Assembly: GCF_001434835.1 (NCBI RefSeq)
Contig: NZ_AZDV01000001.1
Coordinates: 1-64,000, forward strand
Reading direction: 5' to 3'
DNA: 64,000 nt
From: Levilactobacillus acidifarinae DSM 19394 = JCM 15949
GTDB lineage: Bacteria; Bacillota; Bacilli; Lactobacillales; Lactobacillaceae
Below, one piece after another: positions 1 through 64,000 of the stretch; position 1 is the first letter of the stretch, and every line of letters begins with the position of its first letter. The notes beneath the pieces are model-generated. The model saw only the letters and a program-made list of their open reading frames with translations. It was not told where the DNA came from and searched no databases. The position numbers and the translations under genes are program-made.

Positions 1-2
1 AT

Positions 3-1502
3 CGAGAATTTCCTTCCTGTTTTTCTATAGAACTCGAGTTATGTCCCGAACTCTTTGGATTTCGGAACTATGATTTGCGTATATCTCGAATTGTAGGTGT
101 TACTGTTATTCTATTGACGGCAATATGTGGTTACGGATTTTTTAATGCACAGAAAAAGGATACTTTATCCTATAAAGTTGCACATGCGATGGGAAATAAT
201 CCGCTCTATTTAAATCCAGAGATTGCTGTTGAAACTAATGGTCCTATTGTGAACTTTTTTAATAATATGAATATCCAAGTTATGGATAAACCTGATAGGT
301 ATTCAAAAGCAACCATGGCTAAGCTCGTTGCGCGATATACGAAAATAAGTCGCGATGAGAATAAAACAAGAACAGGTAAAAAACAGAAAGTGGTTTTTAT
401 TTTATCAGAGAGTTTTAGTGATCCAACCAAGGTACCAGGTATAAGATTGAATCACGATCCTATACCCTATACTCGAAATGTTATTCGTAATGGCGTTGGT
501 GGTAATATGATTAGCGATGGCTATGGTGGCGGGACCGCAAACATGGAATATCAAGCATTAACGGGATTATCGTTAGGCAATTTTTCTGCAACATTGCCAA
601 CCCCCTATACACAGTTGGTAGTCCATCAAACGAAGACCTTTTCTATTAACAACTTGTTCAGTCGAAGCATGGCAATTCACCCATATGAGGGAACATTATA
701 TTCGCGAAAAGCGGTCTTTAAAAAGATGCAATTTAATGAATTTAATTATTTAAAGCATGGTTATACAAAACCGTATATTAAAACAATTGATAAGAATCCC
801 TATGTTTCAGATCGCGCAGTTTACAAAAATTTGATTAATACGTTAAAAAGCAACAAAAATAGTGATTTTATTCAGTTGTCTACTATGCAGAACCATATGC
901 CATACAGTAATTATTACAAGAATAATCGTTTTAAAGTAACAGGGAATATTTCGGCTAAAGAAAAAGCGATGATTGAAACGTATGCGCAAGGAATTAATTA
1001 TACAGATTCTGATAATCGATATCTTCTTAAGCAACTGAAAAAAATGAAACAGAATATTACGGTAGTATTTTATGGAGATCATTTACCTAGTATTTATAAT
1101 CATGTGAATTTAGAAAAGTATGGGGTAGCTATGCATGAGACACCTTATTTCATCTGGTCTAATCATCTTTCCTTGAGAAAAACAGCATATCAAAGTATGA
1201 TTGGCACTTACTCCTTTGCTAATGAAATGCAGCAGGTTACTAATACCCAAACAACCCCGTATTATGCTTTACTGAAAGAAGTAACTGAGAAGCTACCAAT
1301 TATTGCTTCAAAAGTATCCACAACTTCAGCTGACCCTAATTTGCCTAGTGGTGGAATGAATTTAATAAATCGAGAAAATGGTGCGTTCACGAGTGTTTCA
1401 AAATTAACAACGAAACAAAAACAACTTTTAAAAGATTATCAGTTGGTTCAGTATGATTTTACGGCTGGTAAACACTATGCTCTGTCTAGAATGACAAGGT
1501 AG
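3..1502 (+). CDS. LTA synthase/sulfatase-like phosphoglycerol transferase, 5' partial
   Basis: The frame is open from the first bases of the window, so the start and most of an N-terminal membrane domain are missing; the TTG at 75 is probably internal. One hydrophobic segment (RIVGVTVILLTAICGYGFF) is followed by an extracytoplasmic sulfatase-fold domain with VVFILSESFSDPT, GGGTANMEYQALTGLS and FYGDHLP. These match the LtaS/MdoB family, which moves glycerol-phosphate from phosphatidylglycerol onto a surface polymer. The SES motif would hold the catalytic residue, usually Thr in LtaS, so this may be an LtaS-like relative with another acceptor. The gene is clearly more AT-rich than the genes after 1957, which suggests transfer. 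An rfbB remnant just downstream places it at the edge of a surface-polysaccharide region. Confidence 0.8.
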   Translation, partial: REFPSCFSIELELCPELFGFRNYDLRISRIVGVTVILLTAICGYGFFNAQKKDTLSYKVAHAMGNNPLYLNPEIAVETNGPIVNFFNNMNIQVMDKPDRYSKATMAKLVARYTKISRDENKTRTGKKQKVVFILSESFSDPTKVPGIRLNHDPIPYTRNVIRNGVGGNMISDGYGGGTANMEYQALTGLSLGNFSATLPTPYTQLVVHQTKTFSINNLFSRSMAIHPYEGTLYSRKAVFKKMQFNEFNYLKHGYTKPYIKTIDKNPYVSDRAVYKNLINTLKSNKNSDFIQLSTMQNHMPYSNYYKNNRFKVTGNISAKEKAMIETYAQGINYTDSDNRYLLKQLKKMKQNITVVFYGDHLPSIYNHVNLEKYGVAMHETPYFIWSNHLSLRKTAYQSMIGTYSFANEMQQVTNTQTTPYYALLKEVTEKLPIIASKVSTTSADPNLPSGGMNLINRENGAFTSVSKLTTKQKQLLKDYQLVQYDFTAGKHYALSRMTR

Positions 1503-1710
1503 ATAGCATGTATTATTGGGAGTTTTGGCTTTAGAATCACTGGAGTTACCGGTTAAGTAATTTTGATTATTTATCAATTGAGCAAGATGTGGCAACTTAT
1601 TTTTTAAGTTCATAGACGCCAATATGAAAACAACTTGGCTATTTTCCACCGGTTTGTTTATGATGTTCCCGTGGCGAAAATTACTGGTAAGACATATCGA
1701 CTAAAAGGTG

Positions 1711-1893
1711 TTAGATGGCTGTCGTTATGCGATTAATATCACGAAGCTCCGCCAAAAACTAGACTAGCGGTCAGAAGTCACTTACTTTGTGCAGGGCTTA
1801 CAGCAGACCATTGACTGGTATCGTGAGCATGAAGACTGGTGGCGGGCTGAGAAGGCTGCCGTGGAAGCCAAGTATGCGCAGCGGGGACAATAA
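1711..1893 (+). pseudogene. rfbB: Remnant of dTDP-glucose 4,6-dehydratase (rfbB), C-terminal end
   Basis: One frame reads RYAINITKLRQKLD, an amber codon at 1765-1767, then RSEVTYFVQGLQQTIDWY and REHEDWWRAEKAAVEAKYAQ to a TAA at 1891-1893. This is the C-terminal signature of RmlB/RfbB (RYAID..KL..ELGW.p, then TI.WY..n.dWW). The amber sits where the family has Trp, so TGG to TAG is the simplest history. Only about 60 codons remain. RfbB makes dTDP-4-keto-6-deoxyglucose for rhamnose in wall polysaccharide and EPS, so this is a scar of such a cluster. No other intact gene is seen between 1503 and 1956. Confidence 0.75.
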
Positions 1894-1900
1894 GTCGAAT

Positions 1901-1938
1901 AAAACCGTCAACCAGATGTTTTTCCGGTTGGCGGTTTT
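1901..1938. terminator. Bidirectional intrinsic terminator
   Basis: AAAACCGTCAACC pairs with GGTTGGCGGTTTT across a 12-nt loop, with A-rich and T-rich flanks on both sides. It lies between the rfbB remnant and the convergent secreted-protein gene, so it can end transcripts from both strands. Confidence 0.7.
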
Positions 1939-1956
1939 AGTGTGTGATTAGAGATC

Positions 1957-2331
1957 TTACTTCGTGTAATATTCAGTCTGTGTGTCGTAAGTAATCTTCA
2001 ACGCCTTGTGGTGCTTATAGTGACTGCGCTTGAGGTTGAAGTTTTCACCGACTTGTTTACCCTTGTGGGCCTGAAAGACGGTGACGTAACCCTTACCGAC
2101 GTGGACGCCAAGCTGTTTACCCTTGAACTGAATCACGGCGGCCTTAATGGAACGGGCATGGACCACTAACTTTTGCCCCCGTTTAATTTTAGGGGAGCGC
2201 AGGACCCAGGTTCCCCGGTATGACTTGGGAATCGACCGATAGACGCTTTTGGCTGAAGCGGGTTGAACCGTTGCGAAGGTGCCCAAACTGAGGAGTAACG
2301 TTAGCATGGTAATCATGAGTTTCTTGAACAT
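1957..2331 (-). CDS. Small secreted basic protein with PKSYRGTW motif
   Basis: The protein is 124 aa from the ATG at 2331, preceded by AAGGAAG at a good distance; a longer in-frame start at 2364 overlaps the upstream gene and has no better site. Residues 1-28 are a signal peptide (MFKKLMITMLTLLLSLGTFA, cleavage near ASA-K). The mature part is Lys/Arg/His-rich with a YRSIPKSYRGTW opening and ends in YYTK. The same (L/I)PKSxRGTW signature occurs in the secreted protein at 3543-4067, so the two are paralogues flanking the GIY-YIG gene. I know such exported proteins as common, uncharacterised products of lactobacilli; no function can be assigned. Confidence 0.75.
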   Translation of the reverse strand: MFKKLMITMLTLLLSLGTFATVQPASAKSVYRSIPKSYRGTWVLRSPKIKRGQKLVVHARSIKAAVIQFKGKQLGVHVGKGYVTVFQAHKGKQVGENFNLKRSHYKHHKALKITYDTQTEYYTK

Positions 2332-2360
2332 GGTAAAACTTCCTTTTATGTAGATTTGGT

Positions 2361-3347
2361 TCACTTAGTATAATCTTCCCGAAACACGGTGTGGTGGTTA
2401 GTTGCCAACTGCTTTTGCCGTTGATCCAGGTAGGCCTTGGCTTCCTGACTGTTGGTGCAGTCCGTCAAGATGACGGCTTCTTGGACCGTGGCGAATCGCT
2501 TAGAGGATTGGTCATCCCCGGCCACGGTGAACTTCCCCGTCGACAACTTCTTAAACGCAAAGTTTAAGCTTTTTCGTAATCGGTGAAAGAGCAGATAGTC
2601 GTTGTTATCGGACACCGTAATCGCGATAATGGCGTTAGCCGGAGCGGCTAAGATAGCGGCTCGTCGTTGTTGAGGAAGGTACTTTGACAGATAATCGGTC
2701 TGTGGGGTGGAATGCTTGACGGCTACTGGCTTAGCTGCGGAGATGCCCACTTCTTGCGGTTGATATCCAAACGTGTGCTGGTTAGCGGGGTTATTTAGGG
2801 CCTTAACAAGTTGGTCTTCTCGAACTGCCGTGAATTTGCCGCCCCGCACGGCTTGGTAACCATACCGTTTCATCAGATTTAACGTAGCTTGGGTCTCCGC
2901 CGCTTCCAAGTCGGGTCGGGTGATGTCGGTAAATTCCGTTAAACCGATGACCTCTAACGGGTGATGGTCGGTCGTCCAGTAAGCACATTTGAAGCCGTCC
3001 TCGTTTTCACCGAGAAAGTGGGCTTGAATGCGACTCCGTAAGTGACTAGTCGAGCCAACGTAGTACTTACCGTCCCGGAGGCGTAATTCGTAAACGTAAT
3101 TGTGGTGACCTTCGTCTTTTTCGAAGAAGTGCCAGGCCGAGAGTTGTCGTTTTTGATCTTCCAGCTGCTGGGTCTTGGTTACGAGGTCTTGAATTCGCAC
3201 GGAAGCTTGATCATACCGTGCTTGGGCGTTTTGTAGGTGTTCGCTTAGGGTGTCTAGCCGTTGTTGCAAAGCCTGGGTTTGTTGTTGAAGCTGTTGATTG
3301 GTGGCGCGTAGCTCGGTGGTGTCCGGATGATTGCCGAAAAGACCCAT
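2361..3347 (-). CDS. Coiled-coil GIY-YIG domain protein
   Basis: This is a 328-aa protein with a good GGAGG site before ATG 3347. Residues 10-75 form a Gln/Leu-rich coiled coil (TNQQLQQQTQALQQRLDTLS). Residues ~85-165 carry a GIY-YIG nuclease fold: YVYELRLRDGKYYVGST, then an Arg in SHLRSRIQAHF and a Glu in LEAAETQATLNLM. The first half of the signature is YVY rather than GIY, as in many UvrC-like/endonuclease relatives. The C-terminal ~130 residues are unassigned. It could act on DNA structures in repair or be a remnant of an intron-type nuclease; no intron or phage genes are nearby. The downstream secreted-protein gene starts 30 bp after its stop on the same strand, so they may be cotranscribed. 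Confidence 0.75.
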   Translation of the reverse strand: MGLFGNHPDTTELRATNQQLQQQTQALQQRLDTLSEHLQNAQARYDQASVRIQDLVTKTQQLEDQKRQLSAWHFFEKDEGHHNYVYELRLRDGKYYVGSTSHLRSRIQAHFLGENEDGFKCAYWTTDHHPLEVIGLTEFTDITRPDLEAAETQATLNLMKRYGYQAVRGGKFTAVREDQLVKALNNPANQHTFGYQPQEVGISAAKPVAVKHSTPQTDYLSKYLPQQRRAAILAAPANAIIAITVSDNNDYLLFHRLRKSLNFAFKKLSTGKFTVAGDDQSSKRFATVQEAVILTDCTNSQEAKAYLDQRQKQLATNHHTVFREDYTK

Positions 3348-3478
3348 AGTGATTCCTCCCAGTTAATTAGTCATTATAAATCTATCTTACCGCTTTTAGA
3401 TGGAGATGGTAATTAGAACTGGCTATAAATTAAGTGATATAAGGATTATGGTTAATGCAAATTATTTTATGGAAATGA

Positions 3479-3507
3479 TTAATCTTAGTGATAGGGAGCG
3501 GTATACT
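3479..3507 (+). promoter_or_regulatory. Probable promoter of the 3543 secreted-protein gene
   Basis: TTAATC and TATACT are separated by 17 bp, and the -10 end lies 35 bp upstream of the ATG at 3543. Confidence 0.5.
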
Positions 3508-3542
3508 AAAAGTGGTTAATAATTATAAAGGAGAAATTCACG

Positions 3543-4067
3543 ATGCAGAAGTTGGTAAAATTGACCAGTGCGTTACTAATCACAATGGCGGTTGGCACGT
3601 CCGGCGTAGAACTGACGACCACGGCAGCTCAGGCCAAGGCGAAGAGGACGGAACGAACGTTACCTAAGTCGATTCGGGGGACCTGGTGGCATTATGATGG
3701 CAAAGGACACTACGGCAAAACGACCATTACGGCTAAGAAAATCAAGTCACGTAGTTATAGTAGTGGCGAGTGGTTCAAGTATTCGACAGCAATCCACTCT
3801 CGTAAACTAAGCGCTAATCCAGATAAATTGAAAATACATAATAATTGGGGCGTTATTTCGGGTCATTACCATGGCTGGACGGATGTCCGGGGCTGGAATC
3901 AATCAGCTGGTGATGGCACCTACTATAAGCTGAGTCAGCGTCAATATCATGGCAAAAAGGTGCGTGTATTGAAGTTGGCTGGTGGCGCGGGTATTGAAAC
4001 GTATTCTCACCAGTACACAACTAAGAAATTAGCCAAGCATTTTAAGAGTAGTCACGAAATTTACTAA
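3543..4067 (+). CDS. Secreted protein with PKSIRGTW motif
   Basis: The product is 174 aa with AAAGGAG 10 nt before the ATG. Residues 1-33 form a signal peptide (basic start, hydrophobic LTSALLITMAVG, Ala-rich cleavage region AAQAKA). The mature domain starts RTLPKSIRGTWWHYDGKGHY, the same motif as the divergent neighbour at 1957-2331, and is rich in Tyr, Trp and His. It is probably exported as a wall-associated or free protein. The RGTW...GK pattern resembles small beta-barrel exported domains, but this is only an impression. A terminator directly follows, so it is monocistronic. Confidence 0.75.
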   Translation: MQKLVKLTSALLITMAVGTSGVELTTTAAQAKAKRTERTLPKSIRGTWWHYDGKGHYGKTTITAKKIKSRSYSSGEWFKYSTAIHSRKLSANPDKLKIHNNWGVISGHYHGWTDVRGWNQSAGDGTYYKLSQRQYHGKKVRVLKLAGGAGIETYSHQYTTKKLAKHFKSSHEIY

Positions 4068-4072
4068 ACAAA

Positions 4073-4108
4073 AACGAGGTAGCTTATTCGAAAATAGGCT
4101 ACCTCGTT
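4073..4108 (+). terminator. Intrinsic terminator after the secreted-protein gene
   Basis: AACGAGGTAGCTTATT pairs with AATAGGCTACCTCGTT around a short CGAA loop, starting 6 bp after the stop codon. Confidence 0.7.
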
Positions 4109-4177
4109 ATTAGTATCTCGTTTATCCCGGAGGTGGGGTTCGACCCCCACGTCCCCTTAGGACACTGGAATTTTAGT

Positions 4178-5155
4178 TTAGTGGTCCCGTTTTAACAACA
4201 TCCCCGTCAGCCGCGCCAGCGCCTCCCGGTTACTCCCAGCGGGTAACGCCGCAATCAGGTTCAGCGCCCTGTCCGTCCATTCGGTGGCTAACTGCCGCGC
4301 GGCTTCGACACCACCATGTTGGGTAACCAGTTCACGTACGGCCAGGATATCGTCTGCTGTCATGTCCTGACGTTTCTTCAGGTACTGATGGAAGTCACGT
4401 TTGGCCTTAGGCATTGCCAGCAAGAGTGGCAACGAGTACACGCCGGAACGCAGGTCTTCCAAGATCGGTTTCTTGGTCTTCTTCGGGTCACCCGCGTAGT
4501 CCAAGATGTCGTCTAACATCTGGTAGGCGCTCCCGATAGCCTCACCGATCGGCCGGGCACTGTCCTGCACGACTTGCGGTGCGTTGGTCAGCATGGCGCC
4601 TTGGTAACAGGCCAGCGCGAACAGCTCGGCCGTCTTGCCGGCAATTTCACTCAGGTAAGCGTCTAGCGTGGCGTCCTCTTGGTAGTTCAATGCCATTTGG
4701 CCCAGTTCGCCGGTCAAAATCTTGTGCATGGCGTTAATGTGGGTTTGAATCAAGTATGTATCGCTGGTCGACTTTAAAACCTGGTCGAAGTAGACCGTGA
4801 ACATGAAGTCCCCGGCGTAAATCGCGTTGCGTTGGCCGTACTTCATCTGAATGGTCCGCACCCCGCGGCGAGTGGGGGAGGCGTCAATCACGTCGTCGTG
4901 AATCAACGTCCCCACGTGGAGAATTTCTAGCGCCGCGGCCCCGGATCGTAAGCGTTCGGCCGGTACCGGTTCGCCAAATTTGGTAAATAAATAAAAGTAT
5001 CCGGGACGGAGAAGCTTGCCGCCGGATTCCAATAAGGCTAATATTTTATTGTGGATAGGTTGGTTGGTCAAGTTTACCGCATCCAGCAGATAGGGCTGTA
5101 ACGCGTTGAGTTCTGGCTCAACCTGCGGAAATTGCCGCCAAAGTTGTCGATCCAT
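4178..5155 (-). CDS. Polyprenyl (heptaprenyl-type) diphosphate synthase, large subunit
   Basis: This 325-aa all-helical trans-isoprenyl synthase extends an allylic diphosphate with isopentenyl diphosphate to make the side chain of a quinone. The first Asp-rich motif is LIHDDVIDASPTRRG (about residue 84) and the second is YQMLDDILDYAGD (about residue 212). Both Mg-binding DDxxD motifs and the KxxxL helix (KTAELFALACYQG) are intact. It is divergent from menA, whose start is 100 bp away, so together they point to menaquinone or demethylmenaquinone synthesis. Chain length cannot be read with certainty; a separate small subunit (HepS type) is not seen here. Confidence 0.88.
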   Translation of the reverse strand: MDRQLWRQFPQVEPELNALQPYLLDAVNLTNQPIHNKILALLESGGKLLRPGYFYLFTKFGEPVPAERLRSGAAALEILHVGTLIHDDVIDASPTRRGVRTIQMKYGQRNAIYAGDFMFTVYFDQVLKSTSDTYLIQTHINAMHKILTGELGQMALNYQEDATLDAYLSEIAGKTAELFALACYQGAMLTNAPQVVQDSARPIGEAIGSAYQMLDDILDYAGDPKKTKKPILEDLRSGVYSLPLLLAMPKAKRDFHQYLKKRQDMTADDILAVRELVTQHGGVEAARQLATEWTDRALNLIAALPAGSNREALARLTGMLLKRDH

Positions 5156-5254
5156 ACTGCACCTCGTTTGTTAGTCAAAATTAATCTTACCGACAACCGG
5201 AAACGTTGTCAAACAAAGCCGCCCCTAGGGGTGACGAAACTGGGGGAAATTAGC

Positions 5255-6160
5255 GTGAACCTGAAAGTTTTTCTAGAATTAGTCGAAATTAAAGCCAAAA
5301 TTGCATCCGTCTGGCCGTTTTTACTGGGCCTGATTTTTGTCTTCCATAATTATGGCCACTTAAATGGGGGGATCAGTCTACTGTTCTTCATCGCCATGTT
5401 CCTGTTCAACATGGCCGTGGACATCAACGACAACTACCAAGATTACACCAAGGCCGACGATAATCAAGCCGCCGAATGGAAAAAACATACCAATATTATC
5501 GGGGTGCACCACTTGAACGTCCACGGCATCTTCGCGCTGATGGCCAGTTTCACGGTGGTGGCCGCGCTGATTGGGCTGTACCTGGTCTGGCTGACTGGTT
5601 GGCCGCTCCTGGTCATGGGCATCTTCTGTTTTCTGGTGGGTTACCTCTACGCTGGTGGACCCAAGCCGTTGTCCGGGACGCCGACCGGAGAGTTCTTCGC
5701 CGGCTTCACCATGGGTTTCATGATCATGGCGATCACCGTCTACCTGAACCTTTATCAAACCAATGTCTTGACGTGGACATTGTGGGGCCGGGTCCTGCTG
5801 GCTTCCGGGGTGGCCGTCACGGCCATCGCCGCCTTACTACTGGCCAACAACATCTGTGACGCCCAGGAAGACCTGGATCTCAACCGGACCACCATCGTGT
5901 ACTTCATCGGCAAGCAACGCGCCTTGTGGCTGTTTGCCGGTTTCTACGTCGTGGGGTACCTGTCGTTGATCGTCAGCGTCCTCATTGGGGACTTACCGGT
6001 CTGGTCGTTACTGGCCCTAGTCAGCGCCGTACCGGTGGGCAAAAACATCCGCGCCTTCTTCAAGGTTCAGGTTAAAAAGGAAACCTTCATCTTGGCGGTG
6101 CGCAACCTCGGCCTGTTAGCCGTCTTCACGGTGGTTTGTGAAGCTATCGGACTATTGTGA
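5255..6160 (+). CDS. menA: 1,4-dihydroxy-2-naphthoate prenyltransferase (MenA, UbiA family)
   Basis: This 301-aa integral membrane prenyltransferase joins the polyprenyl chain to DHNA to give demethylmenaquinone. The GTG at 5255 is chosen because GGGGGA lies 8 nt upstream and NLKVFLELVEIKAKIASVWP is the usual MenA opening; the upstream ATG at 5132 would overlap the divergent gene. Both UbiA Asp motifs are present: DINDNYQDYTKADD (~residue 60) and NNICDAQEDLDLNR (~residue 200), with about eight membrane segments. It pairs functionally with the divergent prenyl synthase. No other men genes occur in the window, so the cell may use imported DHNA or distant genes. Confidence 0.9.
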   Translation: MNLKVFLELVEIKAKIASVWPFLLGLIFVFHNYGHLNGGISLLFFIAMFLFNMAVDINDNYQDYTKADDNQAAEWKKHTNIIGVHHLNVHGIFALMASFTVVAALIGLYLVWLTGWPLLVMGIFCFLVGYLYAGGPKPLSGTPTGEFFAGFTMGFMIMAITVYLNLYQTNVLTWTLWGRVLLASGVAVTAIAALLLANNICDAQEDLDLNRTTIVYFIGKQRALWLFAGFYVVGYLSLIVSVLIGDLPVWSLLALVSAVPVGKNIRAFFKVQVKKETFILAVRNLGLLAVFTVVCEAIGLL

Positions 6161-6193
6161 CCTTAAAGCTTCCTAAATTTATCGGCCCGGGCG

Positions 6194-6223
6194 TTGTGCA
6201 TTTGACGATAAGTCGGGTAGAAT
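6194..6223 (+). promoter_or_regulatory. Candidate promoter of xpt
   Basis: TTGTGC and TAGAAT are separated by 18 bp, about 45 bp upstream of the xpt start. No purine riboswitch core is visible between it and the gene. Confidence 0.4.
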
Positions 6224-6267
6224 GGAAGTTAACAGTTTAAACGGCAAACGAGAGCTTGGAGGCTATT

Positions 6268-6843
6268 ATGAAAATTTTAGAGGACCGTATTTTAAAGGAT
6301 GGCACGATTTTACCCGGGAACGTTTTGAAGGTGGATAACTTCTTGAACCACGAAGTCGACCCCCAACTGATGGACCAGATGGGCGCCGAGTTCGCCCGGA
6401 AGTTCAAAGACGCCGGGGTGACCAAGGTCCTCACCGTCGAGTCTTCCGGGATCGCGCCGGCCGTGATGGCAGCCCTGCATTTGGGCGTACCGATGATTTT
6501 CGCCCGGAAACACAAGAGTCTGACGCTGACCGACCACCTGTACACGGCCAAGGTCTACTCGTACACCAAGCAGGTCAATAACGACATCTCGATCGACCGG
6601 CGCTTCTTGAGTCCCGACGACAACGTCCTAATTATCGACGACTTCTTGGCGAACGGCCAGGCGGTTCAGGGCTTACTGGACATCGCTGAAACGGCCCAGA
6701 TCAAGGTTGCCGGCGTGGGCGTGGTCATTGAGAAACGCTTCCAGAAGGGCCACCAGTTGGTCACGGACGCGGGCATCCCGTTGGTCGCTTTGGCCAGCAT
6801 CGCCAAGTTCGAGAACGGTACGGTGACCTTTGCGCAGGACTAG
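6268..6843 (+). CDS. xpt: Xanthine phosphoribosyltransferase
   Basis: This 191-aa cytosolic salvage enzyme converts xanthine and PRPP to XMP. The ATG at 6268 follows GGAGG by 6 nt; the in-frame TTG at 6256 is part of the ribosome binding site itself. The full family pattern is seen: [20 protein letters not shown] at the start, [19 protein letters not shown], the base-contact stretch [10 protein letters not shown], and the PRPP loop [13 protein letters not shown] near residue 125. Length matches other Xpt proteins. It stands alone, without the pbuX permease that often follows it. Confidence 0.93.
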
Positions 6844-6959
6844 CGGGCTAACGCTTGTGTATTCTGCGGCAAAACTTTAAACTTGAGTTAGGTAAAATCT
6901 GCCGCTTCCGGCCAAGTCAAAACGGGCTGGAACGGGGTAGCTGAAACTGTTCGCCTTCC

Positions 6960-7095
6960 GGCTCTCAGGGGCTGGAACGCCTGCGGGCACGATTCTGAAC
7001 CTCGCAAAAGGCGCGAGTTTCAAAACTCGGCCTTATTCTAGGGCGGCATAAAACGCCACCCAAGAATAATTTCGCTGGCTGAGCCCCCGAGAGCC
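6960..7095 (+). repeat. Structured intergenic repeat, copy A
   Basis: The outer stem GGCTCTCAGGGGCT pairs with AGCCCCCGAGAGCC (13 of 14). Inside are the conserved box GGGCACG, a small hairpin CTCGC/GCGAG, a CGGCCT box, and a second stem TTATTCTAGGGCGGC with GCCACCCAAGAATAA. This is the layout of copies B-F with different stem sequences. A shorter box CTTCCGG...GGGCTGGAACG occurs just upstream (6904-6936) and again at its own start, also seen in copy F. The rest of 6844-7406 holds no gene. Confidence 0.65.
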
Positions 7096-7200
7096 TCCAG
7101 GCTGGACATTGGTCGTTGTCAGCTTTACTTGCGAAGACGCAACCTGTAAGCTGGGGGTAACGATACTATCTGGTGGATTACCTACCAAACTTAGCGGAGC

Positions 7201-7340
7201 GGAGTCGACTGGATTGGCTATGGTGAAATTAATGTTAGTCGACGTTTTGGGTCGGCTTACATTAAGGTCGAGTTTCGGAGACCGCGGGTTTGGCGGGCTC
7301 CGAAATCGTGCCCACCATAGCGAATCTTGCTCGACGGAGC
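7201..7340 (-). repeat. Structured intergenic repeat, copy B (inverted)
   Basis: On the minus strand the outer stem GCTATGGTG (7321-7313) pairs with CACCATAGC (7225-7217). Within it lie GGGCACG, the stem TTTCGGAG/CTCCGAAA, the box CGACCT and the stem TAATGTAAGCCGAC with GTCGACTAACATTA. Flanks CTCCGTCGAGCAAG and CCAGTCGACTCC match copies D and E. Stem bases differ from copy D in a compensatory way. Confidence 0.7.
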
Positions 7341-7406
7341 GCAGCGGCAACAACAAACTATATTTAAAAATCAAACTTAAACTAAACGTGGAAAGTAGGG
7401 AGTAAA

Positions 7407-8558
7407 TTGGCGAATACGGTCTTATATCCAGGAGATACCATTGGGGTGATTGGCAACAGTGCCAACGCCGCAATGTTGGTCACCACGGCCCGCAAGATGG
7501 GGTTGCGCGTGGGGGCATACGGCGCCGACGAAACCGGCGAAGCCTTACAACTAGCCGACTTCAAGGCAGTGGGGACCGCCAAAGATAAGGACAAGTTACA
7601 ACATTTTGCGGAAAGCTGTGCGGCGGTGGTCTACGATTCCGACCACGTCAGCACCGCCGTCGTGAAGTTTTTGTCCCAGTTCACCCGGATTCCGCAAGGT
7701 AGCGACCTGCTGGAAATGATGCAGGACCGCTTACTCGAACGGGCCTTCTTCGAACAATTAAACGTCAATATCGCGCCGTACGCCACGATCATTAGCCTTG
7801 ATGACGTGTACCAATCCGTCAACTCGATCGGTTACCCGTGTGTGCTTAAGCCGATTCAAAAGGAATGGTCCCGGGGCCGCGAGTTAGTGATTCGCACCCA
7901 AACGGACATCGCCAAGGCGGCCGGTCTACTGGACTGGGGGACCTACATTTTGGAATCCCAGATTGCCTACGACAAGGAGTACTCCTTGATCGTGGCTCGA
8001 GACGCGGCGGGTAACCAACAGTTGTTCCCGATTACCGAAGCACAATCCATCGACGACCGGGCGTTTAAGACCTGGGTCCCGGCTAACGTGGATCAAGCCG
8101 TTGCCGGGGAACTCCAACGCATCGCGGGCGAAGTCGGCAAGCACGTCAACTACGTGGGGGTCTACGAGGTCAGCTTCTACCTGACCAAGAGTGGCGCCAT
8201 CTATGTCAAGAAGATCACGCCGGCGCCGAGTGAAAACGGCTACGTCTTCGCCGTGGCCGCCACGGTCGACGAATTCGATCAACATCTGCGCGCCATCTGT
8301 GGCTTGCCATTAGCGACGCCTCAGATTTTGACGCCGGCCGTGACGGTGGCCTTCATGGTCAGCCAACAACCGGCCATGCGGACCCAGTGGCAGATCAAGC
8401 CTAATTGGCATTTCAACTTCTACCACCTGCGCAACCAGCGGCCCGACGACATCATGGGTCACATCGCCGTAACGGGCGATTCGGCCAAGACCATGTTAGA
8501 CCAACTTGATGATACTGGGATCTGGTCGGACGATGATGCGGACGATACCGCCGAATAA
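7407..8558 (+). CDS. PurK-like ATP-grasp protein (divergent paralogue)
   Basis: The 383-aa protein starts at TTG 7407, 7 nt after GGGAG. It has the PurK domain order: Rossmann-like preATP-grasp (residues 8-100), ATP-grasp core with YPCVLKPIQKEWSRGRELVI (~150-170) and ILESQIAYDKEYSLIVARD, and a C-terminal FDQHLRAICGLPL block. PurK makes N5-carboxyaminoimidazole ribonucleotide. Here the N-terminal GGGQLG loop is GNSANA, and the C-terminal NEIAPRPHNSGH motif is KKITPAPSENGY, losing Glu, Arg and His that contact substrate or metal. No pur genes are near. It is probably a paralogue with another acid substrate or no PurK activity. Confidence 0.7.
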   Translation: MANTVLYPGDTIGVIGNSANAAMLVTTARKMGLRVGAYGADETGEALQLADFKAVGTAKDKDKLQHFAESCAAVVYDSDHVSTAVVKFLSQFTRIPQGSDLLEMMQDRLLERAFFEQLNVNIAPYATIISLDDVYQSVNSIGYPCVLKPIQKEWSRGRELVIRTQTDIAKAAGLLDWGTYILESQIAYDKEYSLIVARDAAGNQQLFPITEAQSIDDRAFKTWVPANVDQAVAGELQRIAGEVGKHVNYVGVYEVSFYLTKSGAIYVKKITPAPSENGYVFAVAATVDEFDQHLRAICGLPLATPQILTPAVTVAFMVSQQPAMRTQWQIKPNWHFNFYHLRNQRPDDIMGHIAVTGDSAKTMLDQLDDTGIWSDDDADDTAE

Positions 8559-8572
8559 GTTGAATCTAAGTT

Positions 8573-8610
8573 AAAAGGTCTTTGAGCCAGTTGGTTCAAA
8601 GACCTCTTTT
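8573..8610 (+). terminator. Intrinsic terminator after the PurK-like gene
   Basis: AAAAGGTCTTTGA pairs with TTCAAAGACCTCTTTT over a GCCAGTTGG loop, 15 bp after the stop codon. Confidence 0.8.
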
Positions 8611-8751
8611 AGATGGAGAAACCAAGGGGCTGGTTAAGTTAGTAGCTTAAAGGGTTGTTCACCCATAAATCGTTTGGGAAGCTTTTCTCAGGGCTATCGG
8701 GTATGATTAACGTAACTTGAGACGCGCAACCGGCTAAGGGAGGCCCTGACG

Positions 8752-9021
8752 ATGGAACACATCACGGATACGGAGTTACAACGTAAGGTTTGTCACTATT
8801 TAAACGGGGTGACGGATCGTCGCAAGCCCCTCACGGTGACGGCCAAGAACGGCGACGAAGTGGTGATCATTTCCGAAGCGAATTACCGCAACTTGCGGGC
8901 CAACCAGCTAGTGTTAGGTGACCCGGCCCACCAAGCGTGGATTCAGGAATCCATGCGCCAAGTCCGCGAGTTGGACGCCCAACAGACGTCCTTGCCGCGG
9001 GCACTGGACGAAACGAAATAG
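8752..9021 (+). CDS. Phd/YefM-type antitoxin-like protein, without recognisable toxin
   Basis: This 89-aa protein has GGGAGG 11 nt before its ATG. The N-terminal half (TELQRKVCHYLNGVTDRRKP, LTVTAKNGDEVVIISEANYR) follows the Phd/YefM pattern in which a beta-hairpin and helices bind operator DNA, ending in NYRNL. The acidic, Gln-rich C-terminal third would wrap the toxin. The next gene is a GNAT acetyltransferase 65 bp away, not a Doc/YoeB/RelE-type toxin. It may be an orphan antitoxin left after toxin loss, or an unusual partner of the GNAT enzyme. Confidence 0.65.
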   Translation: MEHITDTELQRKVCHYLNGVTDRRKPLTVTAKNGDEVVIISEANYRNLRANQLVLGDPAHQAWIQESMRQVRELDAQQTSLPRALDETK

Positions 9022-9085
9022 CAGCATCGGTGGCTACCCCGGGGTGGGTGGTCATTTTTTGACTGAAGGAGGAACCCAATATAAT

Positions 9086-9529
9086 ATGACGATTCACGAA
9101 ATTCAAGAACGCCCCCAGTTATTAATCGACCAATTGGTAGCATTGTGGGAGGGTTCGGTGCGCGCGACGCACCTCTTTTTATCAACTGACGAGGTGACCC
9201 AGATCAAGGCCTACGTGCCCCAGGCGCTACGGCAAGTGCCCAAATTAGTGGTGCTGACCGATAACGACGGCGAACCGGTGGCCTTTATGGGCCTCACGCA
9301 ACATCACCTGGACATGTTGTTCATTGCCGCCGACCAACGGGGCCACGGGTTGGGCAAACAACTGCTGACCTACGGCATCCAGCAGTGCGGCGTCGACCGG
9401 TTAACGGTTAACGAACAGAATCCCGGCGCTTTAGGGTTTTATCAGCACATGGGCTTTCAGGTGACTGAACGTAGCGCCACGGATGAACAGGGTCAGCCGT
9501 ACCCGGTATTGACCATGCGGCTGGGGTGA
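9086..9529 (+). CDS. GNAT N-acetyltransferase
   Basis: The 147-aa protein starts at ATG 9086, preceded by AAGGAGG at 9066-9072. Residues 20-40 read SVRATHLFLSTDEV, typical of YjaB/YafP-like acetyltransferases; the acetyl-CoA loop is ADQRGHGLGKQLL (~residues 87-99); and NEQNPGALGFYQHMGF is the usual C-terminal substrate strand. It transfers acetyl from acetyl-CoA to an amine that cannot be named. The ATHxFL opening argues against it being a TacT-like toxin for the upstream antitoxin, although the adjacency leaves this possible. Confidence 0.85.
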   Translation: MTIHEIQERPQLLIDQLVALWEGSVRATHLFLSTDEVTQIKAYVPQALRQVPKLVVLTDNDGEPVAFMGLTQHHLDMLFIAADQRGHGLGKQLLTYGIQQCGVDRLTVNEQNPGALGFYQHMGFQVTERSATDEQGQPYPVLTMRLG

Positions 9530-9560
9530 AATTGAGTGATGAAAAATAGAAACGACTTAA

Positions 9561-9594
9561 AAAAGCGTTCAGTCATTTATCCTGAACGCTTTTT
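9561..9594. terminator. Bidirectional intrinsic terminator
   Basis: AAAAGCGTTCAG pairs with CTGAACGCTTTT. It lies between the GNAT gene and the convergent mazF remnant, with A and T runs on both sides. Confidence 0.8.
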
Positions 9595-9598
9595 GGGG

Positions 9599-9994
9599 CT
9601 AATCTAATAATAGCCCAAAGATACTCCGAACTGCTATTAGGGCTTTTTTACGCGAATTCCTATTAATTTCGCCAACAATCTTACCATGACGTGCCTGGTA
9701 GTCATATCCTAAAATGCCACTGAAAACGGCATAGCCATGAATAGACTGGTCCTCTATTCTCATAATTGTTGCGGCGGGCATTGTTTGAGCGATTTCAGAC
9801 GACGTAATGGGGAACCCAACGACCATGTGTGTGCTGCGATTATAGATTTCGTCACTAATGACTAGCATTGGTCGTCGACTATTGCCGCGGATGGCATCGT
9901 GGTCACCGGATTCTTGACCAGCGTGTGGTTCCGCATCGATTCAAATCAAGTCGCCCGGTTTAGGGATGGCCTTTTTCTCTAGCTTACCAGACAT
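9599..9994 (-). pseudogene. mazF: MazF/PemK-family endoribonuclease toxin with premature UGA
   Basis: The frame opens at ATG 9994, inside the end of the antitoxin gene, and reads MSGKLEKKAIPKPGDLI, then TGA at 9943-9941, then IDAEPHAGQESGDHD, RRPMLVISDEIYN and MVVGFPITSSE to a stop at 9599. MazF proteins have GDLIWID here, so the stop replaces the Trp codon (TGG to TGA). Reinitiation at ATG 9868 would give an 89-residue piece lacking the first strand and the RRP arginine used for RNA cleavage. MazF toxins cut single-stranded mRNA. The rest of the frame is undamaged, so inactivation is recent, or the stop is read through or is a sequencing error. Confidence 0.8.
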
Positions 9995-10184
9995 TTTCTT
10001 TACCTGTTAACTTGCCGTTATCGTGAATTCCCATGTCCTTCATCGCCTTTGAGAAATCAAAATCGGTGTCAAAGATGTTTTGCGGCTTGTCAGGATGATA
10101 GGCAATCGTCCCATCTGTAAGTAGTTCAATATGGTAAGCTTTGTCAGAAGGAACACCAAAGCTTACAGGGACTGTTAAAGTCAT
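9984..10184 (-). CDS. mazE: MazE-like antitoxin
   Basis: This 66-aa protein overlaps the toxin start by 11 nt, the usual antitoxin-toxin coupling. TLTVPVSFGVPSDKAYHIEL resembles an AbrB/MazE DNA-binding arm, and the acidic tail (NIFDTDFDFSKAMKDMGI) would block the toxin. No convincing ribosome binding site precedes ATG 10184, so the mRNA may be nearly leaderless or the start may be elsewhere. The Fic gene starts 28 bp away on the other strand, so their control regions overlap. Confidence 0.65.
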   Translation of the reverse strand: MTLTVPVSFGVPSDKAYHIELLTDGTIAYHPDKPQNIFDTDFDFSKAMKDMGIHDNGKLTGKENVW

Positions 10185-10212
10185 TAGGTGAGGTTAAGGG
10201 GGAAATGATCTT

Positions 10213-11007
10213 ATGGGTTTACAATCAAAGCTAGAGCAGACAATAGCACTAAGGGGCCGTTTAGCACAATTAAAACCGTTATCCCGGCCACAGGCCCATC
10301 AACTCGCCACTAACGTGCGTATCGAACACGTCTGGGCCTCTAACGCCCTGGAAGGGAATCGGCTGACACAACCACAGACGGCTTCAATCGTTCAAGCGGG
10401 AATAACGGTTGCGGGAGCGACCGTTAGGGATACGTTGGACGCCATAAATCTGAATACGGCCTACCTAGCTGTCATGAAGCCAACGGTTGTCCCTGCTTTA
10501 ACCATAACCACGATTCAGGAGATTAATCGGCTTATTTTGGGACCAGTGTATCAACTTCGACACCCCATGGTGGGATATCGGACGGTTCCGGCCTGGCCCT
10601 GTGGTTTAGAAACGCACCCGTATATGTTACCGCAAAGACTTGAACCGGCCATGGTGGAATTCGAGACCTGGTTAGATGGTAGTGTTGGAAAAATTTCACC
10701 CGTACTTTTAGCGGTACAGTTACATCGGCGGTTGGTGACAATCCATCCTTTCCTCGACGGTAACGGTCGGACTGCACGTTTATTGATGAATCTAATGTTG
10801 ACTCAGGCGGGTTATCCCAGCGTTAATCTACACCCCACCGTCCGGACAGCCTACCTGGAAAGACTGGAATTGGCGCGTTGCGGTAATGAAGAACCCTTCG
10901 AAGTTTTCATGGTAGAACACGCCTTACAAGCTCTCCGACAGCGGATTAAAACACTTGAACTTAATGAGCAGAATTATCGTGACGCTCAGCGGGAAACGAA
11001 TCTCTAA
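10213..11007 (+). CDS. Fic-domain protein (class II AMP-transferase type)
   Basis: The 264-aa protein starts at ATG 10213 after GGGGGA. It carries the catalytic motif HPFLDGNGRTAR (about residues 178-189) with the His, Asn and Arg needed to transfer AMP from ATP to a hydroxyl group. Upstream, SNALEGNRL (~residues 43-51) matches the inhibitory helix (S/T)xxxE(G/N), so activity is self-inhibited in cis (class II). The last 40 residues are charged and helical. Targets of such Fic proteins are mostly unknown. It sits divergently next to a mazE/mazF pair in a small defence/stress-type cluster. Confidence 0.85.
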   Translation: MGLQSKLEQTIALRGRLAQLKPLSRPQAHQLATNVRIEHVWASNALEGNRLTQPQTASIVQAGITVAGATVRDTLDAINLNTAYLAVMKPTVVPALTITTIQEINRLILGPVYQLRHPMVGYRTVPAWPCGLETHPYMLPQRLEPAMVEFETWLDGSVGKISPVLLAVQLHRRLVTIHPFLDGNGRTARLLMNLMLTQAGYPSVNLHPTVRTAYLERLELARCGNEEPFEVFMVEHALQALRQRIKTLELNEQNYRDAQRETNL

Positions 11008-11151
11008 GTGAGGGGTGCAGTCGATATTTAGCCCTGTCGGTTAGCTAAATTCTCCCGACAAATTTTCTCTTAAATTTCCCGGGAACTCGGCAGAACGTAT
11101 GTTTCTTTGGTATAATAGTCAGGACTAACTACAGAGAGGATTGTGTTCACG

Positions 11152-13404
11152 GTGGCAGGAGAAGAATTGTTAACGGGCATGAATGACAAACAAACGGAGG
11201 CCGTCCTGCAGACGGAGGGCCCCTTATTGGTATTGGCCGGCGCCGGGAGTGGGAAGACGCGGGTCTTGACCCACCGGGTGGCCTATCTGATCGAACACAA
11301 CCACGTGTTACCGTGGCACATCTTGGCGATCACCTTTACCAACAAGGCCGCCAAGGAAATGCGCGAACGGGTGATCAAGCTTTTGGGCCCCGACGGCAAC
11401 GACGTCTGGGTCTCGACGTTCCACGCCTTGTGTGTGCGGGTCTTGCGCCGCGATGCCGATAAATTAGGCTACACGCGCGCCTTCACCATCGCCGACACCG
11501 GCGAACAACGCACGCTGATCAAGCGGACCTTACAGGAACTCAACCTGGACGTGAAGAAGTACGACCCGCGTTCCGTTTTGAGCACCATTTCCAACGCGAA
11601 GAACGCCCTGCAGACGCCGGCCATGTTGGCGGCCGAAGCGGGTGACCCGTTCAAGCAAAAGGTGGCCGAAGTCTACGACCGCTACCAACGGGCGTTAAAG
11701 GCCAACCAGGCCATGGATTTTGATGACTTGATCATGTTGACGATTCAACTCTTTCAACAGAATCCCGACGTGCTGGGCTACTACCAGGACAAATTTCAAT
11801 ACATCCACGTCGACGAATACCAGGATACCAACGACGCGCAGTACATGCTGGTCAACATGCTGGCCAAAAAGCACGACAACCTGTGCGTGGTCGGGGATGG
11901 TGACCAGAGTATCTACGGCTGGCGGGGCGCCAACATGGAAAACATCCTGAACTTTGAACGGGATTATCCGGGCGCACACGTGACCTTACTGGAACAGAAC
12001 TACCGCTCGACCAAGACCATCCTGGAAGCGGCTAACGACGTGATTCAAAAGAACGTCAACCGGAAGAAAAAGGACCTCTGGACGGAAAATCCGGAGGGCG
12101 ATAAGATTTCGTATTACCGCGGGCAAAACGAAAACGACGAGGCCCATTACGTGGTGGCCAAGATTCAAGAAGAACGCGAACAACACCACCGCGGATACGG
12201 TGACTTCGCCGTGCTGTATCGGACCAACGCCCAATCCCGGGTGATTGAAGAAACGCTGGTCAAGGCCAACATTCCGTACACCATGGTCGGGGGCCACAAG
12301 TTCTACGACCGGAAGGAAATCCGTGACGTTTTGGCTTACCTGACGTTGATCGCCAACCCGGCCGATTCGATGAGCCTGGAACGGATCATCAACGAACCCA
12401 AGCGAGGTATCGGGGCCACCAGCTTAGAAAAACTGCGCGACTTCGCCGATTACAACGACTGGACGGAATTGGAAGCCACGCAAAACATTACGCTAGCCAC
12501 CAACATCAGTACCCGGACGCGCAACGCGATGGATAAGTTCGGCCACACGATTGCCACGGTGCAGGCCACGGCAGCCACGGCCAGCGTGTCCGACATCACC
12601 AACGATATTTTGGATAAGACCGGCTACCTGAAGCTCCTCAAGGACGCCAAGTCACTGGAAGCCGAGACCCGGGTGGAAAACATCGAAGAATTCCTGTCCG
12701 TGACCCAGAAGTTCGACACGGACTGGGATCAGGCCGATCACGACGAGAACGATAATCGGTTGGTCGAATTCTTGGCTGATTTAGCGCTGGTCTCGGCCCA
12801 AGACGACGTCGACGAAGAACCCGCCGAAGTGACGTTGATGACGCTCCACGCCGCCAAAGGGTTGGAATTTCCGGTCATCTTCTTAATGGGGCTCGAAGAG
12901 GGCATCTTCCCGTTATCGCGGGCCATGCTCGAAGAAGACGAACTGGAAGAAGAACGCCGGTTAGCTTACGTGGGCATCACGCGGGCGCAAAATAAACTGT
13001 ATCTGACCAACGCCTATTCGCGGATGCTCTACGGTCGGCGGCAGAATAATCCGGAATCCCGGTTCGTGACCGAAATCAATCCGGAACTCTTACACTTGGA
13101 CTACAGCGAAAGTAAGAGTGGCTTGACGCCTTCACGCCGCGACGTGCCGTTTGCCCGGCGAACGGCCAGTGCGGTTGCCAACCCGTACCACGGTAAGACC
13201 GGTCGGGTGTCGACTGACACGGGGACCGGAGCCGGTAAGGTTGCCTGGACCGTGGGCGACAAGGCCAGCCACAAGAAGTGGGGTGTGGGGACCGTAGTCA
13301 AGGTCAGCGGGACCGGCGAAGACGCCGAGCTCGACATTGCCTTTCCAGAACAGGGTGTTAAGCGGCTGTTGGCCGCCTTCGCCCCCATCAAACGTGTCGA
13401 TTAA
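11152..13404 (+). CDS. pcrA: ATP-dependent DNA helicase PcrA
   Basis: The UvrD/Rep-family 3'-5' helicase works in repair, rolling-circle replication and removal of transcription obstacles. GTG 11152 gives MAGEELLTGMNDKQTEAV, aligning with known starts; GTG 11143 is possible but only 2 nt from the ribosome binding site. Motifs are intact: Q motif NDKQ, Walker A AGAGSGKT, Ia ITFTNKAAKEM, DEYQD, GDGDQSIYGWRGA, QNYRST, VTLMTLHAAKGLEFPVIF and VGITRAQ. The 750-aa length is normal, and the C-terminal ~100 residues hold the RNA-polymerase-binding Tudor-like part (KWGVGTVVKVSG). It is the first gene of a conserved pcrA-ligA-camS-gatCAB order. Confidence 0.96.
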   Translation: MAGEELLTGMNDKQTEAVLQTEGPLLVLAGAGSGKTRVLTHRVAYLIEHNHVLPWHILAITFTNKAAKEMRERVIKLLGPDGNDVWVSTFHALCVRVLRRDADKLGYTRAFTIADTGEQRTLIKRTLQELNLDVKKYDPRSVLSTISNAKNALQTPAMLAAEAGDPFKQKVAEVYDRYQRALKANQAMDFDDLIMLTIQLFQQNPDVLGYYQDKFQYIHVDEYQDTNDAQYMLVNMLAKKHDNLCVVGDGDQSIYGWRGANMENILNFERDYPGAHVTLLEQNYRSTKTILEAANDVIQKNVNRKKKDLWTENPEGDKISYYRGQNENDEAHYVVAKIQEEREQHHRGYGDFAVLYRTNAQSRVIEETLVKANIPYTMVGGHKFYDRKEIRDVLAYLTLIANPADSMSLERIINEPKRGIGATSLEKLRDFADYNDWTELEATQNITLATNISTRTRNAMDKFGHTIATVQATAATASVSDITNDILDKTGYLKLLKDAKSLEAETRVENIEEFLSVTQKFDTDWDQADHDENDNRLVEFLADLALVSAQDDVDEEPAEVTLMTLHAAKGLEFPVIFLMGLEEGIFPLSRAMLEEDELEEERRLAYVGITRAQNKLYLTNAYSRMLYGRRQNNPESRFVTEINPELLHLDYSESKSGLTPSRRDVPFARRTASAVANPYHGKTGRVSTDTGTGAGKVAWTVGDKASHKKWGVGTVVKVSGTGEDAELDIAFPEQGVKRLLAAFAPIKRVD

Positions 13405-13418
13405 CCTTAAACGCAAAA

Positions 13419-13455
13419 GCGTCACGGCGGTCAACGACCGTGGTGGCGTTTTTTT
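13419..13455 (+). terminator. Intrinsic terminator after pcrA
   Basis: GCGTCACGG pairs with CCGTGGTGGC, followed by seven T residues, 15 bp after the stop. Confidence 0.7.
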
Positions 13456-13520
13456 CAGGGGTAGCGAGTAACATTTTTGAGCTATCTGGCGTAAAATTAA
13501 AGTGTTATTGAGTGGGGAAT

Positions 13521-13710
13521 CGCTCCATTTCGCCGAGCAAGATTAGCTATGGTGTGAAGGTTGGCGCTCCACGCCGTCGATTAGCGACTGGTAGTGGGCA
13601 CGATTCTGAAGCCTCGAAACCCTCGAGTCTCCAGAACTCGACCTGATGGTAAGCCAGCAAGAAACGCTGACTAACCATCATTTCACTACCAGTCACCATT
13701 CGACTCTGTT
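13521..13710 (+). repeat. Structured intergenic repeat, copy C plus a partial unit
   Basis: The outer stem GACTGGTAGTG (13586-13596) pairs perfectly with CACTACCAGTC (13684-13694). Between them are GGGCACG, TTCTGAAG/CTCCAGAA, CGACCT and GATGGTAAGCCAGC with GCTGACTAACCATC. The preceding 13529-13553 (CGCCGAGCAAGATTAGCTATGG) repeats the flank and first stem arm of copy D, so a truncated unit is fused to this one. The interval 13456-14061 has only these repeats and no gene. Confidence 0.75.
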
Positions 13711-13860
13711 ACGCTCACGCTAGTTGTTGCTGGTGACATATGGTTTGGTAATTCACCAATAGTCAAGGAATGACAGCCGGGGTTACTGGTAGCTTTTTTC
13801 ATCAGGGGTGGATAATACTCTTCATGCAATAGTGGAATTTACCGTCAGTAGTAGCGTAAC

Positions 13861-14001
13861 GGAGCCGACTGGATTGGCTATGGTGAAGTTGATGTTAGTC
13901 GACGTTTTTGGTCGGCTTACATCAAGGTCGATTTCTGGAGACACGCGGGTTATGCGTGGCTTCAGAATCGTGCCCACCATAGCTAATCTTGCTCGGCGGA
14001 G
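13861..14001 (-). repeat. Structured intergenic repeat, copy D (inverted)
   Basis: On the minus strand, AGCTATGGTG opens the element and pairs with CACCATAGC at the other end. GGGCACG, ATTCTGAAGCC, CGACCT and the stem TGATGTAAGCCGAC/GTCGACTAACATCA follow in the same order as the other copies. It is close to copy B, and TGATGT/ACATCA against TAATGT/ACATTA is a compensated base-pair change. It lies 60 bp upstream of ligA. Confidence 0.75.
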
Positions 14002-14037
14002 TGCAGCGACAAGTACAAACCTAATTTAAATTGATAA

Positions 14038-16116
<2,079 letters not shown>

Positions 16117-16134
16117 TCTTAGGAGGAAACAATC

Positions 16135-17280
16135 GTGAAACGGTTACGAACCTTTATCGCTTTAGCCGCCGTCCCCTTGATTTTGGCGGGTTGTGGTGAT
16201 TTGAGCAATTCGAGCATGTCGACTAATTCGGGCTCGAGTAAGTCGGGCAGCACCCAGTTAACGGGGCAATCGACCGACAGTGATTATGAAGGGGTCATTC
16301 AAAGTGGCCACTATCAGGTCAGCAAGTCGCGGGGCGTGACCAACACCCAAGACTCCGGGAACACCTACAACCTGAAGAGTTTTGAAAACGGGATGTTGAG
16401 CGTTTCCAAGAAGGTCTTCTCCACCAAGAAGTACGTCTTCCAGGAAGGCCAATACCTGAGTAGTACCACGGTGCAAAACTGGTTGGACCGTAAGTCGAAG
16501 TCCAACACGACGGGGTTAAACCCCACGGATAACGGCTCGAAGTCGGCAACGAAGCGGAATCCGATTTATATCCAGGCCTTAGAAGAACAGGACTACATGA
16601 CCCAGAAGAACAATAAGCTCTCCTTGGGTGGGGTGACCATCGGGATCGCGGTCAACTCCGTGGATTACTACAAGAAGACTCAGTACGGGGCGACCTACGA
16701 GACCAAGATCACCCAGGCGCAGGGCGAGGCCTACGCCAAGAGTGCGGCCAACACGGTTCTGAAACGGCTCCGGCAAAAGTCGGCGTTGAAGAACGTGCCG
16801 ATCGTGATCGCCGTTTACCGTCAGGCCTCGAACGATAGCCTGATTGGGGGGAACTTCCTGGTCTACTCGACCAACAAGGCGGGTAGTACCAGCGTTTCTA
16901 AGTGGACGCCGTTGAACGTGAAGAACTACACCTTCCCGCTGTCTAGCGGCCAGAGTAGCCCGAACAGTAACGATGCCAGCTCCTTCTCCAACTTCAAGAG
17001 TCAGGTGGAGAACTTCTTCCCGAACTTGAGTGGGGTCACGGCGCAAGCCCAGTACGACGGAAAGTCGTTGGCCGGGATGCACGTGAACATTACCACGCAA
17101 TTCTACAGTCAAACGGAAATTATCAATTTCACGCAGTATCTGCAGACCACGGCGCAAAAGTACCTGCCGTCCGGGGTGCCAATTGATATTACCGTGTCGT
17201 CGACGGATGGGATTCAAAGCTTCCTGTCGCGGGCGAAGAACGAAAAGAAGTTCACCAGTCACGTCTTTAACAGTTATTAA
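16135..17280 (+). CDS. camS: CamS family lipoprotein
   Basis: The 381-aa lipoprotein starts at GTG 16135 after AGGAGG. Residues 1-20 are a lipoprotein signal with the lipobox ILAGC (Cys ~20), so the protein is lipidated and held on the outer membrane face. A Ser-rich linker (to ~residue 45) precedes a globular CamS/YerH domain. In enterococci and staphylococci the processed signal peptide of this family acts as a plasmid sex pheromone; the protein role itself is unknown. The position between ligA and gatC is the conserved Firmicute arrangement. Confidence 0.9.
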   Translation: MKRLRTFIALAAVPLILAGCGDLSNSSMSTNSGSSKSGSTQLTGQSTDSDYEGVIQSGHYQVSKSRGVTNTQDSGNTYNLKSFENGMLSVSKKVFSTKKYVFQEGQYLSSTTVQNWLDRKSKSNTTGLNPTDNGSKSATKRNPIYIQALEEQDYMTQKNNKLSLGGVTIGIAVNSVDYYKKTQYGATYETKITQAQGEAYAKSAANTVLKRLRQKSALKNVPIVIAVYRQASNDSLIGGNFLVYSTNKAGSTSVSKWTPLNVKNYTFPLSSGQSSPNSNDASSFSNFKSQVENFFPNLSGVTAQAQYDGKSLAGMHVNITTQFYSQTEIINFTQYLQTTAQKYLPSGVPIDITVSSTDGIQSFLSRAKNEKKFTSHVFNSY

Positions 17281-17396
17281 ACCGAATATGAACGGTCGTC
17301 CGCTGGGGCGACCGTTTTTTGCTGGGGTGAGTTTTTTGGGACTTCCGGTCAAGTTAAAATGGGCTGGAAAGGGCGTGGACGTGGATAGTCATTTCA

Positions 17397-17536
17397 CTCC
17401 GCCGAGCAAGCGACTGATAGTGGGCACGTTTCTGAAGCCTCGAAGCCCGCGAGTCTCCAGAAATCGACCTGATGGTAAGCCAGCCTAGAACGCTGACTAA
17501 CCATCATTTCACTATCAGTCGCCAGTCGGCTCCGCT
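17397..17536 (+). repeat. Structured intergenic repeat, copy E
   Basis: GCGACTGATAGTG (17410-17422) pairs perfectly with CACTATCAGTCGC (17510-17522). Inside are GGGCACG, TTTCTG/CAGAAA, CGACCT and GATGGTAAGCCAGC/GCTGACTAACCATC. Compared with copy C, the outer stem has one G-C pair replaced by A-T on both arms, a compensatory change. It lies in the camS-gatC gap (17281-17897). Confidence 0.75.
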
Positions 17537-17692
17537 CCACACAAAACTGATGGTCGGGGGGAGTTGTTTTAATAGCGAGATTTGCAAGTGTTGTGGCCCG
17601 AATCATTACGTGTCAGAGTAATGTGACACCACATGAATTTGACGAAGTTCCCGTGGTCGTCCTCCTGGCTAAATATTTTTGATGAGTTCGTT

Positions 17693-17720
17693 TTGGTCGC
17701 CTGCGGTTCTATGGTAGAAT
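17693..17720 (+). promoter_or_regulatory. Promoter of the gatCAB operon
   Basis: TTGGTC and TAGAAT are separated by 16 bp. This predicts a transcript start near 17727 and a 170-nt leader before gatC. Confidence 0.6.
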
Positions 17721-17726
17721 AGCAAT

Positions 17727-17897
17727 GTGTGTTTACACGTCGGGCCCCGGCCCATTAGTAACCGGGGGACGACGGACAGACGGGTGGGTTTTACAAATTG
17801 CGAGAGATTTGGTTGTGGGGAGATAAGTCCCGCAACGGTGGCGGTCAACGCACCACAATCCACACGTCACGGATAAATTAGAAAGAGGGACAAATTG
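17727..17897 (+). promoter_or_regulatory. Structured leader RNA of gatCAB, unassigned
   Basis: Four consecutive hairpins are visible: GTGTGTTTACAC; CGT..CCCCGG with CCGGGG.ACG; GTTGTGGG with CCCGCAAC; and GGTGGCG with CGCACC. GTGTG near the 5' end can also pair with CACAC near the 3' end. No T-box sequence, U-tract or leader peptide with its own ribosome binding site was found. The role is unknown; it could stabilise the mRNA or sense a signal. Confidence 0.45.
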
Positions 17898-18203
17898 ATG
17901 GCTAATCGTATCAATCGTGAACAGGTTAAGCACGTGGCCGAACTGGCCAAGCTTGAGTTTACGGACGACCAATTGGACGCCTTAACCCCACAACTTGACG
18001 ATATTATTGGGTTATTCGAGTCGTTGAGTGAAGTGGATACCGACAACGTGGCACCAACCACCAACGTCACGGATCAGATTAACGTGATGCGCGAGGATGT
18101 CGCCGATAACTGGGGACAAAGTGCCGCACTCTTAAAGAACGCACCCGACGCCGCACGCGGCTACATCAAGGTGCCAACCATCATCGACGAAAGCGAGGAT
18201 TAA
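17898..18203 (+). CDS. gatC: Asp/Glu-tRNA amidotransferase subunit C
   Basis: The 101-aa subunit starts at ATG 17898 ([20 protein letters not shown]), after AAGAGGGA; the TTG just before is not needed. GatC is a helical belt that holds GatA and GatB together. [20 protein letters not shown] and the C-terminal [10 protein letters not shown] tail are family hallmarks. It is the first gene of gatCAB, ending 7 bp before gatA. Confidence 0.95.
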
Positions 18204-18210
18204 ACAATTT

Positions 18211-19680
18211 ATGGACTATTTCAAGCAAGATCTCGCTAGCTTACACGCGGACTTGGTGGCCAAGAAAATGAGTGCCAAGGAACTGACGCAAGCCACGTTC
18301 GAGAACATTAAAGCGACCGATCCTAAGATCGACGCCTTTTTACATTTAAACGAAGACCAAGCCCTGGCCCAAGCCGCAGCGCTCGACCAAGCCGGGATTA
18401 GCGACGACCAACCCTTAGCCGGGATTCCGCTGGCTTTAAAGGACAACCTGGTGACCAAGGACGAACCGACCACGGCGGCGTCCAAGATGCTCGAAAACTT
18501 CACGCCGGTCTACGACGCCACGGTAGTTAGCAAGCTAGCTGACGCCAAGATGGTGCCGGTCGGCAAGACCAACCTGGACGAATTCGCCATGGGGGGCTCG
18601 ACGGAAAACTCCGCCTTCAAGACCACCAAGAACGCCTGGGACCAAACCAAGGTGCCCGGTGGCTCTTCGGGTGGGTCTGCGGCCGCCGTTGCGGCTGGGA
18701 TGGTGCCCGCTGCTTTGGGGACCGATACCGGTGGCTCCATTCGCCAACCGGCTTCCTTTAACGGGATTGTCGGCATGAAGCCCACGTACGGCCGGGTTTC
18801 TCGGTGGGGCCTGATCGCCTTTGGCTCAAGTTTTGACGCCATCGGCCCGATGACCCGTTCCGTCAAGGACAACGCCATGCTACTCAGCGCCATTGCCGGT
18901 CACGATGATCACGATCTGACCAGCTCCGACAAGGCCGTGCCAAACTTTGCGGCCGACTTAACCGCCGCTACCAGCGTTAAGGGGATGCACATCGGCTTAC
19001 CTAAGGAATTCTTAGCCGACGGGATCAACGACGACGTGAAGCAAGCCATCTTGGCCGCCGCGGACACCTACCGCAAGTTAGGTGCCACGGTCGACGAAGT
19101 CTCCTTACCACATAACAAGTACGGGGTCGCCGCTTACTACATCATCGCCTCGTCCGAAGCGTCCTCGAACCTCCAACGGTTTGACGGGATCCGCTACGGC
19201 TACCGCGCTAAAGACGTGAAGAACCTGGAAGACGTTTACGTGAAGTCACGTTCCGAAGGCTTCGGTGCCGAAGTCAAGCGCCGGATCATGTTAGGGACCT
19301 TCTCGTTATCCGCCGGGTTCTACGACGCCTACTTCTTGAAGGCTGCCAAGGTGCGGACCGTGATCTTAAACGACTTCAAGGCCATCTTGAAAGACCACGA
19401 TTTCATCATGGGTCCGGTGGCGCCAACGCCAGCCTTCAACATTGGAGCCGAAATTTCCGACCCACTGACCATGTACATGAACGATATCTTGACCATTCCG
19501 GTGAACTTAGCGGGCTTGCCAGGGTTATCCCTGCCAGCCGGCTTCAGTAACGGATTACCCGTCGGTATGCAGCTGATTGGGCGGCCGTTTGACGAAAGCA
19601 CGCTTTACAAGGCCGGGTACGCCTTCGAACAAAACACCGAATTTCACACCAAAGTACCCGCGTTAGGAGGCCAAAACTAA
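18211..19680 (+). CDS. gatA: Asp/Glu-tRNA amidotransferase subunit A (amidase)
   Basis: This 489-aa amidase-signature subunit releases ammonia from glutamine and passes it to GatB to convert Glu-tRNAGln and Asp-tRNAAsn. The Ser-cisSer-Lys triad is visible: Lys in GIPLALKDN (~K77), and the serines in [16 protein letters not shown] and [14 protein letters not shown]. Length and the C-terminal [15 protein letters not shown] block are normal. The stop overlaps the gatB start by one base (TAATG), indicating translational coupling. Confidence 0.97.
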
Positions 19681-21101
19681 TGAATTTTGAAACCACCATT
19701 GGACTGGAAGTCCACGTGGAATTAAAGACGAACTCGAAAATCTTTAGTCCGTCGCCCGTTGAATTTGGGGACGATCCCAACGCGAACACCAACGTCATCG
19801 ACTGGGGTTACCCCGGGGTCTTACCGACGACCAACAAGGGCGTCGTGGCCGACGGGATCATCGCCGCGTTAGCCTTACACGCGACGGTTGAACAACACAC
19901 CCACTTCGACCGAAAGAACTACTTCTACCCCGATAACCCGAAGGCTTACCAAATCACGCAAGCCGACAAGCCCATCGGTCACGATGGCTGGGTCGAAATC
20001 GATATCGACGGCGTGAAGAAAAAAATCGGGATTGCCGAAATGCACGTTGAAGAAGATGCCGGGAAGAACACCCACGAACGCGACCACTCCTACGTCGATT
20101 TGAACCGGCAGGGGACGCCGCTGATTGAAATCGTGTCCAAGCCTGACATTGCCTCGCCAGCCGAAGCCTACGCTTATCTGGAAGCCTTACGTCAACGGAT
20201 CCAATTTACCGGGATCTCCGACGTGAAGATGGAAGAAGGCTCGATGCGGGTCGACGTCAACATTTCCGTGCGTCCCGTGGGCCAAGATAAGTTTGGGACC
20301 AAGACCGAATTAAAGAACTTGAACTCCTTCAACTACGTTAAGCGCGGGTTGGAATACGAAGAAAAGCGCCAACAACAAGTGCTGATGTCCGGCGGCTCTG
20401 TGCGCCAGGAAACGCGGCGGTTTGACGAAAAGACCGGTGAAACGATCCTGATGCGGGTCAAGGAAGGCTCCGACGATTACCGTTACTTCCCAGAACCCGA
20501 CTTACCCGCCCTAAACATTTCCGACGAGTGGATCAAGCAACTCGACGAAGCCATGCCCGAAATGCCAACCGACCGGCGGGAACGCTACGTTAACGACCTC
20601 GGCTTGACGGACTACGACGCCATGGTCATCACGCAGACCAAGGAAATGTCCGACTTCTTCAACGAAATGGTCGACTTGAAGGCCGACCCGAAGATGGCCG
20701 CCAACTACCTGCAAGGGGACGTGAACGCCTACCTGAACGATAACCAGGTTGATTTGGCCAAGACTAAGTTGACGCCAGCCAACTTAGCGGGTATGATTAA
20801 CCTCATTTCCGACGGGACGATTTCCACGAAGATGGCCAAGAAGGTCTTCAAGGCCGTGACTAACGGTGAAGAACCGAAAGCCTTCGTCGAAAAGCACGGG
20901 TTGGTTCAATTATCCGATCCAGCCAAGCTCCAACCGATCATCGATGACATTTTGGACCAAAATCCCCAATCCATCGAAGACTTTAACAACGGGAAGAAAC
21001 GGGCCGTGGGTTACCTCGTGGGTCAAATCATGAAGCAAACGCACGGGCAAGCCAACCCGCAAGTCGTCAACAAGCTCTTGATGGCGGCTTTGAATCACTA
21101 G
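19680..21101 (+). CDS. gatB: Asp/Glu-tRNA amidotransferase subunit B
   Basis: The 473-aa subunit begins [20 protein letters not shown], activates the misacylated tRNA carboxyl group with ATP, and receives ammonia from GatA. The cradle domain motifs [36 protein letters not shown] and [14 protein letters not shown] are intact, and the tRNA-binding YqeY-like tail ends [11 protein letters not shown]. Its start overlaps gatA by one base. The operon implies that the organism makes Gln-tRNA and/or Asn-tRNA by transamidation. Confidence 0.97.
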
Positions 21102-21123
21102 AGAAAACACGGAGGCACCAAAC

Positions 21124-22128
21124 ATGCGTAAACGGGCACGGGTCATTTATAACCCAACCTCAGGCCGCGAGGCGTTAAAGAAAGATTTAATCGACATCTT
21201 AGCGGTGTTCGAACAGGCGGGTTATGAAACCAGCGCCTACGCGACCACCCCGGCGCCTAACTCGGCTCAGGCCGAAGCGACCCGGGCGGCCAAAGCGGGG
21301 TTTGAATTAATCGTGGCGGCGGGCGGCGACGGGACCATTAACCAAGTGGTTAACGGCATCGCCGGGCTGCCGCACCGACCGAAGATGGCCATCATCCCGG
21401 CCGGCACCACCAACGACTACGCGCGGGCCTTACACATTCCGCGCGAAGACCCCTTAGCCGCGGCTAAAGTGGTACTCAAGGATCAAACCATTAAAATGGA
21501 CATTGGCCAAGCCAGTGAACAGTACTTCATCAACATCGCGGGCGGGGGGTTACTCACCGAGCTCACCTACGACGTGCCGTCGAACCTGAAGTCGATCTTC
21601 GGTTACCTGGCGTACCTGGTGAAGGGTGCCGAGTTATTGCCGCAGATCAAGCCCATCGAAATGGACCTGACCTACGACGGTGGCCATTTCCGGGGTAAGG
21701 CCTCGATGTTCTTGCTGGCGTTGACCAACTCCATTGGCGGGTTCGAGCAAATCGTGCCCGACGCGGCGTTAGACGACGGGAAGTTCACCATGATCATCGT
21801 CAAGACCGCTAGTCTGCCGGAAATTCTCCGGCTGATGGGCTTGGTCTTAAACGGTGGTCGGCACATCAACGACCCGCACATCATCTACGTGAAGACCAAC
21901 AAGGTCACCGCCCGGCCGGTCAAGGACCGGATGATGATCAACCTGGACGGCGAATACGGTGGCGACGCGCCGATGAAGTTTCGTAATTTGAAACAACACA
22001 TCGAGATGTTTGCCAACCTCGACGCCATCCCGGATCACGCGGTCACTAGCGAAACGGCCGAGATGTTAGCGGCCGAAGAGAAGTTCGTCAAGCAGGTCCA
22101 GGACCTGCCGGCGGACGCCACAAAATAG
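21124..22128 (+). CDS. dagK: Diacylglycerol kinase (DagK family)
   Basis: This 334-aa soluble lipid kinase phosphorylates diacylglycerol, recycling the lipid left by lipoteichoic acid synthesis to phosphatidic acid. The N-terminal nucleotide domain has ARVIYNPTSGRE and the catalytic glycine-rich loop GGDGTINQVVNGIAG, followed by PAGTTNDYARAL; NLDGEYGGDAP occurs in the C-terminal sandwich. GGAGG precedes the ATG by 7 nt and gatB ends 22 bp upstream, so it may be read from the gat promoter. Confidence 0.95.
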   Translation: MRKRARVIYNPTSGREALKKDLIDILAVFEQAGYETSAYATTPAPNSAQAEATRAAKAGFELIVAAGGDGTINQVVNGIAGLPHRPKMAIIPAGTTNDYARALHIPREDPLAAAKVVLKDQTIKMDIGQASEQYFINIAGGGLLTELTYDVPSNLKSIFGYLAYLVKGAELLPQIKPIEMDLTYDGGHFRGKASMFLLALTNSIGGFEQIVPDAALDDGKFTMIIVKTASLPEILRLMGLVLNGGRHINDPHIIYVKTNKVTARPVKDRMMINLDGEYGGDAPMKFRNLKQHIEMFANLDAIPDHAVTSETAEMLAAEEKFVKQVQDLPADATK

Positions 22129-22153
22129 TTTGTAAAGTTAAAAAGTTTACGGG

Positions 22154-22192
22154 AAAGGGATTTTGCGTGATAATAGGGCAAAGTCCCTTTTC
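22154..22192 (+). terminator. Intrinsic terminator after dagK
   Basis: AAAGGGATTTTGC pairs with GCAAAGTCCCTTTT, 25 bp after the dagK stop and upstream of rlmD. Confidence 0.75.
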
Positions 22193-22222
22193 TAACGTCT
22201 AATCAATTTATGAGGTAATTTA

Positions 22223-23590
22223 ATGAAAATCACAGCACCAGTAACTAAGAACCAACGACTCGACGTGACCATCGCTGACCTGACTTATCAGGGGATGGGA
22301 GTCGCTAAGGTCGATGACTTCACCCTGTTTATCGAAAACGCCTTACCGGGCGAACAGGTGACGATTCAGGTCACCAAGGTTCAAAAACACTACGGTTTCG
22401 CCCGCGTGGTGGCTTGGCAGACCAAGTCGCCCGACCGGGTCGAAGACGTCGACAAGACCTACCGGCAGACCGGGATTGCGCCGCTACAACACTTGGCGTA
22501 CCCGGCCCAATTGATCTTCAAGCAACACCAGCTGGCCGAACTCTTCAATAAGGCCCACATCGACGTCAACGTGGCACCGACGCTGGGGATGGCTCACCCA
22601 ACCCAGTACCGCAACAAGGCGCAAGTACCCGTGCGGACGGTCAAGGGCCAACTCGAAACCGGGTTTTACCGCCAACACAGTCACGAACTGATTCCATTGA
22701 CCGATTTCTACATCCAAGATCCCGAAATCGACAAGGCCATCGTCAAGGTCCGCGATTTACTACGGCAATTTGAAATTCCGGCCTACGACGAAATCAACGA
22801 CAAGGGCGTCATCCGTAACGTGATGGTCCGGCGGGGCTACTACAGCCACGAGATGATGATCGTACTGATCAGTCGGCAACAGAAGCTGCCAAGTCAGGCC
22901 CAACTGGTGGAACAGATCCACGCGGCCTTACCGGAAGTGACCAGTATCATCTTAAACGTCAACGCCAAGCGGACCAACGTGATCATGGGCAACGTGACGC
23001 GGGTGCTGTACGGCAAGCCAACCATCGAAGATACCTTGATGGGCCTGACGTTTGCCATTTCGTCGCGGTCGTTCTACCAAGTTAACCCGCAACAGACCGA
23101 AAAGCTCTACCAGATGGCCATCGACAAGGCCGGCCTGACGGGTAACGAAACGGTCATCGACGCGTACTGTGGGATTGGGACCATTTCCCTGGCTTTAGCC
23201 AAGCACGCCAAACAGGTCTACGGGGTGGAAATTGTCCCCGAAGCCATCGAAGACGCGAAGATCAACGCGCAAAAGAACCATTTGACCAACGTGGAATTCG
23301 CCGTTAACAAGGCCGAAGACCAGATGGCCCAATGGCAAGAAGCCGGCGTCAAGCCGGACGTCATCGTAGTCGATCCACCGCGTAAGGGACTGGCGCCCAG
23401 CCTAATCGACAGTGCGGCGAAGATGGGCCCCAAGAAGGTCGTCTACGTCAGCTGCAACCCGGCTACGCTGGTGCGCGACGTCGCGCACTTCCAGGAATTG
23501 GGTTACGCCATCGACGGCGACATCCAGCCGGTCGACCAATTCCCACAAACGCCACACGTGGAAAGCGTCACGGTGCTGGTAAAACAGTAG
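22223..23590 (+). CDS. rlmD: 23S rRNA (uracil-5)-methyltransferase, RlmD/RumA family
   Basis: The 455-aa SAM-dependent enzyme makes 5-methyluridine in 23S rRNA. An N-terminal TRAM domain (DVTIADLTYQGMGVAKVDDF) precedes a central domain and a Rossmann methyltransferase with DAYCGIGTISLALA, VDPPRKGLAPS and the catalytic YVSCNPATLVRD. The Cys cluster that binds Fe-S in Gram-negative RlmD is not evident, as in Firmicute RlmCD enzymes, so it may modify both U747 and U1939. It is monocistronic between two terminators. Confidence 0.93.
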   Translation: MKITAPVTKNQRLDVTIADLTYQGMGVAKVDDFTLFIENALPGEQVTIQVTKVQKHYGFARVVAWQTKSPDRVEDVDKTYRQTGIAPLQHLAYPAQLIFKQHQLAELFNKAHIDVNVAPTLGMAHPTQYRNKAQVPVRTVKGQLETGFYRQHSHELIPLTDFYIQDPEIDKAIVKVRDLLRQFEIPAYDEINDKGVIRNVMVRRGYYSHEMMIVLISRQQKLPSQAQLVEQIHAALPEVTSIILNVNAKRTNVIMGNVTRVLYGKPTIEDTLMGLTFAISSRSFYQVNPQQTEKLYQMAIDKAGLTGNETVIDAYCGIGTISLALAKHAKQVYGVEIVPEAIEDAKINAQKNHLTNVEFAVNKAEDQMAQWQEAGVKPDVIVVDPPRKGLAPSLIDSAAKMGPKKVVYVSCNPATLVRDVAHFQELGYAIDGDIQPVDQFPQTPHVESVTVLVKQ

Positions 23591-23602
23591 TTCTGAATAT
23601 GT

Positions 23603-23650
23603 TAGTCAAAAAGTAGCTTTCTCGAATGGGAAGGCTACTTTTTTTGACTA
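23603..23650 (+). terminator. Intrinsic terminator after rlmD
   Basis: TAGTCAAAAAGTAGC pairs with GCTACTTTTTTTGACTA, 12 bp after the stop. Confidence 0.8.
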
Positions 23651-23718
23651 ATTAACCTAAAAAGTCATTACTTGTAATGACTAAACAATCATGGCATAAT
23701 CTCAGTGAGGTGAGCAAA

Positions 23719-24045
23719 ATGGAAACCACAAAAGCGCGCAAGCAAGGGAACGCCATCGTGCTAACGGTGCCGAAGTCCTTTAATATCAAGGTGGGAACAG
23801 TCGTCAAACCGCGACTCACCAGTGAGGGTATTTTTTATGAGTTTGTGGATGAAGATGACTTTTTTGATTTTGATGAAGAAATTCTCCAGGACTTGGTGGA
23901 CCAAGGTTATCAAGGTCAGAAATTGATTGAAGAATTTAAGGCGATGAAGAAAAAAATCCCAGCTGCGATGGATAAGTTAATCACGCAAGCGGCGCAGGCT
24001 CCGACCTTAACTAAAGCGGAGGCGGCAAAGCAAATTGGCCTATAA
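23719..24045 (+). CDS. AbrB/MazE-type antitoxin
   Basis: The 108-aa protein starts at ATG 23719 after GAGGTGAG; the upstream in-frame ATG (23677) has no ribosome binding site. METTKARKQGNAIVLTVPKS is the swapped-hairpin SpoVT-AbrB DNA-binding domain, and the rest is acidic and helical (FFDFDEEILQDLVDQGYQG) for toxin neutralisation. It overlaps the RelE-type toxin by 11 bp. An AbrB-fold antitoxin with a RelE-fold toxin is a less usual combination, since AbrB domains mostly pair with MazF toxins. Confidence 0.85.
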   Translation: METTKARKQGNAIVLTVPKSFNIKVGTVVKPRLTSEGIFYEFVDEDDFFDFDEEILQDLVDQGYQGQKLIEEFKAMKKKIPAAMDKLITQAAQAPTLTKAEAAKQIGL

Positions 24046-24331
24046 AGTTCGGCTTGCTAAGCGAGTGATTAAGTTTTTGAAGAAGCAGAAGGATCAACAA
24101 TTAAAGAAGAAATGTCTTAATGTGATTTACGATGAAATCGCTAATCACCCGGATAAGGGGCTTGCTAAACGAGGCGATTTGAGTGAGTTCTTCACCCAAG
24201 GCTTTCGGTATGCTCAGGTGACCTATCGAATGGCGTATACTATCGATGATGTGGGGGATATCGTCGTTATCTTTTTGGCCGGGTCACATGAAAACTTTTA
24301 TGAAGAGTTAAAACGGGTATTGGCACGGTAG
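24035..24331 (+). CDS. RelE/ParE-family toxin
   Basis: This 98-aa basic protein starts at TTG 24035 inside the last codons of the antitoxin gene, so translation is coupled. YKVRLAKRVIKFLKKQKDQQ, KGLAKRGDLSEFFTQGFRYA, VTYRMAYTIDD and VVIFLAGSHENFYEELKR give the RelE fold: N-terminal helical hairpin, four-stranded sheet, and positively charged centre. RelE toxins cut mRNA in the ribosomal A site, while ParE relatives inhibit gyrase; RYA-V-YR-AY favours RelE. The frame is complete. Confidence 0.85.
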   Translation: MAYKVRLAKRVIKFLKKQKDQQLKKKCLNVIYDEIANHPDKGLAKRGDLSEFFTQGFRYAQVTYRMAYTIDDVGDIVVIFLAGSHENFYEELKRVLAR

Positions 24332-24384
24332 TTTTTGGGATGTTTTGAGCATAAAACGACTAAATTTATTTTCGTTTCCAAGCT

Positions 24385-24421
24385 AAAAGCAGCTTTCTCG
24401 AACTGAGAAGGCTGCTTTTTT
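24385..24421. terminator. Bidirectional intrinsic terminator
   Basis: AAAAGCAGCTTTCTC pairs with GAGAAGGCTGCTTTTTT. It lies between the toxin gene and the convergent flavin oxidoreductase gene. Confidence 0.8.
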
Positions 24422-24427
24422 GGTCTA

Positions 24428-25474
24428 CTACCGTTCGTTCATGCCGCGGTAGTACGATTGGTTAAAGGTGTCACGCTTTAAGTGATGGTCGTGTAGTGCC
24501 AGGTCCGCGGTGGCGACCCAATTTGGGTTACGTAAGAGGGCGCGCCCCTCTAAAATCAGGTCCGCTTGATGATTCTGTAGGACGTACTCGCACAGACCCG
24601 GGTTGTCCAGTAGGCCGACCGTGGAAACGGGGATGTCGACTGCGTGTTTAAGTTTGGTGGCAAATTTGGTTTGGTAGCCGTCGTGAACCGGGAAGTTGGG
24701 TTTTAGTGGGAATAATCCCCCGGTCGACGCATCGAGCAAGTCAACGCCATCGGCCTCCAACCATTGGGCAACCCGCTGCCACTCGGAAAGTGAGTTTTGT
24801 TGGGTGCTAGTCTGGTAGTCGGTGAGGGATAGTCGCGTCCACAGCGAGCCGGAAAATTCTTCACGGATCGCGGTAACGATTTCATGCAGGAGCCGATACC
24901 GGTCGCGTAAGGAGCCGCCATAGGGATCGTGACGTTGGTTGACCACCGGTGAGAGAAATTGATCGATCAGGTAACCGTGGGCACCGTGAATATCAATGAC
25001 GTCCACCCCCGCCGCAGTCGCGCGCTTGGCGGCCGACCGAAAGTCCGCGACAATGCCGTGAATTTCGGCAATCGTTAAAGCGTGGGGTTGCCGGTAATCG
25101 GGGCTATAGCGTTGTTCACTGGGCGCCACTGGGGTCACTGCGTCAACGGCTTTCCGTCCAGCGTGGTTCAGTTGAACACCGACTTTGGTTCCAAGTTGGT
25201 GGAGGTCGGTGACCAGGTCACGTAGTTTAGTGGTCTGAGCGTCATTCCAGAGACCGAGATCGTTTTTGGTGATCCGACCGTCAGGGGTTACCGCGGTGGC
25301 TTCTAGGATGATGAGGCCAACTTGCCCCATGGCGCGGGTCAGATAGTGGGCGTAGTGGATGGGCGTCAATTCGCCATCTTCTTGGGCCACGGCGTACAGG
25401 CACATAGGTGACATGACTACTCGATTTTTAAGTGATAGTTTGGCAAGTTGCACGGGTTCCAGCAATTTTGACAT
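24428..25474 (-). CDS. NADH:flavin oxidoreductase, Old Yellow Enzyme family
   Basis: This 348-aa FMN enzyme of the YqjM/NemA type reduces activated C=C bonds (enones, quinones, nitro-compounds) with NAD(P)H. Seen motifs are LKNRVVMSPMCLYAV, QLNHAGRKA, DVIDIHGAHGYLIDQFLSP with the His pair that holds substrate, NQRHDPYGGSLRDRYRLL, and a C-terminal FMN phosphate site around LILEGRALLRNPNW. AAAGGACC precedes ATG 25474. It is divergent from a small FMN-binding protein gene with a cre-like site between them. Confidence 0.92.
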   Translation of the reverse strand: MSKLLEPVQLAKLSLKNRVVMSPMCLYAVAQEDGELTPIHYAHYLTRAMGQVGLIILEATAVTPDGRITKNDLGLWNDAQTTKLRDLVTDLHQLGTKVGVQLNHAGRKAVDAVTPVAPSEQRYSPDYRQPHALTIAEIHGIVADFRSAAKRATAAGVDVIDIHGAHGYLIDQFLSPVVNQRHDPYGGSLRDRYRLLHEIVTAIREEFSGSLWTRLSLTDYQTSTQQNSLSEWQRVAQWLEADGVDLLDASTGGLFPLKPNFPVHDGYQTKFATKLKHAVDIPVSTVGLLDNPGLCEYVLQNHQADLILEGRALLRNPNWVATADLALHDHHLKRDTFNQSYYRGMNER

Positions 25475-25514
25475 AGCAAGGGTCCTTTCTATGGCGATTA
25501 TCCTTAGTGTATCA

Positions 25515-25528
25515 CGTAAGCGCTGTCA
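25515..25528. promoter_or_regulatory. cre-like catabolite site between two flavin genes
   Basis: CGTAAGCGCTGTCA matches 12 of 14 positions of the CcpA consensus TGWAARCGYTWNCW. It lies 41 bp upstream of the OYE start and about 95 bp upstream of the divergent gene. Confidence 0.4.
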
Positions 25529-25623
25529 TTTCAGAGACCAATCGACAAAATCATTTGTCTAACGTAAAATCAATGTGTTATCTAAAATTTAATTTCAGCC
25601 AACCAATTAAGGAGTGAAGGATA

Positions 25624-25992
25624 ATGGATCAAAAATTTTTAGATGTCATCAAGGATGAAACCCCGGCCACCATCGTGACCATCAACGCACAGCCGGCTAG
25701 CGTGGTCAACACGTGGAGCCACTACATCAATGTGCTGGACAATCAGACGTTGCTGATTCCGTCGGCGGGGATGCACTCTATCGAAAATGATTTTCAGACG
25801 GACAATCACGTGACCGTCACGATTGGCAGTCATAAGGTCGAAGGGACCCAGGGGCTGGGGTGTGGGTATCACATTCACGGGACGGGGATTTTTGAAACCA
25901 GCGGGGCCAACTTTGAGCGGATGAAAGCGCAATTTGACTGGATTCGAGCCGTGTTGGTCGTGACCATTGACGATATTCAACAAAAAATTTAG
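25624..25992 (+). CDS. Pyridoxamine 5'-phosphate oxidase-like FMN-binding protein
   Basis: The 122-aa split-barrel protein reads DVIKDETPATIVTINAQPAS, VVNTWSHYINVLDNQTLLIP and HKVEGTQGLGCGYHIHGTG. The pattern fits small flavin-binding members of the PNPOx-like family found in lactobacilli. The exact reaction is unknown, and the tight link to a divergent Old Yellow Enzyme suggests a redox or electrophile-detoxification role. The gene ends at 25992 and a relic CRISPR leader begins ~40 bp later. Confidence 0.75.
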   Translation: MDQKFLDVIKDETPATIVTINAQPASVVNTWSHYINVLDNQTLLIPSAGMHSIENDFQTDNHVTVTIGSHKVEGTQGLGCGYHIHGTGIFETSGANFERMKAQFDWIRAVLVVTIDDIQQKI

Positions 25993-26030
25993 TAAGTGGT
26001 TTCCGTTGAACTGAAAACGGCGAATTAGTA

Positions 26031-26131
26031 AAATGAAATTGTAAGCTAGTGAAAAACGACCAACCTAGCGTTTTAGAATGCTGATTTGGTGGGATTTGTT
26101 TAGTATTCCCCACAGGTGTGGGGCTGTTTTT
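26031..26131 (+). repeat. Relic CRISPR leader with a single degenerate repeat
   Basis: At 26103-26131 a 29-nt unit matches the array repeat at about 24 positions, including GTATTCCCCACA and GTGTGGGG. The preceding ~70 bp share AAATTGTAAG-TA-TGAAAAACG, GTTTTAGAAT and GGGATTTGTTTAGT with the leader of the array at 30419, in the same order and orientation. No spacer or second repeat follows. The relic is therefore a leader plus one decayed repeat, 4.3 kb upstream of the live-looking array. Confidence 0.85.
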
Positions 26132-26187
26132 AGCGAGATTTTTTGGTGTTCTTTACGGATATTAAACATTTTTGGGAGGTTATGGTG

Positions 26188-26304
26188 ATGAGTGATCACG
26201 AGGAACGGATGGCGCAACTACGGAAAAAACGTGATCGGGCCATGTACATATTCATTTTCCTGTTAGTGATTTTATTGATTGAAAAACTAACGCTAAGAAA
26301 TTAA
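26188..26304 (+). CDS. 38-residue single-span membrane peptide
   Basis: The short frame starts at ATG 26188, 8 nt after GGGAGG. It reads MSDHEERMAQLRKKRDRAMY, then a hydrophobic stretch (IFIFLLVILLI) and ends EKLTLRN. A charged N-terminus plus one membrane span is typical of small membrane proteins. A terminator 55 bp downstream closes the unit. No family is recognised. Confidence 0.5.
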   Translation: MSDHEERMAQLRKKRDRAMYIFIFLLVILLIEKLTLRN

Positions 26305-26359
26305 AAATAATAACAGCTGATATCCGATACTTAGGAATTTAAGGACCAGTTTATGGTGG

Positions 26360-26391
26360 GTGACTATTCAATGGTGAGTAGTCACTTTTTT
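26360..26391 (+). terminator. Intrinsic terminator after the 38-residue peptide
   Basis: GTGACTA pairs with TAGTCAC and is followed by six T residues. Confidence 0.65.
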
Positions 26392-26630
26392 GTTATTTTG
26401 GATTTTAGGTTACAGTTGCGTGTCACCGTTAAGTTCCCTTTAAGGAAACGTCATTAAAATACTACTTCATACAGATAACCGTTTTCACTAACTAGAGACC
26501 TGAACCTACATAGGAATTCATCTTATAGCCGGCTACCGCTAACTCAGCGATTAACGGGTCGTTTATTTTCCTATATGAAATCTTAAAGAGATTAAGGATT
26601 TGTTACAGCCGGTTTTTCCCGAATTTTCTT

Positions 26631-26639
26631 TGCTATACT
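26631..26639 (+). promoter_or_regulatory. Extended -10 element of the S-layer gene
   Basis: TGCTATACT is an extended -10 without a clear -35 box, 50 bp upstream of the start. The 26392-26689 interval is otherwise a long upstream region of the S-layer gene without open frames. Confidence 0.5.
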
Positions 26640-26689
26640 AACCTCGTTCGTTAGAACAAAGGCATTTATATCAAGGAGGATTTTTAGAT

Positions 26690-28012
26690 ATGAAATCAAG
26701 CTTATCCAAGTCATTATACTTAGGCTTAGCGGCTCTAAGTTTTGGGGCCGTCGCAACGGTGGCTACCACTTCAACCGCTAGTGCCAAATCTTACGCCACC
26801 GCGGGCGCGTACCAATCATTAACCACGGCCGCTACTTCCCGGAACGTTGAATCTACCGGGACCAACGCCTTATACACTAAGCCGGGAACGGTCAAAGGTG
26901 CCAAGGTTGTGGCTTCCAAGGCCAAGATGGCGACTTTTGCCTCTTCCAAGACCTCAGCGAACTACTTCCGTGCTTACGGGGTGAAGACGACTAACCGGGG
27001 TTCCGTTTACTACAAGGTTGTTTCTATGGACGGTAAGTACCGTGGTTACATCTACGGTGGGGCCTCCACTTCAGCCTTCGCCGGTGGGATCAAGTCTGCC
27101 ACGACCACGACGAGTGCCACGATGCCAACGCAAACCAAGAACTACTACCTGAAGAATACGTCCGCAAATACGATCTGGACGGCGCCTAAGTACACGCAGT
27201 ACAAGGCCAGCAAGGTAAGTCTTTACAACTCTGCCAAAACCGACAAGTTTACGATCGACCAGGCCGCAACTAAGACGCGTGAAGGTTCTCTGTACTACCA
27301 CGTCACCGACACTAGTAATTCCGCCATCACCGGCTGGATTTACGCGGGTGGCTTGACCACTACGGCACCTTCCGCAACGGCGACTAGCAGTAACAGCGTG
27401 ACGGTGAAGTACGTGGACGCTAACTACAGTGCCGTTGGTTCAAGCCAAACTTGGGTCACTTCAACTAGTGATACGACCGAAGGGGCCGCTTTAGGGACCA
27501 GTGATTTAACCTCTCTGAACAGCTACATCACGTCTAACGTGCCATCCGGCTACGCGGTGACGGATTCTAGTTTAACTTCCGCTAAATACGGGAGTACGAT
27601 CCAGGTGAAGGTCGCTAAGGCGGCAACGTCTAAGGTCACTTTCAAGTCCGAAGGGTCTTCCACCACGGATACGGCCACAATCACCGCTGCTAGCTTAGCG
27701 GACAAGGCTTTCCCATCCTTGACCACGACGGAACAAGAAGCCTTCACGGGTAACGCCGATGACACCATCGACATCAGTACCGCGTCCGTCTTCACGTCTG
27801 GTAAGTTGAATACCTTAACTGGTGCAACCCAAACCGATTCCGACGGGAACAAGACTTACAAGGTCTACACCTTCGATGCTGCTACGACGAAGACCGCTAA
27901 CAGCGCTACTAAGTACGGTGATGCTGTCACGGCTTACTACACGGTCACTACCAAGACCGGTGATGCGCCAACCACGTCTACGGATACGGGTAACACCAAC
28001 TACGTAGATTAA
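26690..28012 (+). CDS. S-layer (SlpA-like) surface protein precursor
   Basis: The 440-aa exported protein has AAGGAGG before its ATG. Residues 1-32 are a signal peptide ending TSTASA-K. The next ~200 residues (SYATAGAY, NALYTKPGTVKGAKVVASKA, YFRAYGVKTTNRGSVYY, IWTAPKYTQYKASKVSLY, TKTREGSLYYHVT, GWIYAGG) read like the cell-wall-binding repeats of L. brevis SlpA. The C-terminal half is Thr/Ser-rich beta structure that would self-assemble into the lattice, ending TSTDTGNTNYVD. It has no LPXTG anchor, so binding is non-covalent. A single terminator and extended -10 promoter indicate a monocistronic, probably strongly expressed gene. Confidence 0.88.
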   Translation: MKSSLSKSLYLGLAALSFGAVATVATTSTASAKSYATAGAYQSLTTAATSRNVESTGTNALYTKPGTVKGAKVVASKAKMATFASSKTSANYFRAYGVKTTNRGSVYYKVVSMDGKYRGYIYGGASTSAFAGGIKSATTTTSATMPTQTKNYYLKNTSANTIWTAPKYTQYKASKVSLYNSAKTDKFTIDQAATKTREGSLYYHVTDTSNSAITGWIYAGGLTTTAPSATATSSNSVTVKYVDANYSAVGSSQTWVTSTSDTTEGAALGTSDLTSLNSYITSNVPSGYAVTDSSLTSAKYGSTIQVKVAKAATSKVTFKSEGSSTTDTATITAASLADKAFPSLTTTEQEAFTGNADDTIDISTASVFTSGKLNTLTGATQTDSDGNKTYKVYTFDAATTKTANSATKYGDAVTAYYTVTTKTGDAPTTSTDTGNTNYVD

Positions 28013-28033
28013 TCTTCCTCCTCCAAACATGTT

Positions 28034-28078
28034 AAAAAGCTCATTTTCGGCTAGATTGCGGCCGGAAATGGGCTTTTT
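28034..28078 (+). terminator. Intrinsic terminator after the S-layer gene
   Basis: AAAAAGCTCATTTTCGGC pairs with GCCGGAAATGGGCTTTTT, 21 bp after the stop. Confidence 0.85.
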
Positions 28079-28167
28079 CATTGGAAAATAAATTGTAAAT
28101 TGGCGATTACCTCAGTAAAATATGGGCTAATGGATTAGTTGTAAAAGTTACGACAGGAGGGTCTTTC

Positions 28168-28692
28168 ATGTTAGATGTTCATTTTTTAACCACTGCTGAT
28201 GGGCCACAGCTCAGCCAATTTTATCAAGTGGTTTGTGCCCAACAAACCCATGATACCTATAGTCCGGATTGGCATTGGGGTGTCTATCCCAACTCGGTGG
28301 ATCTTGTGAGCATGAGTCATCAGGGTCAGATGATCGGCGGCTTTCAAGACGGACAACTGGTTGCTGCGGGACGCGTGACTCGCGGAGAGCAGGCCGATTA
28401 TCGTAGTGTTCCATGGACTTTTTCCGTAGCGGATGAGGATGTGGCGATTTTACATCTTTTTGCCGTCCATCCCGATTTTCGGGGGCAGGGAATTTCGTCG
28501 GCGATGCTACAGGCGATTTTGCAGACTTTGCGTGATCAGGGTCGCCGGGTCGTTCACCTCGATGTGATGGCGGGAAATGTTCCGGCCGAAAAGCTTTATG
28601 TCAAAAATGGCTTCATCTTCACTCAGGAACGGACCCTGCATTATCAAGATGTGGGAGATACGTTGGCACGACTTTTTGAATGTCGACTCTAA
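28168..28692 (+). CDS. GNAT N-acetyltransferase
   Basis: The 174-aa protein has AGGAGGG 7 nt before the ATG. The central acetyl-CoA motif is HLFAVHPDFRGQGISSAML (~residues 103-121), followed by LDVMAGNVPAEKLYVKNGFI, the usual C-terminal GNAT block. The substrate is unknown. Codon use is less GC-rich than in the housekeeping genes. It ends in a terminator shared with the convergent MarR gene. Confidence 0.87.
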   Translation: MLDVHFLTTADGPQLSQFYQVVCAQQTHDTYSPDWHWGVYPNSVDLVSMSHQGQMIGGFQDGQLVAAGRVTRGEQADYRSVPWTFSVADEDVAILHLFAVHPDFRGQGISSAMLQAILQTLRDQGRRVVHLDVMAGNVPAEKLYVKNGFIFTQERTLHYQDVGDTLARLFECRL

Positions 28693-28731
28693 AAACTCGT
28701 GATTTCTGGAAATGGAAATCACGAGTTTTTT
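28691..28731. terminator. Bidirectional intrinsic terminator
   Basis: AAAAACTCGTGATTTC pairs with GAAATCACGAGTTTTTT between the convergent GNAT and MarR genes; it overlaps both stop regions. Confidence 0.85.
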
Positions 28732-29170
28732 AAAGCTGTTCAGCATTTTCCAACATTTGGGTCATGACCGTAGCTGCGATATCGAGGTCAGCCTGGGTAA
28801 TTCCATGAGTGACTTGTTGTTGGAATTCTCCAGCTAATGGTAATCCATCATTCAACCGTGTCAAACCTGCGGGGGTGAGAGTGAGCAAGCGTTCTCGTTT
28901 GTCGATAGGGCTGGGGGTAACTTTGATGAGTTGCGCAAGCTGTAGTTGAGCAATGATTTTGACTAGGCTGGGGCCCTTAATTCCCAGTAATTCTGCCAAG
29001 GCTTTTTGATTGATTTGCTCATGTTTATCAATATAATAAATTGCTGTCCAAGTACTCTTGGTCAGGCCAAAAGGTTGCAGAGCCAAATTGAATTTTTTAG
29101 CAAACAGTTTACTGCTCCTGGCAGTCATGCACAGTAAACAGCTATCTAGGTCGAATTGGGTTGTTGTCAT
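28730..29170 (-). CDS. MarR/OhrR-family transcriptional regulator
   Basis: The 146-aa winged-helix regulator has Cys residues near the N-terminus (DSCLLCMTARSSKLFAKKFN), as in OhrR peroxide sensors. The DNA-binding part is INQKALAELLGIKGPSLVKI followed by the wing SPIDKRERLLTLTPAG. It is divergent from two OsmC/Ohr-type genes, the classic OhrR-ohr layout, and a perfect 14-bp palindrome lies between the genes. The likely role is repression of the osmC pair, relieved by organic peroxide oxidation of Cys. Confidence 0.87.
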   Translation of the reverse strand: MTTTQFDLDSCLLCMTARSSKLFAKKFNLALQPFGLTKSTWTAIYYIDKHEQINQKALAELLGIKGPSLVKIIAQLQLAQLIKVTPSPIDKRERLLTLTPAGLTRLNDGLPLAGEFQQQVTHGITQADLDIAATVMTQMLENAEQL

Positions 29171-29226
29171 ATTTAGTCACCTACTTATTAATGCCTCGAT
29201 TATAGCATTTTTAAGACGTAAATGGA

Positions 29227-29268
29227 TAGTTAGCTAACTATTGACTTTGAACGGTTTGCCCGTATAAT
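29227..29268 (+). promoter_or_regulatory. osmC promoter with adjacent palindromic operator
   Basis: The palindrome TAGTTAGCTAACTA (29227-29240) abuts TTGACT (29241-29246), which is 16 bp from TATAAT (29263-29268). A second small palindrome TAAGCGCTTA lies at 29277-29286, near the transcript start. The 14-bp palindrome between divergent marR and osmC is the likely MarR operator. Confidence 0.75.
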
Positions 29269-29312
29269 GAAGATGTAAGCGCTTATAAAATTCGGTTAAG
29301 GAGTGATTTTCG

Positions 29313-29750
29313 ATGAAGAGAACTTATGCCTCGGCCAGAAAAACAAATACGAGTTTGCAGGTGGATACTCACTCGCGAGGAATTCACCATACCTTTGATG
29401 AGCCAGCCAATTTGGGTGGCTCCAATGCAGGGATGAACCCGGTTGAGCTGGAACTTTGCTCGCTGGGTGCTTCTCTCCAAGAGACCGCTGCTCGGTTAGC
29501 TCCAGCACACCATTTTACTTATCGTCAAATGACCGTGAATCTCGAAGGGGATTTAGATGCGGCCGGTTTCATGGGTGATCCCGAAATTCGAAACGGTTTT
29601 CAAGCAATTCGGTTTGGCGTCGTCTTCGATACCGACGCTACTCCAGAAGCCTGTAGGCATTTCATGGACGCTGTGGAAGCCGCGTGCCCGTTGGTAGACA
29701 TGTTAAAGCTGGGAATTGATGTCGAATTGAACCAAGTTGAAATCGTCTAA
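29313..29750 (+). CDS. OsmC-family protein, first copy (lacks the usual first Cys)
   Basis: The 145-aa protein is in the OsmC/Ohr fold, whose members reduce organic hydroperoxides with two Cys residues. The second Cys is present in AACPLVDML (~residue 130). At the first site the family has LGxC, but here the sequence is LCSLGASLQETA, with Ser in place and a Cys five residues earlier. Peroxidatic function may be lost, shifted or altered. The ATG follows AAGGAG by 9 nt. It is 14 bp upstream of a second, canonical OsmC gene. Confidence 0.82.
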   Translation: MKRTYASARKTNTSLQVDTHSRGIHHTFDEPANLGGSNAGMNPVELELCSLGASLQETAARLAPAHHFTYRQMTVNLEGDLDAAGFMGDPEIRNGFQAIRFGVVFDTDATPEACRHFMDAVEAACPLVDMLKLGIDVELNQVEIV

Positions 29751-29764
29751 AGGAGGAGCTGACC

Positions 29765-30199
29765 ATGACCTTAGAAACTTTTAAAGCAACCGTTACCAGT
29801 ACTGCAACGCCAAATCTGTACCAAGCTTCTGTTCGCGACTTTATGCTCAGCTTTTCACCAAACTCCACTACAGCGATTTCGCCGCTTGAAGGGATTTTGG
29901 CTTCATTGGGGGCTTGTGAGTCCATTGTGATGGCTTCCTTTCATGAACGAGAAAAATTTAGTTATCGTAGCGTGTACTTTACCTTGGAAGGCCAAGAGGA
30001 GGATACTGACCGACCTGGGTTGAACCGAATCTTAGTATCGGTCCATTACGATACCGACGAGACGCGGCAGGCCAGTCATGACTTCATGGAGTTCGCTGAG
30101 GGGACCTGTCCGGTAATGGACAACCTGACCAATGCCGTGCCAATTACCCGCATGGAAGTAACCACAGAGACATCCAACCAAGAAACCATTAAAAGCTAG
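29765..30199 (+). CDS. OsmC/Ohr-family peroxiredoxin, second copy
   Basis: The 144-aa protein has both catalytic cysteines: SLGACESIV (~residue 52) and EGTCPVMDNL (~residue 118), plus SPLEGILASLG. It would reduce organic hydroperoxides, probably with dihydrolipoyl or low-molecular thiols. It starts 14 bp after the first copy behind AAAGGAGG, so both come from the promoter at 29241-29268 under the divergent MarR regulator. Confidence 0.87.
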   Translation: MTLETFKATVTSTATPNLYQASVRDFMLSFSPNSTTAISPLEGILASLGACESIVMASFHEREKFSYRSVYFTLEGQEEDTDRPGLNRILVSVHYDTDETRQASHDFMEFAEGTCPVMDNLTNAVPITRMEVTTETSNQETIKS

Positions 30200-30209
30200 A
30201 AAATGTGTT

Positions 30210-30247
30210 AAAAATGCCGTTTGGTCGTCTTGATCAGCGGCATTTTT
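30210..30247 (+). terminator. Intrinsic terminator after the osmC pair
   Basis: AAAAATGCCG pairs with CGGCATTTTT around an 18-nt loop, 10 bp after the stop. Confidence 0.7.
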
Positions 30248-30339
30248 GATGGGATCAGCTTGGAGGGGGGAGCTTGACTAGAGACTAAAGTCATAACTAA
30301 GTTTATAGGAGGTGTAAGTTGTGATGGAAAGCTGAGTTA

Positions 30340-30418
30340 TGTAGAATTAAAAATGTAAGTTAATGAAAAACGGGTGTTTTAGAATCTATGGACGCTGCTA
30401 CAACGGGATTTGTTTAGT
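30340..30418 (+). promoter_or_regulatory. CRISPR leader
   Basis: This AT-rich stretch directly before the first repeat contains TAGAATTAAAAATGTAAG, TGAAAAACG, GTTTTAGAAT and GGGATTTGTTTAGT. The same words occur in the relic at 26031-26102. The terminal repeat at the other end is mutated, which also places the leader here, with transcription to the right. Confidence 0.75.
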
Positions 30419-32095
30419 GTATTCCCCACACGTGTGGGGGTGATTCCACGGTGAGAAGCTTTCATTTGGTAATCTGCTGGTATTCCCCACACGTGTGGGG
30501 GTGATTCCCATCTCCTCAATGTTTCTATTATACCACAATAGTATTCCCCACACGTGTGGGGGTGATTCCTGTTCGCCGTGACAGTTGCCCCCTAGGCTTT
30601 TGTATTCCCCACACGTGTGGGGGTGATTCTGACTTCCCAATTGCGCGGGTTCTCCTCGTCGTGTATTCCCCACACGTGTGGGGGTGATTCCTTGCACCGA
30701 CTGAGCTTGCGGCTGATTTTATAGTATTCCCCACACGTGTGGGGGTGATTCCTATGAACGAGTTGCCAAGGCATTCAAGGCACTGTATTCCCCACACGTG
30801 TGGGGGTGATTCCGACATTGGCCCGTTAATTCAGCGCCTTAACCGGTATTCCCCACACGTGTGGGGGTGATTCTCAGGCGTATTCTATTAGTATCGAGAC
30901 AAGTAACTATTCCCCACACGTGTGGGGGTGATTCCGTCAACGGCAACTATCTAAACGCCCTCACGATGTATTCCCCACACGTGTGGGGGTGATTCCTATG
31001 GGCGGCTGGCGAAGGCCTGGTCTACGAGGTATTCCCCACACGTGTGGGGGTGATTCCAATCCTAAAATGATTACCACTACGAATAATCTGTATTCCCCAC
31101 ACGTGTGGGGGTGATTCTTGTGGTCGGCACGGCTATATCTATAGTTTAATGTATTCCCCACACGTGTGGGGGTGATTCCAAAGATGTCGCCGGGTACATT
31201 GTGGCTACAGCGTATTCCCCACACGTGTGGGGGTGATTCTCAAGGAATTAACCGAGCTTAACTTTGAGGGGTGTATTCCCCACACGTGTGGGGGTGATTC
31301 TAAGTTTGAAAACGTTTGGAACTTTTCCAAAAAGTATTCCCCACACGTGTGGGGGTGATTCCAGGTTATGGATAATTTTACCCCGGACGAGTTTGTATTC
31401 CCCACACGTGTGGGGGTGATTCTGGTAATAAACTGTGGCAAACAGAGGGTGGTGAGTATTCCCCACACGTGTGGGGGTGATTCTACGGCCCTTAGAAGCG
31501 AACTGAGCTGGATTAGGTATTCCCCACACGTGTGGGGGTGATTCCTTCAAAAATATCAGCTAATTTGGAAAGTTCATGTATTCCCCACACGTGTGGGGGT
31601 GATTCCTGGGTTATCCACTGTGGCTCTTTAGACGTTCAGTATTCCCCACACGTGTGGGGGTGATTCTACACGCATGGACAGAATGGTCGCTAAGGGTAAG
31701 TATTCCCCACACGTGTGGGGGTGATTCCATGTAAGACGATGTACAAGCGATGTGGACCGAGTATTCCCCACACGTGTGGGGGTGATTCCTGGGCGGGGTT
31801 ATCAGCTAATCGTGTTAATGCGTATTCCCCACACGTGTGGGGGTGATTCTCATCGGGAACTAGTGCAAGCTCCCCGGACGGAAGTATTCCCCACACGTGT
31901 GGGGGTGATTCTGTTAACATCGTTTGAATCGGTTATTTGCATGTGTATTCCCCACACGTGTGGGGGTGATTCTCAACATTGATTAACGCGTCAAACCATT
32001 TCATGGTATTCCCCACACGTGTGGGGGTGATTCCATGTTCGGTGTCCTTTGCAGTTTCACCGGAAAGTATTCCCCACACGTGTGGGGATGATTCT
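30419..32095 (+). CRISPR. CRISPR array, type I-E-like, 28 repeats and 27 spacers
   Basis: Repeats are 29 nt around the palindromic core CCCCACACGTGTGGGG. Starts run from 30419 in 61-bp steps (30480, 30541 ... 32067), giving 32-nt spacers; one spacer (after the repeat at 31822) is 33 nt. All spacers differ by eye. Repeat 9 (30907) starts with C instead of G, and repeat 28 (32067) has a G-to-A change, so the 3' end is the old end. The last base is C in 16 repeats and T in 12, otherwise the repeats are identical. Length and sequence fit subtype I-E arrays of lactobacilli. No cas gene is present in the window. The reading frames seen inside it are repeat artefacts. Confidence 0.97.
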
Positions 32096-32127
32096 TTTTT
32101 CTACATCGAATCGATTGCTCTGCCGGC

Positions 32128-32142
32128 GTGTTCCCCGTATGT
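32128..32142 (+). repeat. Decayed half-repeat beyond the array end
   Basis: GTGTTCCCCGTATGT lies exactly 61 bp after the last recognised repeat. It matches the first half of the repeat at 11 of 15 positions, and all four differences are transitions. It is probably a 29th repeat whose second half is gone. Confidence 0.5.
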
Positions 32143-32158
32143 AAAAATGGTCCATTTT

Positions 32159-32205
32159 AGAGGTTCTGGCACCACTGTTAAAGGTGGTGCCAGAATCTCT
32201 TTTTG
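32159..32205 (+). terminator. Strong terminator after the CRISPR array
   Basis: AGAGGTTCTGGCACCAC pairs with GTGGTGCCAGAATCTCT (16 of 17) and is followed by a T run. It would end the pre-crRNA. The interval from here to the deoC promoter (32206-32439) shows nothing else convincing. Confidence 0.85.
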
Positions 32206-32439
32206 GTTTGATCAAAACGTAGAAACGTTACGGATGGTTAATCAAAAGCAACCGCAATAAAAAAACTTTTTAAAAAATAAACTAACCCCAATCACTTTTT
32301 TACCTGGCAATTGGTGCTGCAAATTTCCCGTTAAGAATCCCGCACCATCAACGCTTATCGTGTGCAGGTAAACCGATAAACGTATGTAAAGAAGCTGTGA
32401 ATTTATCCACAATTAGGTTCTGATTTGAACAGAATTTCA

Positions 32440-32477
32440 AGAAAGCGCTTTACAAACGTGCAAAAATTAGGTATATT
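32440..32477 (+). promoter_or_regulatory. deo operon promoter with overlapping cre site
   Basis: TTTACA (32449-32454) and TATATT (32472-32477) are 17 bp apart. The cre-like palindrome AGAAAGCGCTTTAC (32440-32453) covers the -35 box, so CcpA would repress nucleoside catabolism when preferred sugars are present. Confidence 0.7.
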
Positions 32478-32508
32478 ATTGGTGACAAATGAAAGGGGTT
32501 TCATACTA

Positions 32509-33198
32509 ATGACATTAACCACTGAACAACTCGCAAAATACATTGACCACACTAACTTGAAGGCAGACGCTACCGAAGCTTCCATTCGCCAAACCTGCGA
32601 AGAAGCCAAGCAATTTAACACCGCTTCCGTTTGTGTCAACTCTTACTGGATTCCGTTCGTTGCTGAGCAATTAAAAGACAGCACGGTGAACCCAATTGCC
32701 GTTGTCGGTTTCCCACTAGGGGCCATGGCTACGGAAAGTGAAATCTTCGAAGCCACCACGGCTATCGACCAAGGGGCCGAAGAAATCGACATGGTTTTGA
32801 ACGTTGGCGAAATGAAGTCGGGTAACTTCGAGGTCGTTGAAGAAGATATCGAAGGCTTGGCTAACGCCGTTCACGCCAAGGGTAAATTGCTCAAGGTTAT
32901 CTTGGAAACTTGCCTCCTGACTAAGGACGAAATCGTGAAGGCTTGCCAATTAAGTGAAAAGGCTGGCGCCGACTTTGTCAAGACGTCCACTGGGTTCTCT
33001 ACGGCCGGTGCGAAGTTAGACGACGTGAAGTTGATGCGCGAAACGGTCGGTGACCGCTTAGGCGTTAAGGCTTCCGGTGGGATTCACAGCAAGGAAGAAG
33101 CTTTAGCCATGATCGATGCCGGCGCTAGTCGCTTAGGGGTTAGTGCAACGGTTGCAATCTTAACTGGTAAGCCAGCTGCTAAAAAAGCCGGTTACTAA
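32509..33198 (+). CDS. deoC: Deoxyribose-phosphate aldolase
   Basis: This 229-aa TIM-barrel class I aldolase splits 2-deoxyribose-5-phosphate to glyceraldehyde-3-phosphate and acetaldehyde. ATG 32509 follows GAAAGGGG; an upstream frame extension lacks a site. The motifs [38 protein letters not shown] and the Schiff-base lysine region LGVKASGGI are intact. It is first in deoC-deoB-deoD-deoR-pdp, which turns deoxynucleosides into glycolytic intermediates. Confidence 0.97.
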
Positions 33199-33230
33199 AA
33201 CATAATTTTCAGAAAGCGGGGCAATCAAGG

Positions 33231-34418
33231 ATGAAATTTAAACGAATTTTTGGATTAGTCATGGACTCTGTTGGAACGGGCGCTGCGCCTGACTCCATTA
33301 AGTACGGTGATGAAGGGGCCGACACCATCGGCCACGTCGGCGAACACTTTGCGGGTAAGCTGGCATTGCCTAACTTAGCAAAGATGGGGATTTCTAACCT
33401 GCGCGATACGCCAATCGAAGGTGTTCCCGTGGCGGATGACCCCCACGCTTACTACGGCAAGATGCAAGAAATCTCTGCCGGTAAGGATTCCATGGACGGT
33501 CACTGGGAAATGATGGGCCTGCCCGTTCGTAAGGCGCTCAGCACGTTCCCGAACGGCTTCCCAGCCGACATCATTGATAAGTTGGAAAAGTTCTCCGGCC
33601 GCAAGGTGATTGGAAACCGGCCAGAATCCGGGACCAAGATCATCGCCGAACTCGGGGAACAACAGATGAAGACCGGGGACCTGATCGTTTACACGTCCGG
33701 AGATTCCGTTCTCCAGATTGCCGCGCACGAAGAGGTCATTCCGCTGGACGAACTTTACAAGATTTGTGAATACGCCCGCTCATTAGTGAATGGCCCCGAA
33801 TACTTAGTGGGTCGGATTATCGCCCGGCCTTACGTGGGCCCCGATGCCCAACACTTTACCCGGACGGCTAACCGGCGCGACTTCACGTTGGAACCAACCG
33901 ACAAAACCGACATGGATCGGTTGCAAGCCGCTGGCGTTCACGTCGTTGGTGTCGGTAAGATCAATGATATCTTCTCCGGCCACGGAATTGACGAAGGCTA
34001 CCATAACGAAAGCAACATGGACGGGATGGACCACGTCGACCACGTGATGCAAGAAGACTTCACCGGTTTTTGCTTCATTAACTTGGTGGACTTCGATGCG
34101 ATGTACGGTCACCGGCGGAACCCAGAAGGCTTTGGGAACGCGTTGATGGACTTCGATAAGCGTTTAGGCACCGTGATGGCCAACATGCACGACGATGATT
34201 TATTGATGATCACCGCCGATCACGGGAACGACCCAACTTACCGGGGAACCGACCACACCCGTGAATTCGTGCCGTTAGTGGTTTACTCACCAGGCTTCAA
34301 GCAGGGTGGCAGCCTCGGCATTCGGTCCCCATTCTCCGACTTTGGGGCCACGGTCTTGGATAACTTTGGTGTTAAGGGTAACAATGAAGGACACAGTTTC
34401 TTAGCGGATTTAAAGTAG
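33231..34418 (+). CDS. deoB: Phosphopentomutase
   Basis: The 395-aa alkaline-phosphatase-fold enzyme moves phosphate between C1 and C5 of ribose or deoxyribose. The metal site is formed by [12 protein letters not shown] at the N-terminus, the catalytic threonine region [14 protein letters not shown], and [19 protein letters not shown] near residue 325. It links the nucleoside phosphorylases (deoD, pdp) to the aldolase deoC. Its ATG is 32 bp after deoC and deoD follows 25 bp later. Confidence 0.97.
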
Positions 34419-34443
34419 GTCAACACTAAGGAGGAAACGAATC

Positions 34444-35148
34444 ATGAGTAATCATTTGGAAGCGAAACAGGGCGACATTGCGGACACGGTCTTAATGCCA
34501 GGTGACCCGTTACGGGCCAAGTATATTGCGGAAACGTACTTAGACAATCCCGTTTGCTATAACAAAGTCCGGAACGCCTTCGGGTACACCGGGACCTACA
34601 AGGGTCACCGGATCTCCGTTCAAGGCACCGGGATGGGGATTCCTTCAATCTCCATTTACGCTCACGAATTGGTCACCGAATACGGTGCCAAGAAACTCTT
34701 CCGGGTGGGGACGTCCGGTGGGATGAGCCCCGACGTTCACGTCCGTGACGTGGTCTTAGCCCAAGCAGCCACGACCGATTCTTCCATTATCCACAACATC
34801 TTTGGTGGCGGCATCTACTACGCGCCAATCAGTGACTTCGGTCTGTTGGATAACGCCTACCACGCCGCTAAGGAATTGAACATTCCGGTCAAAGTTGGGA
34901 ACGTCTTAGCCGAAGACCGGTTCTACAACGATGAAATGGACCGCAAAAAGTTGGTCGACTACGGTGTCATCGCGACCGAAATGGAATCCGCTGCGCTCTT
35001 CTTGATTGCCGCGAAGTACCACGTTAAGGCGATGTCCGTTCTAACCATTAGTAACCACCTGATTACCGGCGAATCGACGACGCCCGAAGAACGGGAAAAG
35101 TCTTTCGATGACATGATTAAAGTCGCCTTAGAAGCTGCCATTCGCTAG
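34444..35148 (+). CDS. deoD: Purine-nucleoside phosphorylase, DeoD type
   Basis: The 234-aa hexameric phosphorylase cleaves purine (deoxy)nucleosides with phosphate. The motifs [20 protein letters not shown] (phosphate and ribose site), [35 protein letters not shown] and [13 protein letters not shown] are intact, as is the SNHLITGE active-site loop. AAGGAGG lies 8 nt before the ATG. The product sugar phosphate feeds deoB. Confidence 0.97.
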
Positions 35149-35209
35149 ATCTATCGGTTAACCGTCATCCAGCGAGATGACCACCCTGAATCACGAAGGA
35201 GGCAATACC

Positions 35210-36160
35210 ATGACCGAGACCACGGATCAACGGATCGCCCAAGGGCTAACCGTCGCGAAGCTGTATTATCAAGCGGACCAAAGTCAAAGTCAGATTGCCC
35301 AGCAACTTGGTATCTCTCGGCCCACGGTTTCACGGCTCTTACAATTTGCCCGCAAACAAGGCCTGGTCCGCATTCAGATTATTGATCCGGTTCAAGACGT
35401 GCAGACGCTCGAACAGGCGTTGACCGACGCCTACCACGTGGAAGTTCACGTGGTCCCGACACAGCTTACGGCAACCAACGAAGTCCTGAATACCGTCGGG
35501 CAGTACGCAGCCCGTTACCTCGAGAGCATCGTGGCGGAACACGATGTGATCGGGATTGGTTGGGGGAAAACGATCTACGCTATTGGTCAAAATTTACAAC
35601 CCGACACCCTGACGGGGGTGGAGGTGATCCAGCTGAAGGGGAGTGTCAGTTACTCCACGGAGCATACTTACGCGTATGAAAGTATTGATGCCTTTGCCAA
35701 TGCCTTTCACGCCATGCCCCAGTACCTGCCACTACCGGTGATTTTCGACCACCAACAAACTAAGGAATTGGTGGAAGCGGAACGCCATATTCAATACCTC
35801 TTACAGCTCGGAGAAAAGGCTAATATCGCAATCTATTCGGCGGGAACCGTCCGCAACACCGCACTGGTATTTCAATTAGGCTACCTCCAAGAAAAGGAGA
35901 AGCACTACCTGCAACAGCGCGCGGTGGGGGATATTTTCTCCCGGTACATCGATGAGAATGGTGAAATCGTCGATACCGAGTTGAATCAACGCACCATCGG
36001 CATTGAACTGGACAGCTTACGCCACAAGGAGCACTCAATCTTAGTGGCGGCGGGTGATGCCAAAGTTCCCGCGGTTCAAGCGGCCTTGCGGGGCGGGTAT
36101 TCCAATTGCCTGATTATTGATCAACACGCAGCAGCAACCCTTTTAAAAGTAACGAAGTAA
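35210..36160 (+). CDS. deoR: DeoR-type sugar-binding regulator (SorC/CggR family)
   Basis: This 316-aa regulator starts at ATG 35210 behind AAGGAGG; the earlier in-frame ATG (35177) has no site. The HTH is QSQSQIAQQLGISRPTVSRL (~residues 24-43), followed by a large SorC effector domain (VIGIGWGKTIYAIGQNL, IYSAGTVRNTALVFQLGYLQ). The family is that of B. subtilis DeoR, which senses deoxyribose-5-phosphate and represses deo genes. Its place inside the operon makes that role very likely here. Confidence 0.88.
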   Translation: MTETTDQRIAQGLTVAKLYYQADQSQSQIAQQLGISRPTVSRLLQFARKQGLVRIQIIDPVQDVQTLEQALTDAYHVEVHVVPTQLTATNEVLNTVGQYAARYLESIVAEHDVIGIGWGKTIYAIGQNLQPDTLTGVEVIQLKGSVSYSTEHTYAYESIDAFANAFHAMPQYLPLPVIFDHQQTKELVEAERHIQYLLQLGEKANIAIYSAGTVRNTALVFQLGYLQEKEKHYLQQRAVGDIFSRYIDENGEIVDTELNQRTIGIELDSLRHKEHSILVAAGDAKVPAVQAALRGGYSNCLIIDQHAAATLLKVTK

Positions 36161-36275
36161 GCGACAGGGGCAGTTCGCCAGCCGACCGGCGGCGACTGCC
36201 TTTGCTGATTTCACGAGGAAAATGGACGGCGTCTGGCTTAAAGACGTCAATGACTAGAAATGGAGTGACTGAAGC

Positions 36276-37574
36276 ATGAGAATGGTAGATATTATCGATA
36301 AGAAACGTAACGGCGGCGAATTAACCAAAGAAGAAATCCAAACCTTCGTTGATGGGGTCGTTTCCGGTGAAATTCCTGATTATCAAACCAGTGCCTTTCT
36401 AATGGCAACCTACTTCAAGGACATGACCGATGCGGAACGTTCCGAATTGACCATGGCCATGATGAAGTCCGGGGACCACTTGGACCTCTCAAGTATCGAC
36501 GGCATCAAGGCCGACAAGCATTCGACCGGTGGGGTCGGTGATAAGACCAGTATCCCATTGGCTCCAATCGTGGCGGCCTTAGGGATTCCGGTACCCATGA
36601 TTTCCGGCCGGGGCTTAGGTCATACCGGTGGCACCTTGGATAAATTGGAAGCGATTCCAGGCTACACGGTGGAAATTAGCGAAAAGGACTTCCTCAAGCA
36701 AGTTCAAGACGTGAAATGTGCCATCGTCGGTGCGACCGGGAACATTGCCCCGGCCGACAAGAAGATCTACGCCTTACGGGACGTGACCGACACGGTGGAC
36801 TCCATTCCGTTGATTGCCAGCTCCATTATGAGTAAGAAGATTGCTTCTGGAACCGACGCCTTAGTCATTGACGTGAAGACCGGCTCCGGGGCCTTCATGA
36901 AGACCCTAGACGACTCCCGGGAATTAGCGCATGCCTTGGTTGAAATCGGCAAGGGTGTGGGCATGGACTGCATGGCCATCATCTCCGACATGAACCAACC
37001 CTTAGGGAACGCCATCGGGAACGCCTTGGAAATTAAAGAATCCATCGATATCTTGAAGGGCAACGGCCCGAAGGATATTACCGACTTAGTCTTGACCTTG
37101 GGTGCCCACATGGTGGTCATGGCCAAGAAGGCCGACAACTTGGACGACGCGCGGAAGATGTGTGAACAAACCATCACCGACGGCTCAGCTTTGAAGAAGT
37201 TTGGCGACATGGTCGCTGCTCAAGGCGGGGACCGTAACGTGGTCGATCACCCAGAAATCATGCCACAAGCCAAGTTCAAGATTGACTTGCCTGCGCAAAA
37301 GGCCGGAGTGGTCAGCAAGGTCGCAGCCGACGAGATGGGGATTGCTTCCATGTTACTCGGTGGTGGTCGGCAAAAGGCTGACGACCAGCTGGATTACGCG
37401 GTCGGCATCATGATGAACAAGAAGATCGGTGATCAAGTTAAGGAAGGCGACTCACTGTTGACCATCTACAGTGACCGCGAAGACGTGGACGATATCAAGA
37501 AGTTGTTGTACGACAACATCGAAATCAGCGACCACGCCGAACCCGTAACCTTGATCCATGAAACGATTCGGTAG
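36276..37574 (+). CDS. pdp: Pyrimidine-nucleoside phosphorylase
   Basis: The 432-aa enzyme phosphorolyses uridine, thymidine and deoxyuridine. Family signatures are [39 protein letters not shown] (phosphate loop, ~residues 85-104), [20 protein letters not shown], and the C-terminal lipoyl-like domain starting near [14 protein letters not shown]. The ATG at 36276 is chosen because GGAGTGA lies 7 nt before it. The 115-bp gap after deoR holds a GGCAGT/ACTGCC hairpin (36168-36203) with weak U-tract that may reduce readthrough. Confidence 0.96.
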
Positions 37575-37611
37575 AACTATGTCAAATCCTAGTTTGTAGG
37601 ATAGGTAGGCT

Positions 37612-37776
37612 CAGCGCTTCCGGACCAGCCAGCAATGGGCTGGAACGGAGTGGGCACGGCTTCAAGCCTCCCAGACCGAGTCTTGAAGACCGACCTTGGT
37701 CTAAGTCGACTCAAAACGTCGGCTAAGACCAACGACACTCCTGAGCTCATTGCTGGCTGGTCCTTCAGCTCACACT
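37612..37776 (+). repeat. Structured intergenic repeat, copy F
   Basis: The 16-bp perfect outer stem GGACCAGCCAGCAATG (37622-37637) pairs with CATTGCTGGCTGGTCC (37748-37763). Inside are GGCTGGAACG, AGTGGGCACG, CTTCAAG/CTTGAAG, CGACCT and TTGGTCTAAGTCGAC with GTCGGCTAAGACCAA. The order equals copies A-E, and none of the stem sequences is shared with C or E. It lies just after pdp. Confidence 0.75.
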
Positions 37777-37849
37777 AGAATGGATTGTAGTTTTAGTCGA
37801 TTGTTCAGATTAAGTAGTATAGGGTTTTAAATTGAATAGGCACAAACCA

Positions 37850-37892
37850 AGAGACGATATCGGGACGAGTGTTCCGACGTCGTCTCTTTTTT
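37850..37892 (+). terminator. Intrinsic terminator of the deo operon region
   Basis: AGAGACGA pairs with TCGTCTCT, extended inside by partial pairing, and is followed by six T residues. The remaining 37893-38127 holds only the promoter region of the next gene. Confidence 0.75.
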
Positions 37893-38127
37893 CTGGGTTC
37901 AGATGCTGACTTTTTCAGACATCCCAGATGTAGTATCAACGTGCTAATGGTTAATCCCAAAATCACCCGATTTTAGGCCCTCGTTTTGCCCGTCAATGCG
38001 CTCGGCGCCCGTCAAAAATAAAAGTTGCGTTTTTCGCAAGAAATTTAAGCCAGATTAGTGACAGGACCGTCGCTTTTGGCTAAACTTTAGGTAAACGGGT
38101 TATTTGCAGTCAGGGGATGTTACCGCC

Positions 38128-39555
38128 ATGCTGGAAAACTTATTAGCGGTTATTCGAGAAGAAAATTTATCAGAGCAACTTTACCATAGTTTAGTGGGCA
38201 TTAAATTAACGGAGCACCGGGTCGACCAGCATGGTCACCTTAGCCGCCGTCCCCAACCGCACGCCTGGGCGAACCGAGCGGATCATCCGTACCTGCGTGA
38301 AGGCAAACGGCCCAGTCAGGTTACCTTGGTGACGGAACCCAATCCCAATATTGGGGGCATCCTGGATCGGTTAGACACCCTGCAAACGGTGGCGTACCGG
38401 TCACTGGAGGGTGACGATCGGATCTGGCCGTTGACCCTGCCACCCAAGATTGAAGCCGCCGAACTGGCCAGTGCCGGGGCGGGACATCAGACCGATTGGC
38501 TGACCGGGGTCAAAATCAGTTACAGCTTACCCGATCCCGTGATTCACCGGCTGTACAGTCATTACACGGCTGATTTCGATTCCGTGGTGGCCTTTAAGAA
38601 TGAACTCTACTTTCGGGTCGCCCAGAACTTCGTGCGGTATCAATGGTTATTGACCTACCTGTTCGGCGCGACACCCATGGCCGAAAAGGGCTTTCTCGAT
38701 ACGTTGCCGGAGTTGCCCCAACGACCGGTGCGCAGCCTACGTTATTGCGGGGCACTCCCCGCGGGGACCCCGGTGACCTACACCTCTTTAGGAGCCCATC
38801 TAGGCGCGCTACAACGGTTGATTGCTGCCGGGGCTGCCGTGCCGGCCGGACCCGTGACCTTGAAGGGACAACCCACACCGCAGGACTTCTTGACCGGGGG
38901 GATTGGCTACCTGGAATTTAACGGGTTCGACAACACGCCGTTCACCGCTAACGGCGTCAGTCGTCACGCGTTATACTTCTTAAAGACCTTCATGATCTAC
39001 CTGTTGGTGACGCCCTTACCAACGACTAACCTGGCGGCGGTCCTGACGGCGGCGCGACAACAAAACATTGCCGTGGCGTTGGAACAACCTGATCAACCCA
39101 CCCAATTTCAGACGGCGGGCGAAGAGATCTTTCAGGCCATGAAGACCATGGCGCAGAAGTTGCACGCGCATACGGAGCAGTGGGGGGCCATCGACGATCT
39201 GGGCGAGGTCCTGACGCATCCGGAATTAACGCCGGCCGCTAAGATCATGACGCGAGTCGAACAGCACAGCCTGATGGATTACGGGTTGCGGGTCGCCAAC
39301 GCCTGGCGCTATCAGCGGCTGAACAGCGTGGCGTTATTACCGGTCTACAAGGATTTGAATTTCCGGTGCCAGCACTTCATCTTAATGGCGATGCAGGCGG
39401 GCATTCAGTTCTACCAAGTCAAAGACGAGTTCGGTGCCGACTTGCTGATGTTTACCTATCAGGGGGTCACACAAGTCTTGCAGGAGCGCGACACGCAGAC
39501 CAAGGATCCGCGTGCGCAGCTGAGAGAATTGTTCCCGGAACTCCCAGAATTTTAA
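38128..39555 (+). CDS. Glutamate-cysteine ligase-like protein lacking active-site glutamates
   Basis: The 475-aa protein (ATG 38128 after AGGGGA) aligns along its length with gamma-glutamylcysteine ligases of the GshA/GshF type: HGHLSRRPQPHAW, RIWPLTLPPKI, TGVKISYSLPD, YFRVAQNFVRYQWLLTYLFG, GIGYLEFNGFDNTPFTANG. In true enzymes the metal- and ATP-binding motif is GxEKExxRV; here it is GIKLTEHRV. The ExQLELVT strand is PSQVTLVT. Both paired glutamates are therefore replaced, so ligase activity is doubtful. A LysR gene starts 18 bp downstream, suggesting cotranscription and perhaps a regulatory or thiol-sensing role. Confidence 0.75.
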   Translation: MLENLLAVIREENLSEQLYHSLVGIKLTEHRVDQHGHLSRRPQPHAWANRADHPYLREGKRPSQVTLVTEPNPNIGGILDRLDTLQTVAYRSLEGDDRIWPLTLPPKIEAAELASAGAGHQTDWLTGVKISYSLPDPVIHRLYSHYTADFDSVVAFKNELYFRVAQNFVRYQWLLTYLFGATPMAEKGFLDTLPELPQRPVRSLRYCGALPAGTPVTYTSLGAHLGALQRLIAAGAAVPAGPVTLKGQPTPQDFLTGGIGYLEFNGFDNTPFTANGVSRHALYFLKTFMIYLLVTPLPTTNLAAVLTAARQQNIAVALEQPDQPTQFQTAGEEIFQAMKTMAQKLHAHTEQWGAIDDLGEVLTHPELTPAAKIMTRVEQHSLMDYGLRVANAWRYQRLNSVALLPVYKDLNFRCQHFILMAMQAGIQFYQVKDEFGADLLMFTYQGVTQVLQERDTQTKDPRAQLRELFPELPEF

Positions 39556-39573
39556 GCTAAAGGAAGTGGCGGC

Positions 39574-40458
39574 GTGGAGCTACGGCTACTACGATATTTT
39601 TGGACGATAGCGGAAGAGGAAAATATTTCGCGCGCCGCGGAGATCCTACACGTGACGCAGCCGACGCTAAGTCGCCAATTAAAAGAATTAGAAACACAAC
39701 TCGGTACGCCGTTATTCGAACGACAAAGTAAGGGGCTCGTGCTCACCGAGGCGGGGCTCTTTTTGAAGAGTCGGGCCGCCGAAATCTTACAGTTGACCCA
39801 GCAAACGGAGCAGGAATTTGCCAACCGTCAACAGCAGCTCTTTAGTGGCCACGTGGCGGTGGGGTGCGTCGAGGCCGATAACTCCGACACGTTGGCGATG
39901 ATGTTGGAAGATTTCGTGAGCGACTACCCGCAGGTGACCTTTCACATCTTCAGCAGTGCCAGCGACATCATCACCGATCAACTGGACAAGGGCTTGATCG
40001 ACCTGGCGATTTTACTGGAACCGGTCAACACCGATAAGTACGCGACGTTGACCTTGCCGCGGACTGAAACCTGGGGCCTGTTAGTGGCGGCCGATGCCTT
40101 TTTGGCCCAACAGGCCAGTGTGGCGCCCAGTGACCTCGCGGGGATGCCGTTGATGATTTCCAATCGACCGGAAGTACAGCGCTTGTTGACCGATTGGTCG
40201 GGGTTGACCCGCGAACAGCTCAATATCGTGGGCACCTATAACCTGAGTTTTAACGTCCTGCCGTTGGTGGCCCATCAGGTAGCTGCGGCGTTGATGATCG
40301 CCGGGGCGGTGACCAACCGCCAGCCGGCCGAGACGCGGTTCATTCCGCTCAAACCGGCCATTCAGACTAACTGTGTGTTGGTTTGGCGCAAGGATCGGGT
40401 GTTGACGCCGGTCGTGACCGAATTTATTCATTACTTTCAAGACGCGTTCGCGCATTAG
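39574..40458 (+). CDS. LysR-family transcriptional regulator
   Basis: The 294-aa regulator starts at GTG 39574 behind AAAGGAAG. ELRLLRYFWTIAEEENISRA is the N-terminal winged HTH with TQPTLSRQLKELETQLGTPL as the recognition region; residues 90-294 are the periplasmic-binding-like effector domain. Target candidates are the flavodoxin-SDR-cupin-CMD genes that begin 145 bp downstream on the same strand, and the GCL-like gene directly upstream. Confidence 0.93.
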   Translation: MELRLLRYFWTIAEEENISRAAEILHVTQPTLSRQLKELETQLGTPLFERQSKGLVLTEAGLFLKSRAAEILQLTQQTEQEFANRQQQLFSGHVAVGCVEADNSDTLAMMLEDFVSDYPQVTFHIFSSASDIITDQLDKGLIDLAILLEPVNTDKYATLTLPRTETWGLLVAADAFLAQQASVAPSDLAGMPLMISNRPEVQRLLTDWSGLTREQLNIVGTYNLSFNVLPLVAHQVAAALMIAGAVTNRQPAETRFIPLKPAIQTNCVLVWRKDRVLTPVVTEFIHYFQDAFAH

Positions 40459-40474
40459 GCGACGCGTTTTTTTG
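40442..40474 (+). terminator. Terminator overlapping the LysR stop
   Basis: ACGCGTTCGC pairs with GCGACGCGT and is followed by seven T residues; the stem includes the last codons. Confidence 0.65.
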
Positions 40475-40602
40475 TCGAACCGAATTCGATATTGATATGC
40501 CTTAAAAGCATTAAAACAATATTAACAAGCATTAGACCTATATCAATTTTGGCCGTACACTAGGTTCTGTTATCAAGGCGCAACGTTGAAGGAGGTTTGC
40601 CG

Positions 40603-41139
40603 ATGATCACGTTAATTGAATTTTCATCACCCGGGGAAACCCTGGTTCACGGTCAAACGCCGTTGGTTCGCGTGGGTCATACGGCACAGGTCGCCCGTTT
40701 ATTGGGTGACCGCCTGAACGTTACGCCGGTAGCCCTGCAACCGCGAGTTGCCTACCCAATCAGTTATCCAGCGGTTTTGCACCGCGCCAAGTTGGAGTTA
40801 GCCGACCAAGCCCTACCGGCGATTCAACCACTAGACGCTGTGACCTTACAATCGCCCATCTGGTTTCTGGGTTACCCCATCTGGTTCGGCCACGTGCCGC
40901 GCGTAATCGCCACGCTACTTACCCAAACCACCCCGTCCCCGCGAATAATTTATCCGTTTGCGACGCACGAGGGTAGCGGTCTGGGGCAGAGTGTGGCCGA
41001 CCTACAACGGTTGTGCCCCAGTGCGGTAGTGCAACCCGGTTTACCGATTCGCGGGTCGCGGGTCGCCCGCGCGGCCCCGGCCGTGGACCATTGGCTCCAA
41101 CAGTATTTAGAAAACAATCCCACAACATTAAAGGAGTAA
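40603..41139 (+). CDS. Flavodoxin-like FMN protein
   Basis: The 178-aa protein starts at ATG 40603 behind AAGGAGG; the TTG two codons earlier overlaps the binding site. It resembles long flavodoxin-4-type proteins: TLIEFSSPGETLVHGQ at the phosphate-loop position, LDAVTLQSPIWFLGYPIWFG (FMN ring contact) and RIIYPFATHEGSGLG. The phosphate loop is not the standard T-x-T-G-x-T, so FMN binding may differ. It is the first of four genes (flavodoxin, SDR, cupin, CMD) with gaps of 1-19 bp. Confidence 0.75.
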   Translation: MITLIEFSSPGETLVHGQTPLVRVGHTAQVARLLGDRLNVTPVALQPRVAYPISYPAVLHRAKLELADQALPAIQPLDAVTLQSPIWFLGYPIWFGHVPRVIATLLTQTTPSPRIIYPFATHEGSGLGQSVADLQRLCPSAVVQPGLPIRGSRVARAAPAVDHWLQQYLENNPTTLKE

Positions 41140-41146
41140 TCTCTAT

Positions 41147-41890
41147 ATGACAGTTAAAGATAAAGTTATCGTGATTACCGGCGCGTCTTCCGGTATTGGT
41201 GAAGCCAGTGCCAAGCTCTTAGCCCAAAATGGGGCCAAGGTGGTCCTGGGGGCCCGGCGAGCAGACCGACTCCAAGCCATCGTTCAGGCCATTGAAGCGG
41301 CAGGGGGCCAAGCAACTTACCACGTGACCGACGTGACCAAGCCGACCGATGTTCAGGCCTTAGTTGACCACGCCAAAACGACCTTTGGCGGCTTAGACGT
41401 CATCTTCAACAACGCTGGTATCATGCCGAGTTCACCAATCAGTGCGTTACACATCGACGAATGGAACGCGATGATCGACATTAACTTGAAAGGGGTCCTC
41501 AACGGCGTAGCGGCTGTGATGCCGACCTTTACCGCCCAGAAACACGGGCAGATCATTACCACGTCGTCCGTTGCCGGTCTGAAGAGTTTTGCCGGCGCCG
41601 GGGTCTACGGGGCCACCAAGTTTGCCGTCCGTAATCTGATGGAAGTCATTCGGATGGAAAGTGCCCAGGAAGGCACCAACATCCGGACCGCTTCACTCTA
41701 TCCGGCGGCCATTAACACTGAACTGTTGCACACGATTACCGACCAATCGACGGCGACCGGGATGCAACAATTCTACGACGCCGTGGGAATCACGCCGGAC
41801 GCCGTTGCCCGGGTGGTTAACTTTGCGGTCGACCAACCCGAAGACGTGAACGTCAACGAATTTACGATTTACCCCACCAAACAAGCTTAA
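41147..41890 (+). CDS. Short-chain dehydrogenase/reductase
   Basis: The 247-aa Rossmann enzyme has the cofactor motif VIVITGASSGIGEASAKLLA, the NNAGI motif (VIFNNAGIMPSS), a catalytic Ser in ITTSSVAGLKSF and the YGATK motif in GVYGATKFAVRN. ARRADRLQA suggests preference for NADP(H). The substrate is unknown; the family member type is close to clavaldehyde dehydrogenase/YdfG-like oxidoreductases. It starts 7 bp after the flavodoxin gene. Confidence 0.93.
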   Translation: MTVKDKVIVITGASSGIGEASAKLLAQNGAKVVLGARRADRLQAIVQAIEAAGGQATYHVTDVTKPTDVQALVDHAKTTFGGLDVIFNNAGIMPSSPISALHIDEWNAMIDINLKGVLNGVAAVMPTFTAQKHGQIITTSSVAGLKSFAGAGVYGATKFAVRNLMEVIRMESAQEGTNIRTASLYPAAINTELLHTITDQSTATGMQQFYDAVGITPDAVARVVNFAVDQPEDVNVNEFTIYPTKQA

Positions 41891-41909
41891 TTTTAGGAGG
41901 AAAACAATC

Positions 41910-42326
41910 ATGGCTAAAAACGAAAACATCAAGAACGGTATTTTTCCAATGGGTCCCAAGAACGACGCGTACGCGAAGTTCTTCACCGGTCAGAGTTACT
42001 TACAAGGCTTAGTGAACGACCCGAACGTGAGTGTCGGGGTCGGCAACGTGACCTTTGAACCCGGTTGCCGGAACAACTGGCACATCCACCACGACGGGTT
42101 TCAGATCTTACTGGTGACCGGTGGGGAAGGCTGGTACCAAGAAGCCGGCCAACCCGCCCGGCATTTGACGGCCGGTGACGTGGTCGTGACTCACGATGGC
42201 GTCAAGCACTGGCACGGGGCTACCAAGGATAGCTGGTTCTCCCACATTGCGATTACCGCGGGGACGCCAGAATGGCTCGAACCGGTTTCCGACGAAGAGT
42301 ACGCCGCTGTGGAAGGGGATAAGTAA
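41910..42326 (+). CDS. Cupin-domain protein
   Basis: The 138-aa single cupin has the two metal motifs: NNWHIHHDGFQILLVTGGEG (HxH and later Glu-equivalent Gln) and GDVVVTHDGVKHWHGATKD (final His). The metal is likely Mn, Fe or Ni, or a small ligand is bound. Family relatives are often annotated as carboxymuconolactone decarboxylase partners. It is 19 bp from the SDR gene and 1 bp from the CMD gene, so the two are translated together. Confidence 0.88.
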   Translation: MAKNENIKNGIFPMGPKNDAYAKFFTGQSYLQGLVNDPNVSVGVGNVTFEPGCRNNWHIHHDGFQILLVTGGEGWYQEAGQPARHLTAGDVVVTHDGVKHWHGATKDSWFSHIAITAGTPEWLEPVSDEEYAAVEGDK

Positions 42327-42327
42327 A

Positions 42328-42645
42328 ATGGCCGAAAAACAAACTGCGGGTCGCGATAACCTGGGGGACTTTGCCCCAAAATTCGCCGAACTCAACGATG
42401 ATGTGTTGTTTGGGGAAGTCTGGTCTCGCGAGGATCAACTGTCCGCCCGCGACCGGAGTCTGATCACGGTGGCTAGCCTGTTAACGCAGGGGGTGCCCCA
42501 ATTAGAGGCTCACATGAAGATTGCCAAGCAACACGGGGTGACTAAGGACGAAATGGTTGAATTGATCACCCATCTGGCCTTTTACACCGGCTGGCCTAAG
42601 GCGTGGTCCGCGTTTGGCCTGGCGAAGGAAATCTACAAGGACTAG
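42328..42645 (+). CDS. Carboxymuconolactone decarboxylase (CMD) family protein
   Basis: The 105-aa helical protein starts at ATG 42328, one base after the cupin stop, behind GGAAGGGG. LNDDVLFGEVWSREDQLSAR, DRSLITVASLLTQGVPQLEA and HLAFYTGWPKAWSAFGLAKE fit the CMD/AhpD superfamily. The redox CxxC/CxxH motif of AhpD is absent, so it is on the decarboxylase-like side. With cupin and SDR it may act on small aromatic or quinone-like compounds; this is inference from context. Confidence 0.87.
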   Translation: MAEKQTAGRDNLGDFAPKFAELNDDVLFGEVWSREDQLSARDRSLITVASLLTQGVPQLEAHMKIAKQHGVTKDEMVELITHLAFYTGWPKAWSAFGLAKEIYKD

Positions 42646-42661
42646 CATCGATCTTAAAAAC

Positions 42662-42711
42662 AGCCCCCATCCAGAACCGACAGTTGTTGTCGGTCACCTG
42701 GATGGGGGCTA
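42662..42711. terminator. Bidirectional intrinsic terminator
   Basis: AGCCCCCATCCAG pairs with CTGGATGGGGGCT, with a second inner pairing ACCGACA/TGTCGGT. It lies between the convergent CMD and LysR genes. Confidence 0.85.
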
Positions 42712-42719
42712 TTTTTCGG

Positions 42720-43628
42720 TCAAGACCATAAGTCCTTCTTGGTTTTGACTGCGGTGGTCAGGTCGTGAATCACCGCGGGAAAGTAGGCTTCTTTCTTGGT
42801 AGTCCGCAGGTAGCTGACCCCGTAGTTGATGGGGATGGGAACGTCTAAGAAATTGTAGACCACGTCGGGATTCCCGGTATCGTAGGCCACACTAGGCACG
42901 ATTCCCAGGCCGGCTCCCGAGGCCGCGTACATGGCACACTCCGCGATGTTGACAACCGGCGTGAGCGTAGCACTGGGCACCCGGTCGCGGATGAGCTGAC
43001 TGACCTGGACCACGGACCGGACCGGTGGCTCACTGTTCCAAACCCACAGGTGTTGGTGCGCTAGCTGCTCTAAAGTGATCAGTGGTTGGGTGGCTAACGG
43101 ATGTTGCCGTGGGACGATGACCGAGTAACGGGCCTGAAGCAATGGGGTAAAGGAAATTCGGGAATCGTGGCGGAAAAAATCTTCCTGCATCAACAGGAAG
43201 GTCGCTTCTTGCTGCAACAGGAGGTTTAGGCTGTCCGCGTACGCCGCGGGGGAGAAATTGATGAGGTGCACGGGCCGCTGGTGATGGGCCGCGAAGCGTT
43301 GAATGAACAGCGGCAGGAAGGCCCGCTCGAAGGGGATGATGGAGTGGGCCACGGTGATTGGGGTCGAGGCCTTCTGAGCGTAAATGTGTTCGATCACTGC
43401 GGTGAACTGGGCGTCCAGTTTTTGCACGTGCGTCCAGAGGTACTGGCCCTCGGGTGTTAGGTGTGTTTGGTGGGCCCGAACGGTGAGAATGGGGAATCCC
43501 AACTCATCTTCTAAGCGTTTGAGATTTTTAGAAACCGTTGATTGGGCGATGTAGAGCTTGGCGGCGGTTTGCGTGATACTGTGGGTCTGCCCCAGCGAGA
43601 TGAGGCATTTAAGCTGCATTGAGTTCAT
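42720..43628 (-). CDS. LysR-family transcriptional regulator
   Basis: The 302-aa regulator starts at ATG 43628 (MNSMQLKCLISLGQTHSITQ), with GGA 9 nt upstream; ATG 43637 is an alternative. The HTH is TQTAAKLYIAQSTVSKNLKR and the effector domain occupies the rest. It is divergent from a flavoprotein gene 111 bp away, the usual LysR-target arrangement, and probably controls that gene in response to its substrate. Confidence 0.92.
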   Translation of the reverse strand: MNSMQLKCLISLGQTHSITQTAAKLYIAQSTVSKNLKRLEDELGFPILTVRAHQTHLTPEGQYLWTHVQKLDAQFTAVIEHIYAQKASTPITVAHSIIPFERAFLPLFIQRFAAHHQRPVHLINFSPAAYADSLNLLLQQEATFLLMQEDFFRHDSRISFTPLLQARYSVIVPRQHPLATQPLITLEQLAHQHLWVWNSEPPVRSVVQVSQLIRDRVPSATLTPVVNIAECAMYAASGAGLGIVPSVAYDTGNPDVVYNFLDVPIPINYGVSYLRTTKKEAYFPAVIHDLTTAVKTKKDLWS

Positions 43629-43738
43629 TTTCAACATTCCATTTCGTCAACTTGACTTGCCGTTTAGTCTTCATCATACGCCAAGAAATGGCTTAATATC
43701 AAGGGTGTAAGCGATAACGGAAAAAGGAGTGGATCGTC

Positions 43739-45226
43739 ATGGAAAATGCAGCATACGACGTCATCGTCGTGGGAGCCGCTAACGCGGGCGGTTTTGCCGC
43801 CGGGGCCGCCGCCGAAAAGGGCGCCAAGGTCTTGGTCATCGACAAGAAGGCCAACAGCGAATACCTCTACCGTAACACCATTGCGTCCGTGGACAGCCAC
43901 GCGCAACAACGGGCCGGCGTTAAGATTGACAAACGTGAACTGGTCGAATTTCTCTCGGCCTTCGCACAGGATAACGTTGACCAACAACTTTTGTGGACTT
44001 GGGTGAACCACAGTGGTGAGGCCTTGGATTGGTTGGAAGAAAAGGTCTTAAAGCCCAACGGCGATCACCTTTACGCCACCGGGGACGCCTATTACGAAAC
44101 CTTGATGAACAAGGCCTTTCCGTCCGGCAACGAGATCACGGCCGACGAAAAGGCCTGGGACTGGGGGTGGGGCAAGTACGTGATTGCCACCGACCAAGCC
44201 CTGGGAGTTGAGTTCCAGTACAATACCAAGCTGGAACATCTGCTGACCGACGCTCAGAATCGGGTCATCGGGGTGCAGGTCGAAGATACCGAGACCCACG
44301 CAGTCCGGGAGATTACCGCCAAGCAAGGGGTGATTCTGTGTACCGGGGGGTACGGCGCCAATGAGGCGTTGATGCAAAAGTGGGCCCCGACACTCCTGAA
44401 AAAGAACACCTACACGCAGAGCCCGCGCGACGACGGGTCCGGTCAAGTGGCCGCCCTTGAAGTCGGTGCGGCGCGTGACCTGGAGCCGGCCAGCATCATT
44501 TTCGACAGAGGGGCGGTCCCCGTGGGCACCAACATCGACGACTATTACGTTAAGGACTGGCAGAGTCACCAGTTCGTATTGGGGTCTTACCCGTTACTCA
44601 AGGTCAACCTGCGGGGCGAACGGTTCTTTAACGAAAGCGCGCCCTATCAGTTTGCCATGAATTCGTTGATGCACCAACCGGGACACCTGGAAGTTATGGT
44701 GTGGAACGCCAAGACCATGGATAACCTCAAGCAATTCCACACGTTGGGCTGCTCGCGGTTGGGGTGGCCGGGAATCTTCAGCACCGATGGCGAAAAGAAG
44801 TTGCTACAAGACTACCTTGACAAGGGTTACGTGCAACAGGCCGATAGTATCGCCGAGTTGGCCACCAAGATGCACCTACCGGTCGATCAATTGACCAAAA
44901 CGGTCGCTCACTATAACGACCTCTGCGACGCGGGGAAGGATACCGACTTTGGCAAGGAAGCCTACCGGTTGTTCCCGGTCGACGAAGGACCGTACTACGC
45001 GGTGACCCTGGGTGGTATTTTATTGGCCACCCTAGATGGGTTGCACGTCAATTCGCAGATGCAAGTCCTCGACCAACACGAAGCCCCGATCGCCGGGTTG
45101 TATGCCGCTGGTAACTGTGCCGGTGGCTTCTTCTGGGGCGCCTATCCCGACCGGGTGCCCGGATTGACCGCCAGTCATGCGGTGACCTTTGGCCGGTTAG
45201 CGGGCCAGTGTGTCGTCGACGCTTAA
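43739..45226 (+). CDS. FAD-binding flavoprotein, fumarate-reductase/ketosteroid-dehydrogenase family
   Basis: The 495-aa cytosolic flavoprotein has AAGGAG 9 nt before the ATG. The N-terminal FAD motif is VVGAANAGGFAAGAAAEKGA, a GxGxxG variant with Ala in the second position; GVILCTGGYGANEALM and the C-terminal GLYAAGNCAGGFFWGAYPD close the FAD site. It lacks an FMN-binding domain, haem-binding Cys motifs and a signal peptide. Relatives reduce C=C bonds of unsaturated acids (fumarate, urocanate, hydroxycinnamates). The divergent LysR suggests induction by such a compound, giving the cell an electron sink. Confidence 0.85.
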   Translation: MENAAYDVIVVGAANAGGFAAGAAAEKGAKVLVIDKKANSEYLYRNTIASVDSHAQQRAGVKIDKRELVEFLSAFAQDNVDQQLLWTWVNHSGEALDWLEEKVLKPNGDHLYATGDAYYETLMNKAFPSGNEITADEKAWDWGWGKYVIATDQALGVEFQYNTKLEHLLTDAQNRVIGVQVEDTETHAVREITAKQGVILCTGGYGANEALMQKWAPTLLKKNTYTQSPRDDGSGQVAALEVGAARDLEPASIIFDRGAVPVGTNIDDYYVKDWQSHQFVLGSYPLLKVNLRGERFFNESAPYQFAMNSLMHQPGHLEVMVWNAKTMDNLKQFHTLGCSRLGWPGIFSTDGEKKLLQDYLDKGYVQQADSIAELATKMHLPVDQLTKTVAHYNDLCDAGKDTDFGKEAYRLFPVDEGPYYAVTLGGILLATLDGLHVNSQMQVLDQHEAPIAGLYAAGNCAGGFFWGAYPDRVPGLTASHAVTFGRLAGQCVVDA

Positions 45227-45237
45227 ACTCAGTTAAA

Positions 45238-45285
45238 AAAAGGCGCAATGCCCGATCTCAGTTACGGATCAGGCGTTGCGCCTTT
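45238..45285. terminator. Bidirectional intrinsic terminator
   Basis: AAAGGCGCAA pairs with TTGCGCCTTT with inner pairing GATC/GATC, between the flavoprotein gene and the convergent permease gene. Confidence 0.75.
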
Positions 45286-45299
45286 AGTGTCTATAATAA

Positions 45300-46625
45300 T
45301 TAGTCGGTCGTTCGGCGGTGTTTTTGGTGCCAGAAGTAGACCGGCAGTCCCAGCGACGTCAGCACCAGGCCGGTCACGGCTAAGCCCGTTTCGGTGATCA
45401 GGGTGGTGACTAGGATAAAAATCCCACCCACTAAGGCAATCAGGGGAATCACGGGGTAACCGGGGACCCGGTACGGCCGGACCATCTCGGGTTCGCGGTG
45501 GCGGAGCTTAAAGACGGCCAGAAAAATCAAACAGTTGAAGACCCACATCACGAAGACCAGCATATCGGTCAACAGATCGAAGCTCCCCAAAAACATCATG
45601 ATCAGGGCAATCCCCAGCTGGACCAGCCCCGCAAAGTAGGGCACATAAGTCCGGCGGGACAACCGGTGAAAGTACGTTGAGAACGGCAGACTGTCTTCTT
45701 CGGCCATGGCAAACGGGACCCGCATCCCGGTCATGGTATAGCCGTTGATGGCCCCGTAGACCGAGATCAGGATACCGATGGTGACCAATTTCCCGCCCAT
45801 TTGACCGAATAGTCGCATGGCGGCGTCGGCGGCCGAGTTCTGGTTACCGGCAATCAGGTCGATCGGGAGGGTACGCAGAACCACTAAGTTAACGAGGGTG
45901 TAGACGACGGTAATCGCCGCTAATCCTAAGACGATGGCGCGGGGCAGGTCGCGTTCGGGTTTCTTCATTTCCCCGGCGATGTTACCGATGTTGATCCACC
46001 CGTCGTAAGCGAACATCGTCGCCAGTAAGCTCGACGCAAAGGCTTGCCCCCAGTTGAGGTGATCCCCGGTCGCGATGGGCCACAGGGGGATCGGCGTGTT
46101 GGCCGGCGCCATTAAGCCGAAAATCACGATGATGGCGATGGGGATTAATTTGAACACCAACGCCACGGATTGTAACCGGCCCGCGGCCCTGGCTCCCAGG
46201 AAGTTGATGGCGGTAATGCTCCCCCCACAAAGAATGGCGATGGGGAGTTGCCAGCCAGTGGCCAGGTGGAACAGGGCGATGAACTGCGTCCCAAACACGA
46301 TGGATAACGCGGCGATGTTGGCGGGGTAGTAGACCAGAATTTGGGCCCAGCCCATCAAAAAGCCCACGGGCTTGCCGTAGGCGTATTCCAGGTAGCGCAT
46401 GGCCCCACCGGTCTTGGGGATGGCCGCGGCTAATTCGGCACTGGTCAAACCGGCGCAGATGGTTAGCAGCCCGCCGAGGACCCAGGCCAGCAACGTCATG
46501 TTGGCGGAATGGTTGGCCGCCACCACGCTAGCAGTCTTGAAGAAGACCCCACCCCCGATGACCGTGCCCATCACGGTCGCCAGGGCGGTAAACGTTCCAA
46601 TTTCGCGGCGTAGCGCCTTTGCCAA
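45300..46625 (-). CDS. APC-family amino acid permease
   Basis: The 441-aa transporter starts at TTG 46625 after AGAGGC. REIGTFTALATVMGTVIGGG is the APC signature in the first span, followed by about 12 hydrophobic segments and AAAIPKTGGAMRYLEYAYGKPVGF. It resembles the LAT/SteT branch (serine/threonine or related exchangers). TATAAT lies upstream on the minus strand (near 46667-46672). The substrate cannot be fixed. Confidence 0.9.
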   Translation of the reverse strand: MAKALRREIGTFTALATVMGTVIGGGVFFKTASVVAANHSANMTLLAWVLGGLLTICAGLTSAELAAAIPKTGGAMRYLEYAYGKPVGFLMGWAQILVYYPANIAALSIVFGTQFIALFHLATGWQLPIAILCGGSITAINFLGARAAGRLQSVALVFKLIPIAIIVIFGLMAPANTPIPLWPIATGDHLNWGQAFASSLLATMFAYDGWINIGNIAGEMKKPERDLPRAIVLGLAAITVVYTLVNLVVLRTLPIDLIAGNQNSAADAAMRLFGQMGGKLVTIGILISVYGAINGYTMTGMRVPFAMAEEDSLPFSTYFHRLSRRTYVPYFAGLVQLGIALIMMFLGSFDLLTDMLVFVMWVFNCLIFLAVFKLRHREPEMVRPYRVPGYPVIPLIALVGGIFILVTTLITETGLAVTGLVLTSLGLPVYFWHQKHRRTTD

Positions 46626-46747
46626 AATACGATGCCTCTTTTCTCTAAAATGACTGATTTAACCATTATAGCACGGAATTTCGACCGTTGGCTCCCGAAA
46701 TCATCAACGGGTGCAATGTAACCGGATACAAACCAGTTGTGATAATG

Positions 46748-46803
46748 GGGACTGACCTTGCGGGGCCGTGGCTCGGAGGAAAGCCACCTCCGGACCAGTC
46801 GGT
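46748..46803 (-). other. Hairpin region with competing stems
   Basis: GACTG/CAGTC encloses GTGGCT/AGCCAC, while the loop CGGAGG can instead pair with CCTCCG that overlaps the second arm. The two inner stems exclude each other. It lies in the 46626-46879 gap between the permease start and the gntP terminator; no gene is seen there. Confidence 0.35.
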
Positions 46804-46823
46804 AACGAGTTTTAGACGACTTA

Positions 46824-46852
46824 AAAAGGACGCGGCCGGGGAGCCGCGTCCT
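46824..46852 (-). terminator. Intrinsic terminator after gntP
   Basis: On the minus strand AGGACGCGGC pairs with GCCGCGTCCT and is followed by TTTTT, 28 bp after the gntP stop. Confidence 0.75.
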
Positions 46853-46879
46853 GAAATATGGGTTAAGTTGGGAGGTCGA

Positions 46880-48238
46880 CTAGTGAACGACCAAGCTCAG
46901 TAGTAGGACAATCACGATCCCGACCACCGAGATGACCGTTTCTAGCACGGTCCAGATGCTCAGCGTTTGTTTGACCGATAAATCGAAGTATTCCTTGAAC
47001 ATCCAGAACCCGGCATCGTTCACGTGCGAGGCCGCTAAGGACCCCGCTCCGATGGCCAGGACCATCAGTGCTGGTGCGACACCGGCTTGGGCCATCAACG
47101 GCGCCACGATACCGGCGGCGGTCAGGGCAGCCACGGTCGCAGACCCTAAGGCCACCCGGAGCACCACGGCCACTAACCAACCTAATAGGAGGGGTGACAT
47201 GTTGGAGTTAACGAAGATTTTGGCCACTTCTTGGCCGACCCCACCGTCAATTAAGACCTGTTTGAAGGCCCCACCACCCCCGATGACCAGGAGCAGCATC
47301 GCGATGGATTTGACGGCATCTTCCAGGGTTTGCATGATGTCGGCCGTTTTCCGGTTACGCCGCCAGCCCATGGTGAACATGGCCACTAACAGTGAGATCA
47401 GCATAGCCATGGCGGGATCCCCAATCAGGGCCACAATCTGGTCGAGCATGGTGGCGTTCTTGGTCGGGGTCGCGCCGCCGTTAACGGTCATCTTGTAGAT
47501 GGTGGTAATCGCCATTAAGATGACGGGGAAGAGCGACGTTAGGACGGACAGGCCGAAGCTGGGAGCGTCTTCCGGCTTAATGGTTTTGACCTCACCTAGT
47601 GAAGAGAGGTTCCCTTTACGCTCAAAAGCACTCGGGGCAAACTTGCGGGCAAGCTTGGTGAAAACTGGCCCGGCAATGATCGCCGCCGGAATCGCGACGA
47701 TTAACCCCAGTAACAGTATTTCCCCGTCGTTGGCCTTTAAGACCGCGGCAATGGCGACCGGGGCCGGGTGTGGTGGTAAGAACCCGTGGGTCACGGATAG
47801 GGCGGCGGCCATCGGAATCCCTAAGTAGAGAATTGGAACGTTGGCTTCCAGTGCAATGGCGAAGACGATCGGAATCAATAACACCAACCCGACTTCGAAG
47901 AAGAGGGCGATCCCGATGATAAAGGACGCAAGCATAATGGCCACTTGGAGCCGTTGTTTACCGAATTTGTCAATTAAGGTCGTGGCAATCACGTTAGCCC
48001 CACCGGCGTCGGCCACTAAGCGACCCAGCATGGCACCGAACCCGAAGACCAGGGAGAGTTCTCCCAATTGGCTTCCAATCCCGGCTTCAATGGTGACCAT
48101 GATCTTGGTCAGGTTCATGCCCAGCAGTAGCGCGGTCAGGACGGACGTCATAATCAGTGAGACGAACGTGTTGATCTTGAAACGAATAATGAGGACTAAT
48201 AGAAAGATGACCCCAATTACAAGTGCAATTAATTCCAT
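46880..48238 (-). CDS. gntP: Gluconate permease, GntP family
   Basis: The 452-aa carrier has about 12-14 membrane segments (ALVIGVIFLLVLIIRFKINT, FVSLIMTSVLTALLLGMNLT) and the family blocks VFGFGAMLGRLVADAGGANVIA, FFEVGLVLLIPIVF and HGFLPPHPAPVAIA. It imports gluconate with protons. gntK lies 175 bp upstream on the same strand with a terminator in between, so gntP expression is partly separate. A paralogue starts at 63804. Confidence 0.93.
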   Translation of the reverse strand: MELIALVIGVIFLLVLIIRFKINTFVSLIMTSVLTALLLGMNLTKIMVTIEAGIGSQLGELSLVFGFGAMLGRLVADAGGANVIATTLIDKFGKQRLQVAIMLASFIIGIALFFEVGLVLLIPIVFAIALEANVPILYLGIPMAAALSVTHGFLPPHPAPVAIAAVLKANDGEILLLGLIVAIPAAIIAGPVFTKLARKFAPSAFERKGNLSSLGEVKTIKPEDAPSFGLSVLTSLFPVILMAITTIYKMTVNGGATPTKNATMLDQIVALIGDPAMAMLISLLVAMFTMGWRRNRKTADIMQTLEDAVKSIAMLLLVIGGGGAFKQVLIDGGVGQEVAKIFVNSNMSPLLLGWLVAVVLRVALGSATVAALTAAGIVAPLMAQAGVAPALMVLAIGAGSLAASHVNDAGFWMFKEYFDLSVKQTLSIWTVLETVISVVGIVIVLLLSLVVH

Positions 48239-48344
48239 AAGAAGTAAGCCCTTTCATCTTAGATATTTTAAAAAGCTAGCACCCCTATACTAGCTTTCCG
48301 TTGAGCAGTTCATATTATACTTGATGGCACACAATTTGTATATT

Positions 48345-48393
48345 AAAGAACCTTCTTAACTTTCACAAAAGTAGCAGTTAAGAAGGTTCTTTT
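48345..48393 (-). terminator. Intrinsic terminator between gntK and gntP
   Basis: AAAGAACCTTCTTAACT pairs with AGTTAAGAAGGTTCTTTT across a 14-nt loop. It follows gntK by 20 bp. Confidence 0.85.
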
Positions 48394-48413
48394 CAGAAAC
48401 TATTGAGATTGGG

Positions 48414-49967
48414 TTATTTCTTTTGCGTGGTTTGTTGCGGGTGTTTCCGTTGGAATTCGGCAATGTTCTTGTATTCGGATTGTAATTGCCGACTTAACCG
48501 GATGTAAATTGGCACTAAGGTCCGGTAAGCTTCGAACGTGTCCGGGTTCGGGTGGTGGACGTTAGCCACCCCGATAAAGTTCTTGACCTGAGCCAAGTCG
48601 TCGATCAACCCTAACGAGTACATCCCCAACGTTGCGGCCCCTAAGGCCGTACCTTCGGGACTTTCGGGAATCGTCACGTCTTGTTCGAAGATGTCAGCTA
48701 ACATTTGGCGCCAAAGCGCGGAGCGGGCGAACCCACCAGTTGCTTGGATGCTGGATGGCTTGCCGACCACTTCTTCTAAGGCCAACATCACGGTGTAAAG
48801 GTTGTAGACGATTCCTTCCAACGCAGCGCGGACCATGTGGGCCCGGGAGTGCGTCCGCGTCAGGCCAAAGAAGGAGCCCCGAGCGTTGGCGTCCCAGATA
48901 GGCGCCCGTTCGCCACCCAAGAAGGGGTGGAAGATCAAGCCGTCGGAACCGGCTGGAATCTTGGACGCGATTTCGGTCAGCAGGTCGTAAGAGTCGACCT
49001 TCATTTGTTCGGCCGTAATCTTTTCGGGGGCGAAGAGTTGATCCCGGACCCAACGGAAGACGATCCCCCCGTTGTTGACCGGTCCACCGACGACCCAACG
49101 GCCTTCGGAAAGGTAGTAACAGAAGACCCGGCCCTTAGGGTCAATCTTCGGCTTGTCGGTCACGACCCGCACGGCACCGGACGTTCCGATGGTGACGGCC
49201 ACGACACCGGGATCGATGGCGTCGACCCCGAGGTTAGCCAACGGACCGTCGGAAGCACCCATGACAAACGGCGTGTTGGGATCCATCCCGATGACGCCGG
49301 CGTAGTCGGCCTTCATGCCGGAGATTTGATCCGTGGTGTCGACTAACTTAGGCAGTTGGTCGCGCGTAATGCCGGCCACCTGTAAGGCTTGGTCGTCCCA
49401 GTCCATCTTGAAGATGTTGAATAGCCCCGTGGCGTTAGCGATGGAGTAATCTTCTTGTAAGACGCCGAACAGCTTGTAGATCACGTATTCCTTGATGCCG
49501 ACGAACCACCGTGCCTGTTTGAACAGATCGGGTTGTTCGTTTCGCAACCAAATTAACTTGCTGAGTGGCGTCATGGGATGAATTGGCGTCCCCGTCTTTT
49601 CGTATAGTTGTTTCCCCACACCGTTTTCTTTGAGTTCATCGGCGTATTGAACGGCCCGGTTGTCGGCCCAGGTGATGGCCCGCGTCAACGGTTGGTGGTT
49701 TTCATCCAATAAAATCAAACTGTGCATGGCAGCGGAGAAGGAAACCCCGTGCAGGGTGCCGTTCTTTAAGTCCGCCTTGCGCATGACCGTGGTGAGGCCG
49801 TCGATAATTGCGGAGAAGATTTCTTCTGGGTCTTCTTCCGCCATATCGGGAACATCTTGATAGAGGGGATACAGGTTATTGGAATAGCCTTGCATCTTAC
49901 CATCGGTGTCATATAGTACCGTCTTAACACTGGTCGTTCCAATGTCGACGCCAATCATGTAGTCCAT
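48414..49967 (-). CDS. gntK: Gluconokinase, FGGY family
   Basis: The 517-aa kinase phosphorylates gluconate to 6-phosphogluconate, entering the phosphoketolase pathway. ATG 49967 follows AAAGGAAG by 8 nt; longer frames reach 50048 without a site. MIGVDIGTTSVKTVLYDTDG is the N-terminal phosphate-1 motif, ITWADNRA a substrate loop, GASDGPLANLGV and TIGTSGAVRV the FGGY adenosine-side motifs, and FHPFLGGERAPIWDANARGS the C-terminal signature. It has its own promoter 235 bp upstream with a cre site in the leader. Confidence 0.95.
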   Translation of the reverse strand: MDYMIGVDIGTTSVKTVLYDTDGKMQGYSNNLYPLYQDVPDMAEEDPEEIFSAIIDGLTTVMRKADLKNGTLHGVSFSAAMHSLILLDENHQPLTRAITWADNRAVQYADELKENGVGKQLYEKTGTPIHPMTPLSKLIWLRNEQPDLFKQARWFVGIKEYVIYKLFGVLQEDYSIANATGLFNIFKMDWDDQALQVAGITRDQLPKLVDTTDQISGMKADYAGVIGMDPNTPFVMGASDGPLANLGVDAIDPGVVAVTIGTSGAVRVVTDKPKIDPKGRVFCYYLSEGRWVVGGPVNNGGIVFRWVRDQLFAPEKITAEQMKVDSYDLLTEIASKIPAGSDGLIFHPFLGGERAPIWDANARGSFFGLTRTHSRAHMVRAALEGIVYNLYTVMLALEEVVGKPSSIQATGGFARSALWRQMLADIFEQDVTIPESPEGTALGAATLGMYSLGLIDDLAQVKNFIGVANVHHPNPDTFEAYRTLVPIYIRLSRQLQSEYKNIAEFQRKHPQQTTQKK

Positions 49968-50082
49968 AAAACTCTTCCTTTCGTGGTAACTCGTTGAAGT
50001 CACAAGCGTTGTTACTTTAGTTAATGTTTGCGCCGAGTGAAAAATCACCGGCCCGCCGTCGAAAACCCGGGAAACACCAGCA

Positions 50083-50096
50083 AGAAAACGTTATCA
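50083..50096 (-). promoter_or_regulatory. cre site in the gntK leader
   Basis: AGAAAACGTTATCA matches 13 of 14 positions of the CcpA consensus. It lies about 100 bp downstream of the gntK transcript start, fitting a roadblock mode of catabolite repression. Confidence 0.65.
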
Positions 50097-50201
50097 TGGA
50101 TAGCGTACTGGGTCGCTTAGCGAAAAGCAAGCGTTATCCCTTCGTTTAACCTGGCTTAAGTGCCATTTTAGACAAAGAGGCCCCCGAAGGCAACGCTGTT
50201 T

Positions 50202-50230
50202 ATTATATGTAAAAAAGTTTCACTTTTCAA
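50202..50230 (-). promoter_or_regulatory. gntK promoter with RpiR-type operator in the spacer
   Basis: On the minus strand TTGAAA (50230-50225) and TATAAT (50207-50202) are 17 bp apart. The spacer contains GTGAAACTTTTTTAC, and its complement core AAAAAAGTTTCA recurs between the promoter boxes of the second gluconate permease at 63711-63722. Confidence 0.75.
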
Positions 50231-50238
50231 GTAGGATG

Positions 50239-50255
50239 TTGTAAAATATTTACAA
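50239..50255 (+). promoter_or_regulatory. Palindromic operator upstream of the RpiR gene
   Basis: TTGTAAA-ATA-TTTACAA is an inverted repeat with perfect 7-bp arms, 25 bp before the regulator start. It may mediate autoregulation and lies directly behind the gntK promoter. Confidence 0.55.
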
Positions 50256-50280
50256 AAAGATTTTTAAACGAAGAAGGGTG

Positions 50281-51150
50281 ATGGTGGTTATCGCACGTTC
50301 AGCATTGGGTAAGCTTCGCGGTAAGTATGACAGCTTGTCTACCACAGAAAAAAGGATTGCACAGCTGGCGCTCAACAGTCCGTCGACGGTCAGTGAGATG
50401 ACCATCCGGGAACTGGCGAGTGCGGCGGGCGCGTCGACCGCGTCAATCTCGCGGTTCGTCAAACGATTGGGGTACGCCAACTACCGGGAATTTACCATGG
50501 AGCTGGCGCACGTGGTCGTAGTCGACGCCCAGGAAGGCGCTAAACTATTCAAGGAATTGGGTGAAGGGGACTCGTTGGGCGTGATTGCCAACAAGGTTTT
50601 TCACTCATCCATGGCTTCCTTAGAAGCTACCAACGATGCGTTGAGTGAAAACGACATCGCCCGGGCGGTGCTTAAGTTGATCAACGCCGGGACCGTCAAC
50701 TTCTTCGGCCTGGGCGGGTCATCGATCGCCGCTTTGGACGGCTACCATAAGTTCGTGCGGACCTCGTTGAACGTGGCCTACCACCCCGACTACGATATTC
50801 AGCTGATGCAGGCGGCTAAGTTGACCGCTGACGATTGTGCCGTGGTGATCTCACACTCCGGCAAAAACTACGAAACCATTCAAATCGTCAAGGAATTAAA
50901 GGCTAACCACGTGCCCATCATCGGAATCACCAGCTACAGTGGGTCACCATTAGCCCGAGCGGCCACGGTAACCTTGTTGTCGTTGACCGACGAGATCAAG
51001 TACCGTTCCGAGGGGATGTATTCGTTGATTTCGCAAATTGCCATCCTGGATAGCCTGTTTATGATGACGGTTCTGCGCAGCTCATCTCGAACGCAACCCG
51101 TCCTGATGCACGTTCGGGACGTGATTGAACGAACCCGTGAAGAACCTTAA
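50281..51150 (+). CDS. RpiR-family regulator (probable gluconate regulator)
   Basis: The ~289-aa regulator has an N-terminal HTH_6 domain (YDSLSTTEKRIAQLALNSPS, RELASAAGASTASISRFVKR) and a C-terminal SIS sugar-phosphate-binding domain (GTVNFFGLGGSSIAALDGYH, VVISHSGKNYETIQIVKELK). GntR-equivalent RpiR proteins control gluconate genes in lactobacilli and sense 6-phosphogluconate; the divergent gntK supports that role. The start is uncertain among GTG 50278, ATG 50281 and GTG 50284 because AAGAAGGG is close. Confidence 0.88.
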   Translation: MVVIARSALGKLRGKYDSLSTTEKRIAQLALNSPSTVSEMTIRELASAAGASTASISRFVKRLGYANYREFTMELAHVVVVDAQEGAKLFKELGEGDSLGVIANKVFHSSMASLEATNDALSENDIARAVLKLINAGTVNFFGLGGSSIAALDGYHKFVRTSLNVAYHPDYDIQLMQAAKLTADDCAVVISHSGKNYETIQIVKELKANHVPIIGITSYSGSPLARAATVTLLSLTDEIKYRSEGMYSLISQIAILDSLFMMTVLRSSSRTQPVLMHVRDVIERTREEP

Positions 51151-51193
51151 GGTTGTCATGGTATAATAGTCCAAAAGCGTGACGCGAGGATCG

Positions 51194-51970
51194 GTGACAA
51201 CGGTGAAACGACAGGATTATCAACCAATTTATGAAAAACGCCGCCGACGTCAGCGACGTTGGCGCCGGCTGGGTGCCTTGGTCCTAACCTTAGTGGTCGT
51301 GGGCCTGGGCATCTGGGGCTGGCGCACCTGGCAGAGTTACCAGCAGGCCCGCCTGGCACGTTACCCGATTCACGGGGTGACCATCAACCAGGATAGCGGG
51401 TATCTGGATTTTCAACAATTGGCGAAAAACAATCAGTTTGTGTACATCCAGGCGACTTCCGGGGCGACTTATAGCGATAATGATTTTAGCAATAATTATT
51501 CGCGGGCCCAGGGCGCCGAGATTAAGGTCGGGGTCGTGCACACGTTTAGTTTTTCCACGTCGGCTTCACGACAGTTACACCACTTCAATCAGACGGTTGG
51601 CCGGCAGACCGGGACGTTACCGATCATGGTCGCGGTTAGTTACTACGATCAGTACAACAGCAGTAACCAAGATATGGCGGCGCAGGGACAGAAGTTAAAG
51701 AAAATCGTCACCGCGTTAGAAACGACTTACCAGCAAGGCGTAGTCATCTACGCCAACAAGACGGTCCTGACGCAGTTTGTCCGACCGGTCTTGCCAAATC
51801 AAGACGAATGGATGGCTGACGGGCACCTGGGCCACTATGACTCGCCGGTGCAATTAATCGAGTACAACGCGAGTGGTAAGCTCAGTCAAAACGGCCAGTC
51901 GCAGGCGGTCGGTTTCACGGTCTTTAACGGGACGCAGCGCCAATGGACGAAGTTTAGTCAGCAAAATTAA
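51194..51970 (+). CDS. Membrane-anchored GH25-like protein with degenerate catalytic motifs
   Basis: The 258-aa protein (GTG 51194 after GAGGA) has a very basic start (YEKRRRRQRRWRRLG), one membrane span (LVLTLVVVGLGIWGW), and an extracellular GH25 lysozyme fold: YPIHGVTINQDSGYLDFQQL, FVYIQATSGATYSDNDFSNN, VGVVHTFSF and EYNASGKL. GH25 enzymes need Asp in GVDVS and the DVE pair. Here these are GVTIN and IMVAVSYYD, so all the usual acids are missing. It may bind peptidoglycan without cutting it. A TATAAT at 51162-51167 precedes it. Confidence 0.78.
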   Translation: MTTVKRQDYQPIYEKRRRRQRRWRRLGALVLTLVVVGLGIWGWRTWQSYQQARLARYPIHGVTINQDSGYLDFQQLAKNNQFVYIQATSGATYSDNDFSNNYSRAQGAEIKVGVVHTFSFSTSASRQLHHFNQTVGRQTGTLPIMVAVSYYDQYNSSNQDMAAQGQKLKKIVTALETTYQQGVVIYANKTVLTQFVRPVLPNQDEWMADGHLGHYDSPVQLIEYNASGKLSQNGQSQAVGFTVFNGTQRQWTKFSQQN

Positions 51971-51980
51971 GGAACAGGTC

Positions 51981-52017
51981 ACGTGTCCGGAACGAAAGCT
52001 CCGGACACGTTTTTTGT
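51981..52017 (+). terminator. Intrinsic terminator after the GH25-like gene
   Basis: ACGTGTCCGGA pairs with TCCGGACACGT around ACGAAAGC and is followed by T6. Confidence 0.9.
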
Positions 52018-52063
52018 CCCGGTAATTTTCACCGGACGGTCGCCGATTAACCGGCGCTAAACC

Positions 52064-52092
52064 AAAAAGCCCGGAAGTTAAGTTCCGGGCTT
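52064..52092 (-). terminator. Intrinsic terminator after the DUF4828 gene
   Basis: On the minus strand AAGCCCGGAA pairs with TTCCGGGCTT and is followed by a T run, 8 bp after the stop. Confidence 0.8.
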
Positions 52093-52100
52093 GCGCTGGT

Positions 52101-52481
52101 TTAGTTGGTTGAAGTTGGCCCGTCGGCGGGATGAACTGTGTAGGTACAATCATCGGCTTCATCAAAAAATGAAATGGGCTGTTGTTCGTTGGCGTGAATC
52201 ACCAGGTGATACCCAAACTTGTCTTGGAACGTCAGCTGATGGTCGTTTAGTTCTTGAACCCGAACCTCCAGCGAACGCCCATCGATGTGGACATCCAAAT
52301 TCGGGCTGATCTCTAACCGGTGGTGCCGTTGATTGTGCGGATCCACGAACTGCCAGGTTCCCGCGTAGAAGAGCGGGGAGTCGTGACTCGACTGGCCCTG
52401 TTGTTTTTTACGCAACGAAAAGCCGCCGGTCAGCCCGGCTAGTAGTGAAATTCCAAACAACGCCAGTTCTCGACCTTTCAC
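52101..52481 (-). CDS. DUF4828-like exported or membrane-attached small protein
   Basis: The 126-aa protein has a hydrophobic N-terminal segment (LALFGISLLAGLTGGF) that could be an anchor or signal. The rest is a small beta-rich domain: FYAGTWQFVDPHNQRHHRLE, SPNLDVHIDGRSL, LTFQDKFGYHLVI and PISFFDEADDCTYTV. I recognise this as the DUF4828 pattern of lactobacilli, with no known function. AAAGGAGGG precedes the start at 52481. It is divergent from the Gfo/Idh gene. Confidence 0.75.
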   Translation of the reverse strand: MKGRELALFGISLLAGLTGGFSLRKKQQGQSSHDSPLFYAGTWQFVDPHNQRHHRLEISPNLDVHIDGRSLEVRVQELNDHQLTFQDKFGYHLVIHANEQQPISFFDEADDCTYTVHPADGPTSTN

Positions 52482-52628
52482 CGATAATCCCTCCTTTGAC
52501 TTTATTAGCTGTCTTCAATATAACATTTTTTAAGAAAGAAGCCACGCAAAACCCCGCCAACTCCTGAGCATTTTTAGAAAAATATAAGGTGGTTGCTATG
52601 CCTATTCGGCGGGGACTGTTAGAATAAG

Positions 52629-52694
52629 GGGTAACAACTGATACGTGGTGTTCGGCCAGCTCATCAGCGCGAAGTGACCCTAGTTGTTAGACCC
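52629..52694 (+). other. Leader hairpin before the Gfo/Idh oxidoreductase
   Basis: GGGTAACAACT pairs with AGTTGTTAGACCC, enclosing about 40 nt. It lies in the 52482-52742 gap, 48 bp upstream of the next start, and is not followed by a U-tract, so it is not a simple terminator. No known riboswitch is recognised. Confidence 0.4.
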
Positions 52695-52742
52695 GGAATT
52701 GCCCGAACCTACCGCGTAACTTATGCATTGGAGGAATGACTC

Positions 52743-53744
52743 ATGATTCGGATTGGAACAGTGGGGACGCATTGGATTACCCAGCAACTCGTCGAGGCCT
52801 TGGCCTTATCGCAACAGTACGAGTTAGCGGCGGTTTATTCCCGGCACGACCAAACGGCGCAAGCCTTTGCGGCGAAGAATCACGCCCAAGCGAGCTACAC
52901 GGACTATGCCACGATGTTAAACGATGCCAACCTGGACGTGGTGTATTTGGCCTCGCCCAACAGTCTACACTTTCAACAGGCCTTGGCCGCGATTCGGCAC
53001 GACATTTCGGTCATTGTCGAGAAACCGGCCGTTAGCAATCAGGGGGAAATGACGGCCTTGATGGCCGAACTGGCCAAGCACCCCCACGTGCGGTTATTAG
53101 AGGCCGCGCGAAACGTGCACACACCGAACTTCCACGCCCTAGAAAAGGCCGTGGCGGCGTTACCGACGGTGCAGGGCGCAACGTTGACTTATATGAAATA
53201 TTCCTCGCGTTACGACAACGTGTTGGCGGGCGAGCGGCCCAACGTCTTCACCAAGGAATTTTCCGGTGGGGCGCTTCAAGACTTAGGCGTTTATCCCATC
53301 TATCTGGCCGTGGCATTGTTCGGCCAGCCGGCCAACGTGGCCTACTTCCCAACACTGGTCGCGACCGGTGCCGACGGGAAGGGGATTGCCATCTTGCGGT
53401 ACGGGGACTTTGACGTGACGGTCAACTTTGGAAAGACCAGTAACGCCTACGCCTGGTCCGAAATCTACGGCTTGAAGGAAACGTTAGCCCTGGATAGTGC
53501 CGGCGAACTGACCCAGGTTAAAGCCTACGCCGCGGACGGTACCGCCGCAGACCTGACCCAACCCGATTTACCGAACCCGATGTTACCCGAAGTGACCGAC
53601 TTTGCGCGCCTTTTACAGGATCCGGATGATGCGCAGAACGCCGCCGACTACCGCCGGTGGTTGCGGTGGAGTCAGCAGGTCAACCAGGTGCTGTACGATT
53701 TACGGGTCTCGGCCAACTTATATTTCCCAGCAGACGAAAACTAG
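52743..53744 (+). CDS. Gfo/Idh/MocA-family oxidoreductase
   Basis: The 333-aa NAD(P)-dependent enzyme has the Rossmann start IRIGTVGTHWITQQLVEALA, AVYSRHDQTAQAFAAKN, DVVYLASPNSLHF, and the VIVEKPAV motif whose Lys is catalytic in the family. The second domain includes GGALQDLGVYPIYLAVALFG. The first glycine motif is GTVGTHW rather than GxGxxG, as in many Lactobacillus members. The substrate is unknown (sugar or inositol type). GGAGG precedes the ATG and the helicase gene follows 18 bp later. Confidence 0.9.
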   Translation: MIRIGTVGTHWITQQLVEALALSQQYELAAVYSRHDQTAQAFAAKNHAQASYTDYATMLNDANLDVVYLASPNSLHFQQALAAIRHDISVIVEKPAVSNQGEMTALMAELAKHPHVRLLEAARNVHTPNFHALEKAVAALPTVQGATLTYMKYSSRYDNVLAGERPNVFTKEFSGGALQDLGVYPIYLAVALFGQPANVAYFPTLVATGADGKGIAILRYGDFDVTVNFGKTSNAYAWSEIYGLKETLALDSAGELTQVKAYAADGTAADLTQPDLPNPMLPEVTDFARLLQDPDDAQNAADYRRWLRWSQQVNQVLYDLRVSANLYFPADEN

Positions 53745-53762
53745 TAAAGAAGAGGACCAATT

Positions 53763-55142
53763 ATGTTAGAACAGTACCAAGCGCACTTTCGCACTTTAGG
53801 CTATGATGCTCCGACCGCAATCCAAGCGGCCGTTTACGGCCCCATGACCAGCGACCAGAACGTGTTGGGGTTAGCCCCGACCGGTTCCGGGAAGACCGTG
53901 GCCTTTACCTTACCGGCCTTAGCCAACCTGTTAGCGGGCGACGGCATTCAACTGATCGTGTTGGAACCGTCCCAGGAACTGGCGATTCAGACCAGCCGCG
54001 TGATGCGCGACTGGGCCAAGCTCCTTGATTTGAAGGTGGCTGCGTTGACCGGGGGTGCCAACGTTAAACGCCAAACGGAACGTTTGAAGAAACGACCCGA
54101 GGTCATCGTGGGAACGCCCGGTCGAATTTTAAATCTGATTCAAGACCACAAGCTAAAAATGCATTTAATTTCCCACATTATCGTGGATGAAGCCGATGAC
54201 CTTTTGACCGGGGACACGTTGGAAACGGTCCGGGCGGTGGCCCAAGCCGCCCCCGCCGACAGTCAATTAAGCTTCTTCTCGGCGACGGATACGGCCATTT
54301 TAAGTGATCTCCCCAAGTGGTTCGGTCAAGAAGTCACCCGCATTGACGTGCGCCAACAGGACCAGACACAAGGCGTCGTCCGTCACGGCCTGTTACAGAT
54401 CGGGATGGGGAAGCGCGACCAGATGTTGAAGCGCTTGTTAGCCCAGCCCAATTTCCGGGCCTTGGTCTTCTTTAAGCAGACCAACACCTTGAAGCACACG
54501 GCCACTAAGTTTTACCACGACCACGTGTCCGCCACCAGTCTGACCAGCGACTTGCGGCAGGTCCAACGGGAGAAGGCCTTACAGGACTTCCGGCAGGGCC
54601 GGATTCGCCTGTTACTGACCACGGACGTGGCCGCCCGGGGCCTCGACATCGCCAAGTTGCCGGCCGTGATCAACTATGATCTCCCCAGTACGGTCAACGA
54701 ATACGTACACCGGGCGGGGCGGACCGGTCGGATGGGCGAACCCGGTCAGGTTATTAGCCTAGGGGACGACCACGATTTACGTGACCTGAAGAAGTTGTTG
54801 CGCGACACGGATTACCAACTCGTGCCGGTTTATTTCCAGGGTAAGCAATTAACCACGGAACGGCCGACCGCGACGAGTACGACCCCCGCCGTTCGAGCGG
54901 AGGGTCATCCGGCGCCGCGTCCGGCCGGAACGGTGGCGACCCAACCGGCGCACGAACACCTGACCCCGGCCGTCAAGGCGGGCAAGCAAGTTCCGGCTAC
55001 GACGACTAAGGCGGGGGTGCCGACCGTGACGGCAGCACCCGTGTCGAAGAAGTCCAAACAAAAACACAAGAACCGGCATAACAAAAACAAGGGTATGCGG
55101 AAGAAGTGGCGTGATCGCGACGCCCAACACGACCAGGCCTAA
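53763..55142 (+). CDS. DEAD-box RNA helicase
   Basis: The 459-aa helicase has all core motifs: Q-like PTAIQAAVYGPM, I APTGSGKT, Ib TPGRIL, II VDEADDLL, III SATDTA, IV ALVFFKQT, V TDVAARGLDIA and VI HRAGRTGRMG. Residues 365-459 are a basic, Pro/Thr/Ala-rich tail ending KQKHKNRHNKNKGMRKKWRD that would bind RNA nonspecifically. It resembles CshB/YfmL-type cold-shock or ribosome-assembly helicases. It follows the oxidoreductase gene by 18 bp and precedes a tRNA gene. Confidence 0.93.
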   Translation: MLEQYQAHFRTLGYDAPTAIQAAVYGPMTSDQNVLGLAPTGSGKTVAFTLPALANLLAGDGIQLIVLEPSQELAIQTSRVMRDWAKLLDLKVAALTGGANVKRQTERLKKRPEVIVGTPGRILNLIQDHKLKMHLISHIIVDEADDLLTGDTLETVRAVAQAAPADSQLSFFSATDTAILSDLPKWFGQEVTRIDVRQQDQTQGVVRHGLLQIGMGKRDQMLKRLLAQPNFRALVFFKQTNTLKHTATKFYHDHVSATSLTSDLRQVQREKALQDFRQGRIRLLLTTDVAARGLDIAKLPAVINYDLPSTVNEYVHRAGRTGRMGEPGQVISLGDDHDLRDLKKLLRDTDYQLVPVYFQGKQLTTERPTATSTTPAVRAEGHPAPRPAGTVATQPAHEHLTPAVKAGKQVPATTTKAGVPTVTAAPVSKKSKQKHKNRHNKNKGMRKKWRDRDAQHDQA

Positions 55143-55199
55143 AGTTTGCTTTACAATTCACGCAATCCGTGTCAGAATTAATTCACGGGTTGTGATTTT

Positions 55200-55272
55200 G
55201 GCCCTATAGCACAACTGGATAGGGCACTCGCCTCCTAAGCGAATGATCCCGGTTCGAGTCCGGGTGGGGCCA
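55200..55272 (+). tRNA. tRNA-Arg (anticodon CCU)
   Basis: The 73-nt cloverleaf has acceptor GGCCCTA with TGGGGCC (one G-T pair), D arm with AACTGGATAGGGC, anticodon stem TCGC/GCGA around loop CTCCTAA (anticodon CCT, reading AGG), and T arm CCCGG-TTCGAGT-CCGGG. CCA is not encoded. This tRNA is a common phage and island integration site, but no integrase or duplicate 3' end follows here. Confidence 0.95.
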
Positions 55273-55282
55273 GTCAATTTAG

Positions 55283-55321
55283 AAGCTTCCTAACCGACGT
55301 GGGTTGGTAGGGGGCTTTTTT
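55283..55321 (+). terminator. Intrinsic terminator after tRNA-Arg
   Basis: AAGCTTCCTAACC pairs imperfectly with GGTTGGTAGGGGGCTT and is followed by T6. Confidence 0.75.
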
Positions 55322-55342
55322 AGATTAAGGGAGGAATAACTC

Positions 55343-55684
55343 ATGGCAACAGCTAGCGCGCTGAAAAGCGCCAGTCAGATTTTTGCGTCCAACGCGATTC
55401 ATCAGGAGGCCAGTTTTTTAAACTCGACCTGGGCCTACGCCGACGATGCCAGTTTAGTGGCCCCGTTGGCCCAACTCGCTACGGAGTTTCCGGGGACCAA
55501 CGTTTACACATTTGCAATTCGGGATTTCGACCGGTTAACGCAGGCGTACTTGAAGCAACTCTACAAGGAAACCAGTGCCGGGGCCGTGGGAGCCGCCGAA
55601 TTTGTGGCGACCCACACCGTGATGATCGTGACGGGGAACCGCAACGGTCGCAACCGGCCCATCATTAATATTTTATTTCAGTAA
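55343..55684 (+). CDS. Conserved-looking hypothetical protein
   Basis: The 113-aa protein has GGGAGGA 8 nt before the ATG and ends in a terminator. It reads ALKSASQIFASNAIHQEASF, TEFPGTNVYTFAIRDFDRLT and AEFVATHTVMIVTGNRNGRN. There is no signal peptide or membrane span, and the composition is Ala/Thr-rich with alternating helix and strand. I do not recognise the family. It stands alone between the tRNA gene and the aromatic operon leader. Confidence 0.7.
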   Translation: MATASALKSASQIFASNAIHQEASFLNSTWAYADDASLVAPLAQLATEFPGTNVYTFAIRDFDRLTQAYLKQLYKETSAGAVGAAEFVATHTVMIVTGNRNGRNRPIINILFQ

Positions 55685-55692
55685 CTGGATGT

Positions 55693-55727
55693 CTCCCCCG
55701 TTATCGTTGGATGCGGGGGCTTTTTTA
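55693..55727 (+). terminator. Intrinsic terminator after the hypothetical gene
   Basis: CCCCCG pairs with CGGGGG and is followed by CT6, about 10 bp after the stop codon. Confidence 0.7.
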
Positions 55728-55759
55728 TCCCGATTCATAGAAAAATTCAAAAAAACCAT

Positions 55760-55788
55760 TTGACAAGTCTATCAAAGACTCGTAAACT
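55760..55788 (+). promoter_or_regulatory. Promoter of the aromatic operon leader
   Basis: TTGACA and TAAACT are 17 bp apart; this is the best -35 box in the window. It predicts a ~315-nt leader before the transketolase gene. Confidence 0.8.
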
Positions 55789-55832
55789 CAGTGTCATTAA
55801 GTAAACATTAATTTTCTAAGGAGATTTTAATT

Positions 55833-55892
55833 ATGCGAACCTGGCCCCGACAAAAACAAAATCGATTTTATTATTACTGGTTTCTGCAGTAG
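55833..55892 (+). CDS. Leader peptide rich in aromatic codons
   Basis: The 19-residue frame MRTWPRQKQNRFYYYWFLQ starts at ATG 55833, 9 nt after AAGGAG (55818-55823), and ends at TAG 55890-55892. Codons 12-17 are TTT TAT TAT TAC TGG TTT, so seven of 19 residues are aromatic, covering all three end products of the chorismate pathway. It is the only gene between a consensus promoter and a terminator that precedes transketolase-aroE-aroF-aroB. This is the form of an attenuation leader peptide: ribosomes stalling on Phe, Tyr or Trp codons would change RNA folding downstream. The +1 frame reads like a signal peptide, but has no start or ribosome site. Confidence 0.75.
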   Translation: MRTWPRQKQNRFYYYWFLQ

Positions 55893-55965
55893 TGTCGGCA
55901 CCTGGTGCGGGCACTACGTCCGCATCGATGGTGACCAGTAATTTTCGTATAATTAAGTTCTTACG

Positions 55966-56053
55966 GAAAAGTCATATCGGTGTTTTACCAATCACTGTGT
56001 GACTTTTCTCGTGGCGGAGACCCACCGTTTATTAACGGTACCGGTCCACCGTT
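55966..56053 (+). promoter_or_regulatory. Alternative hairpins in the aromatic operon leader
   Basis: GAAAAGTCA (55966-55974) pairs with TGACTTTTC (56000-56008). Then AACGGT (56034-56039) can pair either with ACCGTT upstream (56024-56029) or with ACCGTT downstream (56048-56053), so the two hairpins exclude each other. They lie between the leader peptide and the terminator. I could not identify a decisive antiterminator pairing with the terminator arm. Confidence 0.5.
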
Positions 56054-56057
56054 ACCG

Positions 56058-56091
56058 AAGCGTCCACAGTTTAGTCTGTGGGCGCTTTTTT
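56058..56091 (+). terminator. Attenuator-type terminator before the transketolase gene
   Basis: AAGCGTCCACAG pairs with CTGTGGGCGCTT around TTTAGT and is followed by T6. It ends 7 bp before the AAGGAG of the transketolase gene, so it lies within the operon leader, after the leader peptide. Confidence 0.85.
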
Positions 56092-56110
56092 GTCCCTCAA
56101 GGAGATGGCA

Positions 56111-58126
56111 ATGATGCAAAAAAGGGAATTTGATGAGACCGACCAATTAGCAATTAATAATTTACGGGTGTTGAGTATCGATATGATCGAACGGGCTCAG
56201 TCGGGACATCCCGGGTTACCGTTGGGCACGGCCCCGTTACTGTGGGTGTTATGGAGCCGACATCTACGGCTTGATCCGCGCCACCCGCAGTGGGTTAACC
56301 GCGACCGTTTCGTCCTTTCCGCCGGTCACGGGTCCGCTATTCTGTATAGCCTGTTACACCTGAGTGGCTTTGACCTCAGCATGACCGATCTCAAGCAGTT
56401 TCGCCAGTTCGGTAGCCGCACGCCGGGACATCCCGAATACGGCAAGGTGCCCGGCGTGGACGCCACGACCGGACCACTGGGGCAAGGCTTAGGGATGGCC
56501 GCGGGGATGGCTCTCGCCGAGCGGCACCTCGCATCCCAGTACGGGGCGACCGTCAGTGACCACTTTACGTACTGTCTGGTGGGTGATGGTGATCTGATGG
56601 AGGGGGTCTCCCACGAAGTCGCCAGTTTTGCCGGTCACCAACGGTTAAATAAATTGATTGTTTTATACGACGACAACGCCGTTTCGCTCGACGGCCCCAC
56701 TAGTCGTTCGACGACGACCGACGTCCCCCAGCGCTTCCGGAGCTACGGCTGGGACGTTCAGGTGGTGACCAACGGGGCGGACCTAGTGGCCATCGATGCC
56801 GCGGTGATCCGTGCGCAGCAGAGTGACCGGCCGTCGTTAATTGACGTGAAGACCGTCATTGGCTTTGGAGCCCCCGGGGCGGGGACCAATCAGGTGCACG
56901 GCAAACCCCTGGGGGCAGCGGGCCGCCAGCAACTCTGTAAGGTGCTGCACTGGACAGCACCGGCCTTTACCGTTTTGCCGGCGGTAGCCGAGCGGGCTCG
57001 GCAGGCCATCACGTTGCGGGGGCACCGGGCTTATCACCGTTGGCGAACCCGGCTCACGACCTTAACGCCCCAGCAACGGCGCCAATTCGCTCGCGTCTTA
57101 GCGGGCGAGTTACCGGCTACCCTGGGGGCTAATCTCCCCAGCTACGACCAGGGCGCCGCGGCGTCACGGCAAACTAGCCATGCCGTCATCCAGCAATTAG
57201 CCGCGCAATTACCCGAACTAGTGGGGGGCTCCGCGGATCTGGCGAGTTCTAACCGTACCACGCTGGCGTCCGACCAGTTGATGACGCCCCAAGCCCCCGA
57301 TCAACGCAACCTGGCTTTTGGGGTCCGGGAGTTTGGAGAGGGGACGTTGCTGAACGGCTTAGCCTTGCACGGGGGCTTACGGGTTTTCGGGAGTACCTTC
57401 CTGGTGTTCTCCGATTACCTGCGGGGAGCCATTCGCTTGGCGGCCTTACAGCACCTTCCCGTGACCTACGTCTTCACCCACGATTCGTTAGCGGTGGGGG
57501 AAGACGGTCCGACCCATCAGCCCATCGAACAGCTCATGAGTTTACGGGCGATTCCCAACGTGACGGTGATTCGGCCGGCCGACCCCAACGAGACCGTTGC
57601 GGCGTGGTGGCAGGCCATTAACGCCACGGATCACCCCACGGTGTTGGTGCTGACCCGCCAGGCCTTGGCCGTTTTACCACATACCCAGCAATTGGCCTTG
57701 ACCGGTGTAGCCCGTGGGGGGTACGTCCTATCCCCGCAACGGGGGCGGCAGCCCGGTGGCATTTTGATGGCTAGCGGGTCGGAGGTCACGCTAGCCTTGC
57801 AGGCCCAACAACGGTTAGCCGCCCTGGGGCACGACGTGAGCGTCGTGTCACTGCCGTCACTGGATCAGTTTCACCAACAGTCGAAGGCGTACCAAGACCA
57901 GGTCTTACCCCCGCAGGTGCGTCGGCGCGTGGCCATTGAACTTGGAACCACGCAGGGCTGGGAGCGCTACGTCGGACTGGACGGCGCCGTCGTGGGCATC
58001 GATCATTTCGGGGCCAGTGGCGCCGCGGTTGACGTTTTGACCGCCAACGGCTTTACGGTGGACCACCTCGTGACGGCCTACTTGCGTACGGGAAGGGTCA
58101 CCCCTTTACAACTAAACGTCATTTAA
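56111..58126 (+). CDS. tkt: Transketolase
   Basis: The 671-aa TPP enzyme exchanges two-carbon units between sugar phosphates and supplies erythrose-4-phosphate. ATG 56111 follows AAGGAG; earlier in-frame starts fall in the terminator. Seen are AINNLRVLSIDMIERAQSGH, the TPP motif region VGDGDLMEGVSHEVASFAGH...YDDN, and the pyrimidine-domain Glu and His in REFGEGTLLNGLALHGG and DSLAVGEDGPTHQPIEQL. It heads an operon with aroE, aroF and aroB, so its main task is probably E4P for DAHP synthase in a phosphoketolase-type metabolism. GC content is high. Confidence 0.95.
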   Translation: MMQKREFDETDQLAINNLRVLSIDMIERAQSGHPGLPLGTAPLLWVLWSRHLRLDPRHPQWVNRDRFVLSAGHGSAILYSLLHLSGFDLSMTDLKQFRQFGSRTPGHPEYGKVPGVDATTGPLGQGLGMAAGMALAERHLASQYGATVSDHFTYCLVGDGDLMEGVSHEVASFAGHQRLNKLIVLYDDNAVSLDGPTSRSTTTDVPQRFRSYGWDVQVVTNGADLVAIDAAVIRAQQSDRPSLIDVKTVIGFGAPGAGTNQVHGKPLGAAGRQQLCKVLHWTAPAFTVLPAVAERARQAITLRGHRAYHRWRTRLTTLTPQQRRQFARVLAGELPATLGANLPSYDQGAAASRQTSHAVIQQLAAQLPELVGGSADLASSNRTTLASDQLMTPQAPDQRNLAFGVREFGEGTLLNGLALHGGLRVFGSTFLVFSDYLRGAIRLAALQHLPVTYVFTHDSLAVGEDGPTHQPIEQLMSLRAIPNVTVIRPADPNETVAAWWQAINATDHPTVLVLTRQALAVLPHTQQLALTGVARGGYVLSPQRGRQPGGILMASGSEVTLALQAQQRLAALGHDVSVVSLPSLDQFHQQSKAYQDQVLPPQVRRRVAIELGTTQGWERYVGLDGAVVGIDHFGASGAAVDVLTANGFTVDHLVTAYLRTGRVTPLQLNVI

Positions 58127-58150
58127 ACGAACTTACGAGAGGATGATTTG

Positions 58151-59053
58151 ATGATTAACGGCAAAACACAATTATTTGGCTTCATCGCGCATCCGGCGCA
58201 CCACAGTCGGTCGCCACGTATGCATAACTTAAGCTTTCAACATTGGGGCATCAATGCCCGGTACTTAGCCTTTGACGTCGCGCCCGGTAATCTACCCGCC
58301 GCAATCGCCGGTATTCGGAGCATGGGAATCGCGGGGGTCAACTTATCGATGCCGTTCAAACAGACCGTGGTGCCGTTACTCGACGACTTAACGCCCCGGG
58401 CCCAACGGATCAACGCTGTCAACACGATCAAAAACGATCACGGCCGCTTGATTGGCGACAGTACCGATGGTGCCGGGTTGTTTCAAAACCTCCAGTCCCG
58501 GGGCTTAAACCTGCGGGGCAAACGGGTCGTGATTCTGGGTGCCGGCGGGGCGGGTAAGGCCATCATCGCCGCGTCACTGGATTACCGGTTGGCCCAAGTC
58601 GACGTGTTCAAGCGCCAGACGACCAGCTACCCGGCCGTTGCCACCTGGGTAACGGGGTTAGCCCAAAACACCACCACGCCGTTACGCCTGCACCCGTACG
58701 AGGCCGTTCAGACCATGCAAGACCTAGTCGCGCAGGCCGATTTGATCATCAACGCCACCAGCGTGGGGATGACCACGGCCGGGGTCCCGGTCCCCACGAG
58801 CGTGTTAGAGCAGTTACATCCCGGCCAGGTCGTTTACGACGTGATCTACCAACCCCTGGAAACCGAGTTTTTGGCTTTGGCTCGGCAAAGGGGCTGTGAA
58901 ACCCATAACGGTTTAGGCATGTTGATCTGGCAAGGCGCCTTAGCTTTCCAATTCTGGACGGGAAAACCGATGCCGGTCCCCGCCGTTGAGGCCGATCTGT
59001 TAGCCAGTCTGACCAACGAGACGCCGGCGACTAACCAACGTCACGCCATGTAA
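58151..59053 (+). CDS. aroE: Shikimate dehydrogenase
   Basis: The 300-aa enzyme reduces 3-dehydroshikimate to shikimate. ATG 58151 follows GAGAGGA. The substrate motif HSRSPRMHNLSFQHWG, the catalytic Lys in VNLSMPFKQTVVPLLDDL, NTIKNDHGRLIGDSTDGAGL, and the NADP loop VVILGAGGAGKAII are present. The MPFK variant instead of VPHK is typical of the AroE/YdiB branch of lactobacilli, so quinate/shikimate activity is possible. It lies 24 bp after tkt and 16 bp before aroF. Confidence 0.93.
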   Translation: MINGKTQLFGFIAHPAHHSRSPRMHNLSFQHWGINARYLAFDVAPGNLPAAIAGIRSMGIAGVNLSMPFKQTVVPLLDDLTPRAQRINAVNTIKNDHGRLIGDSTDGAGLFQNLQSRGLNLRGKRVVILGAGGAGKAIIAASLDYRLAQVDVFKRQTTSYPAVATWVTGLAQNTTTPLRLHPYEAVQTMQDLVAQADLIINATSVGMTTAGVPVPTSVLEQLHPGQVVYDVIYQPLETEFLALARQRGCETHNGLGMLIWQGALAFQFWTGKPMPVPAVEADLLASLTNETPATNQRHAM

Positions 59054-59069
59054 TTGAGGAGGAATTTAA

Positions 59070-60065
59070 ATGATTATTATTTTAAAACCGACGACCGCAG
59101 CCGCCATGCAAGCGAAATTGATTGCCCAATTTGGGACCACTCACGAGGTCTTTACCCACGCTAACCGCATCGCGATTCAGGGTCTCACCCCCGCAGAACT
59201 CCCGGCAGATGTTCGGGCGGCCAGTACCGACCTCTTGACCGACGTGCCGGCAGCCGTGCAAAGTAGTCGGCTGTTACACCCCGAGGACACGATCATTCGG
59301 ACGCCCCATAGCGTCATTGGTGGCAATCATTTTGTGATGATGGCCGGGCCGTGCTCCGTCGAGAGTGCGGGACACGTCGAACGAATGGCCGAGGTTGCTA
59401 AGCAAGGTGGTGCCACCGTGGTCCGCGGGGGGGCCTTCAAGCCACGCACGTCGCCGTACTCTTTCCAGGGATTGGGGGAAGAAGGCCTACGGGATCTCCG
59501 AGCCGCGGCCGACCAGAACGGCCTGGACATGATCACCGAAGTCATGGATGACGAACACGTCGCAATGGTTGCGCAATACACCGACATCTTTCAGATTGGG
59601 GCTCGTAACATGCAGAACTTCTCGCTGTTAAAGGCCGTGGGACGGACCCGGATTCCGGTCGCCTTGAAACGGGGGATGTCGGCCACGATTGACGACGTGT
59701 TGAACGCCGCCGAATACATTGCCGCCGGTGGCAATCACCAGATCATGCTACTGGAACGGGGAATTCGAACGTTTGATAATAAATACACCCGTAACACCTT
59801 TGACCTGGGGGCCGTGCCGGTCTTACAGGAGCTGACCCATTACCCGGTCATTGTCGATCCCAGTCACGCGGTCGGCACCTGGGAATTGGTCACGCCGATG
59901 GCCATGGCCGGCGTGGCGGCGGGCGCCAGTGGAATGATCGTGGAGATTCACGACGACCCCACCCACGCGTTCTCCGATGGGCCGCAAGCGTTGAAACCCA
60001 AGACCTACCTGAAGATGGCCAAACAGGCGTTTCAACTGCACGATTTAGTCCAGAGTTGGGCGTAG
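59070..60065 (+). CDS. aroF: 3-deoxy-7-phosphoheptulonate (DAHP) synthase, type I-beta
   Basis: The 331-aa enzyme condenses PEP with erythrose-4-phosphate, the first step to chorismate. Residues 1-75 form a ferredoxin-like regulatory domain (MIIILKPTTAAAMQAKLIAQ) as in feedback-inhibited Thermotoga-type enzymes; the barrel holds MAGPCSVES, RGGAFKPRTSPYSFQGLGEE, QIGARNMQNFSLLKAVG, LKRGMSAT and VDPSHAVGTWELV. Metal ligands (Cys, His, Glu, Asp) are present. Its co-substrate is made by the first gene of the same operon. Confidence 0.96.
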   Translation: MIIILKPTTAAAMQAKLIAQFGTTHEVFTHANRIAIQGLTPAELPADVRAASTDLLTDVPAAVQSSRLLHPEDTIIRTPHSVIGGNHFVMMAGPCSVESAGHVERMAEVAKQGGATVVRGGAFKPRTSPYSFQGLGEEGLRDLRAAADQNGLDMITEVMDDEHVAMVAQYTDIFQIGARNMQNFSLLKAVGRTRIPVALKRGMSATIDDVLNAAEYIAAGGNHQIMLLERGIRTFDNKYTRNTFDLGAVPVLQELTHYPVIVDPSHAVGTWELVTPMAMAGVAAGASGMIVEIHDDPTHAFSDGPQALKPKTYLKMAKQAFQLHDLVQSWA

Positions 60066-60075
60066 GAGGGCGAAG

Positions 60076-61155
60076 ATGACAACGATTCCAGTCACGACCG
60101 CGGCGAAAAGTTACGCGGTCAACATCGAAACGGGCCTGTTAGTTCGGGTGGGGACCGAACTGGCTAAAGTTTGGTCACCCCGTCAAGTCGCCATTGTGAC
60201 CGATACCAACGTGGGACCGCTGTACGCGCAGCAGGTCCGTGAGCGACTGACGGCGGCCGGATTTCGGGTGACCGTCCTGACGGTTCCCGCCGGGGAAAGC
60301 AGTAAGAGTTGGGCCCAAGTGATGCGGTTGATCGACGCGTTAAGTGCTGCTCAGTTGACTCGTAGCGATGGCGTCCTTGCGTTGGGGGGCGGGGTCGTGG
60401 GGGATTTAGCGGGCTTCGTGGCCGCCATTTACCTGCGGGGCATCGCCTTTGCGCAGGTGCCCACATCGTTGTTGGCCCAGGTCGACAGTTCGGTCGGCGG
60501 CAAGACCGCCATTGATTTGCCCACCGGTAAAAACTTGGTCGGGAGCTTCTACCAACCCGACGTGGTGTTGATCGATCCCCAAACGCTGACCACGTTACCG
60601 CCACGCATGTTGGTGGAGGGCTACGGGGAGATCCTCAAGTGTGCGGCGCTAGTGGGGAGTGACTTCTGGGCCTTGGTTCAGACGGTCGCCCAACCGGCGG
60701 ACATTCTCGCGCAGGCCGCCCCGTTGATTCGGCACAGTATCGCCTTTAAGGCGCGGGTGGTGATGGCCGACGAAAAGGAGGGCGGTCAACGTCAACTCTT
60801 AAACTTTGGGCACACCATCGGGCACGCCGTCGAGCTTTGGGGGCGGGGCCGTTACATGCACGGGGAGGCCGTTGCTATTGGCCTGGTGCAAGTCGCCCGG
60901 CTCTTCGCCGCTCAGGGGCTGATGCCCGCCGAGTTGACGAACCAATTACGGGAACGGCTAATGGCCGTGGGGTTACCGGTTGAATTTCCGGTGGATCTGA
61001 CGACGACGGACCTCTTGGCGGCCATGCACCACGATAAGAAGATTCACGATCAAGCCCTCACCTGGGTCTACCTAACGGCGATTGGACAGCCCGCGATGCA
61101 CGCGGTTCCGTTAGCCAACTTAGCTACCTGGATTGCTCCGGTGACGGCTAAATGA
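60076..61155 (+). CDS. aroB: 3-dehydroquinate synthase
   Basis: The 359-aa NAD- and zinc-dependent enzyme closes DAHP to 3-dehydroquinate. Motifs: VAIVTDTNVGPLYAQQV, PAGESSKSWAQVMRLIDAL, ALGGGVVGDLAGFVAAIYLR (NAD loop), QVPTSLLAQVDSSVGGKTAI, and the Zn ligands in LLNFGHTIGHAVELWG and GRYMHGEAVAIGL. aroF ends 10 bp upstream with GGAGGGCG between. Later pathway genes (aroA, aroC, aroK) are not in the window. Confidence 0.96.
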   Translation: MTTIPVTTAAKSYAVNIETGLLVRVGTELAKVWSPRQVAIVTDTNVGPLYAQQVRERLTAAGFRVTVLTVPAGESSKSWAQVMRLIDALSAAQLTRSDGVLALGGGVVGDLAGFVAAIYLRGIAFAQVPTSLLAQVDSSVGGKTAIDLPTGKNLVGSFYQPDVVLIDPQTLTTLPPRMLVEGYGEILKCAALVGSDFWALVQTVAQPADILAQAAPLIRHSIAFKARVVMADEKEGGQRQLLNFGHTIGHAVELWGRGRYMHGEAVAIGLVQVARLFAAQGLMPAELTNQLRERLMAVGLPVEFPVDLTTTDLLAAMHHDKKIHDQALTWVYLTAIGQPAMHAVPLANLATWIAPVTAK

Positions 61156-61171
61156 AAAACTTGAGTCACCA

Positions 61172-61203
61172 AAAACCGTTGGGCCCGTGAGCCTAACGGT
61201 TTT
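61172..61203 (+). terminator. Intrinsic terminator of the aromatic operon
   Basis: AAAACCGTT with GGC pairs with GCC and AACGGTTTT, 16 bp after the aroB stop. Confidence 0.75.
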
Positions 61204-61321
61204 ATTTTAGGGGAGAGCCCCTATTTGTGAATGAATGACGTATAATGGGACTATGTTTTAACCAAACTAACTAAGCCCCTAAAAGGGAAAGCCTCAGTTT
61301 AACGAAAGGAGGTCTGTTCAG

Positions 61322-61531
61322 GTGGGTACGCAATTAAAGCGCTTTATTCGTGGGATTTTTTGGACCGTCTTGGCGGGCTACTTCTGGTACACCAACGCTC
61401 AAAACCACGCCGCCGGGATCGTCGGGATCATTCAGGACGTCTTCGTGATTTTGTGTGTGATTGCCGCGCTGTTCTACTACGTCACGCTGGTGGTGGACTT
61501 CTTCCAGCTCATGCGGCATCGGTCAAAATAG
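61322..61531 (+). CDS. Small two-span membrane protein
   Basis: The 69-aa protein starts at GTG 61322 behind AAGGAGG. Two hydrophobic segments (GIFWTVLAGYFWYTNA and DVFVILCVIAALFYYVTLVV) are separated by a short loop; both ends are basic. TATAAT near 61241-61246 probably serves as its promoter. No family is recognised. Confidence 0.7.
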   Translation: MGTQLKRFIRGIFWTVLAGYFWYTNAQNHAAGIVGIIQDVFVILCVIAALFYYVTLVVDFFQLMRHRSK

Positions 61532-61660
61532 GAACATCATGAATCGGTGTTAATCACTTAGTGGTTGACCCGGTTTTTCTTTTTGCCAATCAGACAGTCA
61601 CTAATTGAATCGCATTATTGGTGATGAATTGGTCAAGAGGTGAGCTCAGCAAATCTATGC

Positions 61661-61855
61661 TTTATATAGGAAGCTTTTAGAATGAACGGCAACGGGACTA
61701 CGACCAAAACAGCCAACCACGGGGGAAACGTAACAAATGTGTGAGCGCACAAAGCCTAAAGAATGTCGTGCGATGATGGGGTTGTCTCAATAGACCATTA
61801 GTTTGTTGCCTTGACCCAGGTGAACAAGGTCCTTAGCAATCGCTTAAGTAAATGA
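61661..61855. ncRNA. Candidate long-hairpin RNA (6S-like outline), unproven
   Basis: Nested complementary segments occur in order: GGCAAC (61688)/GTTGCC (61805), ACTA (61697)/TAGT (61799), CAACC (61714)/GGTTG (61780), and CGCAC (61746)/GTGCG (61768). A symmetric 13 x 14 nt internal loop separates the second and third. Weak outer pairs (TTTAT..AAGC with GCTT..GTAAA) would make a molecule of about 195 nt. This outline resembles 6S RNA. No good promoter or plus-strand terminator was found, so strand and existence are open. The gap 61532-61909 has no gene otherwise. Confidence 0.3.
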
Positions 61856-61865
61856 TTTCACAAAA

Positions 61866-61897
61866 AAAGAACGTTCCTTAATCAGGGAACGTTCTTT
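61866..61897 (-). terminator. Intrinsic terminator after the EamA pseudogene
   Basis: AAAGAACGTTCC pairs with GGAACGTTCTTT and a T7 tract follows on the minus strand. Confidence 0.85.
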
Positions 61898-61909
61898 GAG
61901 GTTTGTCAG

Positions 61910-62789
61910 TTAATGGTCAAAGCGAATGGCGACCCAGGTGCTGGCGAGAATCAACAGCAAGCCGATGCCAAACCCCCACGAGAGGGGTTCGGCCAACCAC
62001 CACCAACCCAGGAGCGCGCCGGTGACGGGTTGCCACAGGAAGAACAGCCCGGATAGTCGACTTTGGAAGAGGCGTAACCCGAGATTCCAAAGTAAGAAGG
62101 CTAGGGCGGTCGACACGGCACCGAGATAGAGCAGACTGCCCCAGACGTGGGGGCTGGTCCACGCTATGTGGGTCAAAATGGGCGCTTGCCACATGACGAT
62201 TGGCGTCAGGCAGACTACCGCGACCAGCGTTGCCAGCAAGGTGACTTGCAACAACGAGTAACGTTGGTCAATTAGTTGGACCAGCACCGACATCAATGCC
62301 CAGGTTAGGCCGGCGAGTAACAGGCACAGGGCTCCGAGAACGACGTGTTGCCCGGTGACTTGCAGGCCCACGATGGCGAGTACACCAGTGGTGGCCAGAC
62401 CGAGACTCACCCAATCGTGTCGCCGGGGCCGCCGGTGGAGGAGGGGCCAACTAAACAACACCATGGCGGTCGGGGTGGCGGTGGTGATTACCGCGCCTAA
62501 TTGGGCCGAGGCTAGCCAGGTGCCGGTTTCTTGCAGAACGATGGATAGCGTATCGCCAATGATGCCTGCCAGGATGATCAGCCGTAAGTTAGGCCAATCC
62601 CAGTGCCAAGGGGTGTGTTGCCCCCAAGCAGCCAGACCCAAAACAATGGTGGCAATCAGGTAGCGCAGCCAGACCAATTGATATGGGAGAAATTTCTCCG
62701 ACGATGGTCTTGACGACCACGAACATGCCGCCCCAGATGCAGGCCGCAAAACTTAAACATAACGCACCGAAAATTGATTTTGATTGCAT
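61910..62789 (-). pseudogene. EamA/DMT-family permease with a single-base frameshift
   Basis: The first frame (from ATG 62789) reads MQSKSIFGALCLSFAACIWG, GMFVVVKTIVGEIS and then loses the family; the second frame continues with FLPYQLVWLRYLIATIVLGL to the stop at 61910. The switch lies at a GGG run (62686-62688, CCC on the coding strand); removing one base restores GEISPYQLVWLRYL. The joined product would be a ~290-aa, ten-span drug/metabolite exporter with two EamA repeats (second near GALCLLLAGLTWALMSVLVQ). It could be a pseudogene, a phase-variable run (only three bases, so unlikely) or a sequencing error. An attenuator-like leader precedes it. Confidence 0.8.
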
Positions 62790-62823
62790 GAAATGACCCT
62801 CCGCTAAATTTTTTGAATGACTT

Positions 62824-62854
62824 AAAAATCAGCGGCGGAAATGTGCCGCTGATT
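62824..62854 (-). terminator. Attenuator-like terminator between leader peptide and EamA gene
   Basis: On the minus strand AATCAGCGGC pairs perfectly with GCCGCTGATT around ACATTTCC and is followed by TTT. The first stem bases are within the stop codon of the leader peptide, so a ribosome at the stop would block folding. Confidence 0.75.
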
Positions 62855-62900
62855 AACCCAGCGTTGGCACATCACATTCGAATAGTGGGGCAAAGAACAT
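62853..62900 (-). CDS. 15-residue leader peptide upstream of the EamA gene
   Basis: MFFAPLFECDVPTLG starts at ATG 62900, 7 nt after a near-perfect AAAGGAGG, and stops at TAA 62855-62853. Such a strong ribosome site for so short a frame, followed at once by a terminator, indicates a regulatory upstream ORF. The peptide has three Phe codons, one Cys and two Pro. A ribosome pausing at the end would mask the terminator and permit permease transcription. The upstream promoter is weak (TTGTTG-17-TAAGTT on the minus strand). Confidence 0.65.
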   Translation of the reverse strand: MFFAPLFECDVPTLG

Positions 62901-63193
62901 GGCGACGACCTCCTTTAGCAATAACTTAGCTGATCTAGTTTAGCACAACAATTAGCGGTGAAGAATTGGTCGCTGTCGATTTTTATTAAAAGTGACGGTT
63001 AAGTTAATGACTTAATAAAATATTTTTTCAATAAGCCGAACTTTTTTGAAATCGGTGCCAAGACTGACAGCTCGCACTTTTGTAGTCGGTTGACCAATTA
63101 TTAATCGGAGGTCAATTTAAAATTGTGGGCGCTTTCTGGAAAATTTCCTAGTATAATAAGGATGGTTATAGAGTCCTGAGGAGGTCGTTACAG

Positions 63194-63646
63194 ATGGATC
63201 AGATGGAATCAATGAATCCGAAGAAGTTTAAACGTATTTTAGTGGGGGTCGATGATTCGCCCGACGCCCAACTCGCCTTTCGTTACGCCATGAACCGGGC
63301 CAAGTATGATGACGCCGAATTGGTGATCTGTTCGATCATGGAATCCGACAGTATGAACATTTACCAGGCCCTGAGCAAGGATTACGTCCACGGACAACGG
63401 GCCGAACTGGTCAAGCACCTGGAGCAGTATCAGAAACTAGCCGAACGGGTCGGGGTTAAGCAGGTTAAGTTAATTATCGGTGAAGGGGATCCCGGTGAAA
63501 CCATGGTCAAGACGATCATCCCCGAAGTGAAGCCCGATATTCTGGTGATCGGGTCGTTATCCAAGAGCGGCGTCCGGAAATATTTCGGGAGCCAGGCGGC
63601 CTACATGGCAAAATATTCTCCGGTTTCTGTAATGATTGTGCGGTAA
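63194..63646 (+). CDS. Universal stress protein, UspA family
   Basis: The 150-aa protein starts at ATG 63194 after GAGGAGG. The ATP-binding UspA pattern is seen: RILVGVDDSPDAQLAFRYAM at the start, IGEGDPGETMVKTIIPE, and the C-terminal nucleotide loop VIGSLSKSGVRKYFGSQAAY followed by SPVSVMIVR. It probably binds ATP and acts in stress survival. TATAAT at 63152-63157 precedes it; it stands alone. Confidence 0.92.
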   Translation: MDQMESMNPKKFKRILVGVDDSPDAQLAFRYAMNRAKYDDAELVICSIMESDSMNIYQALSKDYVHGQRAELVKHLEQYQKLAERVGVKQVKLIIGEGDPGETMVKTIIPEVKPDILVIGSLSKSGVRKYFGSQAAYMAKYSPVSVMIVR

Positions 63647-63689
63647 CGTTTTCACGGACTTTTCATAATAAAATTGAAAATTATATTCA

Positions 63690-63727
63690 GTTAAACGCTT
63701 GCATGTCGAAAAAAAGTTTCATACAAT
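63690..63727 (+). promoter_or_regulatory. Promoter, cre site and RpiR-type operator of the second gluconate permease
   Basis: TTGCAT (63699-63704) and TACAAT (63722-63727) are 17 bp apart. GTTAAACGCTTGCA (63690-63703) fits the cre consensus at 12 of 14 and covers the -35 box. AAAAAAAGTTTCA in the spacer is shared with the gntK promoter. Confidence 0.75.
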
Positions 63728-63803
63728 GGTTCCTATGCGTAGTGATTGAATTAGCACTTTTATTTAATTCGTCAGAATCGGGCATAGGAAAAGAGAGAAA
63801 AAC

Positions 63804-64000
63804 ATGCAGTTCGTGATTTTGTTATTGGGTATTTTGCTCTTACTGTTCTTAATCATCAAGGTAAAGCTGAATACTTTCGTTTCACTGATTGCCACTTCGA
63901 TCTTGGTCGCATTAGGTCTGGGGATGAATCCTGCAGACATTGCCGATTCCATTAAAAACGGGATTGGGAGCTCAATGGGCGAGCTGATTATCGTCTTTGG
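63804..64000 (+). CDS. Gluconate permease, GntP family, 3' truncated by window end
   Basis: The first 65 residues are MQFVILLLGILLLLFLIIKV, KLNTFVSLIATSILVALGLG, then MNPADIADSIKNGIGSSMGE and LIIVFG. They align residue by residue with the start of the gntP at 46880-48238 (FKINTFVSLIMTSVLTALLLGMN, GIGSQLGELSLVFG). AGAGAG lies 10 nt before the ATG. It shares promoter signals with gntK, so it is probably a second gluconate carrier of the same regulon. Confidence 0.9.
   Translation, partial: MQFVILLLGILLLLFLIIKVKLNTFVSLIATSILVALGLGMNPADIADSIKNGIGSSMGELIIVF

Follow-up and report, generated by a model that had tools for sequence, protein, structure and literature searches.

A leader peptide with an aromatic codon run and a relay of RNA pairings as a candidate attenuator of the aromatic operon in Levilactobacillus acidifarinae and its relatives

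The window analysed here, a stretch of 64,000 nucleotides of Levilactobacillus acidifarinae, carries on its forward strand an aromatic operon in the order tkt-aroE-DAHP synthase-aroB, with matches to TIGR00232, TIGR00507, TIGR01361 and TIGR01357, all over their own cut-offs. The first gene, tkt for transketolase (56111-58126; Shine-Dalgarno AAGGAG at 56099, ATG at 56111), is followed by aroE for shikimate dehydrogenase (58148-59053; ATG at 58151), the gene for DAHP synthase (TIGR01361; 59070-60065) and aroB for 3-dehydroquinate synthase (60076-61155). Upstream lies a sigma-A-type promoter (55760-55788) with TTGACA starting at 55760, a 17-bp spacer and TAAACT ending at 55788, which agrees with the consensus at 10 of 12 positions. 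Between promoter and operon sits a short open reading frame with its own ribosome binding site (AAGGAG, 55818-55823), which extends from an ATG at 55833 to a TAG ending at 55892 (55833-55892, stop included) and whose 19 codons specify the peptide MRTWPRQKQNRFYYYWFLQ. Six of these in a row, TTT TAT TAT TAC TGG TTT (55866-55883), encode Phe-Tyr-Tyr-Tyr-Trp-Phe, the end products of the pathway, and represent the putative sensor. The promoter, the AAGGAG and the 19-codon frame with its aromatic run, as named in the original prediction, were each located in the sequence. Besides, the leader frame is beyond chance expectation: its run of six was the longest among 119 Shine-Dalgarno-preceded frames of 8-40 codons in the window, whereas the longest runs in 60 Markov-1 windows (mean 257 such frames) were of 2 to 4. 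The leader arrangement ahead of the aromatic operon is thus confirmed as real.

Just before tkt, a hairpin at 56057-56088 (-21.6 kcal/mol) runs into TTTTTT, the last T of which, at 56091, stands 7 nt 5' of the tkt AAGGAG. A GC-rich terminator had been proposed 7 bp before the transketolase ribosome site, and the fold with its six T residues bears out an intrinsic terminator that precedes the structural genes directly (56057-56091). As a scan for simple terminator patterns found none between 55700 and 56200, the call rests on the fold and on conservation; its pairing g:h was supported in three sets of leaders. The leader RNA may be divided into eight segments, a-0-b-d-e-f-g-h, which would adopt two exclusive pairing states, all on the forward strand. 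Arm a (55873-55881) lies within the Tyr-Tyr-Trp-Phe codons and pairs with d', arm 0 (55889-55902) begins at the stop codon and pairs with b in the antitermination set, and arm b (55897-55917) pairs with 0 through its 3' part and with d through its 5' part. Arms d (55920-55936) and d' (55934-55942), together spanning 55920-55942, have b and a as their partners in the termination set and e in the antitermination set. Arms e (55965-55982) and f (55993-56008) are the 5' and 3' sides of hairpin e:f, and the terminator before tkt is formed by g (56057-56069) and by h with the T run (56076-56091). Hairpin e:f is a first terminator in those relatives where a U run follows it; in the window a terminator there is doubtful because only CTTTTC follows. 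An antiterminator capturing a terminator arm, whose absence had been conceded as the weak point, was found: strand f at 55994-56008 pairs with g at 56057-56070, and the exclusive pairings 0:b, d:e and f:g join it to the leader codons. The mutually exclusive AACGGT/ACCGTT hairpins proposed earlier are present in the linker between f and g (AACGGT once, at 56034; ACCGTT twice, at 56024 and 56048) but L. zymae (L109), the closest relative, does not preserve them, and they were discarded as the switch.

Few relatives came from a DNA search within the genus, and the set had to be widened by searching with proteins and covariance models. A short leader with an aromatic run, chosen by eye among the listed frames, was found ahead of the operon in 33 of the 40 aroB loci read in Lactobacillaceae. 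The runs vary (FYYYWF, YYYYWF, FSYYW, YYAWY), and with the window included, Trp stands near the peptide end in 32 of 34 leaders, TTGACA lies at most 75 nt from the leader ATG in 23 and the Shine-Dalgarno resembles that of the window in 31. Codon changes are silent or exchange Tyr and Phe, and what follows the run is free to differ (LQ, Q, T, IK, SL, SK or none). The alignment of relatives suggested with the original prediction therefore came out in its favour, the ATG, the aromatic run with third-position changes and the terminator being kept across genera. Seven of the 40 loci lacked such a leader by our reading: one was cut off (L092), one had a different Tyr-rich leader (L107), one lay inside a longer operon (L110), and at L084, L087, L088 and L095 no aromatic leader was seen, weak frames listed by the selection rule at L088 and L095 being set aside. 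Covariance model R1 gave 109 matches in 397 genomes of the family, 89 of them upstream of aroB. The other 20, all read, comprised 18 before other aromatic-type genes, one remnant and one match taken as false (L161, E 9.9e-4, without an aromatic leader). Many of the genomes with aroB (149, against these 89 upstream matches) had no R1 match, in part owing to divergent leaders, L098 and L105 among them, that escape the model.

Covariation computed on 21 of the 34 leaders was found in both states. In the termination set (a:d', b:d and e:f; 31 pairs) 95.5% of cells were paired, with 68 double-change cells against a shuffle mean of 21.1 (0/500) and 15 pairs showing a double change against 11.0 (10/500). 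The antitermination pairings 0:b and d:e (15 pairs, 92.5% paired) had 23 double-change cells against 7.1 (0/500). For a:d' (columns 21-29/91-99) 99.5% of cells were paired, with double changes at two pairs, and RNAalifold, unaided, returned the termination set. We further compared each arm's fit to its own partner with its fit to shuffled partners from other species. Among 16 aro leaders, one per genus, such mispairing equalled none of the seven pairings (0/5000 each), f:g having an energy of -18.0 against -11.3 kcal/mol when mispaired, and ten control pairings gave 425-4398/5000. The values were 0-6/5000 in 11 leaders of other genes, which came from a model lacking 0:b, d:e and f:g, and 0-5/5000 in 33 order-level genera, for which the arm-calling rule was fixed before the test, with at least one locus (L252) still miscalled. 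As b:d, e:f and g:h helped to centre the windows, the freer tests are those of a:d', 0:b, d:e and f:g. Three controls were also low, b:f in the validation set (9/5000) and a:f (1/5000) and a:e (51/5000) at order level, which we put down, as a conjecture, to the mutual likeness of arms with a common partner. On this comparative evidence f:g closes a putative relay of seven overlapping pairings, which fit better within than between species.

Folding at equilibrium with ribosome masks never switched the window RNA: b:d won under every mask, and 0:b appeared under one mask only (4.5 pairs). Averaged over the 34 leaders, d:e pairs numbered 0.8 without a ribosome, 4.3-5.5 under a stall and 1.8 at the stop, b:d still exceeding d:e under stall in 27 and 25 of the 34. 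By mean values, no mask removed the terminator from the folds of the full RNAs, a result which would suit a constitutive, unregulated intrinsic terminator preceded by an accidental reading frame. Such a reading appears most improbable, as the aromatic run, the antiterminator and the alternative pairings are met again, with covariation, across many genera and track aromatic genes. As equilibrium folds do not switch, the proposed switch must be kinetic. When the ribosome was stalled one codon short of the last Trp/Tyr, 0:b formed before d was made in 33 of the 34 leaders; with this Trp/Tyr codon placed in the A site the number was 26, and with the stop placed there it was 0, the masking of arm 0 by the stop being partly built into the mask definition. 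Aminotransferase leaders of one genus (g13) have neither 0 nor b; their arm d shares positions with the stop codon, so the sign of the response would be kept.

Comparison shows that the leaders keep their aromatic codons, that the RNAs share the seven pairings, that these covary and that the element stands before aromatic genes. It thereby argues for a ribosome-mediated transcription attenuator of the common aromatic pathway that would sense Phe, Tyr and Trp, a reading to which we assign a probability of about 0.88. The relatives' leaders and pairings thus support the earlier proposal of ribosome-mediated attenuation through one leader for three aromatic amino acids. We infer that the leader is translated, that ribosomes stall on it and that response and kinetic folding take the following direction and order. 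With charged Phe-, Tyr- and Trp-tRNAs, the ribosome would reach the stop codon and cover arm 0, so that b:d would form (with a:d' after its departure), as would e:f and g:h; the latter, as the terminator before tkt, would end transcription. When any of the three amino acids is scarce, the ribosome would stall within FYYYWF, covering arm a and leaving arm 0 free for 0:b, d:e and f:g, and with neither e:f nor g:h formed, the operon would be transcribed.

Covariance models started from the window locus matched 253 of 395 Lactobacillales genomes (E<=0.01), and 65 of the 67 loci read at order level, mostly strong matches, precede genes similar to those for aromatic biosynthesis, aminotransferases or TrpX-like transporters. 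At one locus (L317) the leader is doubtful, though the gene is TrpX-like. Since MAFFT aligns a:d' out of register in transporter leaders, model R2 was built without this pairing; the R2 matches L331 (E 0.002) and L332 (E 0.007), without an aromatic leader, were taken as false. A few matches fell in other Bacilli, among them a pheA leader with a Phe-only run. The leader element is, judging from these matches, a putative family in many Lactobacillales, beyond one lactobacillus. Order-level leaders often end in ...QLNNYYFSYFR before the stop, and Phe/Tyr-Arg falls within the last six residues in 61 of 67. Keeping the C-terminus alike is also a trait of arrest peptides, of which TnaC is an example, and the ribosome might be halted by the nascent peptide or by one of the free amino acids (Trp, Tyr, Phe) instead of by uncharged tRNA at a codon; arrest at the stop under plentiful amino acids would even give the same sign of response. 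However, this fixed ending overlaps arms a and 0, which are bound to pair, and the tails behind the run in aro leaders are free to vary and Tyr, Phe and Trp interchange, so that we regard an arrest peptide as improbable and not needed to explain the leader.

Matches to the Rfam family RF02863 (sRNA_2410) fell on the leader in 19 of the 40 loci that were scanned, where the family appears to be the same element under another name. The window itself gave no match to it at the 61-bit level, and its kinship to sRNA_2410 therefore runs via R1 and R2. In Enterococcus, sRNA_2410 is a 195-nt RNA with two transcripts on Northern blots, and the part of that paper available to us files it as an sRNA and names no leader or target gene (PMC5593968). 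Judging from the overlap, part of the proposed leader family is already in Rfam as Enterococcus sRNA_2410. We hold it to be rather probable that one homologous attenuator, a seven-pairing relay with up to two terminators, is the common switch of the aromatic regulon in Lactobacillales and some other Bacilli, that it spread over operons with its codons rewritten for each gene's amino acid and serves there in place of T-boxes, that sRNA_2410 is its terminated leader and that the codons predict transporter substrates. The operons so covered would be tkt/aroE/aroF/aroB, aroC-aroA, pheA, aminotransferase with D-2-hydroxyacid dehydrogenase, and TrpX-like ABC and MFS transporters; if true, Phe/Tyr and not Trp would be predicted for most leader-controlled TrpX-like proteins.

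At the gathering threshold the only Rfam match of the window was a tRNA, and nothing convincing was found at the leader up to E 10. Trp_leader, Phe_leader and His_leader, which we take to be the Rfam names of leader-peptide families, gave no match at either level. A trpB ncRNA match at 55965-56097 (19.7 bits, cut-off 59) was taken as chance, and Srn266 in L293, about 1.3 kb from the leader, as a different element. The genome has 33 T-box (RF00230) matches, seven over the cut-off, so control of the operon by a T-box, or by some other RNA that binds tRNA or a metabolite, might be considered; yet no T-box occurs in the window at the gathering threshold or at the leader up to E 10, and none of the 33 lies on the window's contig, which makes this reading scarcely credible. 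T-box leaders do the same job in many Firmicutes, whereas the window has a frame with aromatic codons instead, and in the same genome T-boxes stand, for example, before pheS- and trpS-like genes (names assigned by eye).

Teaching mostly presents leader-peptide attenuation as a device of Proteobacteria and the T-box as that of Firmicutes. For aromatic amino acids, a large part of an order of lactic acid bacteria appears to rely on a single leader-peptide family, by inference also in Enterococcus and Streptococcus, and this family would coexist with T-boxes in the same genome. It offers a relay RNA with two defined states, open to codon and arm swaps, and a possible function for an Rfam sRNA (sRNA_2410), and a 20-codon peptide may reveal the amino acid that controls a transporter or aminotransferase.

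The element was not named in titles or abstract openings of the open-licence PMC papers surveyed, but prior notice is possible in supplements of term-seq or PASIFIC surveys or in a FEMS study of 2003, which reportedly dealt with aromatic regulation in low-GC Gram-positives. In the his attenuator of Enterobacteria, hairpins A:B, C:D and E:F alternate with B:C and D:E according to the position of the leader ribosome, a relay like that proposed here. There the His codons are masked in arm A, whereas the decisive arm 0 of the window starts at the stop codon; moreover, its codons themselves pair with d', three amino acids would be sensed, and the relay includes an additional hairpin, e:f, which is a terminator in some relatives. 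The trp and phe leaders of Proteobacteria share the leader peptide, regulatory codons, the choice between antiterminator and terminator and the aromatic operon, but have four arms and sense one amino acid, and no Rfam family of theirs matches the window. Within Firmicutes, the ilv leader-peptide attenuators of Listeria (Rli60), which was tested, and S. aureus, supported by mutants, likewise act on amino acid biosynthesis, though for branched-chain amino acids and, as described in the parts available, through a single terminator/antiterminator choice (PMC5864092, PMC5794164). For Acholeplasma aroF, a leader frame coding for Phe (uORFC-13-1) with a terminator has been predicted; as far as the accessible part of that paper goes, it covers 24 sequences from Acholeplasma and environmental samples only, has at least one Phe codon and comes without mention of a relay (PMC8632094). 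With these, and with the attenuator predicted for Bacillus hisS*/hisZ, the premise that Firmicutes mostly use T-boxes or TRAP needs qualifying, since leader-peptide attenuators there are, as far as these sources go, already in print.

The elements of the proposed attenuator, a 19-codon reading frame in which Phe-Tyr-Tyr-Tyr-Trp-Phe are encoded consecutively, followed by a terminator before the transketolase gene (tkt), were all present where the original prediction had placed them. The promoter (55760-55788), the Shine-Dalgarno sequence (55818) and the leader ORF (55833-55892) were located by sequence inspection and the terminator hairpin (56057-56088, with a T run as far as 56091) by folding; tkt starts at 56111. 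All four genes of the operon tkt-aroE-DAHP synthase-aroB exceeded an NCBIfam cut-off. As aromatic-codon runs in Shine-Dalgarno-led ORFs reached four at most in 60 Markov control windows, the run of six found here is not expected by chance. Rfam gave no match at the leader, and R1, a covariance model of the leader RNA, had it as the single strong match in this whole genome (runner-up E 1.3). A 113-aa ORF (55343-55684) without NCBIfam or Pfam match separates the leader from a tRNA gene (55200-55272); in the congeneric genome G034 the corresponding place had no ORF reaching 70 aa.

Only two of 35 genomes of the genus (G000 and G033) had a strong aroB match, and twelve more had weak ones (≤35 bits). 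In the genome G024 a diverged leader, MTTWTARQSKRYYSWFQ, stands ahead of an aroE-like gene, with neither tkt nor aroB (locus L004), and G034 retains promoter, terminator and aroE, with no leader ORF seen by eye at that locus (L005). These two loci share a helicase-tRNA neighbourhood and form a decay series within the genus. In the family, aroB was detected at E≤1e-20 in 149 of 397 genomes, out of which 40 aroB loci were retrieved, chosen for score and for spread over genera. At 33 of the 40, the first operon gene came after a short ORF containing an aromatic run, picked by eye among the listed ORFs; of the other seven, L092 was cut off, L107 had a different Tyr-rich leader, L110 lay within a longer operon and four showed no aromatic-run leader by eye. 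The runs read FYYYWF, YYYYWF, YFYFWF, FSYYW, RYYWF, FYSYW or YYAWYAF with variable flanking residues, and Trp was present in 32 of the 34 aro leaders of Lactobacillaceae, the two without it having FSYYY(Y).

Three hairpins follow the leader ORF in all 34 leaders (these 33 and that of the window), namely b:d (55897-55917 with 55920-55936), e:f (55965-55982 with 55993-56008) and g:h (56057-56069 with 56076-56091, including the T run), their centres being placed by hand in two leaders. Given 21 of these leaders and no structural hint, RNAalifold predicted b:d, e:f and a:d', in which the aromatic codons (a, 55873-55881) pair with a downstream strand (d', 55934-55942). Double changes occurred in 15 of the 31 pairs of this structure, and the wobble base of the Tyr codon preceding Trp covaried with its partner (C-G in 15 and U-A in 6 sequences). 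A second, exclusive set, 0:b, d:e and f:g, was noted by eye; here arm 0 (55889-55902) begins at the leader stop codon, and f:g joins the 3' half of hairpin e:f to the 5' half of the terminator stem. In the alignment of the 21 leaders, 0:b and d:e had 92.5% of cells paired, with 23 double-change cells versus 7.1 in shuffles (0/500). The set a:d', b:d and e:f had 95.5% of cells paired and 68 double-change cells versus 21.1 (0/500), with a weaker signal for pairs having a double change (15 versus 11.0, 10/500). The ACCGTT/AACGGT/ACCGTT repeat (56024-56053) lies in the linker between f and g and was rejected as a candidate element, being absent from L. zymae.

For 16 leaders, one per genus and with non-overlapping arm windows, we compared the energy of the duplex that each arm forms with the partner from its own leader and with those from other species. 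The own and foreign values were -16.1 and -10.2 kcal/mol for a:d', -14.0 and -7.9 for 0:b, -26.7 and -13.6 for b:d, -15.8 and -11.5 for d:e, -19.9 and -12.3 for e:f, -24.5 and -10.8 for g:h, and -18.0 and -11.3 for f:g, which supplies the antiterminator that the original prediction had been unable to find. The observed mean was reached by 0 of 5000 permutations for each of the seven pairings, the tests of b:d, e:f and g:h being partly circular because the strongest hairpins had set the window centres, and those of a:d', 0:b, d:e and f:g being free of this circularity; for ten control pairings the corresponding counts ran from 425 to 4398 per 5000. For 11 leaders of other genes, a subset of 18 retrieved by a model holding only a:d', b:d and e:f, the counts per 5000 were 2 for 0:b, 6 for d:e and 0 for the remaining five, with one control, b:f, low as well (9/5000). 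For 33 order-level leaders, one per genus out of 67 and with arms called automatically, only d:e was above 0 (5/5000); the energy gaps were narrower (d:e, -14.5 and -13.6) and two controls, a:f (1/5000) and a:e (51/5000), likewise gave low counts. The low controls probably reflect the mutual resemblance of arms having a common partner.

In the proposed switch, a ribosome with the stop codon in its A site would mask arm 0, leading to b:d, e:f, g:h and termination, and a ribosome stalled in the aromatic run would mask arm a and free arm 0, so that 0:b, d:e and f:g would form and no terminator would arise. Before d is transcribed, 0:b was predicted in 33 of 34 leaders if the ribosome stalled one codon ahead of the final Trp (or Tyr) and in 26 if this codon occupied the A site. 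The count was 32 for ribosome-free RNA and 0 for a ribosome placed at the stop, the last result being partly built into the mask. At equilibrium with ribosome masks, the window RNA did not switch, b:d prevailing under all masks. Over the 34 leaders the mean number of d:e pairs was 4.3-5.5 under stall, 0.8 without a ribosome and 1.8 at the stop, and b:d still exceeded d:e under the stall masks in 27 and 25 leaders; e:f and g:h dominated in the full RNA. The choice between the folds must be made kinetically, which is the usual case in attenuators. Leaders of aminotransferase genes in genus g13 (L142, L144, L145) lack arms 0 and b, and in them arm d shares sequence with the final leader codons and the stop, so a ribosome at the stop would block d:e directly; the relay would be shorter by two steps with the sign of the response unchanged.

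R1 had 109 matches in 105 of 397 family genomes and 20 of 40 genera, 89 of them, by coordinates, lying on the aroB strand no more than 12 kb ahead of that gene. All 20 remaining matches were retrieved and read: eight precede a PLP aminotransferase gene with a D-2-hydroxyacid dehydrogenase gene next, six TrpX-like transporters, three an MFS transporter and one aroC-aroA; one is a remnant and one (L161) was judged false. The remnant (L146, genome G197) has an intact leader, MQKLLAKQSNRFYYYWFIQ, a deleted b:d region and, by eye, an epimerase-like gene downstream, and looks like the fossil of a lost operon. Ten of the encoded proteins were scanned with NCBIfam, six of these also with Pfam, and the rest named by N-terminal similarity. 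AroC and AroA were above cut-offs; the TrpX-like proteins (NF041285, 324 and 346 bits) and aminotransferases (NF005588, 559 and 550 bits) scored below theirs, so these names denote similarity and are not certified. Aminotransferase genes with their own aromatic leaders were seen at L142-L145, L152, L153, L158, L159, L308, L309 and L328, the first eight with the dehydrogenase-like gene next, a possible phenyllactate route. Most of these leaders contain Trp, except L159 and L328.

Searched across the order, R1 yielded three leaders outside the family, two of them upstream of aroE and one upstream of a TrpX-like gene. A second model, R2, built including these, had matches at E≤0.01 in 253 of 395 Lactobacillales genomes, spread over 62 of 80 genera. 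We read 67 R2 loci, 40 picked from the best matches listed and 27 in 22 selected genomes; L303 and L314 (cut by contig ends), L319 and some weaker matches fall outside this number. By blastp the next gene was TrpX-like at 45, aroE at 15, an aminotransferase at two, and aroB-like (E 1e-15), DAHP synthase, aroC and MFS at one each; at one more, left unassigned by blastp, Pfam indicated an amino-acid-binding protein from a different family. Most of the 67 leaders end much like QLNNYYFSYFR, with a QLN-like triplet in 52 and Phe/Tyr-Arg close to the end in 61, and none of the 15 aroE leaders from outside Lactobacillaceae contains Trp. TrpX-like genes at L302, L310 (genus of the window), L301 and L306 stand behind leaders with Phe-only runs, HLNNQFAFSFFFR, and one in the genome of the window (L208, named by eye) stands behind a T-box; the TrpX-like paralogues may transport different aromatic amino acids. 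T-box control is described for TrpX of Streptococcus suis (PMC9382623).

Among 299 genomes sampled across the class, seven from outside the order matched R2; of six examined, with G894 outside that count, four were real by content and two were judged false. The real leaders precede tkt and an aminotransferase in G848 (L329, L328), DAHP synthase in G875 and G884, pheA in G875 (L325) and a TrpX-like gene in G737. The pheA leader, MSNTYMQTQSNTFFFSDFR, has a run with Phe only, and the gene behind it encodes prephenate dehydratase (PF00800). The same leader type outside Lactobacillales hints at an old origin or transfer.

The window element belongs to a large family of aromatic leader-peptide attenuators. 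Ribosome-mediated attenuation, the main claim of the original prediction, is upheld as the reading that the sequences favour, with an aromatic-run leader at most aroB loci and covariation in both pairing sets. Enterococcus and Streptococcus would be among the relatives, judging by Rfam family names. No article naming this leader family was found among titles and abstract starts of open-licence PMC literature. The Rfam family RF02863 (Enterococcus sRNA_2410) overlapped the aromatic leader at 19 of 40 loci scanned (among L250-L289 and others, e.g. L255:198-389), for instance upstream of aroE. sRNA_2410 is reported to be a 195-nt RNA giving two transcripts on Northern blots (PMC5593968), which would fit two terminators; it is probably a terminated leader rather than a trans-acting sRNA. 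Leader-peptide attenuation in Firmicutes has been published as tested for ilv in Listeria and supported by mutants for ilv in S. aureus (PMC5864092, PMC5794164), and as predicted for Bacillus his genes; a prediction also exists for Acholeplasma aroF (PMC8632094).
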